Assembly: GCA_018433585.1 (NCBI GenBank)
Contig: JAHDQW010000001.1
Location: 62,001-126,000 of the forward strand
Direction of reading: 5' to 3'
Length of the DNA stretch: 64,000 nt
From: Candidatus Praeruminimicrobium purgamenti
Lineage (GTDB): Bacteria; Elusimicrobiota; Endomicrobiia; Endomicrobiales; Endomicrobiaceae
The notes beneath the pieces were generated by a model. The model made no database searches. It was not told where the DNA came from and saw only the letters and a list, made by a program, of their open reading frames with translations. Shown piece by piece: positions 1 through 64,000 of this stretch (positions are counted from its first letter, which is position 1; every line of letters begins with the position of its first letter). Made by a program: the position numbers and the translations under genes.

Positions 1-2
1 AG

Positions 3-536
3 GTTTTAAACGATATTTCGCAAATACAAAACTCAAATGATTATATTTTGCAGCCTGGAGATTTGTTGGAAATTACTGTTTTTATGGAAGACGGGATGAA
101 CAGAACTTTAAGAATAAGCGGTAACGGAACTATAACATTCCCTTTAATCGGAAATCTAAAAATAAGCGGATATTCTGTCGCACAGGCAGAAGACGTTCTT
201 GTGAAGGAACTTAAGCAATTTATAAAGAATCCTCAGATTTCTATGCTGATAAAAGAATACGGAAATAAAACCGTATATGTTCTCGGTCAGGTTAAAAAAC
301 CTTCTTCAATAGAAATACCTCCTGAAAAGTCTTTAACTGTACTTGAAGCAATAACTTCTGTCGGAGGCTTTACTGATATTGCGAATATTTCAAAAGTTAA
401 GGTTTTAAGAATGGAAAACGGTAAACAAAAAAGTATTGAAGTTGATATAACGCAGATAACAAAACAAGGGAACAAGTCTCTGGATATTTCTCTTATGCCC
501 GGAGATATAATTTTTGTTCCGCAAAGCATGTTTTAA
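3..536 (+). CDS. Wza-like polysaccharide export protein (5' end outside window)
   Basis: Outer-membrane/periplasmic polysaccharide export protein of the Wza/Poly_export type, cut by the window start. The frame is open from base 3 with no stop, so the real start and the expected signal peptide lie upstream; the TTG at 48 is not a convincing start. The visible part begins with the family's typical YxxxPGDxLxIxV segment (DYILQPGDLLEITVF), then a beta-rich Poly_export domain. An SLBB-like repeat follows (KTVYVLGQVKKP, about 75 residues before the stop region) and a final LMPGDIIFVP turn. It lies 9 bases before the Wzc-like kinase gene, so the two probably form the trans-envelope export pair of the capsule/exopolysaccharide pathway. 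Confidence 0.9.
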   Translation, partial: VLNDISQIQNSNDYILQPGDLLEITVFMEDGMNRTLRISGNGTITFPLIGNLKISGYSVAQAEDVLVKELKQFIKNPQISMLIKEYGNKTVYVLGQVKKPSSIEIPPEKSLTVLEAITSVGGFTDIANISKVKVLRMENGKQKSIEVDITQITKQGNKSLDISLMPGDIIFVPQSMF

Positions 537-545
537 AGGATAAAT

Positions 546-2270
546 ATGTCTGAACATTTAAACAATTCCGAAAATATAAACAATGAACAAATAGATTTTG
601 CATATTACTTTTCAGTAATACTTAAACATATATGGCTATTGGCAGGTTTTATTCTTATAGGACTTGTAATATCCGTATTGTTAAATTCTTTTATGCAGCC
701 TGTTTATAAATCATCGGTATTAATGATGATAGACAGAGAAGATTCAGGGAAAATAGATCCGGCATCTTTAAATTCATGGACAAGCGATGAGGATTATTAC
801 AGAACTCAATATAAACTTTTGGAATCAAGATCTCTTTTGGAAAAAGTACATAAAGAAATGGGATTAGACCAATATCAGGAATTTAAAAATCCCGACGGTT
901 GGATTAAATTAAAAGATAAAATTAAGATTGTTCCGATAACAAGAAGCCGTCTGCTTAATTTAGAAGTTGTCTCTTATGATAAAGATTTAACTTCTAAAAT
1001 AGCCAACAGTATAGCAAACACTTTTGTCGCAGATAATATTAATAACAGAATTTCTATAGCAAAAGACGTTATTTCCGCTTTAGAAGCGACAGAAAGAAGT
1101 CCTAAACAACAGGAACTTCTAAATTCAATGCCTCAGGTTGTAAACAGCGATTTTATAAAAGGATTGAAAGAACAGGAAATAAATTTATACGGGCAGTATG
1201 TTAAAGCTATAGCAAAGTATACTAAAAATCACCCTGATGTGATTTCTCTGCAAAATCAGCTTGATGCCATAAGAATAAAAATAGAACTTGAAACTAAAAG
1301 ATTGGTTCAGAGTATTAAGATAGAGCTCTCAGGACAATTTTCAGGGAATAATATACGTATAATAGATGAGGCTCTTCCTCCGCAGTTCCCGTTCAGACCT
1401 AATAAAATAATTAATTTGGTTATAGGGTTAACCGGCGGTTTTATTTTAGGTTTGCTGGTAATTTTCTTTTTGGAATTTATAGATAAAAGCATTAAAACTT
1501 CCGATGATTTACAAAACAAGTTAAAACTTGCTTTTCTTGGCTTCATACCTACCGATAAAAATAAAAAAGCTAAATCAGAATATGAAATTATGGTTAAAGA
1601 AGGAAATTCTGTAATGGCTGAGCAGATAAGAAATGTCCGCACTATGTTGAATTTTGCTTTATCAGACGATAGAAAAGCTCCTATATTAATAACCAGTTCT
1701 GTACAGGGAGAAGGTAAAAGCCATTTAGCCGTAAATCTGTCGGTAGCAATTTCGCAAACGGATAAAAAAGTTCTATTAATAGACGGAGATTTCCGCCGTT
1801 CAAGGCTTCATAAAGTTTTTAAGCTTTCAACAGAAAAAGGATTAAGCAATGTTTGGGATGAAAATCAGACAAAAAGAGATTTTTCTTCTAACGTGCAGCC
1901 GACAGACGTTGAAAATCTTTTTGTTATGACTTCAGGAACAAGACCTCCTAATCCGTCAGAATTGCTGAATACACCTTTGCTTGAAGCCTTTGTTAAATGG
2001 GCTGTTGCAAATTACGATACTGTTATAGTCGATTGTCCCGCAGTTTTGCCTGTAAGCGATACTTTATTATGGGGTAAATATATTAATAAAGCCGTGTTTG
2101 TTGTTAAATACGGTAAAACAAATTCAAAAATGGCTCAAAATGCAATTGATAAAATGCAAAAAGCAGGAATTAAAATCTTAGGCGGGGTTATAACTCAGTA
2201 TCAGCCTGCCAGTCTGAGCTACGGTAAATACGGATACTACAGAAGTTATCATTACTATCAATATAAATAA
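546..2270 (+). CDS. Wzc-like polysaccharide copolymerase / bacterial tyrosine kinase
   Basis: Inner-membrane protein of 574 residues that controls chain length and export in Wzx/Wzy polysaccharide systems. The N-terminal Wzz domain is bounded by TM1 (about residues 27-48) and TM2 (about 295-315); the preceding FPFRPNK is the usual proline-rich segment before TM2. The C-terminal BY-kinase domain has Walker A SSVQGEGKS (about 383), Walker A' LLIDGDFR (about 410) and Walker B TVIVDCPAV (about 490). It ends in a tyrosine cluster (YGKYGYYRSYHYYQYK), the normal autophosphorylation tail. An AAGGA ribosome site sits just before the ATG. The low-molecular-weight tyrosine phosphatase at 17447-17899 is its likely counter-enzyme. 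Confidence 0.95.
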   Translation: MSEHLNNSENINNEQIDFAYYFSVILKHIWLLAGFILIGLVISVLLNSFMQPVYKSSVLMMIDREDSGKIDPASLNSWTSDEDYYRTQYKLLESRSLLEKVHKEMGLDQYQEFKNPDGWIKLKDKIKIVPITRSRLLNLEVVSYDKDLTSKIANSIANTFVADNINNRISIAKDVISALEATERSPKQQELLNSMPQVVNSDFIKGLKEQEINLYGQYVKAIAKYTKNHPDVISLQNQLDAIRIKIELETKRLVQSIKIELSGQFSGNNIRIIDEALPPQFPFRPNKIINLVIGLTGGFILGLLVIFFLEFIDKSIKTSDDLQNKLKLAFLGFIPTDKNKKAKSEYEIMVKEGNSVMAEQIRNVRTMLNFALSDDRKAPILITSSVQGEGKSHLAVNLSVAISQTDKKVLLIDGDFRRSRLHKVFKLSTEKGLSNVWDENQTKRDFSSNVQPTDVENLFVMTSGTRPPNPSELLNTPLLEAFVKWAVANYDTVIVDCPAVLPVSDTLLWGKYINKAVFVVKYGKTNSKMAQNAIDKMQKAGIKILGGVITQYQPASLSYGKYGYYRSYHYYQYK

Positions 2271-2298
2271 ATCTATAAATATTTAATTCCGTAATTAT

Positions 2299-3369
2299 TT
2301 ATTTAATCATATCTTTAAATAGAATACTGTCAGCCGCTATATCTTTAGCGGCTTTTTTACCGATAACTGTGTGAATTTCACTAGGCGGAATGCCTGTGCC
2401 GGGTCTTTTGAATGTAATCATTTCTTTTGTTATCTTTTCTCCTGCTTTTACACCGACAGTGATTACTAAAGAGCGCCTTGCATTTTTTCTTGAAATTTCT
2501 TCAGCAGCAGTATAGTTTATCTCGTAAGATCCTCTGATTTTATCTATGGATTCAATAGATTTTATAATGTTTTCCGCATCATTGAAATCCATTGCATGAT
2601 AATGGTCATTGCCGACAATAGTTTTATCTAAAGTGAAATGTTTTTCTATAACAACTGCGCCTAAATTATAAGCTGTTTTGATTATATCTAATTTTGCATC
2701 AGGTTTTGTGTGATCTGAATATCCTGTAACAGTTTCAGGAAAGTGTTTTTTAAGGCTGATTATCTTGTTTAGATTCGCATGTTCATATATTGTCGGATAT
2801 TCAAGAACGCAGTGCATTAATGTGATTTTTTTATCGTTATATTTTTTTATAGTTACTACCGATTTTTCAATCTCTTCAAGAGTAGATGCGCCTACAGAGA
2901 GTATTATAGGTTTGTTTTTTTTTGCCTGATATTCAATGAAAGGAAGATTGTTTAAGTCTGAAGAAGAAATTTTATAAACATTCATTAACTCAAAAAGATA
3001 ATCCGCAGATTCGATATCAAAAGCTGTTGATAAAAATTCTATATTTATTTCATTGCAGTAATCAGACAGCTGTTTATATTCGTCGTATCCGAAAGAATCA
3101 AATTTTTTAAACAATTCATATTGCGAAGTTGTCGGTTCTTCTGATGTGTCCCAATACGAAGGAGAATTTTTAACGGTTAAAGTGCCTGCTTTGTAAGTTT
3201 GAAATTTTACGGCATGTATTCCTGCATCTTTAGCTTTTTTTATCATGAATTTTGCGGCATCAATATTTGATATTTTTAATTTTTTTGCGATATCATAATA
3301 ATTTACGCCTATTTCTGCTATTAAAACGAATTTATTATCGGCCAGTCTGCTCATTATAATATTATGCAT
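2299..3369 (-). CDS. neuB: NeuB/PseI/SpsE-family nonulosonic acid synthase
   Basis: Condenses phosphoenolpyruvate with a six-carbon amino sugar to give a nine-carbon sialic-acid-like sugar. The 356-residue length fits the family. The N-terminal NeuB TIM barrel shows FVLIAEIGVN near the start, YSDHT and VIEKHFTLD near residues 210-245, where the metal- and PEP-binding residues of the family lie. The C-terminal SAF (antifreeze-like) domain shows RSLV, KAGEKI and RPGTGIPPSE. The sequence alone does not decide between neuraminic, legionaminic and pseudaminic acid. The PseG-like domain encoded just upstream in the same operon points toward a pseudaminic-type or SpsE-type substrate. It follows the NeuA-PseG fusion by 7 bases. 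An internal ATG five codons in is a possible alternative start. Confidence 0.88.
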   Translation of the reverse strand: MHNIIMSRLADNKFVLIAEIGVNYYDIAKKLKISNIDAAKFMIKKAKDAGIHAVKFQTYKAGTLTVKNSPSYWDTSEEPTTSQYELFKKFDSFGYDEYKQLSDYCNEINIEFLSTAFDIESADYLFELMNVYKISSSDLNNLPFIEYQAKKNKPIILSVGASTLEEIEKSVVTIKKYNDKKITLMHCVLEYPTIYEHANLNKIISLKKHFPETVTGYSDHTKPDAKLDIIKTAYNLGAVVIEKHFTLDKTIVGNDHYHAMDFNDAENIIKSIESIDKIRGSYEINYTAAEEISRKNARRSLVITVGVKAGEKITKEMITFKRPGTGIPPSEIHTVIGKKAAKDIAADSILFKDMIK

Positions 3370-3376
3370 AAAAGGG

Positions 3377-4999
3377 TTATTCTCCCAAAATAATGTTTTT
3401 TACTCTCTGAATTCCTGTTTTCAAATCGTGTTTTATCATCAAATTGTGCATATTTTGCCTGATTTGATAGGTGGAAATCAGTAAATTGAAAGTATTCTTT
3501 ATTGTTTCATAAGAGACATCTGTTCCTAAGCCGAGATTCAAAAAACCGTTTTGCATATTGGCAAAAGTGTGAAGTTGCTCTCTTTTGTTTTGAGCCAGCA
3601 CTATAGACGGAATGCCCAGAGAAGCTAATTCAAATACGGTTCTTCCTTGTGATGTAAAAGCGAGATCTGCCTCTTTCATATAAGAAGACACTCTGTTCAC
3701 GTGGCTGATTATTTTTATATTTTGAGCATCTTTAATATTGTTTTTTTTATAGTCGTAAGATAAAGGTATCAAAAATGTAAATTTTATGTCTTTGTTGAAC
3801 TTTGTAACTTCAAGAGCAAGTTTATATATTTCTTTTGTTAAGTTTGAAGGATCAGTCCCTCCGAATAATACAAGAATGTTTTTGGCTTTTTCTGATATTT
3901 TAACCGGTTTTTCAGTTAGAAATTCTTCTTTTAAACAAATATATTTTTCTCCGCTGAAAACATTGTCACGTTTTCCCGTATTTTCATAAAGAGCATTTAT
4001 TACGGCGTCTGCATATTCTATGCCTGTGCCCAAATCTTCAAAAGTTATTACTCTCTCGGCATGTTTTTTAATTTCGGTAATATATTCGGCTGTAGAATCT
4101 AAACAATCATTAATAACTATGTCAGCCTTGACAGATTTTAAAAATTTAAAAAAATCTCTAGTATCATTTATTTGCTTAAATTGGAATTTGCTTTCTTTTA
4201 TTTTTTCAAGCCCTTCGGAATGTTGTTTTTTTGTTGCGAAAATAATGTCGTGTGCAATTAAATGGTGAGCCAGCGTAATGCATCTGTAAATATGTCCCAT
4301 CCCGATTTCTTTATATCCGTCTACGCGAAAAACTATGGTTTTCTTTTTTAATTGATTTTCGCATATTATCCAGTCATTTGCAGAATCTATATCTACTGAT
4401 TCGTCTTGAGGGACTTCATAAACCGATATTTTTTTGCCCATTCTGCTGTTGGATTTTACAAATTCTCTTTTTGTTATAAAGAAAGCGCCAGTTTCTGTAA
4501 AAATAGGTTGTAACTGCTGTCTGTTTACTCTTTTTTTATACAGCGGGTAAAAATTATTGCCGTTTTTACCCCATGATAAGTGTCTTTCGCTTGTAACGCT
4601 GATATATGTGTCGCATCCGGATTTTACAAATTCTGATAGTGCTTCTTTTAAAGTTTGTGTTTTTAGTAAAGGCGATGTCGGCTGCAGAGTTATGACAATA
4701 TCGTATTTTTTATTTTTAATTTTTTCCATTTTTACGGTTGCATCGTGTATTACAGGGTCTAAAGTCGTTAAGTCTTTTGCCAAAGCAGAATCTCTTTTTA
4801 TTGTATCAATGTTATAAAGCTTGGCAATTTCAATAATTTCATCGCTATCCGAGGTAACGACGATATCTGTAATTTTATTGCACATTTTTGCGTTGTTTAT
4901 GGAATAAAAAATCAGCGGGTTATTGTTCATTATGCGTATGTTCTTTTTTGGTATTCCTTTTGATCCGCCTCTAGCCGGTATTACAGCCAATATGTTCAT
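3377..4999 (-). CDS. CMP-nonulosonate synthetase fused to PseG/SpsG-like hydrolase
   Basis: A 540-residue two-domain protein. Residues 1 to about 225 are a NeuA/PseF-type cytidylyltransferase, with the nucleotide loop IPARGGSKGIPKKN, LQPTSPLL and a late SVDIDSANDW segment. From about residue 228 a PseG/SpsG-like domain begins with FRVDGYKEIGMGHIYRC, the R-DG-x-IG-x-GH-x-x-R signature. It continues through VLFGGTDPSN (about 380) and ASLGIPSIVLAQN (about 470). In known pathways PseG removes UDP from a 2,4-diacetamido trideoxy-hexose before the NeuB-type condensation, and NeuA activates the product with CMP, so this protein would act both before and after NeuB. An AAGAAGG ribosome site lies 7 bases before the ATG. 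No pseB, pseC or pseH is in the window. Confidence 0.88.
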   Translation of the reverse strand: MNILAVIPARGGSKGIPKKNIRIMNNNPLIFYSINNAKMCNKITDIVVTSDSDEIIEIAKLYNIDTIKRDSALAKDLTTLDPVIHDATVKMEKIKNKKYDIVITLQPTSPLLKTQTLKEALSEFVKSGCDTYISVTSERHLSWGKNGNNFYPLYKKRVNRQQLQPIFTETGAFFITKREFVKSNSRMGKKISVYEVPQDESVDIDSANDWIICENQLKKKTIVFRVDGYKEIGMGHIYRCITLAHHLIAHDIIFATKKQHSEGLEKIKESKFQFKQINDTRDFFKFLKSVKADIVINDCLDSTAEYITEIKKHAERVITFEDLGTGIEYADAVINALYENTGKRDNVFSGEKYICLKEEFLTEKPVKISEKAKNILVLFGGTDPSNLTKEIYKLALEVTKFNKDIKFTFLIPLSYDYKKNNIKDAQNIKIISHVNRVSSYMKEADLAFTSQGRTVFELASLGIPSIVLAQNKREQLHTFANMQNGFLNLGLGTDVSYETIKNTFNLLISTYQIRQNMHNLMIKHDLKTGIQRVKNIILGE

Positions 5000-5052
5000 A
5001 TAAAAACCTTCTTGAATGATTTTTTTAAATTTTATCTTTTTTTACTTGAAAA

Positions 5053-5061
5053 TGCTATAAT
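5053..5061 (+). promoter_or_regulatory. Extended -10 promoter for the flippase gene
   Basis: TGCTATAAT, a consensus -10 box (5056-5061) with the TGn extension, sits about 57 bases upstream of the flippase start and inside the divergent gap with the NeuA-PseG gene. No good -35 hexamer is placed 16-18 bases upstream, which is common for extended -10 promoters. Confidence 0.6.
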
Positions 5062-5117
5062 GAAAAACACATTTTTAAACAATTTGAGTTCAATTTAATT
5101 AATTCATAAATTACAGT

Positions 5118-6572
5118 ATGTTTTTTCATTTAGTTAAAAACATTTTTTCAAATAAAATTTTTGGTTACTTATCTACAAGATATATAACTTATTTTATCAG
5201 TTTTATATCTTCAATGTATATTGCCGTAAAGCTTGGACCTTATTATTTCGGCATATGGGCATTTATAAATCTGCTTATTGCAGTTTTTTCAAATATTCAT
5301 TTCGGCATAGCAAATGCCGCTAATATTTTATTGGTTCAGAATAAAAATAATCAACAAAAATGTGATTTGTATGTATCTAATGCTTTTATGCTGATTTTTC
5401 CTTTATCTTTAATACCGTTAGCGGTTTTCTTTTATGATAAAGTTTTTCCAATATCTTATTTTGAAAAATATCATTTGGGCAGTTTCTTTATTCCGCTTGT
5501 CTTTATCATACTGTTAATTCATCTTAACACTTTGTTTTCCAATATATTTCGCGTCAAAAACAAAATATTTGAAGTCGCTTTCAATCAAACGATATTGCCT
5601 GTTCTAATTTTTCTTTTGATGTTTTTTATAAATTCAAAGAATTTGGTTATACTGATGTTTGCGGCATATCTTGTCGCGAATATACTGTCTATTTATGTGT
5701 ATTCCAGAACAAAATTTCTTAGTTTGAAATCTCCTTTTGATGTTAACGCGTCAAAAGAGATAATATTCAAAGGATTTTATTTGTTTATTTATAATGCTTG
5801 TTTTTATTTCATAATTCTATCAACAAAGACATTAATAAGTTATAATTATTCAGTTCAGGATTTTGGATATTTCTCATTCGCTTTTACAATAGCCAATGCG
5901 TCATTTTTATTGATAGACAGTTTTATGTTTTTAATTTTTCCGAAAACGATACAAATGTTTAAAGGAGAAAATTTTGACGATATAAAAATGAAAATAAAAT
6001 CGTTCAGGGAAAAATATATTGTGACTATTCAAGCGGTAATATATTCGGCGATGTCTGTATGTTTTATTTTTGTCCAATTTTTTGAACAATATAAAAACAG
6101 TTATTTCTCTCTTGTTTTGATTATGATGACTTTGATGCTTTATTCAAACTCATCAGGCTATGTAAATTATTTACTTGCTAATAATTATGAAAAAACAATT
6201 GCTTTATTTTCATCAATAGCTTTGCTTATCAATATCTCTTTCGTTTTGATTTTAATCAAACTTTTTAAATTCAGTTTTGAATATTGCATTTTAGGAACAA
6301 TGGTTACTTATTTTTTTTATACAGGTGCAATAATAATTTTTTCTTTAAATACATTGCGTACAAAAGGCTTTTTTAATATGTTGAAAGAAATATTCCCTGT
6401 TAATATCTTTATTCCTTTTGGATTGGCGCTTTTTTTAGGTCTGATAAACAGTGTCCATATTGTATGGGTGCCTTTAGTTTTTTATATAATTATTAATAAA
6501 TACAGAATAATAAATGTTGTTAAAACGATGAAAAAATTAATATTAAACCCAAATCTGATTAACGTGGAATAG
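5118..6572 (+). CDS. Wzx-type polysaccharide flippase (MOP superfamily)
   Basis: Integral inner-membrane protein of 484 residues with about 12-14 hydrophobic segments spread evenly over its length, as expected for a Wzx/RfbX O-unit flippase. The N-terminus (SNKIFGYLSTRYITYFISF, then YIAVKLGPYYFGIWAF) matches the usual start of this family. It would move the lipid-linked repeat unit to the periplasm for Wzy polymerisation. It is followed after 2 bases by the sialyltransferase-like gene. Specific substrate cannot be read from the sequence. The ATG chosen is the first in frame after the extended -10 promoter; no strong ribosome site is visible. Confidence 0.88.
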   Translation: MFFHLVKNIFSNKIFGYLSTRYITYFISFISSMYIAVKLGPYYFGIWAFINLLIAVFSNIHFGIANAANILLVQNKNNQQKCDLYVSNAFMLIFPLSLIPLAVFFYDKVFPISYFEKYHLGSFFIPLVFIILLIHLNTLFSNIFRVKNKIFEVAFNQTILPVLIFLLMFFINSKNLVILMFAAYLVANILSIYVYSRTKFLSLKSPFDVNASKEIIFKGFYLFIYNACFYFIILSTKTLISYNYSVQDFGYFSFAFTIANASFLLIDSFMFLIFPKTIQMFKGENFDDIKMKIKSFREKYIVTIQAVIYSAMSVCFIFVQFFEQYKNSYFSLVLIMMTLMLYSNSSGYVNYLLANNYEKTIALFSSIALLINISFVLILIKLFKFSFEYCILGTMVTYFFYTGAIIIFSLNTLRTKGFFNMLKEIFPVNIFIPFGLALFLGLINSVHIVWVPLVFYIIINKYRIINVVKTMKKLILNPNLINVE

Positions 6573-6574
6573 AT

Positions 6575-7657
6575 ATGACAAAAATAATTAAATACGATGC
6601 CGTTTTTATTTATGAAACTGATTTCCAAAAGAATATTGTGCATCATATTATTGACATATACTATAAAAATAAAAATATATTGGTTATAAATGCAATAAAT
6701 TACCCTGATAACAACAGTAAATTAATATTAGACGGATATAATTATAATTTAAATTTTAACGTTCCGCTAAAATATTTTTTCAAATCTTTCTTTAATTTGT
6801 TGCGTTTTAAATTACATATTAAGACTGAAGTTTTATTTGCTTCGTTTGTAACTGGAATGAATTCGAAAGTTTGGGAACAAATTATACAATATGAAAAGTT
6901 AGCGATGATTGATGACGGTTTGGGAACAGTTTTAGAATTGTCTTCGAATAATGAAAAAACAGCGCGAAGCAGTATTTCTTTTTTTATGAAAATCATTCTG
7001 TTTGCCAAAAGACTTTGCGGATTTAAGCTAGCAAGAGATGAAAAAATAGAATCTCATCTCGGGATACAAATGTTTGTAGAAAATTTGTTCTTGAGGATTA
7101 AAGGCATAAAAATCAAAGATAATAAAAAAATATTGTCTTCTTTAAGTTATTATTATTCAATATATAATTTTGAAAATATTACATTGAAACATAATTTTAA
7201 GACTGTCTTTTTGAAAGATTATTATTCTTACCATGAAGAAAAATTACTGTCTGGTACTGTAGGCTTTATAGGTCAGGAATTAAATTCTTTGGGATATCAG
7301 GATTTTAGAGTCTCTTTGTTTGAAAAATTATATAAAAAATTCATGACTGAAATATATTATTATCCTCATCCGAGAGAAAAAAAATTAGAAGATATAGTTT
7401 TACCTGATTATGTGAAAATCATAAAGAAGAATGAAACTATTGACGAATATTTCAAAAAAAACGGAACTCCTGAAATATTGGTGACAATTTGTTCTACTAC
7501 AATACTTAATCTTTTAAGTGCTGGAACGAAAAGCAAGTGCTTTTATTTAAAAGATATCAACACAAAATATAATTCAGCATATGTTTTGTTTGATGCCGTC
7601 GGAATAAAATCACTGAATTTTTCTGTCAGACAGAGTGAATTTTATTTCATTGATTAA
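6575..7657 (+). CDS. Putative sialyltransferase-like glycosyltransferase (GT52/GT38-like)
   Basis: A 360-residue soluble protein with the three short motifs shared by bacterial GT-B sialyltransferases. These are an acidic-DG motif (AMIDDGLGT, about residue 112), an HP motif (YYYPHPRE, about 264) and an S/T motif (TICSTTILN, about 305). In the known enzymes the acidic residue is the catalytic base and the histidine binds CMP. Location beside NeuB and a CMP-nonulosonate synthetase fits transfer of a sialic-acid-like sugar onto the repeat unit. Overall similarity to a named family cannot be measured here, so the call rests on the motifs plus context. Its 3' end overlaps the convergent glycosyltransferase gene by 11 bases. 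Confidence 0.65.
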   Translation: MTKIIKYDAVFIYETDFQKNIVHHIIDIYYKNKNILVINAINYPDNNSKLILDGYNYNLNFNVPLKYFFKSFFNLLRFKLHIKTEVLFASFVTGMNSKVWEQIIQYEKLAMIDDGLGTVLELSSNNEKTARSSISFFMKIILFAKRLCGFKLARDEKIESHLGIQMFVENLFLRIKGIKIKDNKKILSSLSYYYSIYNFENITLKHNFKTVFLKDYYSYHEEKLLSGTVGFIGQELNSLGYQDFRVSLFEKLYKKFMTEIYYYPHPREKKLEDIVLPDYVKIIKKNETIDEYFKKNGTPEILVTICSTTILNLLSAGTKSKCFYLKDINTKYNSAYVLFDAVGIKSLNFSVRQSEFYFID

Positions 7658-8759
7658 AATATTTTGTTTGAATTTTTTCTGTGATGTTTTTTATGTCGAA
7701 TTTGCTGTTTTTAATTTTTGAAGAACAATCTTGTCTTATAAAGTTTTTTGTCTTATCCATGATGAAATTTGCCCAATACTTTGCATTACCGTTTAACGGT
7801 AAAACAAAAGTATTCAGTATATTCACTTCTTGCGGTATTTGATCAGATATAAAACACGGAAGTCCTGAAGCCTGAGCTTCAAGGGCGGCAAGCCCGAATC
7901 CTTCGGAAATGGAAGGAAAAATAAAAGTATCTGAAGCTTGAAGTATGTCCGGTATATCTTTCCTCGTTCCCAAAAATTTTATTTTTTCATTTAAATTTTT
8001 TTCAAAAGAGTATCGTTTAAGTTCTTTTTCCAAATATCCGCTTCCGATAATCAATAAAATGCTTTCATCTTTTATTTTAGATATTTCATAAAAAATATCT
8101 ATTAAAAATTTATGATTTTTCGAAATTTCAAGACTTCCTATATTAGATATTACAAATTTATTTTGAATATTCAGCTCTATACGCTTTTGTAAATAAATTG
8201 CTGTATCATATTTATATTTATCTGAATTTATACCGTTGTTTATAATTTCAAATTTTTGTTTTGATCCGTAAAGCCATTCTCCTGCCATTTTTGAAACAGC
8301 CCATTTGTCTGTGGCGAACATAACTATCATAGGGCGTAAAAGAGATCTTATAAAATGTTTTATTTTTTTTGACGTTATCTTTTTTTCGCTTTCAGATATT
8401 GAACAATGGCTGTGAGAAATCCTTTTCTTTACTTTTGCAAAATAAGCAAGCATAAGAATTATGGAATTAAAAAAATTAATATTGCTGTGAACAATGTCAT
8501 AATTTCCGTCTTTAATTATTTTCCAAAGTTTAAAAGAGCTTAAAATGATTGTTCTGTAATTTTCATTAATTCCGTATTCATATATTTTTGAGGCATTTTC
8601 CAGTATTGAAGTATAAAAAACACTGTTTTTATCTATTTTATTGACAGCTAAATGAATTTCAAATTTTTCTTTTGAAATATTTTCAAAAATAGATGCTGTA
8701 ACAGATTCAACTCCGCCTGAATAAAGGTTGCCTATAACATATAAAATTTTTTTTCTCAT
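7647..8759 (-). CDS. GT4-family glycosyltransferase
   Basis: GT-B fold, retaining glycosyltransferase of 370 residues. The N-terminal Rossmann half starts ILYVIGNLYSGGVESV, whose glycine-rich GGVE loop is typical of GT4. The C-terminal half carries LGTRKDIPDIL and SEGFGLAALEAQASGLP, the E-x7-E nucleotide-sugar binding motif (around residues 285-295). It would add one sugar to the lipid-linked repeat on the cytoplasmic face. It is the last gene of a three-gene minus-strand run, and its ATG overlaps the stop of the Wzy gene by 4 bases. Donor and acceptor are unknown. Confidence 0.9.
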   Translation of the reverse strand: MRKKILYVIGNLYSGGVESVTASIFENISKEKFEIHLAVNKIDKNSVFYTSILENASKIYEYGINENYRTIILSSFKLWKIIKDGNYDIVHSNINFFNSIILMLAYFAKVKKRISHSHCSISESEKKITSKKIKHFIRSLLRPMIVMFATDKWAVSKMAGEWLYGSKQKFEIINNGINSDKYKYDTAIYLQKRIELNIQNKFVISNIGSLEISKNHKFLIDIFYEISKIKDESILLIIGSGYLEKELKRYSFEKNLNEKIKFLGTRKDIPDILQASDTFIFPSISEGFGLAALEAQASGLPCFISDQIPQEVNILNTFVLPLNGNAKYWANFIMDKTKNFIRQDCSSKIKNSKFDIKNITEKIQTKYFNQ

Positions 8760-9889
8760 ATATTATTCCATAAATAGATTTTAGGGTTATCAGTTTTATA
8801 GTTAACGGCAAAAGTTAAAAATATAAGGGTAAACCAAAAAGGCATAGTGTTTGTGTTTTCCAAAATAATTGAATTTATCATTAAATTAACAAAAAGAGCC
8901 AAGAATAAAAACATATCCTTATTAAGACAATTTCTGAAAATTTTCCATAATATCAGTATTATCATCAATAATCCTATGATTCCGAAATGCAGAGCAAAAG
9001 CCAGAAAAGTATTATGTGCTGCTCCGACACCAGTTATGTTTCTGCTCCTGACAGCTCCGTATCCGAGGAGAGGACGTTCTGAAATTTTTTCAATACTGCG
9101 GTCCCATAGCATTATCCTTGTTTTATTGCTTTCATCGTTATAAGAATCTTTTATAAAACGGTTTGTCAAATCTTCAGGTAGAAGAATAAAAGAGAATATA
9201 AAAATTACTGCCGTCAAAAATAATCCGATGAACATTTTCTTTGGAGTTATAAGAAAAAGTATCGGTGCTGCAAATAAAATTGACACAAAAGCACCTCTTG
9301 AACCTGTGAAAAGAATTGCAGTAAGAATGATAATGCTTGCAAAAATACAAAAAATTTTCTTTATCCCTTTTAAAGAATAAAACACTTCCTTAATGCTGAA
9401 AATAAATCCGAGTGTTAAAAACGATGCAAGGTGATTCGGGTCTGTCGGTCCGAATATATCTAAAGTATATCTCCCGCTTCCTCCGTATTCTTCTCTTGCA
9501 AGCAATATAAAAGAAGATATTATAAAAGCAGAAAGTAAAAATGAATATTTTATGATTTTTAAATCTTGTATTTGAGGTTTGTAGAGGGTAAGTGCGAAAA
9601 ACATAATAAAAAGTAGAAGAAAACCCCATATCAGCCTTGAAGAATCCATATATTCAATGCTGCTGTTTAAATGAAATAACATTATTAAAAATAATATGGT
9701 TATAAAAAAATGTTCCTGTCTGAAAGTAATTCCGTAACGAAATGCAGTCAAAAAAGAGGCTGTTATTGTTAAGATTATTGCAGGGGCGTAATAACCGCCT
9801 ATGCCTAGATATCCGCCGCCTTCAAATAACATAAATATTATAGTAAGACAGAAAAACTGTATGTTTAAATGAGTTTTTAAAAAATTCAT
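8756..9889 (-). CDS. Wzy-like O-antigen/capsule polymerase
   Basis: Membrane protein of 377 residues with about 10-11 hydrophobic segments and one larger periplasmic loop around residues 215-280. That loop has the O-antigen ligase/polymerase (Wzy_C) features: TGSRGAF before it, then LWDRSIEKISERPLLGYG and GAAHNTFLAFALHFGIIG. These arginine- and histidine-bearing segments are the family's functional loops. It would join flipped repeat units in the periplasm. It is sandwiched, with 4-base overlaps on both sides, between two GT4 genes. A ligase role cannot be excluded from sequence alone; the flippase and Wzc-like neighbours favour a polymerase. Confidence 0.82.
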   Translation of the reverse strand: MNFLKTHLNIQFFCLTIIFMLFEGGGYLGIGGYYAPAIILTITASFLTAFRYGITFRQEHFFITILFLIMLFHLNSSIEYMDSSRLIWGFLLLFIMFFALTLYKPQIQDLKIIKYSFLLSAFIISSFILLAREEYGGSGRYTLDIFGPTDPNHLASFLTLGFIFSIKEVFYSLKGIKKIFCIFASIIILTAILFTGSRGAFVSILFAAPILFLITPKKMFIGLFLTAVIFIFSFILLPEDLTNRFIKDSYNDESNKTRIMLWDRSIEKISERPLLGYGAVRSRNITGVGAAHNTFLAFALHFGIIGLLMIILILWKIFRNCLNKDMFLFLALFVNLMINSIILENTNTMPFWFTLIFLTFAVNYKTDNPKIYLWNNI

Positions 9890-10995
9890 ATAGATTTATT
9901 TATTAAATTAGTATAGTATTCGGAGTATTTTTCGCTCATTCCCGCTGCCGAGAAACGAGTTTTTGCTATGTTTATCGACTTATGAGAATGTTTTTCATAG
10001 TTTTCTTTTAAAATTAATGTTATTTTATCTGATAACTCATTAACGTCATCCGGTTCAAAATAAAAGTTATAATCATTGTTTAAAATATATTTATGCTGAG
10101 GAATATTGGATAAAATAGCAGGCAGTCCGCATGACATTGCTTCAAGAACTGAATTTGGCAACCCTTCTGAAAATGATGTTGAAATATAATAATCAGATGC
10201 TTTTAAATATTCATTGACATTATTTACTGAACCGGCAAAAAGTACATTTTCTTTACCGTAAAGCAGCTGCTTGCAGTTTGTTTCCGATTCTCCTTTCCCG
10301 CAAAAAATAAAAAATATGTCTTTTGTATTGAGATTATTGATTGCTTTTGCAAGAGTTTCGCAATTCTTCCTTTCAATAAAAGCGCCTATCCATATAAAGA
10401 TTTTTTTATCAAGCGGTAAAGATAATGTTTCCCTGAGAGCCTGTTTGTCTTTTGAAGGAGAAAACTTTTCAATATCTATTCCGTTATCAATATATTCAAA
10501 ATTAATGGACTTATACCTTGCGTTTAATAAATCTGCAAGGACTTTTGAACAACAAATGTTGTTACTTATTTTTTTTAACGAAAAGTGCATCAATAGATAC
10601 ATTATATAGCCTGTAATTTTTCCGTAGGCCATTAAGAAATCGGTTTTATAATCGCAGTGAACAGTTGAAACTCTTTTATGCTCAGACAGAAAAAATCCTG
10701 AAAATAAAGCAGAACGGAAGCAATGGGAATGAATAATATCCGGGTTGATATCTTTAATTATTTTTTTTATCTTAAATCCGGCAAATAAAAAGCCTGTTAT
10801 TCTTCCGAGGTTAATGCATATTATCTCAATATTATGCTTTTTGAATTCTTCAATCATTGTATCGGCAGGCTCTGGAGACAGCGTTAAAATAACAGGTTTA
10901 AATTTGTTTATATCAAGATTTTTTATTATATTGAATAGTACAAGAGTCGGCCCTGTCTTTTTTAAAGTTGATATTACATAGACTATTTTTCTCAT
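9886..10995 (-). CDS. GT4-family glycosyltransferase
   Basis: 369-residue GT-B glycosyltransferase and first gene of the minus-strand run ending at 7647. The start, KIVYVISTLKKTGPTLVL, is a typical GT4 N-terminus. The middle has the loop IWIGAFIERKN (about residue 200), and the C-terminal half has SFSEGLPNSVLEAMSCGLP, the E-x7-E motif. The DIIHSH segment near residue 100 is also usual. It would build the cytoplasmic repeat unit. Its stop overlaps the Wzy start by 4 bases, implying translational coupling. Donor sugar not readable. Confidence 0.9.
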   Translation of the reverse strand: MRKIVYVISTLKKTGPTLVLFNIIKNLDINKFKPVILTLSPEPADTMIEEFKKHNIEIICINLGRITGFLFAGFKIKKIIKDINPDIIHSHCFRSALFSGFFLSEHKRVSTVHCDYKTDFLMAYGKITGYIMYLLMHFSLKKISNNICCSKVLADLLNARYKSINFEYIDNGIDIEKFSPSKDKQALRETLSLPLDKKIFIWIGAFIERKNCETLAKAINNLNTKDIFFIFCGKGESETNCKQLLYGKENVLFAGSVNNVNEYLKASDYYISTSFSEGLPNSVLEAMSCGLPAILSNIPQHKYILNNDYNFYFEPDDVNELSDKITLILKENYEKHSHKSINIAKTRFSAAGMSEKYSEYYTNLINKSI

Positions 10996-11034
10996 CTGTT
11001 TTTTTTGTTTTATTGCCTTTAAGTCTGTTGTTTT

Positions 11035-11115
11035 TTAATTATTTAATAGTATAGCAAAATCATCAGATAACATAAAATCTGTGTATCCGAAAATTTTGGC
11101 TTTCTCAGAATGCAT
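11035..11115 (-). other. Possible 26-codon coupled small ORF or gene remnant
   Basis: Directly after the FrhB-like gene, the sequence TAATG fuses its stop codon to a new ATG that opens 26 codons (starting MHSEKAKIFGYTDF, ending AILLNN). The peptide resembles no family I recognise. The TAATG junction is the kind used for coupled genes in this genome, so this may be the preserved start of a gene whose remainder was deleted, or chance. Apart from this, the 119 bases between 10996 and 11114 show nothing. Confidence 0.25.
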
Positions 11116-12320
11116 TATTTTTCCTTATAGATGTGATATATTTTGCGAATTTTTCTGATAATAAAATCAGGCATAGTATTTATTACAGCAAGAAGTATTT
11201 TTTTTCCTAGAGGAATAGTTTTAACATATTCTTTTGCAACAAATATTATGTCTTTTCCTGCTTTCAATAAATTTAACATTGATTGTTTTTGCTGATATAA
11301 GTTAAATGAAAATTTATTGAAAGACACTTGGTTTTTCATGCAGATATTGTGGCTTTGTCGTATAAGAGTGATTTTTTTCTCTTGTTCAAGGTTTTCTATA
11401 AGTGATTTGCCTTTATCGCTGAATAAAGCGATAACAGACACTCCGTCTTCCCTGTCGTCAAAAGGACTTCCCCAAAAGTCGCCTATACGTATGTCGGCAA
11501 AATAAAAAGACATTTTTGAATTACATAAATAACATGCGTTGTTTAAAAGAAAGTTGCTGCAAAAAAGAGTATAAAAAGGGTTGTCTTTTCTTTTTAAATA
11601 ATAAGATTTGTTTTCTGTGTCAATTTTCATTGTATGGTTATGCCAGCCGTATTTCTTGTTGCGGAATTGTATCCCCGTTATTTTTGAAACGTGTTTTTTG
11701 TCTTTAAACCATTTTAAGAAGCTTGTCCATAATAAATAACTTGGCACTCCGTGGCAGAAAAAATCAATAAGAATGAATCTGTCCTCACAGTTGTTCTTTT
11801 TAGCTAACATGCGCAGCCCTGCAATTTGGCACGGTGTTCCGAATACAACAAATTTATCTTTGCTTTCAATAATTGTTTTAAATGTGTCAGCTGTATAACT
11901 TTGAAGATATTTAGAACCTTTAAAAGCTTCAATCTCTTCAATTCTTGACGCTATGGCTGTTTTTGCATTTTCTTCTTTTTCGTCATATATTGTTCCGACG
12001 ACTTTATAATTATTATTTATTGCCCATTTGGCAATTTCAAAACCTATTCCTCCGCTTGAAGTTTCTGACTGTGTTTTTTTGTCAAGACTCCATCCGGCGT
12101 ATAAAGGGAATTCGGTAAACTCTTTTGTTTTTGGATAATTAGTTTTAAACTTTGTGCATATTTGCAGACATCTGCCGCAGGAAATACATTTCTTTTTATC
12201 TAAAACAGGTTTAAAAAAACCAAATTGTGACAATTCTATTTTTATGGCATGGGTAGGACAAATACAAAAACAGGCTCCGCATCCGTTACAATACAAATTG
12301 TTTTCTACACAATTGCTCAT
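11115..12320 (-). CDS. FrhB-like ferredoxin/flavoprotein (coenzyme F420 hydrogenase beta-subunit family)
   Basis: 401-residue iron-sulfur protein. The first 60 residues hold two ferredoxin motifs, CNGCGACFCICP and CISCGRCLQIC, each able to bind a 4Fe-4S cluster. The rest matches the FrhB_N/FrhB_C layout: SETSSGGIGFEIAKWA, FGTPCQIAGLR, FFCHGVPSYLLW, then GWHN and the Cys pair in NACYLCNSKM, and IRIGDFWG. The true F420 hydrogenase partner genes are absent. Proteins of this family are common in surface-polysaccharide clusters, often beside polysaccharide pyruvyl transferases, where their reaction is not well defined. No pyruvyl transferase is in this window. It lies 24 bases downstream of the GT2 gene. 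Confidence 0.85.
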   Translation of the reverse strand: MSNCVENNLYCNGCGACFCICPTHAIKIELSQFGFFKPVLDKKKCISCGRCLQICTKFKTNYPKTKEFTEFPLYAGWSLDKKTQSETSSGGIGFEIAKWAINNNYKVVGTIYDEKEENAKTAIASRIEEIEAFKGSKYLQSYTADTFKTIIESKDKFVVFGTPCQIAGLRMLAKKNNCEDRFILIDFFCHGVPSYLLWTSFLKWFKDKKHVSKITGIQFRNKKYGWHNHTMKIDTENKSYYLKRKDNPFYTLFCSNFLLNNACYLCNSKMSFYFADIRIGDFWGSPFDDREDGVSVIALFSDKGKSLIENLEQEKKITLIRQSHNICMKNQVSFNKFSFNLYQQKQSMLNLLKAGKDIIFVAKEYVKTIPLGKKILLAVINTMPDFIIRKIRKIYHIYKEK

Positions 12321-12344
12321 TTTTTAAATCCTCTTATACAGTTT

Positions 12345-13163
12345 TTACCTTAAAAAAAACTTATAGAAAAATTTCCTTAATTTATTAGGCATTAACACCT
12401 GAGCCGTAAAACGTACAGATATATTATAAAGATATACAAGACGGCTTATCATCTTTAATTGCAGCATTTTATCATATATTGCTTTATTGCTTAAAAAATA
12501 TTTGTATCCGCCTCTTCTTGAATAAAGGCTGTCACTTGTTCTCATATTTACAAGAATAAACGGAATATTGCATATTTTGAATCCTTTATTTATCATACGT
12601 ATCCATAAAAAATAGTCTTCCATAAAATGCAAAGGCTGATATCCTCCTGCGGCTAAAACGTCTGTTTTTTTAAACATTACCGACGGATGATTGACAGGAG
12701 ATCTGAATTTTATGAATTTTCTGACTTCTTTTTCTGACAACGGTACTTTTTTTACTGAAATGATTTTTTTTGTTTTATGGTCAAATTCTTGAATGTATCC
12801 GCCGGATACAGAAAGCTGATTGTCTGAAGCAAAAGCCGAAAGCTGCTGTTCAAAACGGCTGCTCAGGCTTATGTCATCGCTGTCCATTCTTGCTACAAGC
12901 GGATGTTTACATATTTCAAGACCTTTGTTTAAAGCCGTTCCTAAGCCTGCATTTTTTTCAAGGCGCATAATATCAAGTTTGTCTGAATATGAAGACAATA
13001 CTTTTTCTAACTCTTCTCCAATGTATCCGTCAACCACTAAAACTATCTGGTCAGGCTTAATAGTCTGGTTTATAATACTTTCAAGAGCTTCCCTAAGCCA
13101 TAAAGGGTTATCTTTTTTGTAAACTGACATTAAGACTGAAAAAGGTAAAAAAGAGTTATTCAT
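12345..13163 (-). CDS. GT2-family glycosyltransferase
   Basis: 272-residue inverting GT-A glycosyltransferase, probably adding a sugar to the polysaccharide repeat. It shows the family layout: SVLMSVYKKDNPLWLREAL at the N-terminus, IVLVVDGYIGE (about 40), and the metal-binding DxD-type motif ARMDSDDISL (about 93). Further on are VNHPSVMFKK (about 155) and FMEDYFLWIRM (about 180), which carries the ED catalytic base motif. The pattern is closest to AmsE/WcaA-type enzymes in general appearance. It has its own extended -10 promoter facing away from the WbaP-like gene and probably co-transcribes the FrhB-like gene. Confidence 0.9.
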   Translation of the reverse strand: MNNSFLPFSVLMSVYKKDNPLWLREALESIINQTIKPDQIVLVVDGYIGEELEKVLSSYSDKLDIMRLEKNAGLGTALNKGLEICKHPLVARMDSDDISLSSRFEQQLSAFASDNQLSVSGGYIQEFDHKTKKIISVKKVPLSEKEVRKFIKFRSPVNHPSVMFKKTDVLAAGGYQPLHFMEDYFLWIRMINKGFKICNIPFILVNMRTSDSLYSRRGGYKYFLSNKAIYDKMLQLKMISRLVYLYNISVRFTAQVLMPNKLRKFFYKFFLR

Positions 13164-13176
13164 AAATTATGCGCAA

Positions 13177-13185
13177 ATTATAGCA
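13177..13185 (-). promoter_or_regulatory. Extended -10 promoter for the GT2 gene
   Basis: On the minus strand this reads TGCTATAAT, identical to the extended -10 before the flippase gene at 5053. It lies 14 bases before the GT2 start codon, so the leader would be very short. Confidence 0.5.
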
Positions 13186-13204
13186 TTTACTTTTAAAAAA
13201 AAGC

Positions 13205-13210
13205 TATAAT
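13205..13210 (+). promoter_or_regulatory. -10 box for the WbaP-like gene
   Basis: Consensus TATAAT 41 bases before the preferred ATG at 13252. No clear -35 hexamer is present. It lies back to back with the minus-strand extended -10 at 13177-13185, so the two promoters share the same 35 bases. Confidence 0.45.
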
Positions 13211-13251
13211 AAACTGTCGGATTGTTTTAATATAAAAGGATGTGCTGCTGT

Positions 13252-14592
13252 ATGAGAATTTATATTTTGTTGCTGGATTTACTTATATTCTTATTAACGG
13301 TTTTTGCCGTTTTAAAAGTACGTTATCTCGATTTTACCGTTCCTTTTTTTATAAATAATTGTAAAGTAATGATTCCTGTCTTTTTTATTATAACTATAGT
13401 CCTTTTTATTTTTTCGTTTTATGATCTAAAAACTTTATATAAAAGACAAAAAGATTATATAAATATTGCAATGGCTTTTATAATCACGTTTCTTTTTTCC
13501 GCAACAGGCATATATTTTGGCGTTAATATCGTTAACATAGTTACTCCCAAAACTAATTTAATATATGTATTCATAATATACTTTGTATATATTTATATAT
13601 CCAGAAAACTCTATACTGTCCTTAATTTGGCAAAAACGAACATAATTTCTTTCGGCACAGGTGCGGCTTTAAATAAAATAAAGAGAGAACTTTTATCTTT
13701 GCCTAATTATAATCTGTCGTATGAGTTTAAAGATATTGAAGAATTTAAAAATTCTAAAATTAATATAGATATAAAAGATATAGATTTGGTTCTTCTTCAG
13801 AATAAGCTTTTATATAACAATAAAAAAACGCTTGAGTTGATTGCGGAAAAATTTATCAACAGAGGAACTTTATTAAAAATAGATTTGGATTTTTTTGAGG
13901 AGCTTTTTTTAAAAGTTCCTAAAGAAGGATTGAAAGATGATATGTGGCTGCTTTTGGGAGTAAGCGCTAGAGAAAAACATATGTTTTATCCTGTAATCAA
14001 AAGACTTCTTGACGTTACTATCTCTCTTGCCTTGATCCCGTTTTGTCTTCCGATAGGAATTATAATTTATATCTTAATAAAATTTATAGATAAGCAGCCG
14101 CCGTTTTTCTTGCAAAAAAGAGTCGGAATAGGAGAAAAAGATATATACATATATAAATTCAGAACCATGATTTCAGATACGGAAAGACCTACAAGACTCG
14201 GCAATATTTTAAGGAGATTCAGACTTGACGAAATTCCGCAACTTTTAAATATTTTGAAAGGCGATATCGCCATTGCAGGTCCTAGACCTGTATGGACTGA
14301 AGAATACAAATATCTTAATGCATTTATTCCTAATCATCCGTTAAGAGTAATAATAAAGCCGGGGTTGACCGGCTGGGCGCAGCTTAATTTCAAAGCGCCT
14401 CCTGTTTATTGCGTCTTATCCAAACCGGTTTTTAAAAATGACGAGGAACAAGAGGAATATTTTAAAGATGCCATAATCAGATTCGCTTATGATTTATGGT
14501 ATATAAAAAATTACTCTTTCTTTTTAGATTTGGAAATACTGTTCAAAACTATAAGAAGAATGTTTATTAAGGATAAGCATGTTTCGCAGTAA
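13252..14592 (+). CDS. WbaP/WcaJ-like undecaprenyl-phosphate sugar-1-phosphate transferase
   Basis: Priming glycosyltransferase that loads the first sugar phosphate onto undecaprenyl phosphate. The N-terminal third is four membrane segments, followed by a soluble middle domain and the catalytic bacterial sugar transferase domain from about residue 245. That domain has a membrane hairpin (VIKRLLDVTISLALIPF), KFRTM, RRFRLDEIPQLLNILKGD, AGPRP and KPGLTGWAQ. I chose the ATG at 13252 (446 residues) over the one at 13240, because AAAAGGA abuts 13240 directly but lies 11 bases before 13252. The 3' end overlaps the secreted TIM-barrel gene by 14 bases. The donor sugar is not evident. Confidence 0.92.
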   Translation: MRIYILLLDLLIFLLTVFAVLKVRYLDFTVPFFINNCKVMIPVFFIITIVLFIFSFYDLKTLYKRQKDYINIAMAFIITFLFSATGIYFGVNIVNIVTPKTNLIYVFIIYFVYIYISRKLYTVLNLAKTNIISFGTGAALNKIKRELLSLPNYNLSYEFKDIEEFKNSKINIDIKDIDLVLLQNKLLYNNKKTLELIAEKFINRGTLLKIDLDFFEELFLKVPKEGLKDDMWLLLGVSAREKHMFYPVIKRLLDVTISLALIPFCLPIGIIIYILIKFIDKQPPFFLQKRVGIGEKDIYIYKFRTMISDTERPTRLGNILRRFRLDEIPQLLNILKGDIAIAGPRPVWTEEYKYLNAFIPNHPLRVIIKPGLTGWAQLNFKAPPVYCVLSKPVFKNDEEQEEYFKDAIIRFAYDLWYIKNYSFFLDLEILFKTIRRMFIKDKHVSQ

Positions 14593-15610
14593 CTTAATAT
14601 CTTTAGCCGTATTATTTTTCTTAACAGTTTTTTCTTATTCTGATTTCCCGGTAGGTATATACGGAGTGGAAAATACCGCTGATGTCGCAGTTATAAAAAA
14701 GGCAGGATTCAATTCTATACAAACTTACAAACAAGACCCTGAATTCATTAATAATCTTGCCGCCGAAGCGAAAAAATTTGACGTTAAATTATTAGCTTAT
14801 CCTTATAAGATAATTGACAGTACATATAAAAAAGATGCTGGAAACTATCCTGTGTCGGCATGGTATTTATATGATGAACCGGATGTTTGGGGTGTGTCAA
14901 GAGAAAAGCTAAAAGCTTTAGACGTAAAGGTTAAAGAATCTTTTCCGGGGCAAAGGACGGTTTTTGTCATAGGACAGGGCGTTACTAAAGTGCCGTATTA
15001 TGACACAGCAGATGTATTAATGGTAGATTGGTATCCTGTTCCTCATTTACCTTTAGAATCTTTCGGGCAAAACATATCTTATGCCAGGCAGAATTTGGAT
15101 AAAGAAGACAGAAAAAACACTCCTCTCTGGGGAGTTGTTCAACTTTTTGACTGGAAAGAATACAAACAATATCGCTCGGACGATAAAAGGATAGGACGGT
15201 TCCCTTATAAAGATGAAATAAGGTTTATGTCATATGATGCTGTTTTTAACGGAGCTTCAGGGCTGTTCTATTTTACTTATACGTCGTGTGGAGTTCCTCT
15301 TCCTGAATCAAGACCGGATGACTGGAAAAATATTTCGGACGTAATTCATGAAATCTCATTTGTGTCAAAAATTTTTGATAAGGGTTTGCGTATAAAAAAT
15401 CCCGGTGAAGTAAAAATGCCGTTAAAAGCTATGAGTTTTGAATATGAAGGGAAAAAGTATATTTTTGTGATTAATCCTACGTCTAAATACTTAGAAATTC
15501 CTGGTTTTTTATTTAATAAGAATTTTAATATGATTTACGGTTCTTCGCTTGATGTTAATGATATTGTTTTTAAACCTTATAATGTTTTTGTTTTCAGATA
15601 TGACAAATGA
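14579..15610 (+). CDS. Secreted glycoside-hydrolase-like TIM-barrel protein
   Basis: 343-residue protein with an N-terminal signal peptide (LISLAVLFFLTVFSYS). The mature part reads like a (beta/alpha)8 barrel of the glycoside hydrolase clan: FPVGIYGVEN at strand 1, AGFNSIQTY at strand 2, WYLYDEPDVWG (about residue 98) and VLMVDWYPVPH (about 148). Further on come WGVVQLFDW (about 182) and GASGLFYFTYTS (about 228). The DEPD glutamate is the natural candidate for the acid/base. It overlaps the priming transferase gene by 14 bases, so it is made together with the polysaccharide machinery and may trim or release polymer in the periplasm or outside. The exact family is not identified, and activity is inference. 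Confidence 0.65.
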   Translation: MFRSNLISLAVLFFLTVFSYSDFPVGIYGVENTADVAVIKKAGFNSIQTYKQDPEFINNLAAEAKKFDVKLLAYPYKIIDSTYKKDAGNYPVSAWYLYDEPDVWGVSREKLKALDVKVKESFPGQRTVFVIGQGVTKVPYYDTADVLMVDWYPVPHLPLESFGQNISYARQNLDKEDRKNTPLWGVVQLFDWKEYKQYRSDDKRIGRFPYKDEIRFMSYDAVFNGASGLFYFTYTSCGVPLPESRPDDWKNISDVIHEISFVSKIFDKGLRIKNPGEVKMPLKAMSFEYEGKKYIFVINPTSKYLEIPGFLFNKNFNMIYGSSLDVNDIVFKPYNVFVFRYDK

Positions 15611-15620
15611 AATTTTTATC

Positions 15621-15649
15621 TTGACAAATAAAATATATTTGTATAAACT
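15621..15649 (+). promoter_or_regulatory. Promoter for the FecR-like/outer-membrane barrel pair
   Basis: TTGACA at 15621-15626 with either TATAAA (15642, spacer 15) or TAAACT (15644, spacer 17). Transcription would start near 15655, leaving a leader of about 60 bases before the FecR-like gene with a GGAG ribosome site. This suggests separate control from the upstream polysaccharide genes. Confidence 0.55.
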
Positions 15650-15715
15650 AAACAGGTAAATTATCATTATTATTGGATTATGGTAATTGTAAGCTTTTAA
15701 TATAGGAGTTGAAAC

Positions 15716-16240
15716 ATGAAAAAGTGTTTAAGTGCTTTTTTCGCATTTTTCTTATTTGTCGGAATATCAAGTGCTGATATATTGGTTCGCAGTGAGTCAG
15801 GAGCACAAAAATATCCTGCAGGCAGCACGTTGAATATTGATGCTGTTAAAAACATTTCTGTCGAGTATCAGAATACTGTCATTTTTATTCCGGAAGGACA
15901 AAAATTGTCGATAAGATGCGCACAGGCTAATGAAGATAACCGTATATTTATAACAGGTTCTGATTTTAAAATTAAAATAGGAGCTGAAACGGTGACCGTT
16001 AAAGGTTCGTCTTCTTTTACGATAGATTCCATTACAGGAAAGTTGTATGTTGAAAAAGGAGATATTGAAGTTGCTGATAAAGACGGAAATGTCGGCTTTT
16101 ATTCTCAGGGCAGCTCTTATCAGTTGAAATTAGATTCTAATGTTGTAAAGGATGGTTTTGTACCTATAAGTTTACAAAAAAAATCTCAATACGAACAAGC
16201 AGAACAGGATGTTATTTTAAGTCCTTCAGCCCCACGTTAA
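15716..16240 (+). CDS. FecR-like periplasmic protein
   Basis: 174-residue exported protein with a clear signal peptide (CLSAFFAFFLFVGISSA, cleavage near residue 20). The rest is beta-rich and resembles a FecR-type fold. The segment VTVKGSSSFTIDS, then GKLYVEKGDIEVADKDG and a late YSQGSSYQL, recalls the FecR pattern of a VRGT-like strand, a V-x-V-x-EG-x-V-x-V strand and an L-x-x-G-x-x turn. Similar FecR-domain proteins often accompany outer-membrane barrels in exopolysaccharide loci. It is 13 bases from the barrel gene and shares its promoter. No anti-sigma partner is present, so a structural role at the envelope is more likely than signalling. The family call is tentative. Confidence 0.5.
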   Translation: MKKCLSAFFAFFLFVGISSADILVRSESGAQKYPAGSTLNIDAVKNISVEYQNTVIFIPEGQKLSIRCAQANEDNRIFITGSDFKIKIGAETVTVKGSSSFTIDSITGKLYVEKGDIEVADKDGNVGFYSQGSSYQLKLDSNVVKDGFVPISLQKKSQYEQAEQDVILSPSAPR

Positions 16241-16253
16241 TTAGGAGTATTTT

Positions 16254-17384
16254 ATGAAAAAGACAGTACTGTTATTAAGTCTATTATTTGTTTCCGCTGT
16301 TTCTACGGCATTTGCTGAAAAACCGTTATCATTTTTGTTCTTGGAAAATATAGGTTATGACGACAATATATATTCTACTAAGGATAATAAACAATCTTCA
16401 GGTATAAGTTCTTCGCAGCTTTTTGCAAAGTATTTCAACAGTATACCTAACACCGGTATGGATTTTCTTGCAAAAGCAAATGTCGGATATAACGCTTATA
16501 CTGAAAATGCTTCAAAAAACGATTTTTTTAACAGCGGATTAGATTTAATGCTTGAAAATAATAATTTTGTATTAAAAGACAGCCTTTTATATACTTCTGA
16601 CCCTGCAAGTTCAGATTTAACTGACAGAGCTGAGAGAATAGGCAATACCGCTCTTTTCGAATTCAGAACTTCGCTTGAGAAGATGTTTTCAATAGGTTTT
16701 GTAATGTCTGATTTGTATGACAAATATGTCGAAGAAAAATATGAATATTTAAACAGAAACCGTTGGAATTCCGGCGTACAGCTGTTCTATAATTTGTCTC
16801 CGAAAACTTCTTTTTTTGTAGAGTACTTGTTTTCCAGCATTCACTATCAGGAAAATAAAAACAGTGATTCTTTGGGTAACAGCTACATAGCAGGAGTTAA
16901 CGGGCAGATAGCTCCGAAAGTCAAGGGTACCGCTCAGATTTCTTATGATCAGAGAAATTATGACGAAAATTTAGCCGGTGCGGAAAAAGATGTTGATTTA
17001 TGCGGTTATTTATTGTCGGTTACATATAATCCTACAACGCAGAATGCCGTTATTTTCAGCGGAGAAAGGAAAATGCAGGAAACTCTTTACGGGGCAAACA
17101 GATATTATGTTTCTACAGAAGTTTCAATGGAATTAAAACAAAAAATTTATAAAAAATGGGAAGTTTCTGTTTTAGTGGCTTATGAAAATATGAATTATCC
17201 TGTATCTGTTAACAGTATTGAAAGAAATGATGACTTGTTTAAAGTAATTCCTTGTGTTGAATATAATTTCACGGATAAATTTTCTGCAGGCGTATGGTAT
17301 CAATTCAGAGACAGACAGTCAAATGTTAATGATGAAGACTATACTTCCAATAAGGCCGGAGCAAGCATAAAGCTGCAGTTTTAA
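16254..17384 (+). CDS. Outer-membrane beta-barrel protein of the polysaccharide locus
   Basis: 376 residues with a signal peptide ending VSTAFAE (cleavage near residue 21). The mature protein is a run of alternating, aromatic-rich beta-strands with short turns, for example SGVQLFYNLSPKTSFFVEYL, VKGTAQISYDQRNYD and KFSAGVWYQFRDRQS. The last residue is Phe after KLQ, the usual outer-membrane barrel assembly signature. The start of the mature part (IGYDDNIYSTKD) is typical of the BBP2-like barrels found in exopolysaccharide operons. It may serve as a polymer channel or surface anchor beside the Wza-like protein. An AGGAG ribosome site precedes the ATG and a strong terminator follows. Confidence 0.78.
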   Translation: MKKTVLLLSLLFVSAVSTAFAEKPLSFLFLENIGYDDNIYSTKDNKQSSGISSSQLFAKYFNSIPNTGMDFLAKANVGYNAYTENASKNDFFNSGLDLMLENNNFVLKDSLLYTSDPASSDLTDRAERIGNTALFEFRTSLEKMFSIGFVMSDLYDKYVEEKYEYLNRNRWNSGVQLFYNLSPKTSFFVEYLFSSIHYQENKNSDSLGNSYIAGVNGQIAPKVKGTAQISYDQRNYDENLAGAEKDVDLCGYLLSVTYNPTTQNAVIFSGERKMQETLYGANRYYVSTEVSMELKQKIYKKWEVSVLVAYENMNYPVSVNSIERNDDLFKVIPCVEYNFTDKFSAGVWYQFRDRQSNVNDEDYTSNKAGASIKLQF

Positions 17385-17413
17385 TTAAAGAAATTTAAAA
17401 ATAAATATTTGAA

Positions 17414-17445
17414 AGATCCGGAGTTTTAAACTCCGGATCTTTTTT
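17414..17445 (+). terminator. Intrinsic terminator after the outer-membrane barrel gene
   Basis: Perfect 10-base-pair stem AGATCCGGAG/CTCCGGATCT with a 7-base loop (TTTTAAA), followed by a T run. It ends immediately before the stop codon of the convergent phosphatase gene and marks the right edge of the plus-strand polysaccharide genes. Confidence 0.9.
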
Positions 17446-17446
17446 A

Positions 17447-17899
17447 TTATATTGTTTTTATTCTGTTATATAAAACAGAAACAGACTCTTTTATTTCGGC
17501 TGCTATTTTATTGAAAGAAGATCCTTTTTTGTCAATAGGATCCTGCATATCTTGATTTTTACCGAAACAGAAATCCATAAAAAGATATGTTTTGTCAGAG
17601 AATTGGGCGTATTTGTCATTTATTAATTTGAGCTGGTCTTTTGTCATTACAAAAATAAAGTTGCTTGAATCCAAATCTTCTTTGGCGTATTGCATAGGCG
17701 TGTGATGTGAATATTCAATTTTATTTTCTTTGAGAAAATCTTTGATTTTTTGCGGTACGGAAAAATTCGACAAGACATAAGTGCCTCTGGAAATTACATC
17801 TATATCTTTACGTCCGTCGTCATTTATAAGTTTTTTAAGAAATTCCTGTGCCATAAAACTTCGGCAGATATTTGCGTGGCATATAAAACATATTTTCAT
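17447..17899 (-). CDS. Low-molecular-weight protein tyrosine phosphatase (Wzb-like)
   Basis: 150-residue phosphatase. The catalytic P-loop is at the very N-terminus, ICFICHANICRS, giving the C-x5-R-S signature. The general-acid aspartate is expected in the late DPID segment (about residue 118). Its length fits the family. In capsule systems such enzymes dephosphorylate the Wzc-type kinase tail, and the BY-kinase at 546-2270 in the same locus is the obvious substrate. It is transcribed alone, convergent to the barrel gene and divergent from nadC. An arsenate-reductase role is a weaker alternative because no ars genes are near. Confidence 0.88.
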   Translation of the reverse strand: MKICFICHANICRSFMAQEFLKKLINDDGRKDIDVISRGTYVLSNFSVPQKIKDFLKENKIEYSHHTPMQYAKEDLDSSNFIFVMTKDQLKLINDKYAQFSDKTYLFMDFCFGKNQDMQDPIDKKGSSFNKIAAEIKESVSVLYNRIKTI

Positions 17900-17909
17900 G
17901 ATGTTTTTT

Positions 17910-17918
17910 AATATAGCA
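17910..17918 (-). promoter_or_regulatory. Extended -10 promoter for the tyrosine phosphatase gene
   Basis: Minus strand TGCTATATT, one base from the TGCTATAAT boxes seen elsewhere in the polysaccharide locus, 11 bases before the phosphatase ATG. A TTTACA hexamer lies 19 bases further upstream. Confidence 0.45.
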
Positions 17919-17933
17919 AATTTTGATAAATAA

Positions 17934-17962
17934 TTGTAAAGAAAAAATTTTTTTTATATAAT
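17934..17962 (+). promoter_or_regulatory. Promoter for nadC
   Basis: TTGTAA, 17-base spacer, TATAAT. Transcription would start near 17969, almost at the ATG at 17972, giving a nearly leaderless mRNA unless translation begins at the ATG at 17978. No ribosome site is visible. Confidence 0.55.
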
Positions 17963-17971
17963 AAAAAAATT

Positions 17972-18817
17972 ATGAATATGGATAAAGTAATATCTTTAGC
18001 TCTCGAAGAAGACCATGCTGACGACGATGTGACATCAAAAAACATAGTTTCTAAAAATGTAAAAGCCGAAGCTGTTTTAATTGCAAAAGAAAACGGCGTT
18101 TTATGCGGTTTGGATATTTTTAAAAAAGTTTTTTTAAAACTCGATAAAAATTTTAAATTTAAAGTTTTTATGAAAGATGCCAGCAAAGTTAAAAAAGGTG
18201 ATGTAATACTTACTATGCACGGATATGCCTGTCCTCTTTTGTCAGGCGAAAGAACGGCTTTAAATTTTTTACAGAAGCTTTCCGGTATAGCGACAATGAC
18301 AAATGTCTTTTCAAATGTTGTGAAAGGCACAAAAACCAAAATATACGATACAAGAAAAACGATACCGGGTTTCCGCGACATTTCAAAGTATGCGGTACGA
18401 TGCGGCGGTGCCCAGAATCACAGAATGAATTTGTCTGATATGGTGCTGATAAAAGATAATCATTTGGCTTTAATAAATAACTTATCCGAAAAAGTTAAAG
18501 ATATCAGAAAAAAACATAAAAAACTTTTAATACAGGTTGAATGCGAGAACCAAAAAAATGTGCAGGATGCCATTGATGCAAAAGTTGATTTTATAATGCT
18601 TGATAATATGGATAAAGAGATGCTGAAGAAAATGATAATTCTTATCAGAAAAAATTCAACAAAAACATATAAGCCTGCCATAGAAATTTCAGGCGGCGTT
18701 GATTTCAAAACTATAAAAGAGTATGCAAAACTCGGAATAGAAAGAATTTCGATTGGTATGCTGACTCATTCTGCTCCGTCATTAGACATGTCTTTGGAAG
18801 TTAAAGTTCAAAAATAA
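17972..18817 (+). CDS. nadC: Nicotinate-nucleotide pyrophosphorylase (carboxylating)
   Basis: Converts quinolinate and PRPP to nicotinate mononucleotide in de novo NAD synthesis; cytoplasmic. The 281-residue length is normal. Visible family segments are DDDVTSKNIV near the start, SGERTALNFLQKLSGIAT (about residue 90), DTRKTIPGFR (about 128) and RCGGAQNHRMNLSDMVLIKDNH (about 142), which carry the active-site arginines, histidine and lysine. IEISGGVDFKTI near residue 230 is the phosphate-binding end of the barrel. nadA and nadB are not in the window. It is followed 28 bases later by rsmE. Confidence 0.95.
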   Translation: MNMDKVISLALEEDHADDDVTSKNIVSKNVKAEAVLIAKENGVLCGLDIFKKVFLKLDKNFKFKVFMKDASKVKKGDVILTMHGYACPLLSGERTALNFLQKLSGIATMTNVFSNVVKGTKTKIYDTRKTIPGFRDISKYAVRCGGAQNHRMNLSDMVLIKDNHLALINNLSEKVKDIRKKHKKLLIQVECENQKNVQDAIDAKVDFIMLDNMDKEMLKKMIILIRKNSTKTYKPAIEISGGVDFKTIKEYAKLGIERISIGMLTHSAPSLDMSLEVKVQK

Positions 18818-18845
18818 TAATTATTTTTGTATCCGGAAAACCAAA

Positions 18846-19583
18846 ATGCCACATTTTTATGTTAATCCTAAAAATATAAAAAAAAATACTTTTACTATAG
18901 AAGAAGAGCAGTTTCATTATCTTGCTAATGTCAGAAGATTTTCTTCAGGAGATGAAATAAAAATTTTTGACGGGCTTGGAAATTCTTTTCTGGCAAGAAT
19001 AGACAATGTAACAAAAGAAAGGATAACAGGTACTGTAATATCCGCAAAAACTTTTCAAAATCCAAGAGTCAAAATCTCTTTGTACACCGCAATACCAAAA
19101 GGCGACAGATTTGAATGGCTTATAGAAAAAGCTTCCGAAATCGGCATATACAGACTGATTCCGGTAATATATTCCAGAAGCGTTGTATCTGAAATATCGA
19201 AAAGTAAATTTGAAAGATATCAAAAAATTTCTCTGTCGGCAAGTTCTCAGTGCTCGAGAGCTGACATAATGCCGGTAGAAAAAATTGAAACTTTTGAATC
19301 AATTTTGAAATTTTTAAACGGCAATATGCTGCAAAACACGTTGAATATAATGCCTTGGGAATGTGAAGACGGCCGCAGTATATCCAAAATTTTAAGCGGT
19401 ATTGATGAAAAAATCACATATATTAATATTTTTATAGGACCTGAAGGCGGATTTGAACAAAAAGAAATAAATGCGGCTCTTAAATGTGACTTTAAAACAG
19501 TTACTCTTGGTAAAAATATTCTAAGAGTTGAGACTGCGGCGATAGTTGCTTCGTCTTTGGCAGTATCATATGTTGAAAATTAG
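18846..19583 (+). CDS. rsmE: 16S rRNA m3U1498 methyltransferase
   Basis: SPOUT-class methyltransferase that N3-methylates U1498 of 16S rRNA. The 245-residue length fits. The N-terminal PUA-like part has HYLANVRRFSSGDEI. The C-terminal knot has PKGDRFEWLIEKASEIGI (about residue 82), ASSQCSRADIMP (about 132) and the SAM-binding knot FIGPEGGFEQKEI with LGKNILRVETAA near the end. It lies between nadC and mtaB with short gaps, so these genes are probably one transcript. No unusual features. Confidence 0.95.
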   Translation: MPHFYVNPKNIKKNTFTIEEEQFHYLANVRRFSSGDEIKIFDGLGNSFLARIDNVTKERITGTVISAKTFQNPRVKISLYTAIPKGDRFEWLIEKASEIGIYRLIPVIYSRSVVSEISKSKFERYQKISLSASSQCSRADIMPVEKIETFESILKFLNGNMLQNTLNIMPWECEDGRSISKILSGIDEKITYINIFIGPEGGFEQKEINAALKCDFKTVTLGKNILRVETAAIVASSLAVSYVEN

Positions 19584-19592
19584 GATTATACC

Positions 19593-20741
19593 GTGAAAAA
19601 AGTCTTCGTTTATACGTTTGGCTGTAAAATAAACCAATATGAAAGCCAGATAATTAAGGAAAAGTTTATATCTGAAAAATATCAGCCTGCAGATAAAATT
19701 GAATTTGCCGATATTATAATAATCAATTCATGTTCAGTTACTGCGCATGCCGATAAACAGTGCGATCAGTTAATAAAAAAAATACAGTTAAAAAATCCAA
19801 AAGCTGAGATTATTTTAACCGGTTGTTACGCAAAAGTTTCACAAAAACGCATCGTTCAGGAATTCCCTTCGGTTATAATAAAGATGAAAGAAGAGATGCT
19901 TGAGGGTGTTGAACAGGAAATAAAAACATTTGACAATCATTCCAGAGCTTTTTTAAAAATACAGGACGGATGCGACAGTTTTTGCTCTTATTGTATTATT
20001 CCTTATGCCAGAAGCGTTATGTGGAGCAAATCTGTTTCCGGTATTATTTCTGAGATTAACAGGCTTCTGGATAATAAATATGTTGAAATAGTTTTAACAG
20101 GGATTCATATCGGCAGGCATGATATGGGTATAGCTTTTGTGCTGAGAGAAATATTCAATTCAATAAAAAGAGATTTCAGAATCAGGCTTTCATCTATAGA
20201 AATTAACGAGGTAGGGGATGATTTAATAGGTTTGATGAAAGAAGAGCCTGTAAGATTATGTTCTCATCTGCATATCCCTCTGCAATCTGGATGCGATAAG
20301 ATTTTAAAAGATATGAACAGAAAATATACTGTTTCTGATTTTTCGGAAAAAATGAACGTTCTTAAAACAATTATTCCTGATATAGCGGTTACGACAGACG
20401 TTATTTGCGGATTTCCTACAGAGACATCCGAAGATTTTTTTGCGACATATAATTTTTTGAAAGAAAATAATTTTGCAAGGCTGCATGTCTTCCCTTATTC
20501 AAAAAGAGCCGGGACAAAAGCGTTTGACTTGAAAAGAGTTTATGAAGGAAGCGACCTGAAAGCAAGGACTGACAAATTATTGGCGTTAGATCTTGTTTTA
20601 AGGGAACAATATAATTCAAAATTTACAGGTAAGAAAAGAAAAGCCGTTTCTTTAAGGAACAGACAGGCTTTAACCGATAATTATATTACTGTAAGCAATG
20701 TTGACAGACATGACGGTATTTTCGAAGTAACTGTCTTGTAA
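19593..20741 (+). CDS. mtaB: tRNA t6A37 methylthiotransferase (MtaB)
   Basis: Radical-SAM enzyme that adds a methylthio group to t6A at position 37 of tRNAs. It begins with GTG. The N-terminal UPF0004 domain shows the three cluster cysteines in TFGCKINQYES, INSCSVTAHAD and LTGCYAK; the FGCKxNQYE form distinguishes MtaB from MiaB. The radical-SAM motif is CDSFCSYC (about residue 131), with IPYARS after it. Its 382 residues are at the short end of the family, and the C-terminal TRAM-like part is brief. It sits 9 bases after rsmE and is followed by the methyltransferase gene. Confidence 0.92.
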   Translation: MKKVFVYTFGCKINQYESQIIKEKFISEKYQPADKIEFADIIIINSCSVTAHADKQCDQLIKKIQLKNPKAEIILTGCYAKVSQKRIVQEFPSVIIKMKEEMLEGVEQEIKTFDNHSRAFLKIQDGCDSFCSYCIIPYARSVMWSKSVSGIISEINRLLDNKYVEIVLTGIHIGRHDMGIAFVLREIFNSIKRDFRIRLSSIEINEVGDDLIGLMKEEPVRLCSHLHIPLQSGCDKILKDMNRKYTVSDFSEKMNVLKTIIPDIAVTTDVICGFPTETSEDFFATYNFLKENNFARLHVFPYSKRAGTKAFDLKRVYEGSDLKARTDKLLALDLVLREQYNSKFTGKKRKAVSLRNRQALTDNYITVSNVDRHDGIFEVTVL

Positions 20742-20762
20742 AAGATGTTTTTGGAGGAATTA

Positions 20763-21395
20763 ATGAATCTTATCAAATCAATAGCCGGCAATATCAGGTT
20801 GTTTTTTTTGCAGCAGAAACAGTTGAACGAAATTAAAAAAAAACAAAATGCTAAAGTTATGCTTCATCTGGGTTGCGGAAGAAATTATTTTGACGGATGG
20901 ATAAATATAGATAATAATTCATACAATGATATTCAAAAATTAGATTTGCACTGGGACTTAAGAAAGAAACTGCCTTTTAAAGATAATTCTGTTGATTTTA
21001 TTTATAATGAGCATTTCTTTGAACATTTCAGTATTGAGGAAAGCTTGAGGCTTTTGCATGAATTTAAGCGGATTTTAAACCCTCAGGGCGTTATAAGAAT
21101 ATCAATGCCGGATTTGGATGATATAGTTAAAGTTTATTTAAACCCTGATTACGGACCTGCCGATTTCAGCGCTGTTATGGGTACGGAACTTGTAACAAGA
21201 GCCGAGTTTCTTAATGTGTATTTCCGCTGGTGGGGTCATCAATGGCTTTATAATTGGGAAGAATTTGAAAGAAGATTAAAAGATGCTGGTTTTTCAAAAA
21301 TAAAGAAATGTGCAAGAAGCATAAGCGAATATAAAGAATTGAACAATATAGAGCAGAGAACGGATTCAAGATTAATAGCTGAAGTTTGCAAGTAG
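20763..21395 (+). CDS. Class I SAM-dependent methyltransferase
   Basis: About 210 residues with a Rossmann methyltransferase core: MLHLGCGRNYFDGWINID (motif I with the GCG loop), LRKKLPFKDNSVDFIYNEHFFEH (motifs II-III) and FKRILNPQGVIRISMPD. The pattern is that of small methyltransferases often found in glycan or lipid loci. The substrate is not evident. I start it at 20763 instead of the in-frame ATG at 20745, because GGAGGA at 20753-20758 is perfectly spaced for 20763. It is the last gene of the nadC-rsmE-mtaB run. Confidence 0.8.
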   Translation: MNLIKSIAGNIRLFFLQQKQLNEIKKKQNAKVMLHLGCGRNYFDGWINIDNNSYNDIQKLDLHWDLRKKLPFKDNSVDFIYNEHFFEHFSIEESLRLLHEFKRILNPQGVIRISMPDLDDIVKVYLNPDYGPADFSAVMGTELVTRAEFLNVYFRWWGHQWLYNWEEFERRLKDAGFSKIKKCARSISEYKELNNIEQRTDSRLIAEVCK

Positions 21396-21426
21396 TTTTT
21401 ATATCTTTGGGAATAAACTTAAAAGT

Positions 21427-21455
21427 TTGACAAGATTATTATATTTTTATAACAT
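21427..21455 (+). promoter_or_regulatory. Promoter for gap
   Basis: Consensus TTGACA at 21427-21432 with TATAAC (spacer 15) or TAACAT (spacer 17) as -10. The leader to the gap ATG would be about 65 bases and ends in a GGAGGA ribosome site. Confidence 0.5.
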
Positions 21456-21522
21456 CTTAGAATATAAATAATATAAAAAATATAGCAGTTTATATTTAAT
21501 AAAATCAGCGGAGGAATCAAAA

Positions 21523-22539
21523 ATGGCAGTAAAAGTGGCAATTAACGGTTTTGGACGTATCGGTCGTTTGGCATTCAGACAAATGTTCGGAGCAAAGGGA
21601 TATGAAGTAGTTGCTATCAACGATTTGACAAGCCCTAAGATGTTGGCACATTTGTTGAAGTATGATTCAGCACAAGGCACATATGCTTTGGCAAGTAAAG
21701 TAAAAGCAGGCGAAGATTCTATCATAGTTGACGGAAAAGAAATTAAAATTTATGCACAGAAAAATGCGGCTGATCTTCCTTGGGGAAAAATCGGCGTAGA
21801 CGTAGTTCTTGAATGTACAGGTTTCTATACATCAAAGGAAAAAGCACAGGCTCATATTAATGCAGGAGCAAAAAAAGTTGTTATATCAGCTCCGGCAGGA
21901 AATGATCTTCCTACAGTAGTATTCAACGTAAACCACAATATATTGACATCAAAGGATACAGTTATATCGGCAGCTTCTTGTACGACAAACTGCTTGGCTC
22001 CTATGGCAAAAGCTCTTAATGACTTTGCTCCTATACAGAGCGGTATTATGACAACGGTTCATGCTTATACCGGAGATCAGATGACCCTTGACGGACCTCA
22101 TCCAAAAGGCGATTTGAGAAGAGCAAGAGCAGCAGCAGCTTCAATAGTTCCAAATTCAACCGGTGCAGCAAAAGCTATCGGTTTGGTAATACCTGAATTG
22201 AACGGAAAATTAATCGGTTCAGCACAGAGAGTTCCTACTATAACAGGATCAACGACTATTTTGGTAGCAGTTGTTAAAGGCAAAAATGTAACAAAAGAAG
22301 CTATCAATGCAGCTATGAAAGCAGCTTCTACAGAATCATTCGGTTATACCGAAGAAGAATTGGTATCAAGTGATGTTATCGGTATTTCTGAAGGTTCATT
22401 GTTTGACGCAACGCAGACAATGGTTGCAAAGATTGATGATGATACATATCAGGTACAGGTTGTTTCTTGGTATGACAATGAAAACAGCTATACAAGCCAG
22501 ATGGTTCGTACAATTAAGTTTTTTGCAGAATTAGCATAA
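21523..22539 (+). CDS. gap: Glyceraldehyde-3-phosphate dehydrogenase
   Basis: Glycolytic enzyme, 338 residues, full length. The NAD-binding start is [16 protein letters not shown]. The active-site cysteine lies in [12 protein letters not shown] (about residue 153). The family's [26 protein letters not shown] and WYDNENSY segments are all present. A GGAGGA ribosome site is well spaced. The codon choice looks more even and less AT-skewed than in the glycan genes, as expected for a highly expressed gene. It is followed by a terminator hairpin and pgk. Confidence 0.98.
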
Positions 22540-22570
22540 TTAAAATGCTTTTTTTGTTGTGATAAAATTA

Positions 22571-22608
22571 AATTGGGTTCAGCTTTTTACTACTGAACCC
22601 AATTTTTT
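22571..22608 (+). terminator. Intrinsic terminator/attenuator between gap and pgk
   Basis: 12-base-pair stem AATTGGGTTCAG/CTGAACCCAATT with a 10-base loop and a T run. The pgk ribosome site starts only about 17 bases after it, leaving no room for a normal promoter downstream. Confidence 0.9.
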
Positions 22609-22634
22609 ACAAAGATAGAAATATGGAGGCTGCA

Positions 22635-23882
22635 ATGTTAAATAAGAAAACGGTGGATGATTTAAAAGATATAAGCGGTAAAAAAGTATTGGTTCGCTGT
22701 GATTTCAACGTACCTTTAAAACAAGGCGTTATTCAAAATTTCAAAAGAATTGACGGGGCGCTTCCTACTATAAAAAAATTGCTGGAAAAAGGCGCAAAAG
22801 TCATTCTTTGTTCGCATTTGGGTAAGCCGAAAGGACAGCCTTTGCCTGAAATGTCTTTGGCTCCTGTAGTGCAGGCTTTATCGGAAAGATTAGGCGTAAC
22901 CGTAAAATTTGTTGATGACCCTAAAGTAACAGGCGAAGAAACAAAAAAAATAGCATCAGGATTAAAAGACGGAGAGGTTTTTCTGCTTCAGAATACGCGT
23001 TACCGCATAGAAGAGACAAAGTACGGTAAAGAAGAAAGCGCTGAAGTTTATGCAAAAGAACTTGCTTCTCTTTGCGATAATCAAATTTTTGTAAATGACG
23101 CTTTCGGAACGGCTCACAGAGCGCATTGTTCAAATGTCGGAGTCACTAAATACACAAAAGAAAATGTTGCAGGTTATTTGGTTGAAAAAGAACTTAAATT
23201 TTTAGGCGACGCTTTAAATAAACCTGTGAAGCCTTTTTTGGCAATTCTCGGCGGAGCAAAGGTTTCGGACAAAATTAACGTTATCGAGAATCTTTTGAAT
23301 AAAGTTGACTCAATTATAATCGGCGGAGCAATGGCTTATACGTTTTTGAAAGCCCAGGGAATAGAAACGGGTAAGTCTTTAGTTGAAGAGGATAAATTGG
23401 ATTTGGCTAAAGATTTGCTTAAAAAAGCAAATGAAAAAGGCGTTAAATTTTTATTGCCTTTAGATCATGTTATTGCGGATAAAGTTGATTTTGCAAATAA
23501 AACTGTTCCTGCCGACGGTATCGTAAAAAATACACAATCTACAAGCATAGAAGCAGATTTTATGGGCGTTGACGTCGGTCCAAAGACAATTGCAGAGTTT
23601 TCTGATGTCGTAAAAAATGCAAAAACAATCGTATGGAACGGACCTCTCGGAATATTTGAAATTGACCAGTTCTCAAAAGGTACCGTCGAAATAGCTAAGT
23701 TGGTTGCTCAGGCAACGGACAACGGAGCAATATCTGTAGTAGGCGGAGGCGACTCTGTTTCTGCAGTTAAAAAAGCCGGAGTAGATAAAAGAATTTCTCA
23801 TGTTTCTACAGGCGGCGGAGCATCGTTGGAATTTTTGGAAGGTAAAGAACTTCCTGGTATAGCTGTATTGCCGGAAAAATAA
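22635..23882 (+). CDS. pgk: Phosphoglycerate kinase
   Basis: Glycolytic enzyme making ATP from 1,3-bisphosphoglycerate. All hallmarks are present: [61 protein letters not shown] and the ATP loop [11 protein letters not shown] with [13 protein letters not shown] at the end. I start it at 22635 (about 415 residues), since GGAGG at 22625-22629 is correctly spaced for it and overlaps the upstream in-frame ATG at 22623. It is separated from gap by a terminator-like hairpin. Confidence 0.97.
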
Positions 23883-23890
23883 TTATAGTT

Positions 23891-23930
23891 TTACAGACGC
23901 TGTATAAATTATATTGTACAGCGTCTGTAA
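23891..23930 (+). terminator. Long hairpin after pgk
   Basis: Perfect 14-base-pair stem TTACAGACGCTGTA/TACAGCGTCTGTAA with a 12-base loop. There is no T run behind it, so it may stabilise the mRNA 3' end or need Rho rather than act as a classical intrinsic terminator. The secG promoter starts 9 bases later. Confidence 0.6.
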
Positions 23931-23938
23931 TAAAACTC

Positions 23939-23967
23939 TTGAAAAAAAAAGAAAATTTTTATAAAAT
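23939..23967 (+). promoter_or_regulatory. Promoter for secG and the two tRNA genes
   Basis: TTGAAA, 17-base spacer, TAAAAT, each one mismatch from consensus. It ends 9 bases before the secG ATG. No other promoter is obvious before the tRNAs, and the next terminator is at 24481, so secG and both tRNAs are probably one transcript. Confidence 0.6.
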
Positions 23968-23976
23968 AAAGAAGTT

Positions 23977-24282
23977 ATGATAATATATTATCTTATAGTA
24001 ACATTACATTTTATAGTTTGTGCGGCTTTGATAGTTATTGTTCTCCTTCAAGCCGGGAAGAGCGGCGGGATGGCCGGTCTTTTTGGTGGCGGGGGGTCTG
24101 ATCAGATATTTAGTGCACCTTCTGGTATGGCATTTATAAAAAAAGTCACAGTGGCTTGTGCTGTTATTTTTATGGTAACTTCGCTTACATTGACTCTAAT
24201 GTCATCAAGAATGAGTATGCAGTCTGTTATCAATCAGGTTTCAAATATACCTATGGCAGCTACTCCTCAACAGCCTAAATAA
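23977..24282 (+). CDS. secG: Preprotein translocase subunit SecG
   Basis: 101-residue inner-membrane subunit of SecYEG. Two hydrophobic segments (about residues 3-22 and 54-72) flank the conserved cytoplasmic loop LQAGKSGGMAGLFGGGGSDQIFS, of which GKSGG and the glycine run are the SecG signature. As in many bacteria it follows glycolytic genes and precedes a tRNA-Leu gene. No ribosome site is apparent, and the predicted leader is very short. Confidence 0.95.
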   Translation: MIIYYLIVTLHFIVCAALIVIVLLQAGKSGGMAGLFGGGGSDQIFSAPSGMAFIKKVTVACAVIFMVTSLTLTLMSSRMSMQSVINQVSNIPMAATPQQPK

Positions 24283-24295
24283 AAGAGGATTGATT

Positions 24296-24377
24296 GCTGG
24301 GGTGGCGGAACTGGCATACGCGCACGCTTGAGGTGCGTGTCCTTAACCGGATACGGGTTCAACTCCCGTCCCCAGCA
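24296..24377 (+). tRNA. tRNA-Leu (anticodon GAG)
   Basis: 82 bases, class II with a variable arm. The acceptor stem is GCTGGGG/CCCCAGC, the anticodon stem CACGC/GCGTG with loop TTGAGGT giving anticodon GAG, and the T arm ACGGG-TTCAACT-CCCGT. The discriminator is A, and CCA is not encoded. It reads CUC and CUU leucine codons. Confidence 0.95.
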
Positions 24378-24392
24378 TAATAGTGTCGTTTT

Positions 24393-24464
24393 GCGGGCAT
24401 AGCTCAGTGGTAGAGCGTCTCGTTGCCAACGAGAATGTCGTGGGTTCAAGTCCCATTGCCCGCT
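24393..24464 (+). tRNA. tRNA-Gly (anticodon GCC)
   Basis: 72 bases. The acceptor stem is GCGGGCA/TGCCCGC, the D arm AGCTCAGTGGTAGAGC, the anticodon stem TCTCG/CGAGA with loop TTGCCAA giving anticodon GCC. The T arm holds GGTTCAAGTCC. The discriminator is T, usual for glycine, and CCA is not encoded. It lies 15 bases after tRNA-Leu. Confidence 0.96.
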
Positions 24465-24480
24465 TTTGTTATATAAATCA

Positions 24481-24510
24481 AAAATCCAGTCTTTTGGCTG
24501 GATTTTTTTT
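24481..24510 (+). terminator. Intrinsic terminator after the tRNA genes
   Basis: 9-base-pair stem AAAATCCAG/CTGGATTTT with an 8-base loop, running into T8. It closes the secG-tRNA unit. The next 140 bases, to 24652, are AT-rich and show no gene that I can support. Confidence 0.85.
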
Positions 24511-24652
24511 ATTTTTACGGCGGCAATCAAATAAAATAAAATGCAGAGCTGTGCAATTTTTATATAACTCGTTGTCAAAATAATCACAAATAATTTTTTG
24601 TTTTTTTACAGGCTGTCGTTAATGTTAATGAGTTAACTGATTTTTTTAATTG

Positions 24653-24681
24653 TTGAAAACATATATGCTTTTTTATACAAT
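24653..24681 (+). promoter_or_regulatory. Promoter for the phosphoethanolamine transferase gene
   Basis: TTGAAA, exact 17-base spacer, TACAAT. It lies about 40 bases before the ATG at 24722. The gene appears monocistronic, since phoH has its own promoter downstream. Confidence 0.65.
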
Positions 24682-24721
24682 AATAAAAAGATAAATATAA
24701 CCTGTCAAAAAATGGTAAAAA

Positions 24722-26953
24722 ATGTTTCTTTTCTCCTTTTATGAAAAACAATCAATAGAACTTAAAAATAATATAAAGCAAATACTGTTGTTTTTTTTAT
24801 ATATTTCTTTTGTGTTTTTTTCGGGGTATTATTTTTTTAAAGAATTTTCTTTTTTTTATCCGATAACTTTTTTGGCTCTTTTAACTCCGGTTTTTATTTT
24901 CCCGGGAAGAGTTAAACTATATGTCGTTTTACTGTTTGTTTTTCTTTATATCCCTTATTTTTTAAATCTTTCTCATTTCATTCTTTTTGGAGACGTAATA
25001 AATTCTTCATCCCTTAATGCGGTGTTTGACTCAAATTTACAGGAGACGATAGGTTTTATAAAACATTTTTTTAATTTAAAAATATTGTTTCTTTTATTAT
25101 CGTTTGTTTCCGTTTTCATTTTTGTTCTGATTAAAATTAAAAATATTGCTTACAGTCAAAGTATATATAAATTTAATTTCGCATTGCTTAAAATATGTTT
25201 TATATGCATATTGTTCTGTCTTGTGAAAATTTTTGTTTCTTACGATACAAATATTTTGTTGAACGGATACAGATTATTTAATGAAGAAAAAAGTGTTTTT
25301 AAAAAAATAAGAAACGAAAGAATAATACAAAAATTTCAGAATATTCAGACTATCTCTGTCGACTCGGATAAAACTGCAAAGTCTGAGACATATGTAATTG
25401 TTATAGGAGAAAGCGTTGACAGGAAACATTTGGGCATATATAATTATAACAGACAAACAACTCCTCTGCTTTCAAAAACAGACAATGTTTATGCTTTTGA
25501 TAATGTCGTTTCTCCTAATGCCCAGACTCTGGATTCTCTTACAAAAGCTTTAACTTTTTATGATAACGTTAATTTCTTTCAGTCAAAACGATCAATCATT
25601 AATTTTTTTAATGATGCAGGTTTTAAAACGTTTTGGATTTCAAACCAGAGTTTTTCAGGATGGGGAAAGGCAGGACTGATAACTTTGATAGCAAGGGATG
25701 CGGCTAAATGCGGTTTTATTAACAGGTTTTCTTGGGAGTCTCTAAAATCTCCTTATGATGAGGAAATGATTCCTGTTCTTAAAAAAGCTCTTGCGGATAC
25801 TTCCGAGAAGAAAATTATTTTTATTCATTTAATGGGAAGCCACGGTCCTTATGCGGACAGATATCCGGAAAAATTTAACGTTTTTAAAAATGACAGTAAT
25901 TGGAGAACGCAAACGGTTGCGGAGTATGATAATTCAATATTATATACCGATTATGTCTTGAAAAAAATTATTGATGAACTGTCTCAAAAGAAAGATATGT
26001 CTTATATGCTTTATTTTTCCGACCATGGAGAAGACGTTTACGAAGATGAAAAAAGCACTTTTGCGCATGCCGATTTTATAGGAACGAGACATATGTATGA
26101 AATACCTTTTATTTTGTGGATTTCTGACGCTTATAAGGCAAACAGACCCGATATAGTTAAAGATATCGAAAAATTCAAAAACAGACCGTACAGCATACAG
26201 CATTTGACAAATACGATACCGGAATTATCAAATTTAGAAAGTCCTGATATAGATAAAACAAAAAGTTTGTTCTATGAAATAAAGCCAAGCAGCGTAACAA
26301 AAAATATAAATGAAATTAAAAATAAAATTTGGCTTTACAGGGTAAATAATAAAAAAAGACTGCTGCATTATTTTGATAAATATGACGGCTTTCAAATAGA
26401 CGTAAATTTTAACGAAGACGGAAGTTATTTCAACGTGAGTCATGAAAATATTTCCGGGGATGCGAATTTAGACGAGATGTTCCAAAATATTTCAGGTTTA
26501 AAATCAAAATATTTTCTATTAAGTTTTAAAAATTTATCTTACGGCAATAAAGAAAAAGCGTTGCATGAGCTTGAAAGAATTGCAGATAAGCATAAATTGG
26601 ATAAAAAACATATATTAATAGAGGCTTCGGCAATCGAATATCTTAATGTTTTTGCCGAAAAAGGTTTTTACACGTCATTACTTCTCAGCGATTATTCTTA
26701 TGACAAAGCTCATGAATACAGAAATTATATACATGATATAGAGTATGATATTGAAAAATTGTCAAAAAGCAAAGTTTCTTTTGTGTCTTCGGATGCAAAG
26801 TTTTTTATGTACGTAAATTTCTATTTTCCTTCAATTCCTCATTTGTTTTATGCTCTTGACAAAAATCATCAGGAGTTAACGGAATATATCTTGAAAACCG
26901 ATAAAAAAGCAGCGGCTGTTTTTGTTCCTGATATCAGAAAATTTTACGAATAA
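24722..26953 (+). CDS. EptA-like phosphoethanolamine transferase with extra C-terminal domain
   Basis: 743-residue inner-membrane enzyme of the alkaline-phosphatase/sulfatase fold that would move phosphoethanolamine onto lipid A or another glycan at the periplasmic face. The N-terminus has about five membrane segments (to about residue 175). The catalytic domain shows VIVIGESVDRKHLGIYNYNR (about 225), TLDSLTKAL with the nucleophile threonine candidate (about 265), IHLMGSHGPY (about 370) and the metal motif FSDHGEDVY (about 432). Ordinary EptA proteins end near residue 550; here about 220 more residues follow. That tail (LYRVNNKKRL, FQIDVNFNEDGSYFNVSHE, KYFLLSFKNL) resembles a GDPD/PI-PLC-like TIM barrel with changed catalytic residues. 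Confidence 0.85.
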   Translation: MFLFSFYEKQSIELKNNIKQILLFFLYISFVFFSGYYFFKEFSFFYPITFLALLTPVFIFPGRVKLYVVLLFVFLYIPYFLNLSHFILFGDVINSSSLNAVFDSNLQETIGFIKHFFNLKILFLLLSFVSVFIFVLIKIKNIAYSQSIYKFNFALLKICFICILFCLVKIFVSYDTNILLNGYRLFNEEKSVFKKIRNERIIQKFQNIQTISVDSDKTAKSETYVIVIGESVDRKHLGIYNYNRQTTPLLSKTDNVYAFDNVVSPNAQTLDSLTKALTFYDNVNFFQSKRSIINFFNDAGFKTFWISNQSFSGWGKAGLITLIARDAAKCGFINRFSWESLKSPYDEEMIPVLKKALADTSEKKIIFIHLMGSHGPYADRYPEKFNVFKNDSNWRTQTVAEYDNSILYTDYVLKKIIDELSQKKDMSYMLYFSDHGEDVYEDEKSTFAHADFIGTRHMYEIPFILWISDAYKANRPDIVKDIEKFKNRPYSIQHLTNTIPELSNLESPDIDKTKSLFYEIKPSSVTKNINEIKNKIWLYRVNNKKRLLHYFDKYDGFQIDVNFNEDGSYFNVSHENISGDANLDEMFQNISGLKSKYFLLSFKNLSYGNKEKALHELERIADKHKLDKKHILIEASAIEYLNVFAEKGFYTSLLLSDYSYDKAHEYRNYIHDIEYDIEKLSKSKVSFVSSDAKFFMYVNFYFPSIPHLFYALDKNHQELTEYILKTDKKAAAVFVPDIRKFYE

Positions 26954-27037
26954 CAAAAAATAAATTAACGTTGTTTTCTCGTCAATAAAATTTGTTTTTC
27001 CGGTAATAAAAAGTCTGCAAACCCTAAAAAATCATAT

Positions 27038-27066
27038 TTGTAATTTAAGCTCTAATTGGCTATAAT
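27038..27066 (+). promoter_or_regulatory. Promoter for the phoH operon
   Basis: TTGTAA, 17-base spacer, consensus TATAAT, about 45 bases before the PhoH ATG. It probably drives PhoH, the PHP protein and the DUF2779 protein, which follow with gaps of 3 and 14 bases. Confidence 0.6.
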
Positions 27067-27110
27067 AAATATAAGATATAGTAAAATAAGAGTATAAAAA
27101 GGGGGATGAA

Positions 27111-28415
27111 ATGAGTACAAAATCTTTTGTATTGGATACAAATGTTTTACTGCATGACCCTGATTCTATTTTTTCTTTCAAAGACAACAAAGTAGTAATC
27201 CCGCTTACTGTAATAGAAGAGTTGGATAATTTCAAGAAACTTAATGATGAGAGAGGCAGAAGCGCCCGTTTGATATCGAGAATATTGGACGGATTAAGAG
27301 GAAAAGGCAAACTTTCTCAGGGCGTCGCTCTTAAGAACGGCGGTATTCTTGTTATAGAAATGATGAGACAGGTTGAATTTCCTAAAGAGTTCATAGTTTC
27401 AAAATCAGACCATCAGATTCTTTCTATAGCTTTGTATTTAAAACAGAAAGGCGAAAATGTAATTTTTATCACGAAAGATATAAATCTCAGAATTAAAGCT
27501 GAAATTCTTGAAATAAAAACTCAAGATTATGAAAAGTCAAAAGTAAAAATGGATGAAATATATACAGGATGGAGAGAGTTAAAAATTTCTTCCGAAAAAA
27601 TTGACCAGTTTTATAAAAGCGGTAAAATAGCCGTAAAAGATAATTTTTATCCTAACGAATGCGTATTTCTAAAAGATGAAGCAGGTTCTTCGAAAAGCGC
27701 TCTCGCAAAATACTCTCCTGACATAAAAGCGCTTCAGCCTCTTTTTCATATTAACGCTCAGCCGTGGGGATTAAAGCCTTTGAACATTGAACAAAAATTT
27801 GCTTTGGAATTGCTGCTTTGCAATGAGATAAGTTTAGTTACGCTGATAGGGCTGCCGGGTGCAGGTAAAACTTTGCTTGCTTTGGCTTCAGGGCTTCAAA
27901 AAACAGTAGAAGAAAGGCAATTCAGAAGATTATATATAGCAAGGCCTATAATTCCTATGGGTAAAGATATAGGCTTTTTACCTGGTACAAAAGAAGAAAA
28001 ATTAGTTTCTTGGATGGGCGCTATAAATGACAATTTGGAATTTTTGATGGATAAAGGGCATGAAGATTCAAAAGTTGAAGAAAAAATAGACTATCTTTTT
28101 AGTTCAGGTCAAATTGAAGTCGATTCTTTGACATATATCAGAGGAAGATCTCTGCCTAAGCAGTATATAATCATAGATGATGCGCAGAATCTTACTCCTC
28201 ATGAAGTTAAAACAATCATTTCAAGAGCAGGTTCGGGAACAAAAATAGTCCTTACCGGCGATCCTTACCAAATAGATAATCCTTATTTGGATGCTTCGTC
28301 AAACGGATTAACATATTTAGTCGAAAGGTTTAAAGGTCAGCCTATTTACGGGCATTTAATGTTTTCAAAGAGCGAAAGAAGTATTCTTGCTGGTTTGGCA
28401 TCGGAGCTGTTATAA
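27111..28415 (+). CDS. PIN-PhoH protein (PhoH2/YlaK type)
   Basis: 434-residue fusion of an RNase-type PIN domain with a PhoH ATPase; such proteins are RNA helicase/nucleases in the species studied. The PIN domain (about 1-140) starts SFVLDTNVLLHDP with catalytic aspartate, then VIEELDNFK and a later ITKDINLRIKAE. The PhoH domain (about 225-434) has KPLNIEQKFALELLL, Walker A GLPGAGKTLLAL, IYARP-like IARPIIPMGKDIGFLPG and the Walker B region YIIIDDAQNLTPHEVKTI, with TGDPYQID after it. A GGGGG-type ribosome site precedes the ATG. Confidence 0.94.
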   Translation: MSTKSFVLDTNVLLHDPDSIFSFKDNKVVIPLTVIEELDNFKKLNDERGRSARLISRILDGLRGKGKLSQGVALKNGGILVIEMMRQVEFPKEFIVSKSDHQILSIALYLKQKGENVIFITKDINLRIKAEILEIKTQDYEKSKVKMDEIYTGWRELKISSEKIDQFYKSGKIAVKDNFYPNECVFLKDEAGSSKSALAKYSPDIKALQPLFHINAQPWGLKPLNIEQKFALELLLCNEISLVTLIGLPGAGKTLLALASGLQKTVEERQFRRLYIARPIIPMGKDIGFLPGTKEEKLVSWMGAINDNLEFLMDKGHEDSKVEEKIDYLFSSGQIEVDSLTYIRGRSLPKQYIIIDDAQNLTPHEVKTIISRAGSGTKIVLTGDPYQIDNPYLDASSNGLTYLVERFKGQPIYGHLMFSKSERSILAGLASELL

Positions 28416-28418
28416 CAA

Positions 28419-29294
28419 ATGCAACATGAAGATTTTTTTGTAGATTTGCACATACATACTAGTTATTCTGACGGTGTTTTTACGCCATTTGAAGTAGTTG
28501 AGTATGCTTCTAAAATAGGTCTGTCGGCAATAAGCATAACAGACCATGATACTGTTGACGGGATAGAGGAAGCTTTGGAAGCGGGCAAACAATTTGGTGT
28601 TGAAGTTATTCCCGGAATTGAATTGTCTGCGGAGCTTGGAAACATCACCAAAACAGAAATGCACATTCTTGGGTATTATATTAACTGGCAGTCTCAGTCT
28701 TTTAAAGATGCATTGTCTGTGTTTAAGAAAGTCAGAAAACAGAGAGCAAAAGAAATATTTTCAAAATTAGAGTCTGTAGGAATAAAATTAAATCCTGAAG
28801 GCTTAATTGCGTCTATAGGAGAAAAAATAGTAGGAAGACTTCATTTCGCAAAAGCTTTGCTGGAAGGCAAATATGTTTCATCAATATCGGATGCTTTTCA
28901 GAAATATTTAGGTATAGATAAACCTGCGTATGTTCCAAAACATTATATCTCTCCCGGAGATGCTATAGGCTTAATTTTAAAAGCAGGCGGGATTCCCGTT
29001 TTAGCCCACCCTTATTACGGACATTACAGTAATAAAAATATTTTTAAAGGGCTTATTAATGACGGCCTTATGGGAATTGAGGCATGGCATAACAGACATC
29101 CGCAGCACATTGTAAAAAAATTTTTAAGTATTGCCGAAGAGATGAATTTAATTGCCACAGGCGGTTCTGATTGTCACGGCGCTTACGGCAACGATACGCC
29201 TTTAATGGGCAAGATAAAAGTCCCGTACAGTGTTGTGGAATTGTTGGAAGAGAAGAAAAGGCAATTGGATGAAAAGAATAAAATTCTGTTATAA
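28419..29294 (+). CDS. PHP-domain phosphoesterase (RNase AM/YciV-like)
   Basis: 291 residues of the polymerase-and-histidinol-phosphatase metallophosphoesterase family. Metal-binding motifs are DLHIHTSYSDG (about residue 8), ITDHDTVDG (about 40), IPGIELSAE (about 67), PVLAHPYYGH (about 192) and GGSDCHG (about 250). The insertion between motifs is like that of YciV/TrpH, now known in some species as a 5'-3' exonuclease acting on short RNA or on 3',5'-nucleoside bisphosphates. Location directly after an RNase-type PhoH and before another nuclease-like protein fits nucleic-acid turnover. Confidence 0.88.
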   Translation: MQHEDFFVDLHIHTSYSDGVFTPFEVVEYASKIGLSAISITDHDTVDGIEEALEAGKQFGVEVIPGIELSAELGNITKTEMHILGYYINWQSQSFKDALSVFKKVRKQRAKEIFSKLESVGIKLNPEGLIASIGEKIVGRLHFAKALLEGKYVSSISDAFQKYLGIDKPAYVPKHYISPGDAIGLILKAGGIPVLAHPYYGHYSNKNIFKGLINDGLMGIEAWHNRHPQHIVKKFLSIAEEMNLIATGGSDCHGAYGNDTPLMGKIKVPYSVVELLEEKKRQLDEKNKILL

Positions 29295-29308
29295 AGTTTT
29301 TCCTTAAT

Positions 29309-30766
29309 ATGAAACCTATAAATAAATCGCTTTTTCTTAAATCTCTTGAGTGTCCTGTTTTTGCATGGCATTTTTACAGGAATTTGGTCAGCAAAGATTC
29401 TTCTCTAAGCGATGATTTTTTGATTTTGGAAGCAAAAAATATTCATAATATGGCAAAAATGCTGTTTCCAGACGGCGTTCAGGTATCGGGACGTATGGAA
29501 GACGCGGTAAACCAAACACGCAGACTGCTGTCGGATAAAAATGTAAAAACAATTTTTGAACCGGTTTTTGAATATGAAGGCTTTGTTGCCAAAGCCGATA
29601 TAATCTGCAGATCAGGAGACGGATGGCAGATTATAGAAGTAAAGTCGGGAAACAAATGGAAAAACAAATATATATCCGACATGGCATATTCAGCGTTAAT
29701 AATTTCAAAACAAATTAAATGTATATCAAAAGCGCAGATGATGCTGTTGTCTAAAGATTTTCGTTTGGGAAAACCGTTGGACGAGTTATTTACGACAGTA
29801 GACTGCAGTTTTGATGTTTTCACAAAAGCCGATGAATTTAATAATCTGTTAAATTATTCAAAAGAAATTTTACAGGCAGATAATCCTCAATGCGGGAAAT
29901 TAAAAATGGCTTGTAAAAATTGTTCAATGTTTAAGGAATGTACGGGGAAAAACATTGAATATCATATATTTGATCTTCCAAGATTATCAAAAACTGTTTT
30001 TGACAAGTTGTGCGATTTAGGGATATTTCAGATAAAAGATATTCCTGAAGATGCGGAATTGACTGATATGCAGAAGATTGTCAAAGAATGTGTTATGAAG
30101 GATAAAATTTTTGTAAGTCCCGGTTTAAAAGAAGGACTTGGTAAAATAAAATTTCCAGCCTATTATCTTGATTTTGAGTCTGTTATGACAATATATCCTT
30201 TGTATGACAATATCCCGCCGCATACTCAAATTTTAACGCAGTATTCAATACATAAATGTGATGAGCCCGGCAATGTAACAGGCCATTTTGAATATATTGC
30301 CGATCACATGAAAGACTGCAGAAAAACAATTGCGGAAAAATTAACGGAAGTGCTTGGAACGGATGGAAGTATTATTACGTATTCTTCTTTTGAACATCAA
30401 ATAATTACGAAATTAATAAAACTATGCCCTGATTTAAAAGATCAATTGCAGGCAATATGCGACAGAATAGTAGATTTTGAAGAGATTTTAAGAATGAATT
30501 ATTATGATAAAAATTTTCACGGAAGAACTTCCATAAAAAAGGTCTTGCCGGTTATGATATCTGATATGGATTACACTGAATTGGAAATAGCCGAAGGCGG
30601 AGTCGCTTTGTCTGCGTTTGCATATATGGCTATGGGATTATACGATCAGGATAAAATCGAACAAACCAAAAAAAATCTTTTGGAATATTGTAAATTAGAT
30701 ACTCTTGCTTTGGTAAAAATGCACAAATTTTTGGCGGATGTCGCTGATAATAAGATAAAACATTGA
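29309..30766 (+). CDS. DUF2779 protein with Cas4-like and DEDD-like nuclease features
   Basis: 485 residues, cytoplasmic, no known function. The N-terminal half looks like a PD-(D/E)xK nuclease: AKADIICRSGDGWQIIEVKSG (about residues 93-112) supplies D and ExK. A lone cysteine in LKSLECPVFAW (about 15) and a cysteine cluster CGKLKMACKNCSMFKEC (about 195-211) look like the 4Fe-4S site of Cas4/AddB nucleases. From about residue 285 the DUF2779 segment begins with YYLDFESVM, a DxE motif of DEDD exonucleases, followed by ITYSSFEHQI and a late EYCKLDTLALVKM carrying the last aspartate. It may thus hold two nuclease centres. It ends the phoH operon. Confidence 0.75.
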   Translation: MKPINKSLFLKSLECPVFAWHFYRNLVSKDSSLSDDFLILEAKNIHNMAKMLFPDGVQVSGRMEDAVNQTRRLLSDKNVKTIFEPVFEYEGFVAKADIICRSGDGWQIIEVKSGNKWKNKYISDMAYSALIISKQIKCISKAQMMLLSKDFRLGKPLDELFTTVDCSFDVFTKADEFNNLLNYSKEILQADNPQCGKLKMACKNCSMFKECTGKNIEYHIFDLPRLSKTVFDKLCDLGIFQIKDIPEDAELTDMQKIVKECVMKDKIFVSPGLKEGLGKIKFPAYYLDFESVMTIYPLYDNIPPHTQILTQYSIHKCDEPGNVTGHFEYIADHMKDCRKTIAEKLTEVLGTDGSIITYSSFEHQIITKLIKLCPDLKDQLQAICDRIVDFEEILRMNYYDKNFHGRTSIKKVLPVMISDMDYTELEIAEGGVALSAFAYMAMGLYDQDKIEQTKKNLLEYCKLDTLALVKMHKFLADVADNKIKH

Positions 30767-30797
30767 AAATCTTACACGAATTTTAAAATAACATTTC

Positions 30798-31991
30798 TTA
30801 TTTTTCAAACTTTGAATTCCAAACAGGAGACATTTGTCTGACTCTGTCTACAACTCTTGGTAAAACTTCCAAAACGTAATCAATATCTTCCGCAGTATTT
30901 TGTTTTCCCAAAGAAAATCTGATAGTTCCCTGAGAAGCCAGAGGGCTTGCGCCGATTGCTTTTAAAACATGTGAAGGTTCTGTCGAACCTGAAGCGCATG
31001 CCGAGCCTGTTGAAACAGCAATTCCTTCCATATCCAACATTAGAAGCAAAGATTCTCCTTCAATATAATTAAAACTTACGCTTAATACGTTGGAAACTGA
31101 TTCGGCCGTATTTGTATTTATTGTAATTTCGGGTATTTTTGATAAAATACCGTCTTTTAATTTTTTCCTTAATCCGTATATTTTTTGATTTTCTTCAGAA
31201 ATTTCATTATTTGCAAGTTCAAGAGCTTTTGTCATACCGACTATCCCTGCAATATTTTCAGTTCCGGGTTTTAAATTGTTTTCATGGTGTCCGCCTTGGA
31301 ATAACGGTTCAATTTTAGTTCCTTTTTTTACATACAAAGCGCCGACTCCTTTAGGTCCGTAAAATTTATGGGCTGAGACCGACAGTAAGTCAACGCCTAA
31401 TTTTTGCACGTCAAGTTTTATTTTCCCTGCTGTCTGTACTGCATCTGTATGAAACAGAACCGGATTTTTTCTGGTTTTGTTTATTTCTCTCAGCATTTGT
31501 CCTATTTCTGCAATAGGTTCAATGGTTCCTATTTCGTTATTTGCGTGCATAATACTGATAATAACAGTTTCATCGGTTATTATATTCTTTATTTCTTGCA
31601 AATTGACTTTGCCTGCAGAGTCTGTTGAAAGATAATCGACTTTATAACCTTTTTTTTCAAGGTACTGGCATGTATATAAAATTGCATGGTGTTCTATTTG
31701 TGTTGTAATAATATGTCTGCCATGATTAGCCGGGAGAACGCCTTTTATGGCTATATTATCTGATTCTGTACCGCAGCTTGTGAAAATGATTTCATCACTG
31801 TATTCGGCGTTTATTAATTTTGCAAAAGTTTCTCTTGATTGTGTCAAAGCTTTTTTGCTCTCCTGTCCGTATTGATGGAAAGAAGAGGCATTTCCGTAAA
31901 TATCAGAGAAATACGGCATCATTGCTTCAATAACCTCTTTTCTTACATACGTTGTTGCGCTGTGATCCAAATATACTTTTCTTTTTGTCAT
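30798..31991 (-). CDS. NifS/IscS-family cysteine desulfurase
   Basis: PLP enzyme of 397 residues that releases sulfur from cysteine for Fe-S clusters or tRNA thiolation. It has YLDHSATTYV at the start, TSCGTESDNIAIKG (about 72), the histidine/aspartate region HTDAVQTAGK, the PLP lysine in SVSAHKFYGPKGVGALY (about 205) and the catalytic cysteine loop STGSACASGSTEPSHVL (about 327). It is the last gene of the minus-strand operon and overlaps the mltG stop by 4 bases. No iscU, iscA or mnmA is adjacent, so IscS versus a tRNA-dedicated role is open. Confidence 0.94.
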   Translation of the reverse strand: MTKRKVYLDHSATTYVRKEVIEAMMPYFSDIYGNASSFHQYGQESKKALTQSRETFAKLINAEYSDEIIFTSCGTESDNIAIKGVLPANHGRHIITTQIEHHAILYTCQYLEKKGYKVDYLSTDSAGKVNLQEIKNIITDETVIISIMHANNEIGTIEPIAEIGQMLREINKTRKNPVLFHTDAVQTAGKIKLDVQKLGVDLLSVSAHKFYGPKGVGALYVKKGTKIEPLFQGGHHENNLKPGTENIAGIVGMTKALELANNEISEENQKIYGLRKKLKDGILSKIPEITINTNTAESVSNVLSVSFNYIEGESLLLMLDMEGIAVSTGSACASGSTEPSHVLKAIGASPLASQGTIRFSLGKQNTAEDIDYVLEVLPRVVDRVRQMSPVWNSKFEK

Positions 31992-32935
31992 TTTATAGCC
32001 TTCTTTTTAGATGCTAATTTGTTTTTTATATGCTCGTTGAACGTGGTTGAAAAATAATGAGTCCCGTTTCCTTTTGATACAAAAAACAAATCATTTGTTT
32101 CTGCCGGATATAATGCGGCTTTAATAGATTCTTTTCCGGGATTGCATATAGGTCCCGGAGGAAGACCTTTATATTTATAAGTATTGTATTTAGACTCAAA
32201 TTTTAAATCGCCAAAAGACAGCCTTTCTTTTTTTATTCCCATAGCATACAATACTGTGGCACAAGATTCAAGCCTCATATTCTTCTTAAGTCTGTTTATA
32301 AAAACGCCTGCAATAACAGGTCTTTCTTCTTTTGCAATAGCTTCTTTTTCTATAATTGAAGCTAATGTGATAATTTCTTTAACGGACATGTTTAACTGAC
32401 TGCATCTGTTTTTCATGTCTTGGGTAAAAAATTTGTCAAATTCACCGTTCATCATGTTTATTATATCAAATTCATTAGCCGGCGGAACAATGAAATAAGT
32501 ATCAGGGAAAAGAAAACCTTCCATCTCTTTTGTATCTGCAAGTTTTATGAAATCTGCCGCTTTGCAAATGTTTTTTTCTTCAAGCAGCAAACCGATTTCT
32601 TTGATATTATATCCTTCCGGTATTGTTATTTTAATGTTTGAATTTTCTCCGTTTTTAACCTTTTTTATTATTTTAAATACGGAATCTTTTGAATTGAATT
32701 CATATCGTCCGGCTTTTAATTTTTTTGAATATTTTGATATCTTTATTAATGCTACGAAAAAATTTTCCGAATAAATTAATTTTGCATCTTTAAGCTTTGA
32801 CGCTATGAGCTTAGGCGATGCTCCTTTAGGTATTACCACTTCAACAACAGCGTTATTATTGTTATAAAAAAACAACAATGCCAAAGCTGTTATAAGAAAT
32901 ACGGATATTAATAATATTATCTTTTTTTTAGCCAT
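31988..32935 (-). CDS. mltG: Endolytic murein transglycosylase MltG
   Basis: 315-residue inner-membrane protein that cuts nascent peptidoglycan glycan strands. It has one N-terminal membrane segment (about 5-24), a LysM-like part (KGASPKLIASKL), then the YceG domain: ITIPEGYNIKEIG, MEGFLFPDTYFI and ASIIEKEAIAKEERP with the catalytic glutamate. RLESCATVLYAMG and YKGLPPGPICNPG follow. The neighbour ruvX/yqgF two genes upstream is a recurring genomic companion of mltG. Its start overlaps the NYN gene by 19 bases. Confidence 0.94.
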   Translation of the reverse strand: MAKKKIILLISVFLITALALLFFYNNNNAVVEVVIPKGASPKLIASKLKDAKLIYSENFFVALIKISKYSKKLKAGRYEFNSKDSVFKIIKKVKNGENSNIKITIPEGYNIKEIGLLLEEKNICKAADFIKLADTKEMEGFLFPDTYFIVPPANEFDIINMMNGEFDKFFTQDMKNRCSQLNMSVKEIITLASIIEKEAIAKEERPVIAGVFINRLKKNMRLESCATVLYAMGIKKERLSFGDLKFESKYNTYKYKGLPPGPICNPGKESIKAALYPAETNDLFFVSKGNGTHYFSTTFNEHIKNKLASKKKAIK

Positions 32936-33402
32936 ATATCGCTCAGTTCTTTGCTTATTTCAGAATAATCATGCCGGTTTGTTTCTGTTTGAGGAATTTT
33001 AGACGAAGTTTTATTTTTGTCTCTGATACGGATAAAATCTGAAACAGGCATTTTTTTTGCTCCTTTACCGCCTATCCGTCTGTATATTCCTTTATCGTTT
33101 GAAACTACAACTATATTGTACGGCTTTTCAGATTTTTCAATATACTCTACTATTACATCGTCTGCTGTTTTTTGCCCTTCGCTGAAAATGACGGGTATGC
33201 CTTTAATCGATGTTTGTGCCGAACCGTCAAATTCATAAGGATTTTTGCTTTTGCAGTCAAAAACCACTGTAATCTTGTTGTTGCCGTTAGGACGGTATTT
33301 TAGTATAAAATTTATCAGTTTGTTTCTTGAAAATTCAAGACTTTCCGCGTTGAATAAATCACTGTATTTTATTACATTGTATCCGTCTACTATGTATTCC
33401 AT
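32917..33402 (-). CDS. NYN-domain protein (YacP-like)
   Basis: 161 residues with the PIN-like NYN nuclease fold. YIVDGYNVIKY at the start carries the first acidic residue. VVFDC follows (about 50), then FSEGQKTADDVIVEYIE (about 75) and VVVSNDKGIYRRIGGKGAK (about 100) with the remaining conserved aspartates. YacP/Rae1 of Bacillus is a ribosome-associated endoribonuclease, so an RNA-cleaving role is reasonable but inferred. It is in the middle of the thrC-to-iscS operon, 18 bases after ruvX. Confidence 0.85.
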   Translation of the reverse strand: MEYIVDGYNVIKYSDLFNAESLEFSRNKLINFILKYRPNGNNKITVVFDCKSKNPYEFDGSAQTSIKGIPVIFSEGQKTADDVIVEYIEKSEKPYNIVVVSNDKGIYRRIGGKGAKKMPVSDFIRIRDKNKTSSKIPQTETNRHDYSEISKELSDIWLKKR

Positions 33403-33420
33403 GATATTTTACACTTTAAT

Positions 33421-33840
33421 TTAGTTTGATTTAATGTCTAAATATGTTTGCAAAATAAAAGTTGCGGCAATTTTATCTCTTAAATTTTTTCTTTTTTCTC
33501 TCGATATATTTGCTTCTTCAACAAGAACTCTTTCTGCCTGTACGGTAGTCAGCCTCTCATCGATTAATTCAACTTTTATATCGGTTCTTTTTTTCATTTC
33601 TTCGGCAAATTCCCTTGCAATATTTGCCATTTCGCCTTCGCTTGAATTCATATTTACCGGTATTCCTACAACTATACAGCTTACTTCGTTTTCTTCTGCT
33701 ATTTTTAAGATGTTTGTAATGTTATTATTTAATCCCTTGCTTTCTATGACATCAAAAGGCTGTGCCATCATGCCCAATATATCAGATAAAGCCAGCCCTA
33801 TTCTCTTTTTCCCGTAATCTATGCCTAAAAATCTTCCCAT
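33421..33840 (-). CDS. ruvX: YqgF/RuvX-family nuclease
   Basis: 139-residue RNase H-like enzyme; full family length. It has FLGIDYGKKRIGLALSD at the N-terminus (first catalytic aspartate), the strand CIVVGIPVNMNSSEGEMA (about 57), VELIDERLTTVQAER (about 95) and the last acidic region NLRDKIAATFILQTYL. Family members act in 16S rRNA 5' processing and are also described as Holliday-junction resolvases. Its ATG overlaps the cinA stop in a TAATG junction, so the two are translationally coupled. Confidence 0.94.
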   Translation of the reverse strand: MGRFLGIDYGKKRIGLALSDILGMMAQPFDVIESKGLNNNITNILKIAEENEVSCIVVGIPVNMNSSEGEMANIAREFAEEMKKRTDIKVELIDERLTTVQAERVLVEEANISREKRKNLRDKIAATFILQTYLDIKSN

Positions 33841-35129
33841 TATTTTCCTTTGGAATTTTTTGTTTTCAGTATTTTTCTTCTAAGTAAATCTAAAGCTACA
33901 TTTACAGCTCTTTCTCTGATATCTGCTCTTGTGCCAAAAAATTTGTATTTAAAAATCTCATTCTTGCCTTTATATGAAACGCCTATAAAAACAAGGCCGA
34001 CAGGTTTTTCTTCGCTTGCCCCGTTTGGCCCGGCAATGCCCGTGACGGATACTGCGTAATCCGACCCTGATAAATTAAGTATTCCTGTTAACATTTCGTT
34101 TGCTGTATTTTCACTGACGGCGCCGAATTGTTTTAATGTTTCTTCTTTAACGTTCAGCATAGATATTTTTGATTCGTTTGAATAACTGATAACAGCCTGC
34201 TTAAAGCATAAAGAACTGCCTGAATTATTTGTAAGTCTGGCGGCTATCATACCGCCTGTACATGATTCGGCGGCAGATACTGTCATTTTATTTTCGATAA
34301 GTTGTTTTTGAACAATTTTTTCCAAAGTATCATCATTATATCCGAAAATGTTTTCGCCTAAAATGTTTATAAATTCGTTCTTTATATTATTTATTGTATC
34401 ATCAAGAAGCAATTCATCTTCGCCTCTTGCCGAGACTTTAATATCTATAATATACTGATGGGCAAGAATAGCGAATTCAATGCTTTTGTCATTTGAAAAT
34501 AATTCAAGCACAGGTTTAATTTTTTCATCTACGAGAGATTCTGCCATTCCGCAAATATGAAGAGTTAATGTTTTTTTCATTCCCGATTGATAACTCTTGA
34601 AATAAGGCATAACTTCTTCTTCAAACATAGGTCTCAGTTCTCTCGGAGGACCCGGAAGAAGGAATATCGTTTTTCTTATTTTTTTGTTTTCCGGCGACGT
34701 ATATTCAAAATGCAGCATTTGTCCCGGAGCCGTACCAAATCTGTTTTCAAGGACTTTTGCGCCTTCCAAAATATATGATTGCCTTTCATTGTTAAGAGGC
34801 GGATTTATTATGCCTCTTTTTTCGAATAACTGGCTTATGGCCGCGCTGACTTTTTCATCTTTATATGTTTTAATTCCAAGTATTTCAGATGCTGTTTCTA
34901 CCGCTATGTCATCAAATGTAGGCCCAAGTCCGCCGGTAACGATTATAACGGAACTTCTTTCTTTTGCCAGCGATAAAACTTTTGCAAATTCATTTTTCCG
35001 GTCGGCTACAGTTGTAATAAGTGATAAGTCAAGCCCTAGATTTGACAAAAGTTCGCCTATGAAAGATGCATGGGTATTTAATTTTCCTGTTAACAGTTCA
35101 GTTCCTGAACATATAAGCTCTATATTCAT
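33840..35129 (-). CDS. cinA: CinA-family protein (MoCF-like domain plus nicotinamide-nucleotide amidase)
   Basis: 429-residue two-domain protein. The N-terminal MoCF-like domain starts MNIELICSGTELLTGKLN with VTGGLGPTFDDIAVE (about 75) and LLPGPPRELRPMFEE (about 155). The C-terminal amidase domain has SAAESCTGGMIAARLTN (about 285), FGAVSENTANEML and SGSDYAVSVTGIAGPNG with the catalytic serine/lysine region. It works in NMN recycling and, in some species, as a pyrophosphatase. I start it at 35129: AGGA at 35135-35138 is spaced 5 bases from it, while the upstream in-frame ATG would overlap the DUF3467 gene. Confidence 0.93.
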   Translation of the reverse strand: MNIELICSGTELLTGKLNTHASFIGELLSNLGLDLSLITTVADRKNEFAKVLSLAKERSSVIIVTGGLGPTFDDIAVETASEILGIKTYKDEKVSAAISQLFEKRGIINPPLNNERQSYILEGAKVLENRFGTAPGQMLHFEYTSPENKKIRKTIFLLPGPPRELRPMFEEEVMPYFKSYQSGMKKTLTLHICGMAESLVDEKIKPVLELFSNDKSIEFAILAHQYIIDIKVSARGEDELLLDDTINNIKNEFINILGENIFGYNDDTLEKIVQKQLIENKMTVSAAESCTGGMIAARLTNNSGSSLCFKQAVISYSNESKISMLNVKEETLKQFGAVSENTANEMLTGILNLSGSDYAVSVTGIAGPNGASEEKPVGLVFIGVSYKGKNEIFKYKFFGTRADIRERAVNVALDLLRRKILKTKNSKGK

Positions 35130-35139
35130 CATTATCCTA

Positions 35140-35439
35140 TTAGTTGTAAAATTTTGACTTTTCAGCAACAGGAATTTCAGGAGTTTTTATATCTCCGAAT
35201 CTTGTTTCGTATTTTGCAATATTTTCTTTGAGAGCTTCCAAAAATTTTTTTGCATGAAGAGGCGAGGTTACAATTCTGCTTCTGACTTTTGCTTTGCCGT
35301 TTTGAGGCTGAACAAAAATAAAATCTATTACAAATTCAGTTTCTGAATGGGTTATAAGAGCCAGATTTGAATATGTCCCGTTTGCTGTTTGGTCGTCTAT
35401 TTCAATTTTAATTTCCTGCTTCTTAATTTCTTCTGACAT
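35140..35439 (-). CDS. DUF3467 protein
   Basis: Small 99-residue cytoplasmic protein of the DUF3467 family. Characteristic stretches are YSNLALITHSETEFVIDF (about 24), VRSRIVTSPLHAKKFLEAL (about 52) and a final helix ENIAKYETRFGDI. The family has no established function; members are small beta-alpha proteins present in many Gram-negative phyla. It lies 11 bases after thrC and 10 before cinA within the minus-strand operon. Confidence 0.85.
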   Translation of the reverse strand: MSEEIKKQEIKIEIDDQTANGTYSNLALITHSETEFVIDFIFVQPQNGKAKVRSRIVTSPLHAKKFLEALKENIAKYETRFGDIKTPEIPVAEKSKFYN

Positions 35440-35450
35440 TTTTTCTCCTG

Positions 35451-36515
35451 TTAAAGTCCTATTGCATTTATAATGTCTGTCATATTTGCTTTAACGTTTT
35501 TAGGTTTGCTTGAACATATCACTGCTCTGTCCGGATCTTTTAATCCGTGACCTGTTAAAATACAAACGGCTTTTAAATTTTTCTGTCCTTCGAAATATCC
35601 TTTTCTTACATATTTTAAAAGACCTGCAAAAGAAGATGCCGATGCAGGTTCTGCAAAAACGCCTTCGTTTGACGCAATCATTTTATACGCTTCAATTATT
35701 TCATCATCGCTTACCATGTCAATAACTCCGCCTGATTCTTCTTTTGCCGCTACGGCTGTTTTCCATGAAGCAGGGTTGCCAATTCTTATTGCCGTTGCAA
35801 GAGTTTCAGGCTTTTCAATAGGGTATCCTCTTACTATAGGTGCGGAACCTTCTGCCTGAAATCCCATGATTTTAGGTAGAGCATATTTTGCAGGGAATAA
35901 AGAATTATATTCTTTGTAACCTTTCCAATAAGCTGTTATATTACCGGCGTTGCCGACCGGCATGAACTGATAATCAGGAGATTGTTCAAGAGCTTCGCAA
36001 ATTTCAAAAGAAGAAGTCTTTTGTCCTTCAATTCTGTAAGGATTAACGGAATTTACCAAAGTCAGCGGATAGTTTTGGCTTAACTGTTTGACTAATTCCA
36101 AAGCTACGTCGAAATTTCCGTCTATAGCAAGAACTGTCGCGCCGTGCATTACTGCCTGGGATAGTTTTCCCAAAGCTATTTTTCCTTCAGGAATTAAAAC
36201 AACCGATTTTATTCCGGCTCTGGCAGAATATGCCGCGGCTGAAGCTGAAGTATTTCCCGTAGATGCGCAAATCACTGCTTTGCTGCCTTCTTCAACGGCT
36301 TTTGAAACAGCCATTGTCATACCTCTGTCCTTAAAAGAGCCTGTAGGATTAAGACCTTCGTATTTAAAGTAAATAATGCCCGGGAACCCTATTGCTTTTG
36401 CAAGGTTTCTTGCCGGTATAAGAGGAGTATTTCCTTCATGAAGCGTTATTACCGGAGTTTTTTCGCTTACCGGAAGGTACTGTCTGTATTTTTCTATTAA
36501 TCCTGAATATGCCAT
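35451..36515 (-). CDS. thrC: Threonine synthase
   Basis: PLP enzyme that converts O-phosphohomoserine to threonine; 354 residues, the length of the short class. It has TPLIPARNLA, the PLP lysine in YFKYEGLNPTGSFKDRGMTM (about 60), STGNTSASAAAYSARAG (about 85), the phosphate loop PVGNAGNITAYWKGY (about 185) and EPASASSFAGLLKY near residue 290. An AAGGATC ribosome site and a consensus-like promoter precede it. It is the first gene of a seven-gene operon that otherwise has nothing to do with amino acids. Confidence 0.94.
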   Translation of the reverse strand: MAYSGLIEKYRQYLPVSEKTPVITLHEGNTPLIPARNLAKAIGFPGIIYFKYEGLNPTGSFKDRGMTMAVSKAVEEGSKAVICASTGNTSASAAAYSARAGIKSVVLIPEGKIALGKLSQAVMHGATVLAIDGNFDVALELVKQLSQNYPLTLVNSVNPYRIEGQKTSSFEICEALEQSPDYQFMPVGNAGNITAYWKGYKEYNSLFPAKYALPKIMGFQAEGSAPIVRGYPIEKPETLATAIRIGNPASWKTAVAAKEESGGVIDMVSDDEIIEAYKMIASNEGVFAEPASASSFAGLLKYVRKGYFEGQKNLKAVCILTGHGLKDPDRAVICSSKPKNVKANMTDIINAIGL

Positions 36516-36555
36516 TTTGTTGATCCTTTTTTTGTGTGATTTTTTATATTAAGGA

Positions 36556-36585
36556 ATTCTATCTTTTTTGCCGCTTGACTGTCAA
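36556..36585 (-). promoter_or_regulatory. Promoter for the thrC-to-iscS operon
   Basis: Minus strand: TTGACA (36580-36585), 18-base spacer, TAGAAT (36556-36561). The -35 box is part of a small palindrome, TTGACTGTCAA at 36575-36585. It faces away from the pilB promoter, 75 bases apart. Confidence 0.6.
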
Positions 36586-36659
36586 ACACGAACAGAATGT
36601 ATTCGTTAAGCGGTTTAGTTTCCGATGTAGAAAGAGCCGTGTCTGTTGAGATGAATTTC

Positions 36660-36688
36660 TTGACAAACACATTGATTTCATATATAAT
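36660..36688 (+). promoter_or_regulatory. Perfect-consensus promoter of the type IV pilus operon
   Basis: TTGACA (36660-36665), exactly 17 bases, TATAAT (36683-36688). Transcription would begin near 36695. This rules out the in-frame ATG at 36597 as the pilB start and fixes it at 36726. Confidence 0.85.
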
Positions 36689-36725
36689 TCGAGGGTATTA
36701 TAATATTTGCAAATTGGAGATCTAC

Positions 36726-38414
36726 ATGGTACTAGAAGCTTTGAAAAAGAAGTATCTTGGTGAGATTCTTTTAGAAGAAAAACATGTAACTAAAGAACAG
36801 CTTGAGGAGTCTCTTAAAGAATCCATAGAAAACAAAGAACAGTTGGGACAGGTTCTTCTTCGCAAAGGGTATATTACAGAAGACAATTTGCTTAATTCTT
36901 TATCGATTTCACTCGGTATAGAATACCGCAGATTATCAAACATTCAAATTGTTCAGTCCGTCTTAAGCATTATTCCTGAAAAAATAGCAAGAAAATATTT
37001 GGCAGTTCCTTTGGATATAAAAAATGACGTGCTGGTCGTTGCAATGGCGGATCCGGCAAACGTAGTTTATAAGGATGATGTCCAAAAACTTGCCGGTAAA
37101 AAAATATCCGTTGTATTATCGTCAGAAGCCGATATAAAAGAATTTATTGAAAAATATTACGTAAGAACTTCTTTGAGCGCCGAAATAGGCGAAGAGGAAA
37201 TAAGCGATAAAAAACAGGATGAAATTGAAGATGATTTTTCCGGAGAAAATGCGGATTCGGCTCCTGTTATAAAATATGTTAACTCTATATTTTTTGACGC
37301 TATAACAAAGAAAGCAAGCGATATTCATTTGGAGCCTTTTGAAAAAGAAGTATCTTTGAGAATGAGAGTTGACGGCGTGTTAAATGTTTTTCCTGCGCCT
37401 CAGAAGAAATATTATGCGGCGATTGTTTCCAGAATCAAAATCATGTCTGAGCTTGATATTGCGGAAAGAAGATTGCCTCAAGACGGTAAATGCAGAATCA
37501 AAATATCAAATTACAAAGTAGATATCAGAGTTTCAATTCTTCCTACAATATGGGGAGAAAAAGTAGTTTTGAGAATTTTAGCCAAAGGAACCACATCTTT
37601 GGATATTGACAGTATAGGTTTTTCACAGAAAGAATTAGCTTTTTTTAAGGAAGCGATAAATGCTCCTTACGGGATGGTTTTGGTTACAGGTCCTACAAGC
37701 AGCGGAAAGACGACAACACTTTACTCTGCCTTAAATTACATAAATAAAGAAGATATTAATATTGTTACAGCTGAAGATCCTGTTGAGTATGAATTAAAAG
37801 GAATAAACCAGGTTCATGTAAGAAGCGATATAGGCCTTGATTTTGCGGCAATTTTGAGAACGTTTTTAAGACAAGACCCTAACGTTATTCTGGTCGGAGA
37901 AATCAGAGATAAAGAAACGGCGCAGATTGCAATACAGGCCGCTCTTACAGGACATCTTGTTTTTTCAACGCTGCATACAAACGATACCGTAAGCACAATT
38001 TCGAGAATGTCTTTTATGGGCGTTGAATCTTATTTGTTGGCTGATGCGGTAAACTTGATAATAGCGCAAAGATTGGTAAGAACTATATGTACGGCATGTA
38101 AAAAAGAAGTTTTGGATTTGGATGACTCTGTATATAAAAAATTAGGAATAGACAGATCCGTAAAGGTTTATAAAGGCAAAGGATGCAGACAGTGCGACGG
38201 TACAGGCTATAAGGGCAGAACTGCAATATTTGAAATGTTAAACGTTACAACTGCCATGAAAAAGGCTATAATATCAAATGCTGGCGACAGCGAGTTGAGA
38301 GAAATTGCAAAAAGAGAAGGAATTGTAACGCTTAGAGAATCCGCTATTAATAAATTAAAGGAAGGAAGAACTACAATAGAGGAAGTTTTATCAGTTACGT
38401 TAAAGGTGGATTAA
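36726..38414 (+). CDS. pilB: Type IV pilus assembly ATPase PilB
   Basis: 562-residue cytoplasmic extension motor. The N-terminal MshEN/GspE_N domain covers about residues 5-150 (EEKHVTKEQLEESL, EYRRLSN). The motor domain has the aspartate box region IHLEPFEKEVSLRMRVDG, Walker A VTGPTSSGKTTTLYS (about 320), VTAEDPVEYELKG, and Walker B ILVGEIRDKETAQIAIQAAL with STLHTND. A zinc-type CTAC and CRQC pair lies near residues 455-490. Walker A has SS where GS is usual. GGAG at 36716 is well spaced for this start. No pilT retraction motor is in the window. Confidence 0.96.
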   Translation: MVLEALKKKYLGEILLEEKHVTKEQLEESLKESIENKEQLGQVLLRKGYITEDNLLNSLSISLGIEYRRLSNIQIVQSVLSIIPEKIARKYLAVPLDIKNDVLVVAMADPANVVYKDDVQKLAGKKISVVLSSEADIKEFIEKYYVRTSLSAEIGEEEISDKKQDEIEDDFSGENADSAPVIKYVNSIFFDAITKKASDIHLEPFEKEVSLRMRVDGVLNVFPAPQKKYYAAIVSRIKIMSELDIAERRLPQDGKCRIKISNYKVDIRVSILPTIWGEKVVLRILAKGTTSLDIDSIGFSQKELAFFKEAINAPYGMVLVTGPTSSGKTTTLYSALNYINKEDINIVTAEDPVEYELKGINQVHVRSDIGLDFAAILRTFLRQDPNVILVGEIRDKETAQIAIQAALTGHLVFSTLHTNDTVSTISRMSFMGVESYLLADAVNLIIAQRLVRTICTACKKEVLDLDDSVYKKLGIDRSVKVYKGKGCRQCDGTGYKGRTAIFEMLNVTTAMKKAIISNAGDSELREIAKREGIVTLRESAINKLKEGRTTIEEVLSVTLKVD

Positions 38415-38417
38415 AAA

Positions 38418-39662
38418 ATGTCAAAATATTCATATAAGGCAATGGATGCTTCCGGTAAAACCGTATCGGGAGTTGAAGAAGCGGAATCAAAGCAAAGCGC
38501 AATATCAAAGTTGAAGAACCAGGGATTGACTGTTTTTTCCATAGAAGACAGTGAAGGTTCTAATTTTCTTTCGCGTTTGGATGCAAAACTGCAGTCAAAA
38601 ACTAAGAAAAAAGGCAAGGTTAAAACCGCTGAAATTGCTATTTTCTGCAGACAGCTGTCAACTCTTGTAAATGCCGGCGTAAACGTATTGGATGCAATTT
38701 CAGATATTGCAGTGATGGTTACAAATCCTTATTTCAGTAAAATATTGGTAAATATTTCCGAAGATGTAAAATCAGGTAAAAACTTATCGGATGCTTTGGC
38801 TGCTTATCCTAAAATTTTTGATAACGCATTTGTTTCTATGATAATGGTCGGAGAAAAATCAGGTAAGTTGGCCAGAGTTTTGGAAGATTTGGCAGGATTT
38901 CTTGAAAATTCGGTTAAGTTAAAAAGAAAAATAAAATCAGCAGCATCATACCCTGTATTTGTCGGAACTTTTTTTGTGTTTGTCTTTTTCGGATTAGTTT
39001 TAGGCATTATTCCTAAATTTCAGGAAATGTTTGCTTCTTTCGGCGCAGAATTGCCGTTGCCTACAAAAATGGTTATGAATTTCAGCAATCTCTTAATACA
39101 AAAGATGCCGCTGTTTATAATTCTTTTAGTCGCTATAATTGTAGGTTTTAAAGTTTTTACGAAAATGCCTGAAGGCAAAAGGAAATGGCACCAGTTTCTT
39201 TTTAAAATTCCTATTTTTGCCCCTATATATACTAAAATGATTTTTGCAAGATTTTTTCAGACGTTATCGACTCTTGTAAAAAGCGGTGTCGATATTATTT
39301 CTTCCGTGCAGATAGCGTCAAACACGGTTTCAAATACCTATGTAAGAGGAATAATATCTGATATAAAAGAGCAAATTATAACGGGAGAGCAGTTTTCATC
39401 CGAGATGGATAAATATAATTTATTTCCTAAGATGATTGTAAGAATGACTGCCGTAGGAGAAAAGTCCGGGCAGCTTGAGGAAATGTTTGATAAAATTACT
39501 GATTATTATTCTGATGAAGTTGATGTCGCTGTTGCTACTTTGAGTTCTGTCGTGGAGCCCGTGTTGATTATTTTCTTGGGTTTTATTGTCGGTATTGCCG
39601 TTATTGCTCTTTATTTACCTATATTTAACCTTGCAAATGCTATGGTTAATCAGTCTGTGTAA
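38418..39662 (+). CDS. pilC: Type IV pilus inner-membrane platform protein PilC
   Basis: 414 residues, the normal length, with two T2SSF repeats and three membrane segments (about 170-195, 220-240, 380-405). Family segments are YSYKAMDASGKTVSGVEEA at the start, AIFCRQLSTLVNAGVNVLDAI, MVGEKSGKLARVLEDLA and, in the second repeat, ARFFQTLSTLVKSGVDIISS and VGEKSGQLEEMFDKITDYY. It anchors the PilB motor to the pilus. It starts 3 bases after pilB. Confidence 0.96.
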   Translation: MSKYSYKAMDASGKTVSGVEEAESKQSAISKLKNQGLTVFSIEDSEGSNFLSRLDAKLQSKTKKKGKVKTAEIAIFCRQLSTLVNAGVNVLDAISDIAVMVTNPYFSKILVNISEDVKSGKNLSDALAAYPKIFDNAFVSMIMVGEKSGKLARVLEDLAGFLENSVKLKRKIKSAASYPVFVGTFFVFVFFGLVLGIIPKFQEMFASFGAELPLPTKMVMNFSNLLIQKMPLFIILLVAIIVGFKVFTKMPEGKRKWHQFLFKIPIFAPIYTKMIFARFFQTLSTLVKSGVDIISSVQIASNTVSNTYVRGIISDIKEQIITGEQFSSEMDKYNLFPKMIVRMTAVGEKSGQLEEMFDKITDYYSDEVDVAVATLSSVVEPVLIIFLGFIVGIAVIALYLPIFNLANAMVNQSV

Positions 39663-39665
39663 ACT

Positions 39666-40073
39666 ATGATAAAAAAAATATATAATAATCGCGGCGTATC
39701 TTTTATAGAATGTATGGTTGTTGTAATAATTATATCTGTTTTGGTGCTGTTATGGGGATTTTACGGCGGCGATCACATGAGAATTGCCATAACTAATGAA
39801 GGGCATATGTTCATTGAAAAAATTATTGCGCAGGAAAAAATGTACAGAATAAGGAAATCTGCATATTTTCCTATAGTTTCAAGCACAACTGCATCAACAG
39901 AATTAAATATAGATACTAATCAAAACAAATATTTTAAGTATTTTACCGTTACTGTTAGCAGTAATGTTATGTATGTAAGCGCTTACGGAACAAATCAAGG
40001 ATCCGGAATAACCGTGAGAGGTATTTACGATATAGGAGTAACGAGTGGCACTGTTTTTCAAGAATTTTTATAG
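39666..40073 (+). CDS. Type IV prepilin-like protein (pseudopilin 1)
   Basis: 135 residues with a class III (prepilin) signal: a short basic leader MIKKIYNNRG, cleavage after the glycine, then VSFIECMVVVIIISVLVLLWG with Glu at +5. The mature part is small and beta-rich, like GspH/minor pilins. It is the first of four pilin-like genes in a row after pilC. Whether it is a minor pilin or the major fibre subunit is unknown; no longer major pilin is seen nearby. Confidence 0.85.
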   Translation: MIKKIYNNRGVSFIECMVVVIIISVLVLLWGFYGGDHMRIAITNEGHMFIEKIIAQEKMYRIRKSAYFPIVSSTTASTELNIDTNQNKYFKYFTVTVSSNVMYVSAYGTNQGSGITVRGIYDIGVTSGTVFQEFL

Positions 40074-40479
40074 AAAAAATTCAGGATTAACTCTGATAGA
40101 AGTGCTAGTTTCCGTCATAATAACTTCAATAGTTATGGTTTACGGAATGTCATTTTTTATGGCTGCGTGGAGAATTGAAGCGGAAAGTTCCAGTTATGAC
40201 AGAATTTTGGGAAATGCGATAAAAATAATGGAAGATAAAAGAAGCGATCCATATTTTACTTCACCTTCTTCCGGAACCGTGACTATATCAAGCGAATCAT
40301 TACCTTCGGGTAAAGTTGTTATGTACACTTACACTTTTAAAAGGCATGCGGTTACCAGCAGTATGGAAGGAATTGTTTTAGCTGAATGGCCGTGGTCAAG
40401 TTCCGCCACAAGCGCGGAAAAAGCTTCATGGAACAGAGTTGCCATAAAAACACATTTTGCGCAAGAATGGGGAAAATGA
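40045..40479 (+). CDS. Type IV prepilin-like protein (pseudopilin 2)
   Basis: 144 residues, GTG start supported by AGGAG 6 bases upstream and overlapping the previous gene by 29 bases. The leader KNFYRKNSG is followed by LTLIEVLVSVIITSIVMVYG, a textbook prepilin cleavage and helix with Glu at +5. It resembles PilV/GspI minor pilins in size. The long overlap implies strict co-translation with pseudopilin 1. Confidence 0.87.
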   Translation: MALFFKNFYRKNSGLTLIEVLVSVIITSIVMVYGMSFFMAAWRIEAESSSYDRILGNAIKIMEDKRSDPYFTSPSSGTVTISSESLPSGKVVMYTYTFKRHAVTSSMEGIVLAEWPWSSSATSAEKASWNRVAIKTHFAQEWGK

Positions 40480-41069
40480 TTAAAGTTAAAAATAAAAAAG
40501 CTTTTACTCTTGTGGAAGTAATAGTCTCAATAGTTCTTTCGGCTATTGTAATCTTTTTTGTTTATACAATGATGACGGTATCTTATACTTCTTATTCGAA
40601 ATTGTTTGATGTTTCTCAGCAGAAAAACAATACGAGATTTTTTGAAAGCATGATAAAGAAATCGATAGAAAACGCTGTTTACGTGCAGATGCTTCCTTCA
40701 AAATTTTCATTCGGATATTATGATGAAAATCTTGGTTTTTACAGGCTTGACGAGTATTCTTTTACTACCGGAGCTTTTACGAACAGCGCGGCTTTAGCTT
40801 TTAATCCTCCTACTACCGAGGCAAGCATACCCAGTACAAACAGAGTTTTGGTAATGAAAGTTTATAATGCAGGAGCAAGTTATACCGGCAATACGTTGGT
40901 GAGAACGGAAGTAATATTGGAAAATGTTAATGCCATATATTATTATGAAGATAAAACTGGTATAATGGATAACATAAGCCTTGGTTTGATATATAATAAA
41001 GTTTTGGCAGACGGTGAAGTTAATTATGAAATCAGAACATTTAAATTTGCATCAAGGTATCTCTTATAA
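40476..41069 (+). CDS. PilW/GspJ-like prepilin (pseudopilin 3)
   Basis: About 197 residues. The start at 40476 gives the leader MIKVKNKKA, cleavage A-F, then FTLVEVIVSIVLSAIVIFFVY with Glu at +5; the cleavage residue is Ala rather than Gly, which prepilin peptidases tolerate. Its ATGA junction with the previous stop and a GGGGAAA ribosome site support this start over the in-frame one at 40386. Size and position correspond to PilW/GspJ-type minor pilins. Confidence 0.82.
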   Translation: MIKVKNKKAFTLVEVIVSIVLSAIVIFFVYTMMTVSYTSYSKLFDVSQQKNNTRFFESMIKKSIENAVYVQMLPSKFSFGYYDENLGFYRLDEYSFTTGAFTNSAALAFNPPTTEASIPSTNRVLVMKVYNAGASYTGNTLVRTEVILENVNAIYYYEDKTGIMDNISLGLIYNKVLADGEVNYEIRTFKFASRYLL

Positions 41070-41596
41070 TGTTTAAAAAAAAAGGTTCAATATTACCTGT
41101 AACTGTTGTTGCAATGCTTATAATGACTATTATAGGTTTAATTTGTATTCAAATGTTTATGCTGCAAAATATGATGAATACTGTAGACCAGGCAAGGACC
41201 AGAACTTTTTATGCCGCGGAAGGCGCTATTGAAATGTTAAGAGGTTATATTAATTTGAATTATCCTGAAACAAATAATGCTTTCAGTTCTTTGGCGATGC
41301 CTTGGCAGCCTATAAACGTTTATATAAACAGTTCCGGTAATTACTATGACCAGACTATTTTCCCGGGAGTTTATGCCCAGGCTGTTTGCAACAGACTTGC
41401 AAGCGCTAATGCGGTTCCTGGTCTTCCGATAGTATCGGAAGAATTTGGAAAAACATACAATTATTATGCTATAACAGGAATATCTTCAACCACTGTTAAT
41501 TTTAAAGTAATTTCATCTACAGTGGCATATTATTTTTATACCGTTTATGACGGGACCAACAATGTAAAGCATTTTAGAGGATGGAGGGAGCTTTGA
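41069..41596 (+). CDS. PilX/GspK-like protein
   Basis: 175 residues. The N-terminus MFKKKGSILPVTVVAMLIMTIIGL is the PilX-type variant, where the glycine-serine cleavage is followed by a leucine/valine helix without the usual Glu at +5. YAAEGAIEMLRGYI follows at about residue 48, another PilX/GspK trait (AAExA). It probably caps the minor-pilin tip complex. A TAATG junction couples it to the previous gene. Confidence 0.8.
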   Translation: MFKKKGSILPVTVVAMLIMTIIGLICIQMFMLQNMMNTVDQARTRTFYAAEGAIEMLRGYINLNYPETNNAFSSLAMPWQPINVYINSSGNYYDQTIFPGVYAQAVCNRLASANAVPGLPIVSEEFGKTYNYYAITGISSTTVNFKVISSTVAYYFYTVYDGTNNVKHFRGWREL

Positions 41597-42600
41597 TAGG
41601 AATTGATTTGGGATCAAAATTTGTTAAAGTATGTAAGGTTGTTAACGACGGTAAAAAATCCAGCCTTTCAATTTTATGCGCTATGACAATGTCATCTCCT
41701 GATTCTGCTTTGCAGAAAATGGCATTGATGTCTCTTTTAAAGAAATTGAAGCTTAATTCAGATGCAAGCTTTTTGGCCGTCGGAGGGCAAAGTTTGATAA
41801 ACAGGGATCTTTTACTTTCTAAAAAGATAGATAAAAAGAATTTAAAAAACGTAGTTAAACTTGAAGTTGAACAGTCTATAAACGAAGATTTGGATAAAAT
41901 GTTTTCTTCTTTTACTATCACTAAGGATATTTCCGAAGACGAATACAATGTCTTGTTTTCAGCGGTACCTAGAGAAAATATTTATTCAAAAGTTAATGTT
42001 ATAAAGAATGTTCAAAATTTAAAACTTGCCGGAGTTACGATGGAATCGCTGGCATTAGTAAACGCTTTTAATATGTTCGGCCCTAGTTATAAAAATACCG
42101 AAAGTATTATTTTGGTAAATATAGGGCATACAAATACGAATATTACCGTTTTAAATAATAAAGAGTTGATTTTTATGAGAGATGTCGGATTCGGCGGAAA
42201 AGATGTTACGAACGATATCGCAAATTTATATACTATTCCCGAGAAACTTGCTGAAGAAATCAAAAGAAGAACCGATTTATGGGATGATATAGGTTTTAAC
42301 GTAAAAAATGTGCTTAAAAAAAGCACCGCCACGTTGCTCGAAGCTATATTCAGAACAATAGAACATTGTATTACAAGACAGTACATAGTTGCCGTTGACA
42401 GAGTTGTTATTACCGGAGGAGGCTCAATGCTGGAAGGCATTGATAACTTTATCGGCGATACTCTCGGGATAGCAACTAATAAATGGAATCCTTTAATTGA
42501 TAACAATGTGACCGGATATGTAAATCAAAATTACGGATGTTTTATGCCGGTTTCATTAGGATTAGCAATTGAGAAGGAGTTTGATAATGTACAAAATTAA
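41593..42600 (+). CDS. pilM: Type IV pilus assembly protein PilM
   Basis: Actin-like cytoplasmic ATPase that links the motor side to PilN. It opens LIGIDLGSKFVKVCKV (phosphate 1 loop), with VEQSINEDLDKMFSSF mid-protein, LVNIGHTNTNITVLNNKE (phosphate 2) and RVVITGGGSMLEGIDNFI (adenosine loop). I place the start at TTG 41593 (335 residues): GGAGG at 41583-41587 is spaced for it and TTGA overlaps the previous stop. The ATG at 41581, four codons earlier, has no spaced ribosome site. Confidence 0.9.
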   Translation: MIGIDLGSKFVKVCKVVNDGKKSSLSILCAMTMSSPDSALQKMALMSLLKKLKLNSDASFLAVGGQSLINRDLLLSKKIDKKNLKNVVKLEVEQSINEDLDKMFSSFTITKDISEDEYNVLFSAVPRENIYSKVNVIKNVQNLKLAGVTMESLALVNAFNMFGPSYKNTESIILVNIGHTNTNITVLNNKELIFMRDVGFGGKDVTNDIANLYTIPEKLAEEIKRRTDLWDDIGFNVKNVLKKSTATLLEAIFRTIEHCITRQYIVAVDRVVITGGGSMLEGIDNFIGDTLGIATNKWNPLIDNNVTGYVNQNYGCFMPVSLGLAIEKEFDNVQN

Positions 42601-43165
42601 CTACATAACAGATATTGTAAAGAAAAACAAAACAGAAATATATCTTTTAAAAATTTGTAAAATATTAAACTTGCTTGTTCAAATTGCAATAATTTTTTTC
42701 ATCGTAAGATCCGCTTTTTTATATAAAAAAATAGGTGAATACAATGAAAATATAAAACAAATAAAACAATCAATAGAAGAAAAAAGACAGTCAAATAATA
42801 TGGATGCAGTCGAGAAAGAATGGAATGCATATTATTTTAAGCTGACTGCCATGAAGGAACAGCTTCAGAATAACACTAATTACGGTTTGGTGTTAAAAGA
42901 GCTTGGAAATTTTTTACCTAATGACGATACAGTTACGACTTTAGTTGCAAAAGATAACAATATGCTGATTAATTTGATTCTCGGTAATAATAAACTTAAA
43001 GAATTAAAAAATGTTTACGATTATGAAAATGTCTTAAAAATGGCTTTTGACAGAAGTCTTTATTTTGATAAAAATGTTAAGATAGAGCTTCTATATGAAG
43101 ATAAAATTGACGGCAAGCTTATTAATTTATTGAAAATTAATATGCCAATATATTCAAGGAAGTGA
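42587..43165 (+). CDS. PilN-like inner-membrane assembly protein
   Basis: About 192 residues. A short cytoplasmic N-terminus (MYKINYITDIVKKN) is followed by one membrane segment (about residues 22-45) and a periplasmic coiled-coil (EYNENIKQIKQSIEEKRQ) with a small ferredoxin-like domain. The family identification rests mainly on order between pilM and pilO and on topology; the N-terminal INxL motif that binds PilM is replaced by INYI. The start at 42587 follows AGAAGGAG by 7 bases and overlaps pilM by 14 bases. Confidence 0.75.
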   Translation: MYKINYITDIVKKNKTEIYLLKICKILNLLVQIAIIFFIVRSAFLYKKIGEYNENIKQIKQSIEEKRQSNNMDAVEKEWNAYYFKLTAMKEQLQNNTNYGLVLKELGNFLPNDDTVTTLVAKDNNMLINLILGNNKLKELKNVYDYENVLKMAFDRSLYFDKNVKIELLYEDKIDGKLINLLKINMPIYSRK

Positions 43166-43169
43166 TTAT

Positions 43170-44087
43170 ATGAATATTAATATAACGAACAGAAATGTCT
43201 TTTTCTTTGTAAATCTTGTTATATTTATTGTTATTATGGCGATAATATATATTTTTGTATATGCCAAATACAGCGATATGCTGAATGAAAAGAAAGTTAT
43301 TTATAACAGATTTTATGATATAAATATGCAGTTAAACGATTTCTCGACTATACAAAGAAGTATTGACGAGCAGAAAGAAAAAATCAATGAGACTGTGTCT
43401 GAATATCAGGACTATTTTATACCAAATGACGAAATAATAAACAGATATAAAGTACAGATAATAAAATTGCTGAAACAATATGAAATAAAAGTTAATGAAG
43501 AAAACATAAAACAAATACAAAAGAATAATAATATTTTATTGTCTCTTGATTTAAAGGCGTCGTATGACCAAATTTACAAATTTTTATTTGACATAGAAAA
43601 GTTTTCTGCAGTTTCAAGCGTTTCTGTTTCATATAACGGCAGTGTGACGGTTGAGTGCAGCCCTGTTCTTTATTCTTCGTCAGTAAATGATTATTTCAGC
43701 GGAAGAGTAGAGCAGTCAATAGATGAAATATCGGCAAAGGGTTATTTTAAAGAAATATCCGATAAGATATTTGCGGCTATGGACGTAGGATATATTCCTA
43801 CATGGAGAGACTTGCTTCCTGTTCCTAGAAATCCGTTTATTTCAGGTTTTGTTCAGGAAAAAGTCGTTAAAAAAGTTGCATCCGCTCAGCCTGTTATAGT
43901 CAGAGAGGCTCCGGTTATAGTATTGGAAGGAATAATGTATGAATCTAAGAATCCTATCGTTATAATAGAAGGGCAGCTTTATCCTAAAGGCTCGGTTTAT
44001 AAAGGTGCAAAAATTATAAAGATAGATCAAAATTCAATAACAGTTGATTTTTATGGAAAAAATTATACAATAAAAATGTTAAACTAG
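43170..44087 (+). CDS. PilO-PilP fusion-like protein
   Basis: 305 residues, longer than PilO alone (about 210). One membrane segment (about 9-31) is followed by a coiled coil (about 45-75) and a PilO-type ferredoxin-like domain ending near 165, with SLDLKASYDQIYKFLFDIE typical of PilO. A linker with proline follows. The last 65 residues (IVLEGIMYESKNPIVIIEG, YKGAKIIKIDQNSITVDFYG) look like the beta domain of PilP/GspC that contacts the secretin. No separate pilP exists between here and pilQ, so the fusion probably takes its place. Confidence 0.75.
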   Translation: MNINITNRNVFFFVNLVIFIVIMAIIYIFVYAKYSDMLNEKKVIYNRFYDINMQLNDFSTIQRSIDEQKEKINETVSEYQDYFIPNDEIINRYKVQIIKLLKQYEIKVNEENIKQIQKNNNILLSLDLKASYDQIYKFLFDIEKFSAVSSVSVSYNGSVTVECSPVLYSSSVNDYFSGRVEQSIDEISAKGYFKEISDKIFAAMDVGYIPTWRDLLPVPRNPFISGFVQEKVVKKVASAQPVIVREAPVIVLEGIMYESKNPIVIIEGQLYPKGSVYKGAKIIKIDQNSITVDFYGKNYTIKMLN

Positions 44088-44096
44088 GGAGAAAAA

Positions 44097-45389
44097 ATGA
44101 AGAAAAAAATTCTTGTATTTTTGATTGCTATTTTAGTTTCATGTTCCGGTTCTGTCTTTGCTGCGGCCAATGACAAAAGTGACAAAAATGAGAAAAATGA
44201 CAAAGAAGTTACTTCTATGGGTTTAATATCTATAGACTTCCAAGGAACAACTTTATATACGGTGCTCAATGTTCTCAGCATGAAAACCGGTATGAGACTT
44301 ATTACAGATACGACATTATATGATAAAAAAATAATGTTATCGTTGAAAGACGTTACGGCGGAAGAAGCGTTAAACGCATTGCTCGATACATATGATTTGT
44401 ATTATGTAAAACAGGGCGATGCAAATATCTATGTTATAAAAAGCAAAGCAGACGGCAGTCATATTACAGTTTCCAGAGTAATATTCTGTAATTATGCAAA
44501 GGCTGGCGATTTGGAAAAGATACTTGAAACGAGATTATCAAAAGGCGGAAAAATAGTTTCTGATACAAGAACAAATTCCATCATTATTACCGATCTTGCC
44601 GACAGCTTGGATAAAATGGAATCTCTTATAAGATCTTTAGATGTTCCTACGCAGCAGGTTATGCTTGAGGCAAAAATAGTTGACGTAAATTTAACTACAG
44701 GATTTGCTTTGGGAACAAGATGGGGACAAACGTATAGAAATGGTTTAATAAACCCTGTTACAGGTAAAAATAATTTTATATTTAATACTGTCGCTGCCAG
44801 CGAAGGCGACTCATTGGGATTGACTAAATCTTTTGGTAAAATAGGTGTTTCTATTTTGGAAGGCGACTGGAATATTAATGCAGTAATAGAAGCCGGTGTG
44901 GAAGATAAGACAGCCAAAGTTTTATCAAATCCTAAACTGCTTGTCTTAAACAATCAGGAAGCAACAATAGATATAGTTGAAGAAGTTCCGTATTTGGAAA
45001 GTAAAACTACGTCTTCTTCTACAGGCGATATTTCGGGAACGACAGCTTTTAAACAAGTCGGTATTAAACTTAAAGTAAAACCTCAAATAAACAGAGACGG
45101 TTCTATAGTCTTATCAGTTTCTCCTGAACAGAGTTATAGAACAGGTGAAACTATAGGTACAGATAATACTCCTGTTATAAATACAAGCAAAACTTCTACG
45201 ACTTTAATGTTAAGAAGCGGGGAAACTGCTGCAATCGGCGGGTTAATAAGAGAATCTGAAGACAGCACAGTCAATAAACTCCCTTTACTCGGAGATATTC
45301 CAATAGTAGGATATTTGTTTAAAGGACATTCAAAAAATAAAGGCAGATATGAACTCACAATCTTTATAACAGCAAAAATTGTAAATTAA
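44097..45389 (+). CDS. pilQ: Type IV pilus secretin PilQ
   Basis: 430-residue outer-membrane secretin with a signal peptide (ILVFLIAILVSCSGSVFA). One STN/N0-like domain (ISIDFQGTTLYTVLNVLS) is followed by one N1 domain (KGGKIVSDTRTNSIIITDL, about 150). The secretin domain then shows VMLEAKIVDVNLTTG, VLSNPKLLVLNNQEATI, GIKLKVKPQIN and the closing signature LPLLGDIPIVGYLFKG. It is short for PilQ: the AMIN domains are absent. It makes the outer-membrane pore for the pilus. Confidence 0.93.
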   Translation: MKKKILVFLIAILVSCSGSVFAAANDKSDKNEKNDKEVTSMGLISIDFQGTTLYTVLNVLSMKTGMRLITDTTLYDKKIMLSLKDVTAEEALNALLDTYDLYYVKQGDANIYVIKSKADGSHITVSRVIFCNYAKAGDLEKILETRLSKGGKIVSDTRTNSIIITDLADSLDKMESLIRSLDVPTQQVMLEAKIVDVNLTTGFALGTRWGQTYRNGLINPVTGKNNFIFNTVAASEGDSLGLTKSFGKIGVSILEGDWNINAVIEAGVEDKTAKVLSNPKLLVLNNQEATIDIVEEVPYLESKTTSSSTGDISGTTAFKQVGIKLKVKPQINRDGSIVLSVSPEQSYRTGETIGTDNTPVINTSKTSTTLMLRSGETAAIGGLIRESEDSTVNKLPLLGDIPIVGYLFKGHSKNKGRYELTIFITAKIVN

Positions 45390-45400
45390 GGATTTTATAA

Positions 45401-45970
45401 ATGGAAAACGGAAATGTCACTAAAGTATTAATTATAGAAGATGAACCGAGCGAAAGATTGAGTTTAAAAGCGTCTTTGGAAGCCGTCGGAATGCAGGTTG
45501 AAGCCGTTGAGACTGGCTTGGAAGCTGAATCTTTGGTTAAAGACATGTTCTTTGACGTTTTAATAGTTGATTACAGACTGCCGGATATAGACGGGTTAAA
45601 TTTAATAAAAAAATTAAATCTTATTTCTTCCGATCTCATTCCTATAGTCGTAACTGCTTACAGTTCTGTTGAAATTGCGGTTGAAGCAATGAGAATGGGC
45701 GCATATGATTATATGGTAAAGCCGTTGAATATTGACTCGTTGCTGAAAACTATTGAAACAATGCTTAAAGACAGAGAAGCTTTGATTAACGGAAGAAAAA
45801 AATTAACTCAGATGGTCGGCTCTAATATGAATTATATTTATAAGGATGAAGATATAACCGTTATATCCGCATTTGATTCAAACGTCTTGCTTGATAAGAC
45901 TGAAATTTCTTTAATAGATAAACTAAAAATTATTTTTAATAAAATAAAAAATTATTATTGGGGTTCATAA
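45401..45970 (+). CDS. Stand-alone response regulator receiver protein
   Basis: 189 residues. Residues about 6-120 are a CheY-like receiver: VLIIEDEPSE (acidic pair), LIVDYRLPDIDGL with phospho-acceptor Asp (about 55), VTAYSS (switch threonine) and MVKPLN (lysine). The last 65 residues have no DNA-binding or enzymatic domain I recognise and end ..NKIKNYYWGS. It is translated within the pilus operon, 11 bases after pilQ, so it may transmit a histidine-kinase signal to the pilus machine. No kinase gene is in the window. Confidence 0.88.
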   Translation: MENGNVTKVLIIEDEPSERLSLKASLEAVGMQVEAVETGLEAESLVKDMFFDVLIVDYRLPDIDGLNLIKKLNLISSDLIPIVVTAYSSVEIAVEAMRMGAYDYMVKPLNIDSLLKTIETMLKDREALINGRKKLTQMVGSNMNYIYKDEDITVISAFDSNVLLDKTEISLIDKLKIIFNKIKNYYWGS

Positions 45971-45971
45971 A

Positions 45972-46775
45972 ATGATAATGAAAAAAATTTTGTTTTCAGG
46001 ATTCTTAATTGTTTTAGCTTCGTCTTTTTCCTTAGCCGGAATAAAAAGTTACGATAATGAAGATACATACGGGAATACAGTGCAGACAGGTACCGGAGCG
46101 GAATCAAAGAAAATAAATATAAACAAAGAATTGGCTAAAGCAAAAAATGCTTATTTCCACGATGAATTGGATAAAGCCGAACAATATGTAAATAATGTCT
46201 TAAATGTGTCATATGACAATATTAAAGCAATGGAATTAAGAAACAAAATTTTAGTTTTAAGAGAAAAAATTTCTTTTTTTAAAAGGTCTGTCGTTAATGA
46301 TTATTCTATAGAGTTAAAAAGAGCTGTTAAAGACGGAAACTGTTATGAAGGCTTTTTGTTTGTCAAGAAAATTTCATCGCTGATTCCTGACGAAGATGTC
46401 AACTCATATATTATGAGACTCAATGAAGAAAAAAATTTAATTGCGTCGACTATTGAAAATGAAAATGACAGAAAAGAATTTTTAAATTCTCTTGAATATT
46501 TTCAAAACGGTAAATTTATAAAAGCCAGCAAATTAATCTGCAAGCTTGCCGCCAAATATCCGAAATTTGAAGATTTTGTAGGTATGAGCAGAGCTTATAT
46601 AATACAGGAAACAAATACGAAAAGAATCGATATGTATTATCGTGAAGCTTTGAGAAATATAAGGTATAACAGATACGGTAAGGCAAAAGATTACATAGAA
46701 CTCGGTTATATTTTACAGCCTGAAAATATTAAACTTATCACGTTAATGGAACAAATTAACATGGAATTAATGTAG
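45972..46775 (+). CDS. Exported TPR-like protein of the pilus operon
   Basis: 267 residues. The N-terminal hydrophobic stretch KKILFSGFLIVLASSFSLAG is a signal peptide. The mature part is helical and contains TPR-like repeats (ELAKAKNAYFHDELDKAEQY, NSLEYFQNGKFIKASKLICK, EALRNIRYNRYGKAKDYIEL). No pilotin lipobox is present. A scaffold role for secretin assembly, like other TPR pilotins, is conceivable but only inferred from the location one gene after pilQ. The ATG at 45978 is an alternative start. Confidence 0.65.
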   Translation: MIMKKILFSGFLIVLASSFSLAGIKSYDNEDTYGNTVQTGTGAESKKININKELAKAKNAYFHDELDKAEQYVNNVLNVSYDNIKAMELRNKILVLREKISFFKRSVVNDYSIELKRAVKDGNCYEGFLFVKKISSLIPDEDVNSYIMRLNEEKNLIASTIENENDRKEFLNSLEYFQNGKFIKASKLICKLAAKYPKFEDFVGMSRAYIIQETNTKRIDMYYREALRNIRYNRYGKAKDYIELGYILQPENIKLITLMEQINMELM

Positions 46776-46781
46776 TCCTAA

Positions 46782-48359
46782 ATGACTTTGAAAAGCCGGT
46801 TGACAATATCTGTATTTGCCGTTTTCTTTATTTCGGTTCTGTTAAGAATAAACATTGTAAACAATCTGTTTGTCTTAGATGATTTTACTTTAATAATCGG
46901 CAATGTTTTTGTCCAAAGTTTTAATAATTTATTAGAGGTTCTTAATCCTAAAAATTTATTTTATGTGTTGCCTATCCGCTGCGGTGCAAGACCTCTTACC
47001 GTAGCTTCTTTAATAGTTGATTATGCGGCTTTCGGAGTAAATCCTGCAGGATACCATGCTGTTAATCTGCTAATTCATTCATTAAACTCCGTACTTGTTT
47101 TTATCTTTGCATATTTTCTGAATTACCGTAAATATTTGATTTATCCGTTTTTTGCGGCATTATTTTTTTCTCTTCATCCTGTTCAAAGCGAAACGGTTAA
47201 TGTCATAAGTTTCAGAGCGGATTTGCTGCTTGTGTTTTTTTGTTTAGCTGCGTTGAATTTGGTTCTTTTTATGCAAAATTATAATAAAAGCGGCAGAATT
47301 TTTTACCCGGCTGTTTTCGCAGCCGTATGCTGCGCTTTTTTTACAAAAGAAAATGCGATAATATTGCCGATTGTCTTGCTTCTGCTGTCTGTTTTTTTAT
47401 ATGACGACAGAAGATTAAAAATTTTTTCAGTCGGTTCTTTTTTCGTAATAATACTTCTGTTTTTGTTTTTTTGGATAACAAGATTTCCGGTGCCTCTTTT
47501 TTATACAATATATCCTAATTTAGACGGTAATTTTACTCCTCTTTCAAATTTTTTTACATATTTTAACACCATAGTAACATCTTTGTTTTATAATATTATC
47601 CATATTCTTTATCCGGTAAACCTTTCAGTCGATTATGTCGTGAAACCGTCTGTTTCGGCATACGCTGTTTCAGCTGTTTTTATTCTGATTTCGTCATATG
47701 TTCTTTTATACGGAACAAAAAACAGAAACATTAAATTTTTAATTTTGTTTGCAGTCATTTCATATATGCCCGTAAGCAATATCGTCCCGCTGGTCAACAC
47801 TGTCGCCGACAGATATATATACCTGTCTATGGTTCCTGTTTCAATTCTGTTTTCTGCGGCAATATATAAACTTACAAAAATCGCAAACAAAAAAATTATT
47901 TATGCTTTTGCGGCGTGTTTATTCTCTTTATATACGCTGATTTCATATCAGAGAGGAGAATCTTACAACAATGCTTATTCTCTTTATGCTGATGCCGTTT
48001 TAAAAAGTCCCGGCAACGTAAGAACGGTGTATAATATGGGCGTTGCCTATTTTTCTAACGGAGAATATGGGAAGGCAGTAGAGCAGTTTAAGAAAGCCGA
48101 GACAATAAATCCTGTCTATATGAGGGATAAAATATGGTTTCTTACCGCTATGTCTTATGAAAAACAAAATAATTTAGATTTGGCACGGAAGTATTATTAT
48201 AAAGCTTTTCTTCTCAATCCATTAGATGACGAAATATCGGATAAATTTATAAGTTCTTTTTCTTCTTATAAGCAAGCCGAATATTATGTTTTGTCAAATA
48301 CGGTAAGATTAAACGACAATATTTATAAAACATTGCAAAAATATTCCTCAAAACGATAA
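46782..48359 (+). CDS. TMTC/PMT-like membrane protein with C-terminal TPR
   Basis: 525 residues with about ten membrane segments. The first loop has the acidic pair VLDDFTLI, and a later one LHPVQSETVNVISFRADLL, as in GT-C glycosyltransferases of the PMT/TMTC type. The C-terminus carries TPR motifs (VRTVYNMGVAYFSNGEYGKA, LDLARKYYYKAFLLNP, from about residue 410). TMTC proteins O-mannosylate secreted proteins in animals; bacterial relatives are mostly unstudied. As last gene of the pilus operon it may glycosylate a pilin or other exported protein. The weak hairpin at 48350 follows. Confidence 0.72.
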   Translation: MTLKSRLTISVFAVFFISVLLRINIVNNLFVLDDFTLIIGNVFVQSFNNLLEVLNPKNLFYVLPIRCGARPLTVASLIVDYAAFGVNPAGYHAVNLLIHSLNSVLVFIFAYFLNYRKYLIYPFFAALFFSLHPVQSETVNVISFRADLLLVFFCLAALNLVLFMQNYNKSGRIFYPAVFAAVCCAFFTKENAIILPIVLLLLSVFLYDDRRLKIFSVGSFFVIILLFLFFWITRFPVPLFYTIYPNLDGNFTPLSNFFTYFNTIVTSLFYNIIHILYPVNLSVDYVVKPSVSAYAVSAVFILISSYVLLYGTKNRNIKFLILFAVISYMPVSNIVPLVNTVADRYIYLSMVPVSILFSAAIYKLTKIANKKIIYAFAACLFSLYTLISYQRGESYNNAYSLYADAVLKSPGNVRTVYNMGVAYFSNGEYGKAVEQFKKAETINPVYMRDKIWFLTAMSYEKQNNLDLARKYYYKAFLLNPLDDEISDKFISSFSSYKQAEYYVLSNTVRLNDNIYKTLQKYSSKR

Positions 48360-48372
48360 AATATCGTTTTTT
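48350..48372 (+). terminator. Weak terminator at the end of the pilus operon
   Basis: AT-rich 9-base-pair stem AAAACGATA/TATCGTTTT, 3-base loop, ending in T6. It overlaps the stop codon of the TMTC-like gene and is followed at once by a new promoter. Confidence 0.5.
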
Positions 48373-48374
48373 CC

Positions 48375-48403
48375 TTGATAAAAAAGCCAAAAACTTGTAA
48401 AAT
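48375..48403 (+). promoter_or_regulatory. Promoter for the sugar-nucleotide/hisS gene run
   Basis: TTGATA, 17-base spacer, TAAAAT, with TG directly before the -10. It ends about 48 bases before the preferred start at 48452. No further promoter is obvious until hrcA, so this transcript may run through hisS and the Tad genes. Confidence 0.6.
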
Positions 48404-48451
48404 CTAAAAATATAACGTTTAATGCAAAAAAATATATTTGAGAGGTGCAAA

Positions 48452-50950
48452 ATGCAAGCTGTCATCATGGCAGGGGGTTTTGGCACGAGGCTCAGACCTA
48501 TCACAAGCAGTATTCCTAAACCAATGGCTCCTGTAGCCAATAAACCGATGTTAAGCCACATTGTAGAATTGCTTAAGCAATATAATTTTAAAGATCTGAC
48601 GATGATGCTGTATTACCAGCCTGAAATAATTACAAATTATTTCGGAAACGGTTCAAATTTAGGCGTAAATATAAAATATTTAAGACCGGAAGCCGATCTC
48701 GGTACTGCCGGCAGCGTTGGTTTTGCAAAAGATAACATAAACGGAACTTTCCTCGTTATATCAGGAGATGTATTAACTGATTTTGATATATCGAAAGCGA
48801 TAGCGTTTCATAAAGAGAAAAAAGCGATTGCAACAATGGTTTTGACGAGGGTTTCAAATCCTCTGCAGTTCGGAGTAGTCATAACCGACAAAAACGGCAA
48901 AATAGAAAGATTTCTGGAAAAGCCGTCATGGGGCGAAGTTTTTTCAGATACCATAAATACTGGCATATATATACTTGAACCTGAAGTTTTTGATTATATA
49001 CCTGAAAATAAAGACGTTGATTTTTCAAAAGATTTATATCCTAGACTGCTTAAGGAAAATAAAGGCTTATACGGATATGTCGCTGAAGGATACTGGAAAG
49101 ATATAGGCAATCATGATGAGTACAGATTTGCCCACTACGATATTCTTGACGGAAAGGTTAAGATTGAAGTGCCGGGTGAAAAAAAAGAAATAGACGGTAA
49201 AACGGTGATTGTCGGCGAAAATACCGTAATTGAAGAAGGCGTAATTTTTGACAGCAATGTTATTATAGGCAATAATACGATCATAAAGAAAGGGGCAAGA
49301 ATCGGTAAATCTGTAATAGGTTCTGACGTTACTATAGGAGAGAGCGCTCTTGTTTTAGGTTCGGTGCTGTGGAACCGCGTTTCCGTAGGCAGCGAAGCAA
49401 GTTTGAAAGAAGTTGTTATCGGCGCATCCACAAAACTAGGAGAAAGATCTTCCGTCCAGGTAGGAACGATTATTGCAGATGAATGTAATATAGGCTCAGA
49501 TGCTACCATAAGAGCTAATTTGAGAATATGGCCTCATAAAATAGTTGAAAAAGGCGCTATTTTGTCGTCAAGTCTTGTATGGGGAGAAAGATGGAATAAA
49601 GCTCTCTTCAATGCATACGGCAGCATTACAGGTTTGGGAAATATAGAAATAACGCCTGAATTTGCAGCAAAGATAGGTTCAGCTTACGGCGCATATGTAG
49701 GAAGCGGCGCGTATGTCGTTATATCAAGAGACGACCACAGAACTACAAGAATGATAAAAAGAGGTTTGATATCAGGCTTGCTGTCTGCAGGCGTTAATGT
49801 CGGAGATATGTTAAGTTCTTCTATTCCTGTCGCAAGATATGAAATCGGCAATGACGGTGAAATAGGAGGAATTCATATCAGACAGTCTCCGTATGACGCA
49901 AGACTGATAGATATTAAATTTTTTGATAAATTCGGCGGTGATATTTCAATAAATCAGGAAAAATCAATAGAACAATTGTTTTTCAGAGAAGATTTTAAAA
50001 GAGCCAATATGGATGAAGTCGGAGAAATTACTATTCCTCCGAGGGCTTTGGAATATTATAAAACTGGTTATTTGGATATAATAAAGAAAAAACAGACTAT
50101 AAACAAAATAAAGATAGTTATTGATTATGCTCATTCATCGGCTTCAATGGTGTTTCCTGCAATATTGGGAGAATTAGGCGTGGATGTCGTTGCTTTAAAT
50201 GCATATATAGACGCTAAAAAAATAACAAAGACAAAGGAAGAATTTTCAGAATCTTTAAATCAGCTGTCGGATATTGTCACAACTTTGAAAGCCAGCGCAG
50301 GTTTTCTTATAGATAACGGCGCCGAGAAATTATTTTTGGTTGATGAAAAAGGCAAAATAATGGACGATGAAACGGCTATGCTTGTTATGGCATATCTTGT
50401 TATGATAACTTATAAGAAAGGCACTATAGCCGTTCCTGTAACGGTATCGTCAGTTATCGACGAGCTTGCCGAAAAATTTGATTTTAAGGTTAAGAGAACC
50501 GGTACAAGTCCTAGAAATATTATGAATGCGACCAAGGATGAAAATGTTATTTTTGTTGCAGACTGCCGCGGCGGATTTATTTTCCCTGAATTCCAACAGG
50601 CTTTTGACGCAATGTATTCAATAGGAAAACTGATAGAAATGTTAACTGAAAATAATTTGACGATAAGCAGAATAAGAAGAGAGATTCCTTCTTTTGAGGT
50701 TTTTCATACCGCTATTCCGTGCTCATGGGACAAGAAAGGGCAGACAATGAGAAATGCAATAGAAAGTACAAAAGATAAAAGAACCGAGCTTATTGACGGT
50801 GTAAAGATTTTTTTAAATAACGGCTGGGTGTTGCTTCTTCCGGATCCTGACGAAGCTTATTTCCATATTTGGGCGGAAGCAAAAGATAAAACAACCGCAA
50901 AAGGTTTTATAGATATGTATACGGATAAAATTAGACAGTGGCAGAAATAA
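48452..50950 (+). CDS. Mannose-1-phosphate guanylyltransferase-type fusion with degenerate phosphomutase domain
   Basis: 832 residues in three parts. The nucleotidyltransferase (about 1-240) starts QAVIMAGGFGTRLRPITSSI with PLGTAG-like ADLGTAGSV and VISGDVLTDFD. A left-handed beta-helix follows (about 250-370, repeats such as VIIGNNTIIKKGARIGKSVI). From about 390 comes a phosphomannomutase-like domain. There the catalytic-serine loop TASHNP is replaced by HIRQSP and the metal loop DGDADR by DNGAEKL, so mutase activity is doubtful. Such fusions are known from other phyla. The start follows GAGAGGTG; the in-frame ATG at 48422 is less likely. An intact mutase is encoded next. Confidence 0.88.
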   Translation: MQAVIMAGGFGTRLRPITSSIPKPMAPVANKPMLSHIVELLKQYNFKDLTMMLYYQPEIITNYFGNGSNLGVNIKYLRPEADLGTAGSVGFAKDNINGTFLVISGDVLTDFDISKAIAFHKEKKAIATMVLTRVSNPLQFGVVITDKNGKIERFLEKPSWGEVFSDTINTGIYILEPEVFDYIPENKDVDFSKDLYPRLLKENKGLYGYVAEGYWKDIGNHDEYRFAHYDILDGKVKIEVPGEKKEIDGKTVIVGENTVIEEGVIFDSNVIIGNNTIIKKGARIGKSVIGSDVTIGESALVLGSVLWNRVSVGSEASLKEVVIGASTKLGERSSVQVGTIIADECNIGSDATIRANLRIWPHKIVEKGAILSSSLVWGERWNKALFNAYGSITGLGNIEITPEFAAKIGSAYGAYVGSGAYVVISRDDHRTTRMIKRGLISGLLSAGVNVGDMLSSSIPVARYEIGNDGEIGGIHIRQSPYDARLIDIKFFDKFGGDISINQEKSIEQLFFREDFKRANMDEVGEITIPPRALEYYKTGYLDIIKKKQTINKIKIVIDYAHSSASMVFPAILGELGVDVVALNAYIDAKKITKTKEEFSESLNQLSDIVTTLKASAGFLIDNGAEKLFLVDEKGKIMDDETAMLVMAYLVMITYKKGTIAVPVTVSSVIDELAEKFDFKVKRTGTSPRNIMNATKDENVIFVADCRGGFIFPEFQQAFDAMYSIGKLIEMLTENNLTISRIRREIPSFEVFHTAIPCSWDKKGQTMRNAIESTKDKRTELIDGVKIFLNNGWVLLLPDPDEAYFHIWAEAKDKTTAKGFIDMYTDKIRQWQK

Positions 50951-50965
50951 CAGGAGAAAAAGACA

Positions 50966-52396
50966 ATGATTAAGTTTGGTACATCAGGCTGGCGGGGCAT
51001 TATAGCAGACGATTTTACTTTTGACAATGTTAAGATAGTTACGCAGGCAATTTGCAACTATATACTTAATGACGCAAAAGATTATAAGAAAGGCGCAGGC
51101 GTTATAATCGGATATGATACAAGATTTATGTCTGAAAAATTTGCAGTCGCCTCGGCTGAAGTTTTGGCCGGAAATAAGATAAAAGCTTTGCTTTGCAAAA
51201 GAAATACGCCTACTCCTGTAGTGGCGTTTGATATTATAGAAAACAAACTTGCGGGAGGAATTAATTTTACCGCCAGTCATAATCCTCCTGAATACAACGG
51301 CATAAAATTTTCTCCTTCATGGGGCGGACCTGCTCTTCCCGAAACTACTGAAAAAATAGAAAAATATTGCGCTGGCATCACGATAAAGGACGTTAAGTCC
51401 GTGTCTTTATCAGAAGGTCTTAAATCGAAAATAATTGAATATTATGACCCTAGACCTGCTTATATAAAAAGAATAAAAGAACTTGTTAATTTTAAAGCTT
51501 TGAAGAAGTCATCAATTAAAATTGCCGTTGACATTCTTCACGGAACAGGAGATGATTATCTCGATACTTTGCTGTCAGGCGCGGGGATAAAATTAAAAGT
51601 TATAAATAAAGAAAGAGATGTTCTGTTTGACGGGCATTCTCCTGAGCCTAATGAAGAAAATTTAAAAGAACTGAAATCAATAATAAAAAAAGAATCTTAT
51701 AAAATCGGGCTTTCCGTTGACGGTGATGCAGACAGATTCGGAATAATTGATTCAGACGGTACTTTTATAACTCCTAACCAGGTTATACCTATATTGCTTT
51801 ACCATTTAAGCAAAACAAGAGGATGGAAAGGTTTTGCCGTAAGAAGCGTTATGACAAGCCATATGCTTGACAGACTTGCAGTAAAACTCGGCGCCGAAGT
51901 AAAAGAGACTCCGGTAGGATTTAAATATATCGGAGAACTTATGATTGAAAATCCGAATGATTTTATTATCGGAGGCGAAGAGTCGGGAGGTCTTACGATA
52001 AGAGGGCATGTTCCTGAAAAAGACGGAATTCTTGCCTGCCTGCTTATGGCTGAAGCGGTTGCGGTTCATAAAAAATCTCTGGGCGCGATTTTAAAAGATA
52101 TAAATAAACTTACGGGAAATATTGTTACTTCAAGAAAGAATTTTCGTCTGCCTAAAGAAACAATGGAAAAATTCAAAGAAACTTTGAAAAAATCTACTCC
52201 GTCAAAAATAGGCGGAATGACTATAAAAAAAGTTATAACCCTCGACGGTTATAAGTTTATTATTGATGAATCTGCCTGGATCGGTTTCAGATTGTCCGGG
52301 ACAGAACCGATAGTCAGGTTGTATGCGGAAGCCTCATCTAACGATAAATTGAAAAAATTAATTTCTGCCGGAGAAAAGTTTGTCAACGGAAAATAA
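50966..52396 (+). CDS. Phosphoglucomutase/phosphomannomutase
   Basis: 476-residue alpha-D-phosphohexomutase with all active-site loops: start motif KFGTSGWRGIIADDFT, phosphoserine loop NFTASHNPPEYNGIK (about 105), metal loop SVDGDADRFG (about 250), sugar-recognition loop GGEESGGLTIRGH (about 335) and phosphate loop RLSGTEPIVRLY (about 445). It can supply mannose- or glucose-1-phosphate to the nucleotidyltransferase encoded just upstream, from which it is separated by 15 bases including an AGGAG ribosome site. Which hexose it prefers cannot be told. Confidence 0.95.
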   Translation: MIKFGTSGWRGIIADDFTFDNVKIVTQAICNYILNDAKDYKKGAGVIIGYDTRFMSEKFAVASAEVLAGNKIKALLCKRNTPTPVVAFDIIENKLAGGINFTASHNPPEYNGIKFSPSWGGPALPETTEKIEKYCAGITIKDVKSVSLSEGLKSKIIEYYDPRPAYIKRIKELVNFKALKKSSIKIAVDILHGTGDDYLDTLLSGAGIKLKVINKERDVLFDGHSPEPNEENLKELKSIIKKESYKIGLSVDGDADRFGIIDSDGTFITPNQVIPILLYHLSKTRGWKGFAVRSVMTSHMLDRLAVKLGAEVKETPVGFKYIGELMIENPNDFIIGGEESGGLTIRGHVPEKDGILACLLMAEAVAVHKKSLGAILKDINKLTGNIVTSRKNFRLPKETMEKFKETLKKSTPSKIGGMTIKKVITLDGYKFIIDESAWIGFRLSGTEPIVRLYAEASSNDKLKKLISAGEKFVNGK

Positions 52397-53090
52397 TGAA
52401 ATAAACTTGAAGCATGGCGAGCATGACTTTAAAGGTACAAAAAATTTCTGTAAAAAATATTTCATAGCCGGTTTGTTTATGATTTTGCCTTTATGGCTTA
52501 CGGCGCTTGTTATTGTTTTGATTTTTAATTGGACAAGCGGTTTTTCGATGCCTTATCTGCTGCCTGCTTTTAAATTTTTTATTTCAGATAAGTCGTGGGT
52601 GTATATGCTGGCTAAGGTATCCAGCTTCTTTTTGACTCTGGTAATAATCTGGTCAGTCGGTTTTTTCACTACAAAGTTTATAGGAAGAAAGATATTTTCA
52701 TTGTTTGAAGACTTAGTTTCTAAAATTCCTCTTTTCGGCAGCATTTACGGATCATTAAAAAAGTTAACTTCATTTTTTTCAAATAATGATAAAAAGATGA
52801 ATTTTCAAAAAGTTGTCTTTATTCCGTTTCCGAATAAGGATTCTTATTGCGTAGCTTTTGCAACCGGAGAAAAAACAATAAATAACAAAAAATATGTAAC
52901 GACATTTATGCCTACTACGCCAAACCCTACTACAGGATTTTTAATATTAATAAAGAAAGAAGAAGTTTTAGAAACGGATTTTACCGTGGAAGAAGCAATT
53001 ACATACATAATGTCGGGAGGCATTCTTGTTCCGCCCGATAAAGTAGGACCATTAAACTGCAGTTCGGAGAGAGAAAATGGCAACATATAA
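52380..53090 (+). CDS. DUF502 membrane protein
   Basis: 236 residues. TTG start with GGAG 6 bases upstream, overlapping the phosphomutase by 17 bases. Two membrane segments (about 30-50 and 75-98) and the DUF502 core are visible: FIAGLFMILPLWLTALV, IPLFGSIYGSLKKL (about 118), VVFIPFPNKDSYCVAFATG and FMPTTPNPTTGFLILI, ending GGILVPPDKVG. DUF502 proteins are widespread and functionally undefined inner-membrane proteins. Its end overlaps hisS by 14 bases. Confidence 0.88.
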   Translation: MSTENNEINLKHGEHDFKGTKNFCKKYFIAGLFMILPLWLTALVIVLIFNWTSGFSMPYLLPAFKFFISDKSWVYMLAKVSSFFLTLVIIWSVGFFTTKFIGRKIFSLFEDLVSKIPLFGSIYGSLKKLTSFFSNNDKKMNFQKVVFIPFPNKDSYCVAFATGEKTINNKKYVTTFMPTTPNPTTGFLILIKKEEVLETDFTVEEAITYIMSGGILVPPDKVGPLNCSSERENGNI

Positions 53091-54405
53091 GGCACCGAGA
53101 GGCACACACGATATTTACGGAAAAATGGCTCTCGGTTTGGAAAAATTGGATTCCATATCGAGGCAAATATTTAAAAAACATAACTTTAAAGAAGTAATAA
53201 CTCCTATTTTCGAGGAAGCTTCTTTGTTTACAAGATCCATAGGCGAAGCAACGGATATTGTCGAGAAAGAAATGTATGTTTTTGAAGACAGAAAAGGCAG
53301 AAAACTGGCTTTGAGACCTGAAGGTACAGCATCTCTTGTCAGAGCATATATTGAACACAGGTTTGACATGACAGAGCCTATAGGTAAGTTTTTTTATTCA
53401 GGTGAAATGTTCAGGTATGAAAGACCTCAGGCGGGCAGATACAGACAATTTTCACAGATGGGAGCCGAGTACCTTGCAAACCCTAACCCTAACGCAGACG
53501 CTGAAATTATTTTAGTCGCAAAAGAAATTTTATCTGCTTTAAATATAAAAGATATTAAAATTCATTTGAATTCTTTGGGCTGCGCCGGCTGCAGAGCCGA
53601 GTTTAGAAAGAAACTTGTAGATTATTTTTCATCAGTCAGCGATTTATGCGAAGATTGTAAAAGAAGGCTTGAAAAAAATCCTTTGAGACTTCTTGACTGT
53701 AAAATCGATTCGTCTAAATTTCAGAATGTTCCTTCAATGAAAGAGTGTTTATGCGGCGAATGCAGCGACCATTTTAGTCAGGTGCAGACATTGCTTAAAA
53801 GCGTCGGATGCGATTATATAGTCGATGATAAACTTGTAAGAGGGCTGGATTATTATACCAGAACGGTTTTTGAAGTACGTTCTTCTTCAGTCGGTTCTCA
53901 GGATGCTTTATGCGCCGGAGGCAGATATGATAATTTGGTAAAAGAACTCGGAGGACAGCAGATACCTAGCGTAGGTTTTGCTTTGGGCTGTGAAAGGGTT
54001 TTGATGGCTTGTGAACAGAACGGTTTTTTTGAAACGGTTAAGACTGATGATGTCGTTTTTATTGCTGTTGCCGATGAAGATTTATTTCCTCAGGCTTTTA
54101 CATTTGCAAATGAATTAATGTTGAACAATAACAATATAAGAAAAAATATTGAATTGTCTGAAAATATAACAATAGAAGGTCCGTTTTTGAATAAAAGTTT
54201 AAAATCACAGTTTAAACTTGCCGATAAACTCGGCGCAAAGAAAACAGTTGTGTTCGGCAGAAATGAATTTAATAACGGTAAAATTATTATTAAAGATATG
54301 ACTGTTCAGGAACAGAAAGAAATCAGTTTGCCTGATTTTATTATGGAAAGAATTAAAAATTTAGACACTTCCGGTTTCAAAATGTCTGCCTATGCTGAAA
54401 AATAG
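53077..54405 (+). CDS. hisS: Histidyl-tRNA synthetase
   Basis: Class II aminoacyl-tRNA synthetase, 442 residues. Motif 1 region is KAPRGTHDIYGKMA to VITPIFEE, motif 2 is FYSGEMFRYERPQAGRYRQF (about 105), and the histidine-specific motifs are LVRGLDYYTRTVFE (about 258) and the ALCAGGRYDNLVKELGG loop. Motif 3 lies in SVGFALGCERVLM. The anticodon-binding domain follows. Several cysteine pairs (CAGC, CEDC, CLCGEC) in the insertion at 165-235 look like a metal-binding knuckle. It is bracketed by overlaps with DUF502 (14 bases) and tadE (14 bases), so a housekeeping gene is coupled to the pilus genes. Confidence 0.97.
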   Translation: MATYKAPRGTHDIYGKMALGLEKLDSISRQIFKKHNFKEVITPIFEEASLFTRSIGEATDIVEKEMYVFEDRKGRKLALRPEGTASLVRAYIEHRFDMTEPIGKFFYSGEMFRYERPQAGRYRQFSQMGAEYLANPNPNADAEIILVAKEILSALNIKDIKIHLNSLGCAGCRAEFRKKLVDYFSSVSDLCEDCKRRLEKNPLRLLDCKIDSSKFQNVPSMKECLCGECSDHFSQVQTLLKSVGCDYIVDDKLVRGLDYYTRTVFEVRSSSVGSQDALCAGGRYDNLVKELGGQQIPSVGFALGCERVLMACEQNGFFETVKTDDVVFIAVADEDLFPQAFTFANELMLNNNNIRKNIELSENITIEGPFLNKSLKSQFKLADKLGAKKTVVFGRNEFNNGKIIIKDMTVQEQKEISLPDFIMERIKNLDTSGFKMSAYAEK

Positions 54406-54904
54406 AACAGGGAATGCTTTTGTTGAAGCTGTTTTTATTTTGCCGTTGATGGTTGTGATGATAGTTTCGGTTATTTGGTTCGCAAGAGTTTTGTTAACAT
54501 GGCAGCAGCTTGTTTCTGCGGCAAGATACGGTACTGATCTTATAGCCAATACATCAATCAATGCCAAAGATATAAAAAAAGATATAGAAAATTATCTGAC
54601 TCACAGAATGATAGACGGCCGCAGATTGGATATCAACAGCATTAAAGAAATAAAAGTTGAAATAAAAGATTATCCAAAGATAGATATAGATGTTAAAGAT
54701 GTTTCCAAAATTTTTAATGATATAAACGGTTTGTTGAAAGGTTTATTTGTTCCGGATGCTGATGTTTCAACTGTAAAGATAGTATACTCTTATAATCTGC
54801 CTTTAATTATGCGTTTTACCGGTTTAAGCACATTTGATATAACCGTAAAATCATCTGTTTTGTCTGGAAGCGGATGTAAAAATAACATACATACCAGGTT
54901 GTAA
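54392..54904 (+). CDS. TadE-like pseudopilin
   Basis: 170 residues. The N-terminus, MLKNRTGNAFVEAVFILPLMVVMIVSVIW, is the TadE pattern: a short basic leader, G-x-x-x-VE and a long hydrophobic helix. The rest is an extracytoplasmic domain with no known motif. Its start lies inside the hisS 3' end. TadE/TadF are minor pilin-like components of Flp/Tad pili, and the Flp pilin gene follows after 22 bases. Confidence 0.82.
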   Translation: MLKNRTGNAFVEAVFILPLMVVMIVSVIWFARVLLTWQQLVSAARYGTDLIANTSINAKDIKKDIENYLTHRMIDGRRLDINSIKEIKVEIKDYPKIDIDVKDVSKIFNDINGLLKGLFVPDADVSTVKIVYSYNLPLIMRFTGLSTFDITVKSSVLSGSGCKNNIHTRL

Positions 54905-54926
54905 AATAAAAATCGGGAGGATAATC

Positions 54927-55091
54927 ATGTTAAAAAACAATAAAGGGCAGGGGATGGTTGAATATATTCTAATCGTTGTATTAATTGTAATTGTTGCGAT
55001 AGTAGGCGTTAAATTATTCGGGAAGAATGTTAATCAAATCTTTACCTCTTCAGCCGATAAAATTTCTCAAGAAGCAAACGTAAACAATTAA
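54927..55091 (+). CDS. Flp-type major pilin (54 residues)
   Basis: Very short gene missed by length filters. It encodes 54 residues starting MLKNNKGQGMVEYILIVVLI and continuing VIVAIVGVKLFGKNVNQIF. This is the class IVb Flp prepilin: basic leader, G-Q-G, then MVEY with Glu at +5 from cleavage, one hydrophobic helix and a short polar tail. GGGAGG lies 6 bases before the ATG, the strongest ribosome site in the cluster, as expected for an abundant fibre subunit. The stop is 1 base before the CpaB ATG. Confidence 0.93.
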   Translation: MLKNNKGQGMVEYILIVVLIVIVAIVGVKLFGKNVNQIFTSSADKISQEANVNN

Positions 55092-55092
55092 T

Positions 55093-55917
55093 ATGAAAAA
55101 AACTTTTTTAATATCAGTAATTCTGGCTTTGTTGTCAACGATATTCGGGTCTCTTTATTTGTATGACATAGGACAAAGAAATAAATCCATGTCTGAACCT
55201 GTAAAAGTGATTGTTGCCGGTTCTAAAATAGAACAGGGAAAAATAATAACTTCGCAAATGCTTAAAGAAAAGCTCGTTCCTAAGCAGTATGCGCAGCCGA
55301 AACATATATCATCGATAAAAGATTTTTATATAGAAGGTAATCCTTCTTTTATGTCCATAGTGGCTTTTGAAGAGGGCGAACAGATTACTTCAACAAAAAT
55401 CTTGCCTATTACGTCAGATGCGGGAATATCGAACACTATACCGGATAACAAAAGAGCCGTAACCTTGATTTTTGACAGAGATGAGGTCGCCGGAATAATT
55501 TCTCCTGGCAGCAGGATAGATTTGATATCAATAATAGAATATGAAAATAAAGATAAATCGTTTTCTGAATCTTCCGTTGTTGTTGCCCAGAATTTATTGG
55601 TTTTGGCTGTAGGAAATGATGTAATAGGCGGGATAAAAGACCTAAAAAATGAAAATATAACTGTAAATTTGCCGGTTACAATGGCTGTTTCAATTACCGA
55701 AGCGCAGGAGATAATGCTTGCCAGAGAAAAAGGCGTTATAAAGATAGCTTTAAGGCCTGCCGGAGATTTAAGCATCAGTCATCTTGAACCTGTTAAAATG
55801 AGTGATATTCTTAAAGATGCGTCAAAATCGTCAATCAAGCAGCCGAATAACGCAAAAGAAATTCAAAAGTCGCAGAAAGAAGCTCTTGAAATAATTAACA
55901 AATATTCTTTAAAATAA
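55093..55917 (+). CDS. cpaB: Flp pilus assembly protein CpaB/RcpC
   Basis: 274 residues, one N-terminal membrane anchor (about 5-25) and a periplasmic SAF domain. Family features are VIVAGSKIEQGKIITSQML, IVAFEEGEQITSTKI and, in the RcpC part, RAVTLIFDRDEVAGIISPGSRIDLI (about 118). VAQNLLVLAVGND and VSITEAQEIMLAREKGVIKIALR follow. CpaB/RcpC works in the periplasm with the secretin of the Tad system. Here no Tad secretin gene follows, which is the usual next gene. Confidence 0.92.
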   Translation: MKKTFLISVILALLSTIFGSLYLYDIGQRNKSMSEPVKVIVAGSKIEQGKIITSQMLKEKLVPKQYAQPKHISSIKDFYIEGNPSFMSIVAFEEGEQITSTKILPITSDAGISNTIPDNKRAVTLIFDRDEVAGIISPGSRIDLISIIEYENKDKSFSESSVVVAQNLLVLAVGNDVIGGIKDLKNENITVNLPVTMAVSITEAQEIMLAREKGVIKIALRPAGDLSISHLEPVKMSDILKDASKSSIKQPNNAKEIQKSQKEALEIINKYSLK

Positions 55918-55918
55918 A

Positions 55919-57853
55919 ATGAAAAATAAAAAAATTATATCGGTAATTCAAATAGACAGTCCTTTATACGTAAACACCCTTTTAAACGGAATTGCGAATT
56001 TATACTCTTATCATGATAAAAGTTCTGTGATTGTTGATATGAGAAGTTCAAAAAGCGATGTTCTCTGGTCTGTTTACGGTAAAGATAACATAAAGTATGT
56101 CGACGAAATTTTAAATCTCGGGACAAATATTAACTCGCAAATGATCAGAACTTATCTTGATTCAAAAAATGAAATTTTATGCGTCAGAGATATAGATAAT
56201 GTTTTTGAACAGCAAAATTTAAATTGTTTTTTCGAGTGTTTATCTTCCGTATATGATAATGTTATCTTGGTAATACAGGATAAATCTTCAGAATCTAAAA
56301 AAATAGTCTTGGAGATTGCTGATATAATACTGGTTTCTTTTATTAAAGAGCCGACTTCTTTTGAAAACTGCAAGAATCTTTATTTGGAATTTTCTTCTGA
56401 AAAAACAAAAGAACTTAAGATCCTTCCGGTTATGTTCGATATAGAAACCAATTATGATATGGATAACGAAGAGTACGGTTTTATTCGCAAAGATATGGCT
56501 GTTTTGCCTTTATCTTTCAAGATTAAGCAGGAAGTCCTTAACGCAAATTTCTTGTTTAACGATAAATCAAACAAATTTGTAAAAGCTCTGGATCATTTAA
56601 TAACTAAAATCGAACATTATGAATTTAAAAGCGCTTCACCAAAAAAAGATAGTCCGAGCTGCGTTTGTTTATCAGGATATCAGGAACTTAAGTCGAAGCT
56701 CCATAAAGAATTAATTGTGAGAATGCAGGAATATGCAAAGGAACAGGATCAGGCAAAGCTGCGAAATATAATTGAAATGCAGATAGAAGGTTTGTTAAGA
56801 CTGAGCGATGAAAAAATAAGTTTTAACGACGAACAAAAATTAATAAAAGAGCTTTCGGACGAAATTTTGGGTTTAGGTATTTTGGAAGATTTTATTAACG
56901 ATAATGAAATAACAGAAATTATGGTTAACGGTTGTCATGATATTTATGTCGAAAAAAACGGAAAACTTCAAAAAACTGAAGCTAAATTTCACGATGAAAA
57001 TAAATTGAGAACAGTTATAGACAGAATAGCTTCTTCGGTAGGAAGGCATATTGACGAGGCTTCTCCTATAGTTGACGCAAGATTGAAAGATGGTTCCAGA
57101 GTTAACGCTGTTATCTCTCCCGTTGCGCTTAACGGATCTGTTTTGACTATAAGAAAATTTGCTAAGCACAAACTTTCGGCCGATGATATTGTCTCCTTCG
57201 GAAGCGCAAGTCCTGAAATGATGGATTTTTTGTCACAGGCTGTTAAAGATAAAAAGAACATTCTGATTTCAGGAGGGACCGGCAGCGGGAAAACTACATT
57301 GTTAAACGTAATATCTTCATTTATTTCAGATGATGAAAGAATTATTACCATAGAAGATTCGGCAGAGCTTCAGTTGCAGCAAAATCATGTTGTTAGACTT
57401 GAAACAAGAACGAAATCAATAGAAGGAACATCGGAAATAACAATAAGACAACTGGTTGTAAATGCGTTGAGAATGAGGCCTGACAGAATCATAGTCGGAG
57501 AATGCCGTTCCGGAGAAACGCTGGATATGCTTCAGGCGATGAACACCGGACATGACGGTTCAATGACTACCGTTCACTCAAACTCGTGTAAAGATGCCGT
57601 TTCAAGACTTCTTGTTATGGTAATAATGGCAGGCGTTGATTTGCCTGAAAAAGCAATACTTTCAATGATATATTCAGCCGTAAATATTATTATTCAAATT
57701 AAAAGATTTCCTGACGGCGGCAGAAAAATATCCGAAATTTCGCTGCTTCAAAAAAATGACGGCAATTTATATGAAATTATTCCTGTCTTCAAATATGATA
57801 TTGAGAAAAATTCTTTTGTAAAACTTATTTCTTCCGAAAAAGGGCGTTGTTAA
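55919..57853 (+). CDS. TadZ/CpaE-like domain fused to TadA/CpaF secretion ATPase
   Basis: 644 residues; TadA/CpaF is normally about 450. Residues 1 to about 235 have a MinD/ParA-like layout (IISVIQIDSPLYVNTLLNG, SSVIVDMRSSKSDV, YDNVILVIQDKSSE, ADIILVSF). The P-loop is degenerate, like the receiver-less or ATPase-dead TadZ/CpaE proteins that locate the pilus. The TadA part has EITEIMVNGCHDIYVEK (about 333), Walker A ISGGTGSGKTTLLNV (about 448), ITIEDSAELQL, RPDRIIVGECRSGE and GSMTTVHSNS. It powers pilus assembly; the fusion would place the locator on the motor itself. Confidence 0.87.
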   Translation: MKNKKIISVIQIDSPLYVNTLLNGIANLYSYHDKSSVIVDMRSSKSDVLWSVYGKDNIKYVDEILNLGTNINSQMIRTYLDSKNEILCVRDIDNVFEQQNLNCFFECLSSVYDNVILVIQDKSSESKKIVLEIADIILVSFIKEPTSFENCKNLYLEFSSEKTKELKILPVMFDIETNYDMDNEEYGFIRKDMAVLPLSFKIKQEVLNANFLFNDKSNKFVKALDHLITKIEHYEFKSASPKKDSPSCVCLSGYQELKSKLHKELIVRMQEYAKEQDQAKLRNIIEMQIEGLLRLSDEKISFNDEQKLIKELSDEILGLGILEDFINDNEITEIMVNGCHDIYVEKNGKLQKTEAKFHDENKLRTVIDRIASSVGRHIDEASPIVDARLKDGSRVNAVISPVALNGSVLTIRKFAKHKLSADDIVSFGSASPEMMDFLSQAVKDKKNILISGGTGSGKTTLLNVISSFISDDERIITIEDSAELQLQQNHVVRLETRTKSIEGTSEITIRQLVVNALRMRPDRIIVGECRSGETLDMLQAMNTGHDGSMTTVHSNSCKDAVSRLLVMVIMAGVDLPEKAILSMIYSAVNIIIQIKRFPDGGRKISEISLLQKNDGNLYEIIPVFKYDIEKNSFVKLISSEKGRC

Positions 57854-58656
57854 TGTCCGGTTTCTATTTGATTTGTTTCGGCATAAGTTTTTTTATTTTT
57901 GTATATGCGTCGTTTTTATTCATTTTTGAAAAAATCAAGAAAAACAAAAAAGCAGTCGCTGTTCCGCAAAGACGTTCGTCGAAAATAAATTTTTTGGCTG
58001 CAGCAGCCGTTTTTTTATTTCTTTCGTTTGTGTCGAATGTCATATTTTCTGTTATGCTCGGCATAGTTTTTGTTTATTTTGTATGGCTTTTCAGAAAAAA
58101 GAAAGAGCAGGACTATAAAAAGAATATAGATAAACAAATTGTTGAATCAATAAGAATATTCAGAAACGTTATTCTCTCAGGGCAGTCGGTATTGCAGGCT
58201 ATAGATACTGTTTCTGTTCAGATAAAGCAGCCTTTGTCGGGAGAGTTTAAAAGAATATCCGACAGGGTTTCTCTTGGCATCGGCATTGATGAAGCTCTCA
58301 GGGATTCCTCTTTAAATATTCAAAGCGAGCAGTACAAATTGTTTATAGATTCGGTAAGAGTTTCAAATATAACAGGAGCAAAGCTTTCAGACATACTTGA
58401 TAAAATAGAAAAATCAATAAACCAGAGACTTGTGATTTATGCCAAAGTTGAAGCTTTAACATCGCAGGGGAAGATGTCAGGCAACATCATAAGCGTTGTT
58501 CCGTTTTTTATTGTTCTTTTTGTATATTTTGCAGAACCTGAAATGATGGGCGTTTTATTTACGACTTTGATAGGCAATATTATTTTGTTTGTCTCTTTGC
58601 TGATGATGCTTTTAGGTTCTTTTTTTATGAGAAAAATATCGGAGATAGACATTTGA
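57853..58656 (+). CDS. tadB: Tad platform protein TadB
   Basis: About 267 residues, start ATG in a TAATG junction with the ATPase stop. Two hydrophobic regions lie at the N-terminus (about 5-22, 48-80) and two at the C-terminus (about 215-262). They flank a T2SSF domain with SIRIFRNVILSGQSVLQAIDTV, FKRISDRVSLGIGIDEAL and ITGAKLSDILDKIEKSI. This is the TadB/GspF-like inner-membrane platform. An in-frame TTG two codons earlier is a weaker alternative start. Confidence 0.88.
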   Translation: MSGFYLICFGISFFIFVYASFLFIFEKIKKNKKAVAVPQRRSSKINFLAAAAVFLFLSFVSNVIFSVMLGIVFVYFVWLFRKKKEQDYKKNIDKQIVESIRIFRNVILSGQSVLQAIDTVSVQIKQPLSGEFKRISDRVSLGIGIDEALRDSSLNIQSEQYKLFIDSVRVSNITGAKLSDILDKIEKSINQRLVIYAKVEALTSQGKMSGNIISVVPFFIVLFVYFAEPEMMGVLFTTLIGNIILFVSLLMMLLGSFFMRKISEIDI

Positions 58657-59537
58657 TGTATTTATTTTTTGGAACTTTATGTTTTTTTATTCTTTCGCTA
58701 ATAGCAATAAATACCGTATTTGATGTTTCTGCTGTTTTTTCAGATAAGATGAAACAGTACAATGTAAAAAAACATGATAATTATTTTATGTTGGCATTTT
58801 TTCTTTCATTTACTAAGCCGTTTGTTAAAGTATTAAGAAAAATCAAATCAAAATATTTCATTGTTTATATCGACAAAATTGAAGTTATGTTGAAGACATT
58901 GGATTATCCTTATACTAATTTGAACGGGTATGCTTTTTTTATTTTGCAAATTATTGCGATGTTGATAAGCAGTCTAATTGTATTTTTTCTGCTCGGTTTT
59001 GATATAATAATCATAATATGTGCCGGACTGTTATTTTTTATGCTGCCTTATATTAAGATTTATGAGCAAAACAGAAAAAAAACGGCAATGATAATAAAAC
59101 AACTGCCGAATACTGCGGATTTATTATCCGTGATGATTGTTTCAGGAGTTGATTTTAATAACGCTTTAATAAAAATATCTTCAATATTGCAGGGAACGCT
59201 GTCAAAAGAAATAAAGATTATAATTTCAAAAGTTTCGTTTGGAATAGACGTAAAATATGCTCTGAACGAAATGGCGGAAAAATATAATTTGGAACAGCTG
59301 AATTTATTTGTAAGAGCCGTCAATTCGTCGCTTGAATCAGGTCTTGGCATATCGGATGCTTTGAATAAAATTTCAGAGCAGATAAAAATAGAGAATGCTT
59401 CCGTTGCGGAGAAAAAAGCGCACGAAGCTCCGGTAAAAATGCTTATACCGATGACATTGCTTATTCTGCCGACGATATTTATATTACTATTTGCCCCTGT
59501 TATCATTTCTTTTGTAAAAACAGGGTCTCTTTTTTAA
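58656..59537 (+). CDS. tadC: Tad platform protein TadC
   Basis: About 293 residues with four membrane regions (about 3-22, 90-135 as a pair, 262-285). The T2SSF domain shows LPNTADLLSVMIVSGVDFNNALIK, EIKIIISKVSFGIDVKYAL and FVRAVNSSLESGLGISDAL, then AEKKAHEAPVKMLIPMTLLILP, the usual TadC ending. The ATG shares its first base with the last base of the TadB TGA. The Tad block ends here; no tadD, tadG, secretin or prepilin peptidase gene follows. Confidence 0.88.
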   Translation: MYLFFGTLCFFILSLIAINTVFDVSAVFSDKMKQYNVKKHDNYFMLAFFLSFTKPFVKVLRKIKSKYFIVYIDKIEVMLKTLDYPYTNLNGYAFFILQIIAMLISSLIVFFLLGFDIIIIICAGLLFFMLPYIKIYEQNRKKTAMIIKQLPNTADLLSVMIVSGVDFNNALIKISSILQGTLSKEIKIIISKVSFGIDVKYALNEMAEKYNLEQLNLFVRAVNSSLESGLGISDALNKISEQIKIENASVAEKKAHEAPVKMLIPMTLLILPTIFILLFAPVIISFVKTGSLF

Positions 59538-59554
59538 ATTCCACGTTAATAAAC

Positions 59555-59583
59555 TTGACAAAAAAGATTGTCTGTGTTATAAT
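59555..59583 (+). promoter_or_regulatory. Perfect-consensus promoter of the heat-shock operon
   Basis: TTGACA (59555-59560), exactly 17 bases, TATAAT (59578-59583), immediately followed by the CIRCE operator. Transcription would start inside the operator, so a bound HrcA would block RNA polymerase. Confidence 0.9.
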
Positions 59584-59610
59584 TTGGCACTGTTAGTAAT
59601 TGAGTGCTAA
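59584..59610 (+). promoter_or_regulatory. CIRCE operator for HrcA
   Basis: TTGGCACTG-N9-GAGTGCTAA. The right half is identical to the CIRCE consensus (TTAGCACTC-N9-GAGTGCTAA), the left half differs at two positions, and the 9-base spacer is exact. Its position directly against the -10 box and 30 bases before hrcA fits autoregulation by the HrcA repressor. Confidence 0.93.
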
Positions 59611-59640
59611 AAAAGTTGTTTTTAATATAGGTAAAAAATT

Positions 59641-60693
59641 ATGAGACAAGTTTCGGAAAACATTTTAAAGGAAAGAAAGTCCAGGGTTCTGCATGCCGTT
59701 ATCCATGAGTATATAAAAACAGGCAAGCCCGTAGGTTCAAGCGCTCTCGAAAAGGGCTATAAATTTAATTTATCGCCTGCTACATTGAGAAGTTTGATGG
59801 CAGAGCTTGAAAGGGACGGATATTTAACTCATCCGCATACGTCTGCAGGAAGAATTCCTACTGATGCCGGATACAGGGCTTATGTTGATTCTTTGATAGA
59901 GTTACAAAGGCTGGCTGTTGAAGAAGAAGAAAGAATAAAAAAAGAATATGAGAAGAAAACAAAGGAAATTGACAGTTTGCTTTCTCAAACTTCAAAAATA
60001 TTATCAGGATTGTCAAACTATACGGGTTTTGTTATGGCGCCTAAAGCTAAACATAACGAAATAAGAAATATAGAGCTTATACAGATTTCAAGCGAGCAAA
60101 TTTTGGTAGTTTTACTTACAAAAACAGGGCTTGTAAAGCATAAGATGATAAATATTTGCATCGACAGTGAAGATTTAAACGAGTTAAAGCAGTTTTTAAA
60201 CAGCAAGCTGAGAGGATTCTCTCTTGAAGAAGCGGCTAAGAGAATTATAGTTGAGGTTCAGAAATATCAGTCGAAGCAGCAGGAGATGTTCAAGCTTGCA
60301 GGATATATAAGCAATGTTATAGAAGATATACAGGATGATATTTACATGAACGGTACTTCTAATGTTTTAGGCATTCCTGATTTTAACGATTTTGAAACTG
60401 CGCGTTGTCTTATGAATTTAAACGAACATAAAGACAGGCTTATAGAAATAATAGGAAAGGATTTGGAAGTGCCTAAGATTAAAGTTCAAATCGGAGGCGA
60501 ATGTGCTTCTGAATTGAAAGATTTAAGCGTGATAACGACTTCATATTCTGACGGGAATAAAACAATCGGAGTTTTGGGAATTATAGGGCCTAAAAGAATG
60601 GAGTATGAAAAGATGATGGCGCTTGTTAATTCCGTGTCAAAAATAGTAAACGGATTTTTATTAAGAATGGGAGAAGACGACGATGAACGATAA
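59641..60693 (+). CDS. hrcA: Heat-inducible transcription repressor HrcA
   Basis: 350 residues, full family length. The N-terminal winged helix shows ERKSRVLHAVIHEYIKTGKPVGS and LSPATLRSLMAELERDGYLTHPHTSAGRIPTD-type recognition helix segments. The middle and C-terminus have the GAF-like dimer/inserted domain (YTGFVMAPK, IQISSEQILVVLLTKTG, IGVLGIIGPKRMEYEKMMALV). It represses its own operon through the CIRCE operator just upstream and responds to unfolded protein load. Its stop overlaps grpE by 11 bases. Confidence 0.96.
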   Translation: MRQVSENILKERKSRVLHAVIHEYIKTGKPVGSSALEKGYKFNLSPATLRSLMAELERDGYLTHPHTSAGRIPTDAGYRAYVDSLIELQRLAVEEEERIKKEYEKKTKEIDSLLSQTSKILSGLSNYTGFVMAPKAKHNEIRNIELIQISSEQILVVLLTKTGLVKHKMINICIDSEDLNELKQFLNSKLRGFSLEEAAKRIIVEVQKYQSKQQEMFKLAGYISNVIEDIQDDIYMNGTSNVLGIPDFNDFETARCLMNLNEHKDRLIEIIGKDLEVPKIKVQIGGECASELKDLSVITTSYSDGNKTIGVLGIIGPKRMEYEKMMALVNSVSKIVNGFLLRMGEDDDER

Positions 60694-61297
60694 AATAAAT
60701 GAACACGAGGAAGATATAAAAGCAAAACCTGAACAGCAGGATGTTGAAGATATTGCAAGAGAAGAAAAAATTTCGGAGTTAGATATTCTGAAACAGTCTG
60801 TTGAAGAAAAGCAGAAGCTTGCCGATGAATATTATGACCAGCTTTTAAGACTCAAGGCAGATTTTGAAAATTTCAGAAGAAGAGCTGAAAAAGAAAAACA
60901 CGATTTCTTAAATTGGGGCAGGGAAAAAATTTTATTAAAACAGATAGGCATTTATGATGTTTTTTGCCAGGCTATGCAAAGCGTAAGGTCGGGACAGAAC
61001 ATTGAAAGCATAAAAGTCGGGCTTGAAATGATAATAAGCGAATTTGCGAAAATGCTTAAGGAAGAAGGAGTTGAACAAATAGACTGTCTGAATAAAAAGT
61101 TTGACCCGAGTTTTTGCGAAGCTTTGGACCATTGCGAATCAGACAAAGAGGAAGGAACTATTTTGCAGATATACCAGCCGGGATATAAAATAAACGGCAA
61201 ACTTATGAGAGCCGCAAGGGTGAAAGTCGCAAAAGCTGACAATGAGGCAAAAGAGAACGAACAGCAGGAAGAGCAACAGGAAAATAAAGAAAAATAA
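60683..61297 (+). CDS. grpE: Nucleotide exchange factor GrpE
   Basis: 204 residues. A charged N-terminus is followed by a long coiled coil (LDILKQSVEEKQKLADEYYD, LLRLKADFENFRRRAEKEKHD; residues about 30-85), the dimer stalk of GrpE. The C-terminal beta-wing has FDPSFCEALDHCESDKEEGTI and YKINGKLMRAARVKVAK. A low-complexity E/Q tail ends the protein. It releases ADP from DnaK, encoded 23 bases downstream. Confidence 0.95.
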   Translation: MNDKINEHEEDIKAKPEQQDVEDIAREEKISELDILKQSVEEKQKLADEYYDQLLRLKADFENFRRRAEKEKHDFLNWGREKILLKQIGIYDVFCQAMQSVRSGQNIESIKVGLEMIISEFAKMLKEEGVEQIDCLNKKFDPSFCEALDHCESDKEEGTILQIYQPGYKINGKLMRAARVKVAKADNEAKENEQQEEQQENKEK

Positions 61298-61320
61298 TAT
61301 AGAAAATTAGGAGGAGTGTC

Positions 61321-63195
61321 ATGTCAAAAATTATAGGAATAGATTTAGGAACATCAAATTCTGCAGCGGCAATAATGGAAGGAGGAAAAGTTACTCTTAT
61401 TCCTTCTGCCGAAGGTACGACGTTAGGCGGTAAAGCATTTCCGTCTTATGTTGCTTTTACAAAAGACGGACAGCTTTTAGTCGGTGAGCCTGCAAGAAGA
61501 CAGGCTGTAACAAATCCGGAAGGAACAATTTCGGCTTTTAAAAGAAGAATGGGCGAAGATTATAAATATAAAATTAACGGGAAAGAATTTACGCCTCAGC
61601 AGCTGTCAGGGTTTATTTTGCAGAAAATAAAAAAGGATGCAGAAGCATATTTGGGAACAACGGTTGAAAAAGCCGTTATAACCGTCCCTGCATATTTTAA
61701 TGACCATCAGAGACAGGCTACGAAAGATGCAGGCGCTATTGCCGGACTTGAAGTCGTAAGACTTGTAAATGAGCCTACGGCGGCATCTCTTGCATACGGT
61801 ATAGACAAAGTAGGAAAAGAACAGAAAATATTAGTTTTTGACCTCGGCGGAGGAACTCTTGACGTTACGATAATGGAAATGGGCACAGAAGGCACATTTG
61901 AGGTTTTGTCTACTTCCGGCGATACAAAGCTCGGCGGAACTGATATGGATAAAGCTCTCATAGACTATATAGCCGATACGTTTAAAAAAGAAAACGGTAT
62001 AGATTTAAGAAATGACAAAATGGCTGTCCAGAGACTTCAGGAAGCAGCGGAAAAAGCAAAAATAGAGCTTTCAAATATTCTCGAAACAGACATCAATCTT
62101 CCGTTTATTACGGCAGATGCCACAGGTCCTAAACATTTGACGATGAAACTTTCAAGAGCTACTTTGGATAATTTGGTAAATCCTATAGTTCAGAGATGCA
62201 AAAGCTCAATAGACCAGGCTCTTAACGACGCAAAACTTTCAGTATCCGGTTTGACAAAAGTTATACTCGTCGGCGGTCCTACAAGAATGCCGATAGTTCA
62301 GAAGTTTGTAGAAGACTGCGTAGGTAAAATTGTTGAAAGAGGAATAGACCCTATGGAATGCGTATGTAACGGTGCCGCCGTTCAGGCTGCCGTTCTTACC
62401 GGAGAAGTAAAAGATATTCTTTTACTTGATGTTACTCCTCTTACTCTCGGTCTTGAAACTCTCGGCAATGTCAGAACGCCTATTATTGACAGAAATACTA
62501 CGGTTCCTGTTAAAAAATCACAAGTGTTTTCAACAGCTCAGGACAATCAGCCGGGCGTTGAAATTCATGTGCTGCAGGGTGAAAGACCGATGGCAAAAGA
62601 CAACGTTTCTTTGGGCAGATTTATGCTTGACGGTATTCCTCCTGCTCCAAGAGGTGTTCCTCAAATAGAGGTTACTTTTGATATAGACGCAAGCGGTATT
62701 CTTCATGTATCTGCAAAGGATTTGGGAACAGGCAAAGAACAGTCTATTAAGATTTCTTCGTCGACAAAACTTTCAAAAGATGAAATCGATAAATTTGTAA
62801 AAGAAGCCGAACAGTATGCCGATGACGATAAAAAGAGAAAAGAAGAAATAGAAGTTAAAAACGAAGCGGATAATTTAGTATATGCCACCGAAAAGAGTTT
62901 GAAAGAGCACGGCGATAAAATTTCAGCGGAAGAAAGGCTTAAAATAGAACAGTCTATAAATGATACGAAAGAAGCTATAAAAACTAATGATATCGCAAAA
63001 ATAAAAGAAGCTAAAGAAAAACTTTCAGATGCTTCTCACAAGTTGGCTGAAGAAGTTTATAAAGCGGCTCAACAGCAGCAACAGGCAGGACAGCAGCAGG
63101 CTCAGCAGCAACAGCAGGCGGAGGAACCGCAGCAGAGTAGCAACAACGGAGAGAATGTTGTGGATGCTGAGGTTGTTGACGAAAACAAGAAGTAA
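61321..63195 (+). CDS. dnaK: Hsp70 chaperone DnaK
   Basis: 624 residues with the complete ATPase domain ([78 protein letters not shown]). The linker [15 protein letters not shown], the substrate domain and the helical lid are also present. The disordered tail is unusually glutamine-rich (about residues 582-610, encoded by CAG/CAA repeats) before the EVVDENKK end that matches the usual DnaK C-terminal motif region. A GGAGGAG ribosome site precedes it. No dnaJ follows, although it is the usual next gene. Confidence 0.98.
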
Positions 63196-63229
63196 TTTAT
63201 AGCGGCTTTAATATTTTGATTACACCTTT

Positions 63230-63284
63230 GAATTTTGCGGCCTTATGTACCGTTTCACTAATGTACACTACGGTCGCAAAATTC
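63230..63284. repeat. Imperfect inverted repeat after dnaK
   Basis: GAATTTTGCGGCC (63230-63242) pairs with GGTCGCAAAATTC (63272-63284) over 13 positions with a single G-U type mismatch. Inner GTAC/GTAC arms (63247-63250, 63263-63266) extend the hairpin around a 12-base loop. There is no T run, so it is not a standard terminator. It sits at the border between the conserved heat-shock operon and unrecognised AT-rich genes and could be a dispersed repeat, a mobile-element end or an mRNA-stabilising structure. Confidence 0.7.
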
Positions 63285-63325
63285 TTCGGTTCATCGGAAA
63301 TCTTAAAGCCTGAGAAAGACAAAAA

Positions 63326-63850
63326 ATGAAAAATATATTACAAATAATATTAGATAGTCTTTTACAAGTTTTTGAGAATAAAAAAAATAAAACAAGTGAA
63401 ATCAAAAAAAGAGAAGAAGATTTAAATAGAAAAATCGATAGAGCAACAAATTATTCTATAGAACTTGATAAAAGTATTATTAATTTATTAATACTTATTT
63501 TCATTGCAGGAATTTTTGGAATTGAACATTTCAAAATACAGATAACTTCTAGTATACATTGCTTGTTTATATGTTGGTTTTTAACTTTATTATTTATATT
63601 TTTAAGTATGTTTTTTGCAAAATGGCAGAAACAAAAAAATATTGATATTCAGAATAAATATATTTGTTGGTGTAATGATATTAATAAAGTTACTCAAAAA
63701 GAATATAATGATGATGAAAAAGAACAGAATATTATAATGGAACTTGGTAAATACATTGAAATTTTTTCTGCTTTAAGTTATATAGGATTTTTGATAACAG
63801 GTTTTTTCTTTATGCATATTTTTTTATTAAATATAAATAGTATTAAGTAG
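63326..63850 (+). CDS. Unrecognised three-segment membrane protein
   Basis: 174 residues, no family recognised. A charged, probably helical N-terminus (KKNKTSEIKKREEDLNRKID) is followed by three hydrophobic segments at about residues 50-66, 77-98 and 150-170. An acidic cytoplasmic loop with a CWCND stretch lies between the second and third. It has no signal peptide. The composition is more AT-rich and richer in Lys, Asn and Ile than the neighbouring heat-shock genes, hinting at later acquisition. It lies 15 bases before the last gene, so the two may form a pair. Confidence 0.6.
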   Translation: MKNILQIILDSLLQVFENKKNKTSEIKKREEDLNRKIDRATNYSIELDKSIINLLILIFIAGIFGIEHFKIQITSSIHCLFICWFLTLLFIFLSMFFAKWQKQKNIDIQNKYICWCNDINKVTQKEYNDDEKEQNIIMELGKYIEIFSALSYIGFLITGFFFMHIFLLNINSIK

Positions 63851-63865
63851 TAAAAGGGGTAGACT

Positions 63866-64000
63866 ATGGCAAATGATGAACAAAAGAATCAAACGGGAAA
63901 TCAGACTGGAACAAAACCACAAGGACAAAAACCAACATCACAACCACAGGTCCCTGCTTGTGATGAATCAATTTATAACAATAATAAAGACATAATAGGA
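63866..64000 (+). CDS. Unrecognised gene with Gln/Thr/Pro-rich start (3' end outside window)
   Basis: ATG preceded by AAAAGGGG at 6 bases. The 45 codons visible are open to the window end. They start MANDEQKNQTGNQTGTKPQG, then a Q/T/P-rich, presumably disordered stretch, then PACDESIYNNNKDIIG. The function cannot be judged. It is probably co-transcribed with the membrane protein 15 bases upstream. Confidence 0.6.
   Translation, partial: MANDEQKNQTGNQTGTKPQGQKPTSQPQVPACDESIYNNNKDIIG

Follow-up and report, generated by a model that had tools for sequence, protein, structure and literature searches.

A DUF2779 protein of Endomicrobiaceae predicted to join a Cas4-like nuclease to a DEDDy exonuclease

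The gene at 29309-30766 of the window (the whole 64,000-nucleotide stretch of DNA that was analysed) raises the question of what a DUF2779 protein does in a member of the Endomicrobiaceae (Elusimicrobiota), and whether it serves defence, RNA turnover or general maintenance. The 485-aa open reading frame was confirmed on the plus strand. The reading that we favour, with moderate confidence, is a stand-alone bifunctional nuclease that would process nucleic-acid ends, would be stabilised by an Fe-S cluster and belongs to the core genes of the family.

29309..30766, + strand: DUF2779 gene, predicted fusion of a Cas4-like nuclease and a DEDDy exonuclease (ORF call, Pfam, AF2 model)

Pfam assigns residues 285-408 to DUF2779 (PF11074; E 1.8e-32, 112.7 bits versus a gathering cut-off of 23.3), which makes the protein a member of that family. 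The same scan gave a Cas_Cas4 match preceding the DUF2779 segment that scored 14.0 bits, below the cut-off of 22.7, and detected no SF1 helicase domain in the protein. Comparison with the defence systems of PADLOC 2.0.0 returned no own-model match beyond weak Cas4 hits, with E 6.6e-4 on the N-terminal part. Among the NCBIfam models, the UU173 family (NF045869) scored 67.7 bits, below its cut-off of 225, and thus appears to be a relative of the window protein and not its own family. The TM0106 RecB-like nuclease model (TIGR03491; E 1.8e-6) scored 27.2 bits against a cut-off of 97.45, so that the protein represents a sister family rather than a member of the TM0106/COG2251 nucleases (RNase_H_2/YprB-type), which have the same domain pairing. 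The best match among BFVD viral models was a YprB-type protein that aligned over both domains (TM 0.60). When 27 aligned relatives were scanned, all of them matched UU173, 17 matched TIGR03491 (best 3e-11) and five matched the Cas4 model TIGR00372 (best 4e-8). Altogether, the Cas4/RecB-type signals from the N-terminal part are weak but consistent across profile sets. The nearest named relatives came from Endomicrobiaceae and Elusimicrobia MAGs (83% and 73% identity). Searched singly against the PDB, the window protein gave chance matches only, and Cas4 surfaced at E 0.26 with a family profile.

The N-terminal part contains the following features.

29309..30148, + strand: Cas4-type PD-(D/E)XK domain and linker, residues 1-280 (structural match)
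29351..29353, + strand: C15, first cysteine of the presumed 4Fe-4S site (101 of 104 homologs)
29597..29644, + strand: D97 ... E110-V-K112, putative PD-(D/E)XK catalytic residues (homolog alignment)
29912..29941, + strand: C202-x2-C205-x5-C211, three C-terminal cysteines (104 of 104 homologs)

Modelled separately, the first 280 residues (pLDDT 85.8) were structurally closest to the Cas4 protein 7mi5_A, which matched residues 1-198 (Z 12.2, rmsd 4.1, 164 aligned), and they also resembled Cas4 4ic1_A (Z 11.4, rmsd 3.2, 138 aligned); RecE, MGME1, Exo5, AdnAB, Dna2 and AddAB followed at lower ranks. The residues expected of Cas4, a PD-(D/E)XK site with one early and three late cysteines, are all present as C15, D97, E110, K112, C202, C205 and C211. 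Residues 1-217 would form a nuclease of the Cas4/RecB type with its metal site at D97, E110 and K112, and the four cysteines probably hold a 4Fe-4S cluster that would clamp the fold. The late cysteines are spaced Cx2Cx5C in 57 of the 104 homologs and Cx5Cx5C in 45, and the spacing of the window protein, Cx2Cx5C, also occurs in the type I-C Cas4 8d3l_I according to a profile alignment. The protein thus shares with CRISPR Cas4 the fold, the arrangement of cysteines and this spacing, but differs in being fused to an exonuclease and in lying without cas1 or cas2 alongside. Cas1 of the source genome is encoded on contig C7 and the DUF2779 gene on C8, and a role in CRISPR adaptation was dropped for this reason. 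The nuclease domains of AddB, RecB, AdnAB and Dna2 have the Fe-S or RecB-type nuclease fold in common with the window protein (Z 6-10), whereas the 485-aa protein carries no helicase domain.

The C-terminal part extends beyond the Pfam segment and is made up as follows.

30149..30760, + strand: 3'-5' exonuclease fold (RNase H-like), residues 281-484, exceeding the Pfam DUF2779 segment 285-408 (structural match)
30170..30178, + strand: D288-x-E290, exo I motif (homolog alignment)
30392..30394, + strand: E362, presumed exo II acid (Glu in 104 of 104 homologs)
30473..30475, + strand: D389, invariant acid (homolog alignment)
30686..30700, + strand: Y460-x3-D464, exo III motif of the DEDDy type (homolog alignment)

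An AF2 model of the whole protein, built from 11 input sequences (pLDDT 88), placed both folds. Residues 281-484 resembled the exonuclease domains of B-family DNA polymerases (best Z 15.0, rmsd 2.5, 170 aligned) and E. coli ExoI 4hcc_A (Z 13.9, rmsd 2.9, 155 aligned), and with Z scores of 13-15 and the DxE and YxxxD motifs in place they show the hallmarks of an RNase H-like exonuclease. The YxxxD motif makes it one of the DEDDy type, and the segment is expected to act as a 3'-5' exonuclease through D288, E290, E362, Y460 and D464. We take E362 to be the exo II residue on account of its motif position and of the motifs usual in polymerase exonucleases, not of geometry. DEDD exonucleases usually carry Asp at exo II, and the fold acts on both DNA and RNA. 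In comparison with the B-family proofreading domain and ExoI, the window protein has no polymerase, and its presumed exo II residue is Glu.

The alignment comprised 104 homologs, drawn from Endomicrobiaceae, other members of the phylum, plasmids and viral contigs and sharing 22-100% identity with the window protein. In 99 of them the Cas4-type set (C15, D97, E110, K112, C202, C205, C211) was intact, counting either Lys or Arg at 112 as a match. The exonuclease set (D288, E290, E362, D389, Y460, D464) was intact in 102, and the two remaining sequences break off at a contig end. The motif columns are 95-100% conserved versus 34% of letters shared with the window protein in the mean column, and the motifs are therefore not due to chance. 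The D...ExK motif, the cluster of three to four cysteines and the DxE motif that the preliminary description had read from the sequence were correctly described, and its 'later acidic residues' correspond to E362, D389 and the YxxxD motif. Its central proposal, a Cas4-like nuclease of the Fe-S type joined to a DEDD-type exonuclease, is borne out by domains, motifs and model folds that agree with one another, with the cluster itself predicted from the cysteines. It is very improbable that one or both of the domains are only structural or DNA-binding: two family members are changed at the Cas4 active site (L025, 1279-2733, with E97 and R112; L026, 1276-2736, with K110 and N112), but both catalytic sets are almost completely conserved down to 22-30% identity. 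Since L025 and L026 have retained an intact exonuclease set, the Cas4-like site may be dispensable in some members.

The combination of domains is not new, and in this respect the word 'undescribed' did not hold. Within the RNase H-like superfamily, PF11074 was assigned by Majorek et al. (2014) to the clade of 3'-5' exonucleases as a presumed exonuclease, and its association with DUF83 was noted (PMC3985635). Their family F.17 (DUF2779) is the same family, with the exonuclease domain and an N-terminal DUF83 of the PD-(D/E)XK type, and nothing essential differs. To that description our analysis adds the DEDDy motif, a Glu where the exo II acid is presumed, the gene order in Endomicrobiaceae and the WYL contexts described below.

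The DUF2779 gene is the last of three closely spaced genes in the window.

27111..28415, + strand: PIN-PhoH gene (PhoH2-type), first of the three (ORF call, Pfam, NCBIfam)
28419..29294, + strand: PHP phosphoesterase (closest NCBIfam models nucleoside bisphosphate phosphatase and RNase RNM, both below cut-off)

We consider it most likely that single-stranded ends are the target of both active sites: the Cas4-like site would cut or resect ssDNA, and 3' ends would be digested by the DEDDy site. The nuclease activity, a substrate of ssDNA rather than RNA and the cellular role would follow from the domains and contexts, and the RNA-related operon partners, PIN-PhoH and a PHP protein like RNase RNM, count against the ssDNA reading. 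They also suggest a different enzyme, one that takes part in RNA decay in a single turnover unit with the PIN-PhoH2 protein (helicase/RNase) and the PHP phosphatase. Consistent with this are the tight order of the genes, with gaps of only 3 and 14 bases, its conservation as a contiguous trio in 11 of the 17 further family loci tabulated (two of these from one possibly contaminated genome), and the resemblance of the partners to PhoH2, to nucleoside bisphosphate phosphatase and to RNase RNM. In addition, a transposon insertion in DUF2779 of Mycoplasma bovis, which impaired growth on host cells, came from the same growth screen as a mutant of the nanoRNase NrnA (PMC7373297). This mutant was the only DUF2779 phenotype that we found in the literature, where we found no measured activity or biochemistry for any DUF2779 protein.

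However, DUF2779 does not follow its partners closely. It is present without a phoH match in G003, G006, G008 and G023 and without a php ortholog in G003 and G013, all of them draft genomes in which absence is not certain, and in G027, from the same order, phoH adjoins php with DUF2779 on a different contig. The trio order was not seen outside Endomicrobiaceae, and the family of Cas4-type domains is known chiefly for acting on DNA. On these grounds we regard a role in RNA decay as quite unlikely and retain the end-processing nuclease as the preferred reading. The retention of DUF2779 where phoH or php is lost, together with the separate pair in G027, also speaks against the idea of a fixed nuclease module. 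Of the nuclease operon with PIN-PhoH and PHP that had been suggested, the arrangement typical of co-transcription stands, and the notion of a module does not, the trio having been seen in part of one family only. We infer that phoH-php is the older pair, to which DUF2779 was added within the family without coming to depend on it. The three genes are probably co-transcribed in the window. Terminators were not above chance, and promoter-like matches (22 versus 15.4 expected) were not counted as evidence.

Within Endomicrobiaceae, DUF2779 is a vertically inherited core gene, and in the window it lies among housekeeping genes. It was found in 63 of the 77 sampled genomes, and those lacking it comprise 11 reduced genomes (0.9 Mb or less) and three fragmented drafts. 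In the tree, all 27 sequences from the family group together in a single clade (SH-aLRT 100). Values of dN/dS ranged from 0.05 to 0.11, that for the window/L030 pair being only rough because synonymous changes are near saturation there. In one reduced family genome (G117, C4:70149-70525), the DUF2779 match falls into two pieces in different frames, like a decaying gene. In the window, the ORFs around DUF2779 read as GAPDH, PGK, SecG, IscS, MltG, CinA, HisS and HrcA-GrpE-DnaK. Genes of the PDDEXK_1 (AddB/RecB-type) and RNase_T types occur elsewhere in the source genome, and a simple replacement of those enzymes is thus not indicated. The copy in Endomicrobiaceae would be an inherited housekeeping nuclease for clean-up or repair, sharing a transcript with phoH and php in genomes that retain them.

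Outside Endomicrobiaceae, the distribution of DUF2779 is sporadic and its neighbours are of another kind. A WYL regulator was present in 20 of 40 DUF2779 loci from the phylum outside the family (up to 15.5 kb each) versus 0 of 35 control stretches of 12 kb taken away from the gene, mostly in the same genomes (Fisher 1.8e-7, uncorrected for kinship). The WYL label requires at least seven changes on the DUF2779 tree. In a PADLOC tally, 12 of 130 neighbouring proteins matched WYL models, whereas the 25 families listed for the 130 control proteins included none. On plasmids of Aliarcobacter, Rhodoferax and Diaphorobacter, DUF2779 directly precedes WYL genes, and on plasmids it also lies behind AAA ATPases or PD-(D/E)XK genes. 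No gene qualified as a fixed partner outside the family, since the neighbours vary among WYL, AAA, GmrSD, RmuC, PDDEXK_4, DUF4268 and metabolic genes, and no single two-gene system emerged. In phage records, matches were confined to short C-terminal segments in Helicobacter prophages, and a second query gave none. On a viral-labelled contig (L088:4651-7470), a 940-aa protein carries about 440 aa fused ahead of a complete DUF2779 protein, and this extension had no Pfam match. A recurrent arrangement on the Arcobacteraceae plasmids L090, L100 and L101 runs from DUF2779 through a gene for a large helicase or a protein of unknown kind to a dGTPase (dgt) gene, with SbcC-like genes upstream in two of the three.

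Co-localisation of WYL regulators with phage defence has been described (PMC9122601), and a defence role of the relatives outside the family is plausible; they probably protect against mobile DNA under the control of WYL regulators. By extension, DUF2779 proteins in general could be anti-phage or anti-plasmid effectors, with the Endomicrobiaceae copy still acting as one and merely fixed in the lineage. The WYL associations and the GmrSD, AAA and PDDEXK_4 neighbours favour such effectors. In contrast, none of 15 Endomicrobiaceae loci had a WYL regulator, the surroundings in the window are of the housekeeping type, and presence in most family genomes within one vertical clade differs from the scattered distribution typical of defence genes; even outside the family the neighbours are inconstant and partly ordinary metabolic genes. 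We thus think it unlikely that the Endomicrobiaceae copy is a defence effector and prefer a housekeeping nuclease. The suggestion of a defence module is not upheld for the window, where the gene does not lie in a defence island, and the WYL, GmrSD and AAA contexts support a link to defence only for the relatives outside the family. A broader scenario, which we put forward tentatively as possible but somewhat doubtful, is that DUF2779 forms an unrecognised family of WYL-regulated dual-nuclease defence proteins, spread across phyla by plasmids and islands, of which the Endomicrobiaceae copy was domesticated behind phoH-php as a housekeeping nuclease.

Its contrasting status, an accessory gene linked to WYL outside Endomicrobiaceae and a core gene, single-copy and under purifying selection, within the family, opens the function of DUF2779 to testing, and mutants can be chosen from the conserved catalytic residues. 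If the link to defence is true, a Cas4-exonuclease fusion would join the uncharacterised defence nucleases.

Other features of the window include two adjacent tRNA genes at 24296-24464 on the plus strand, just after secG. An 842-aa protein encoded at 48422-50950 is an apparent fusion of a sugar-phosphate nucleotidyltransferase and a phosphomannomutase-like protein, and a separate phosphomannomutase-like gene follows it.
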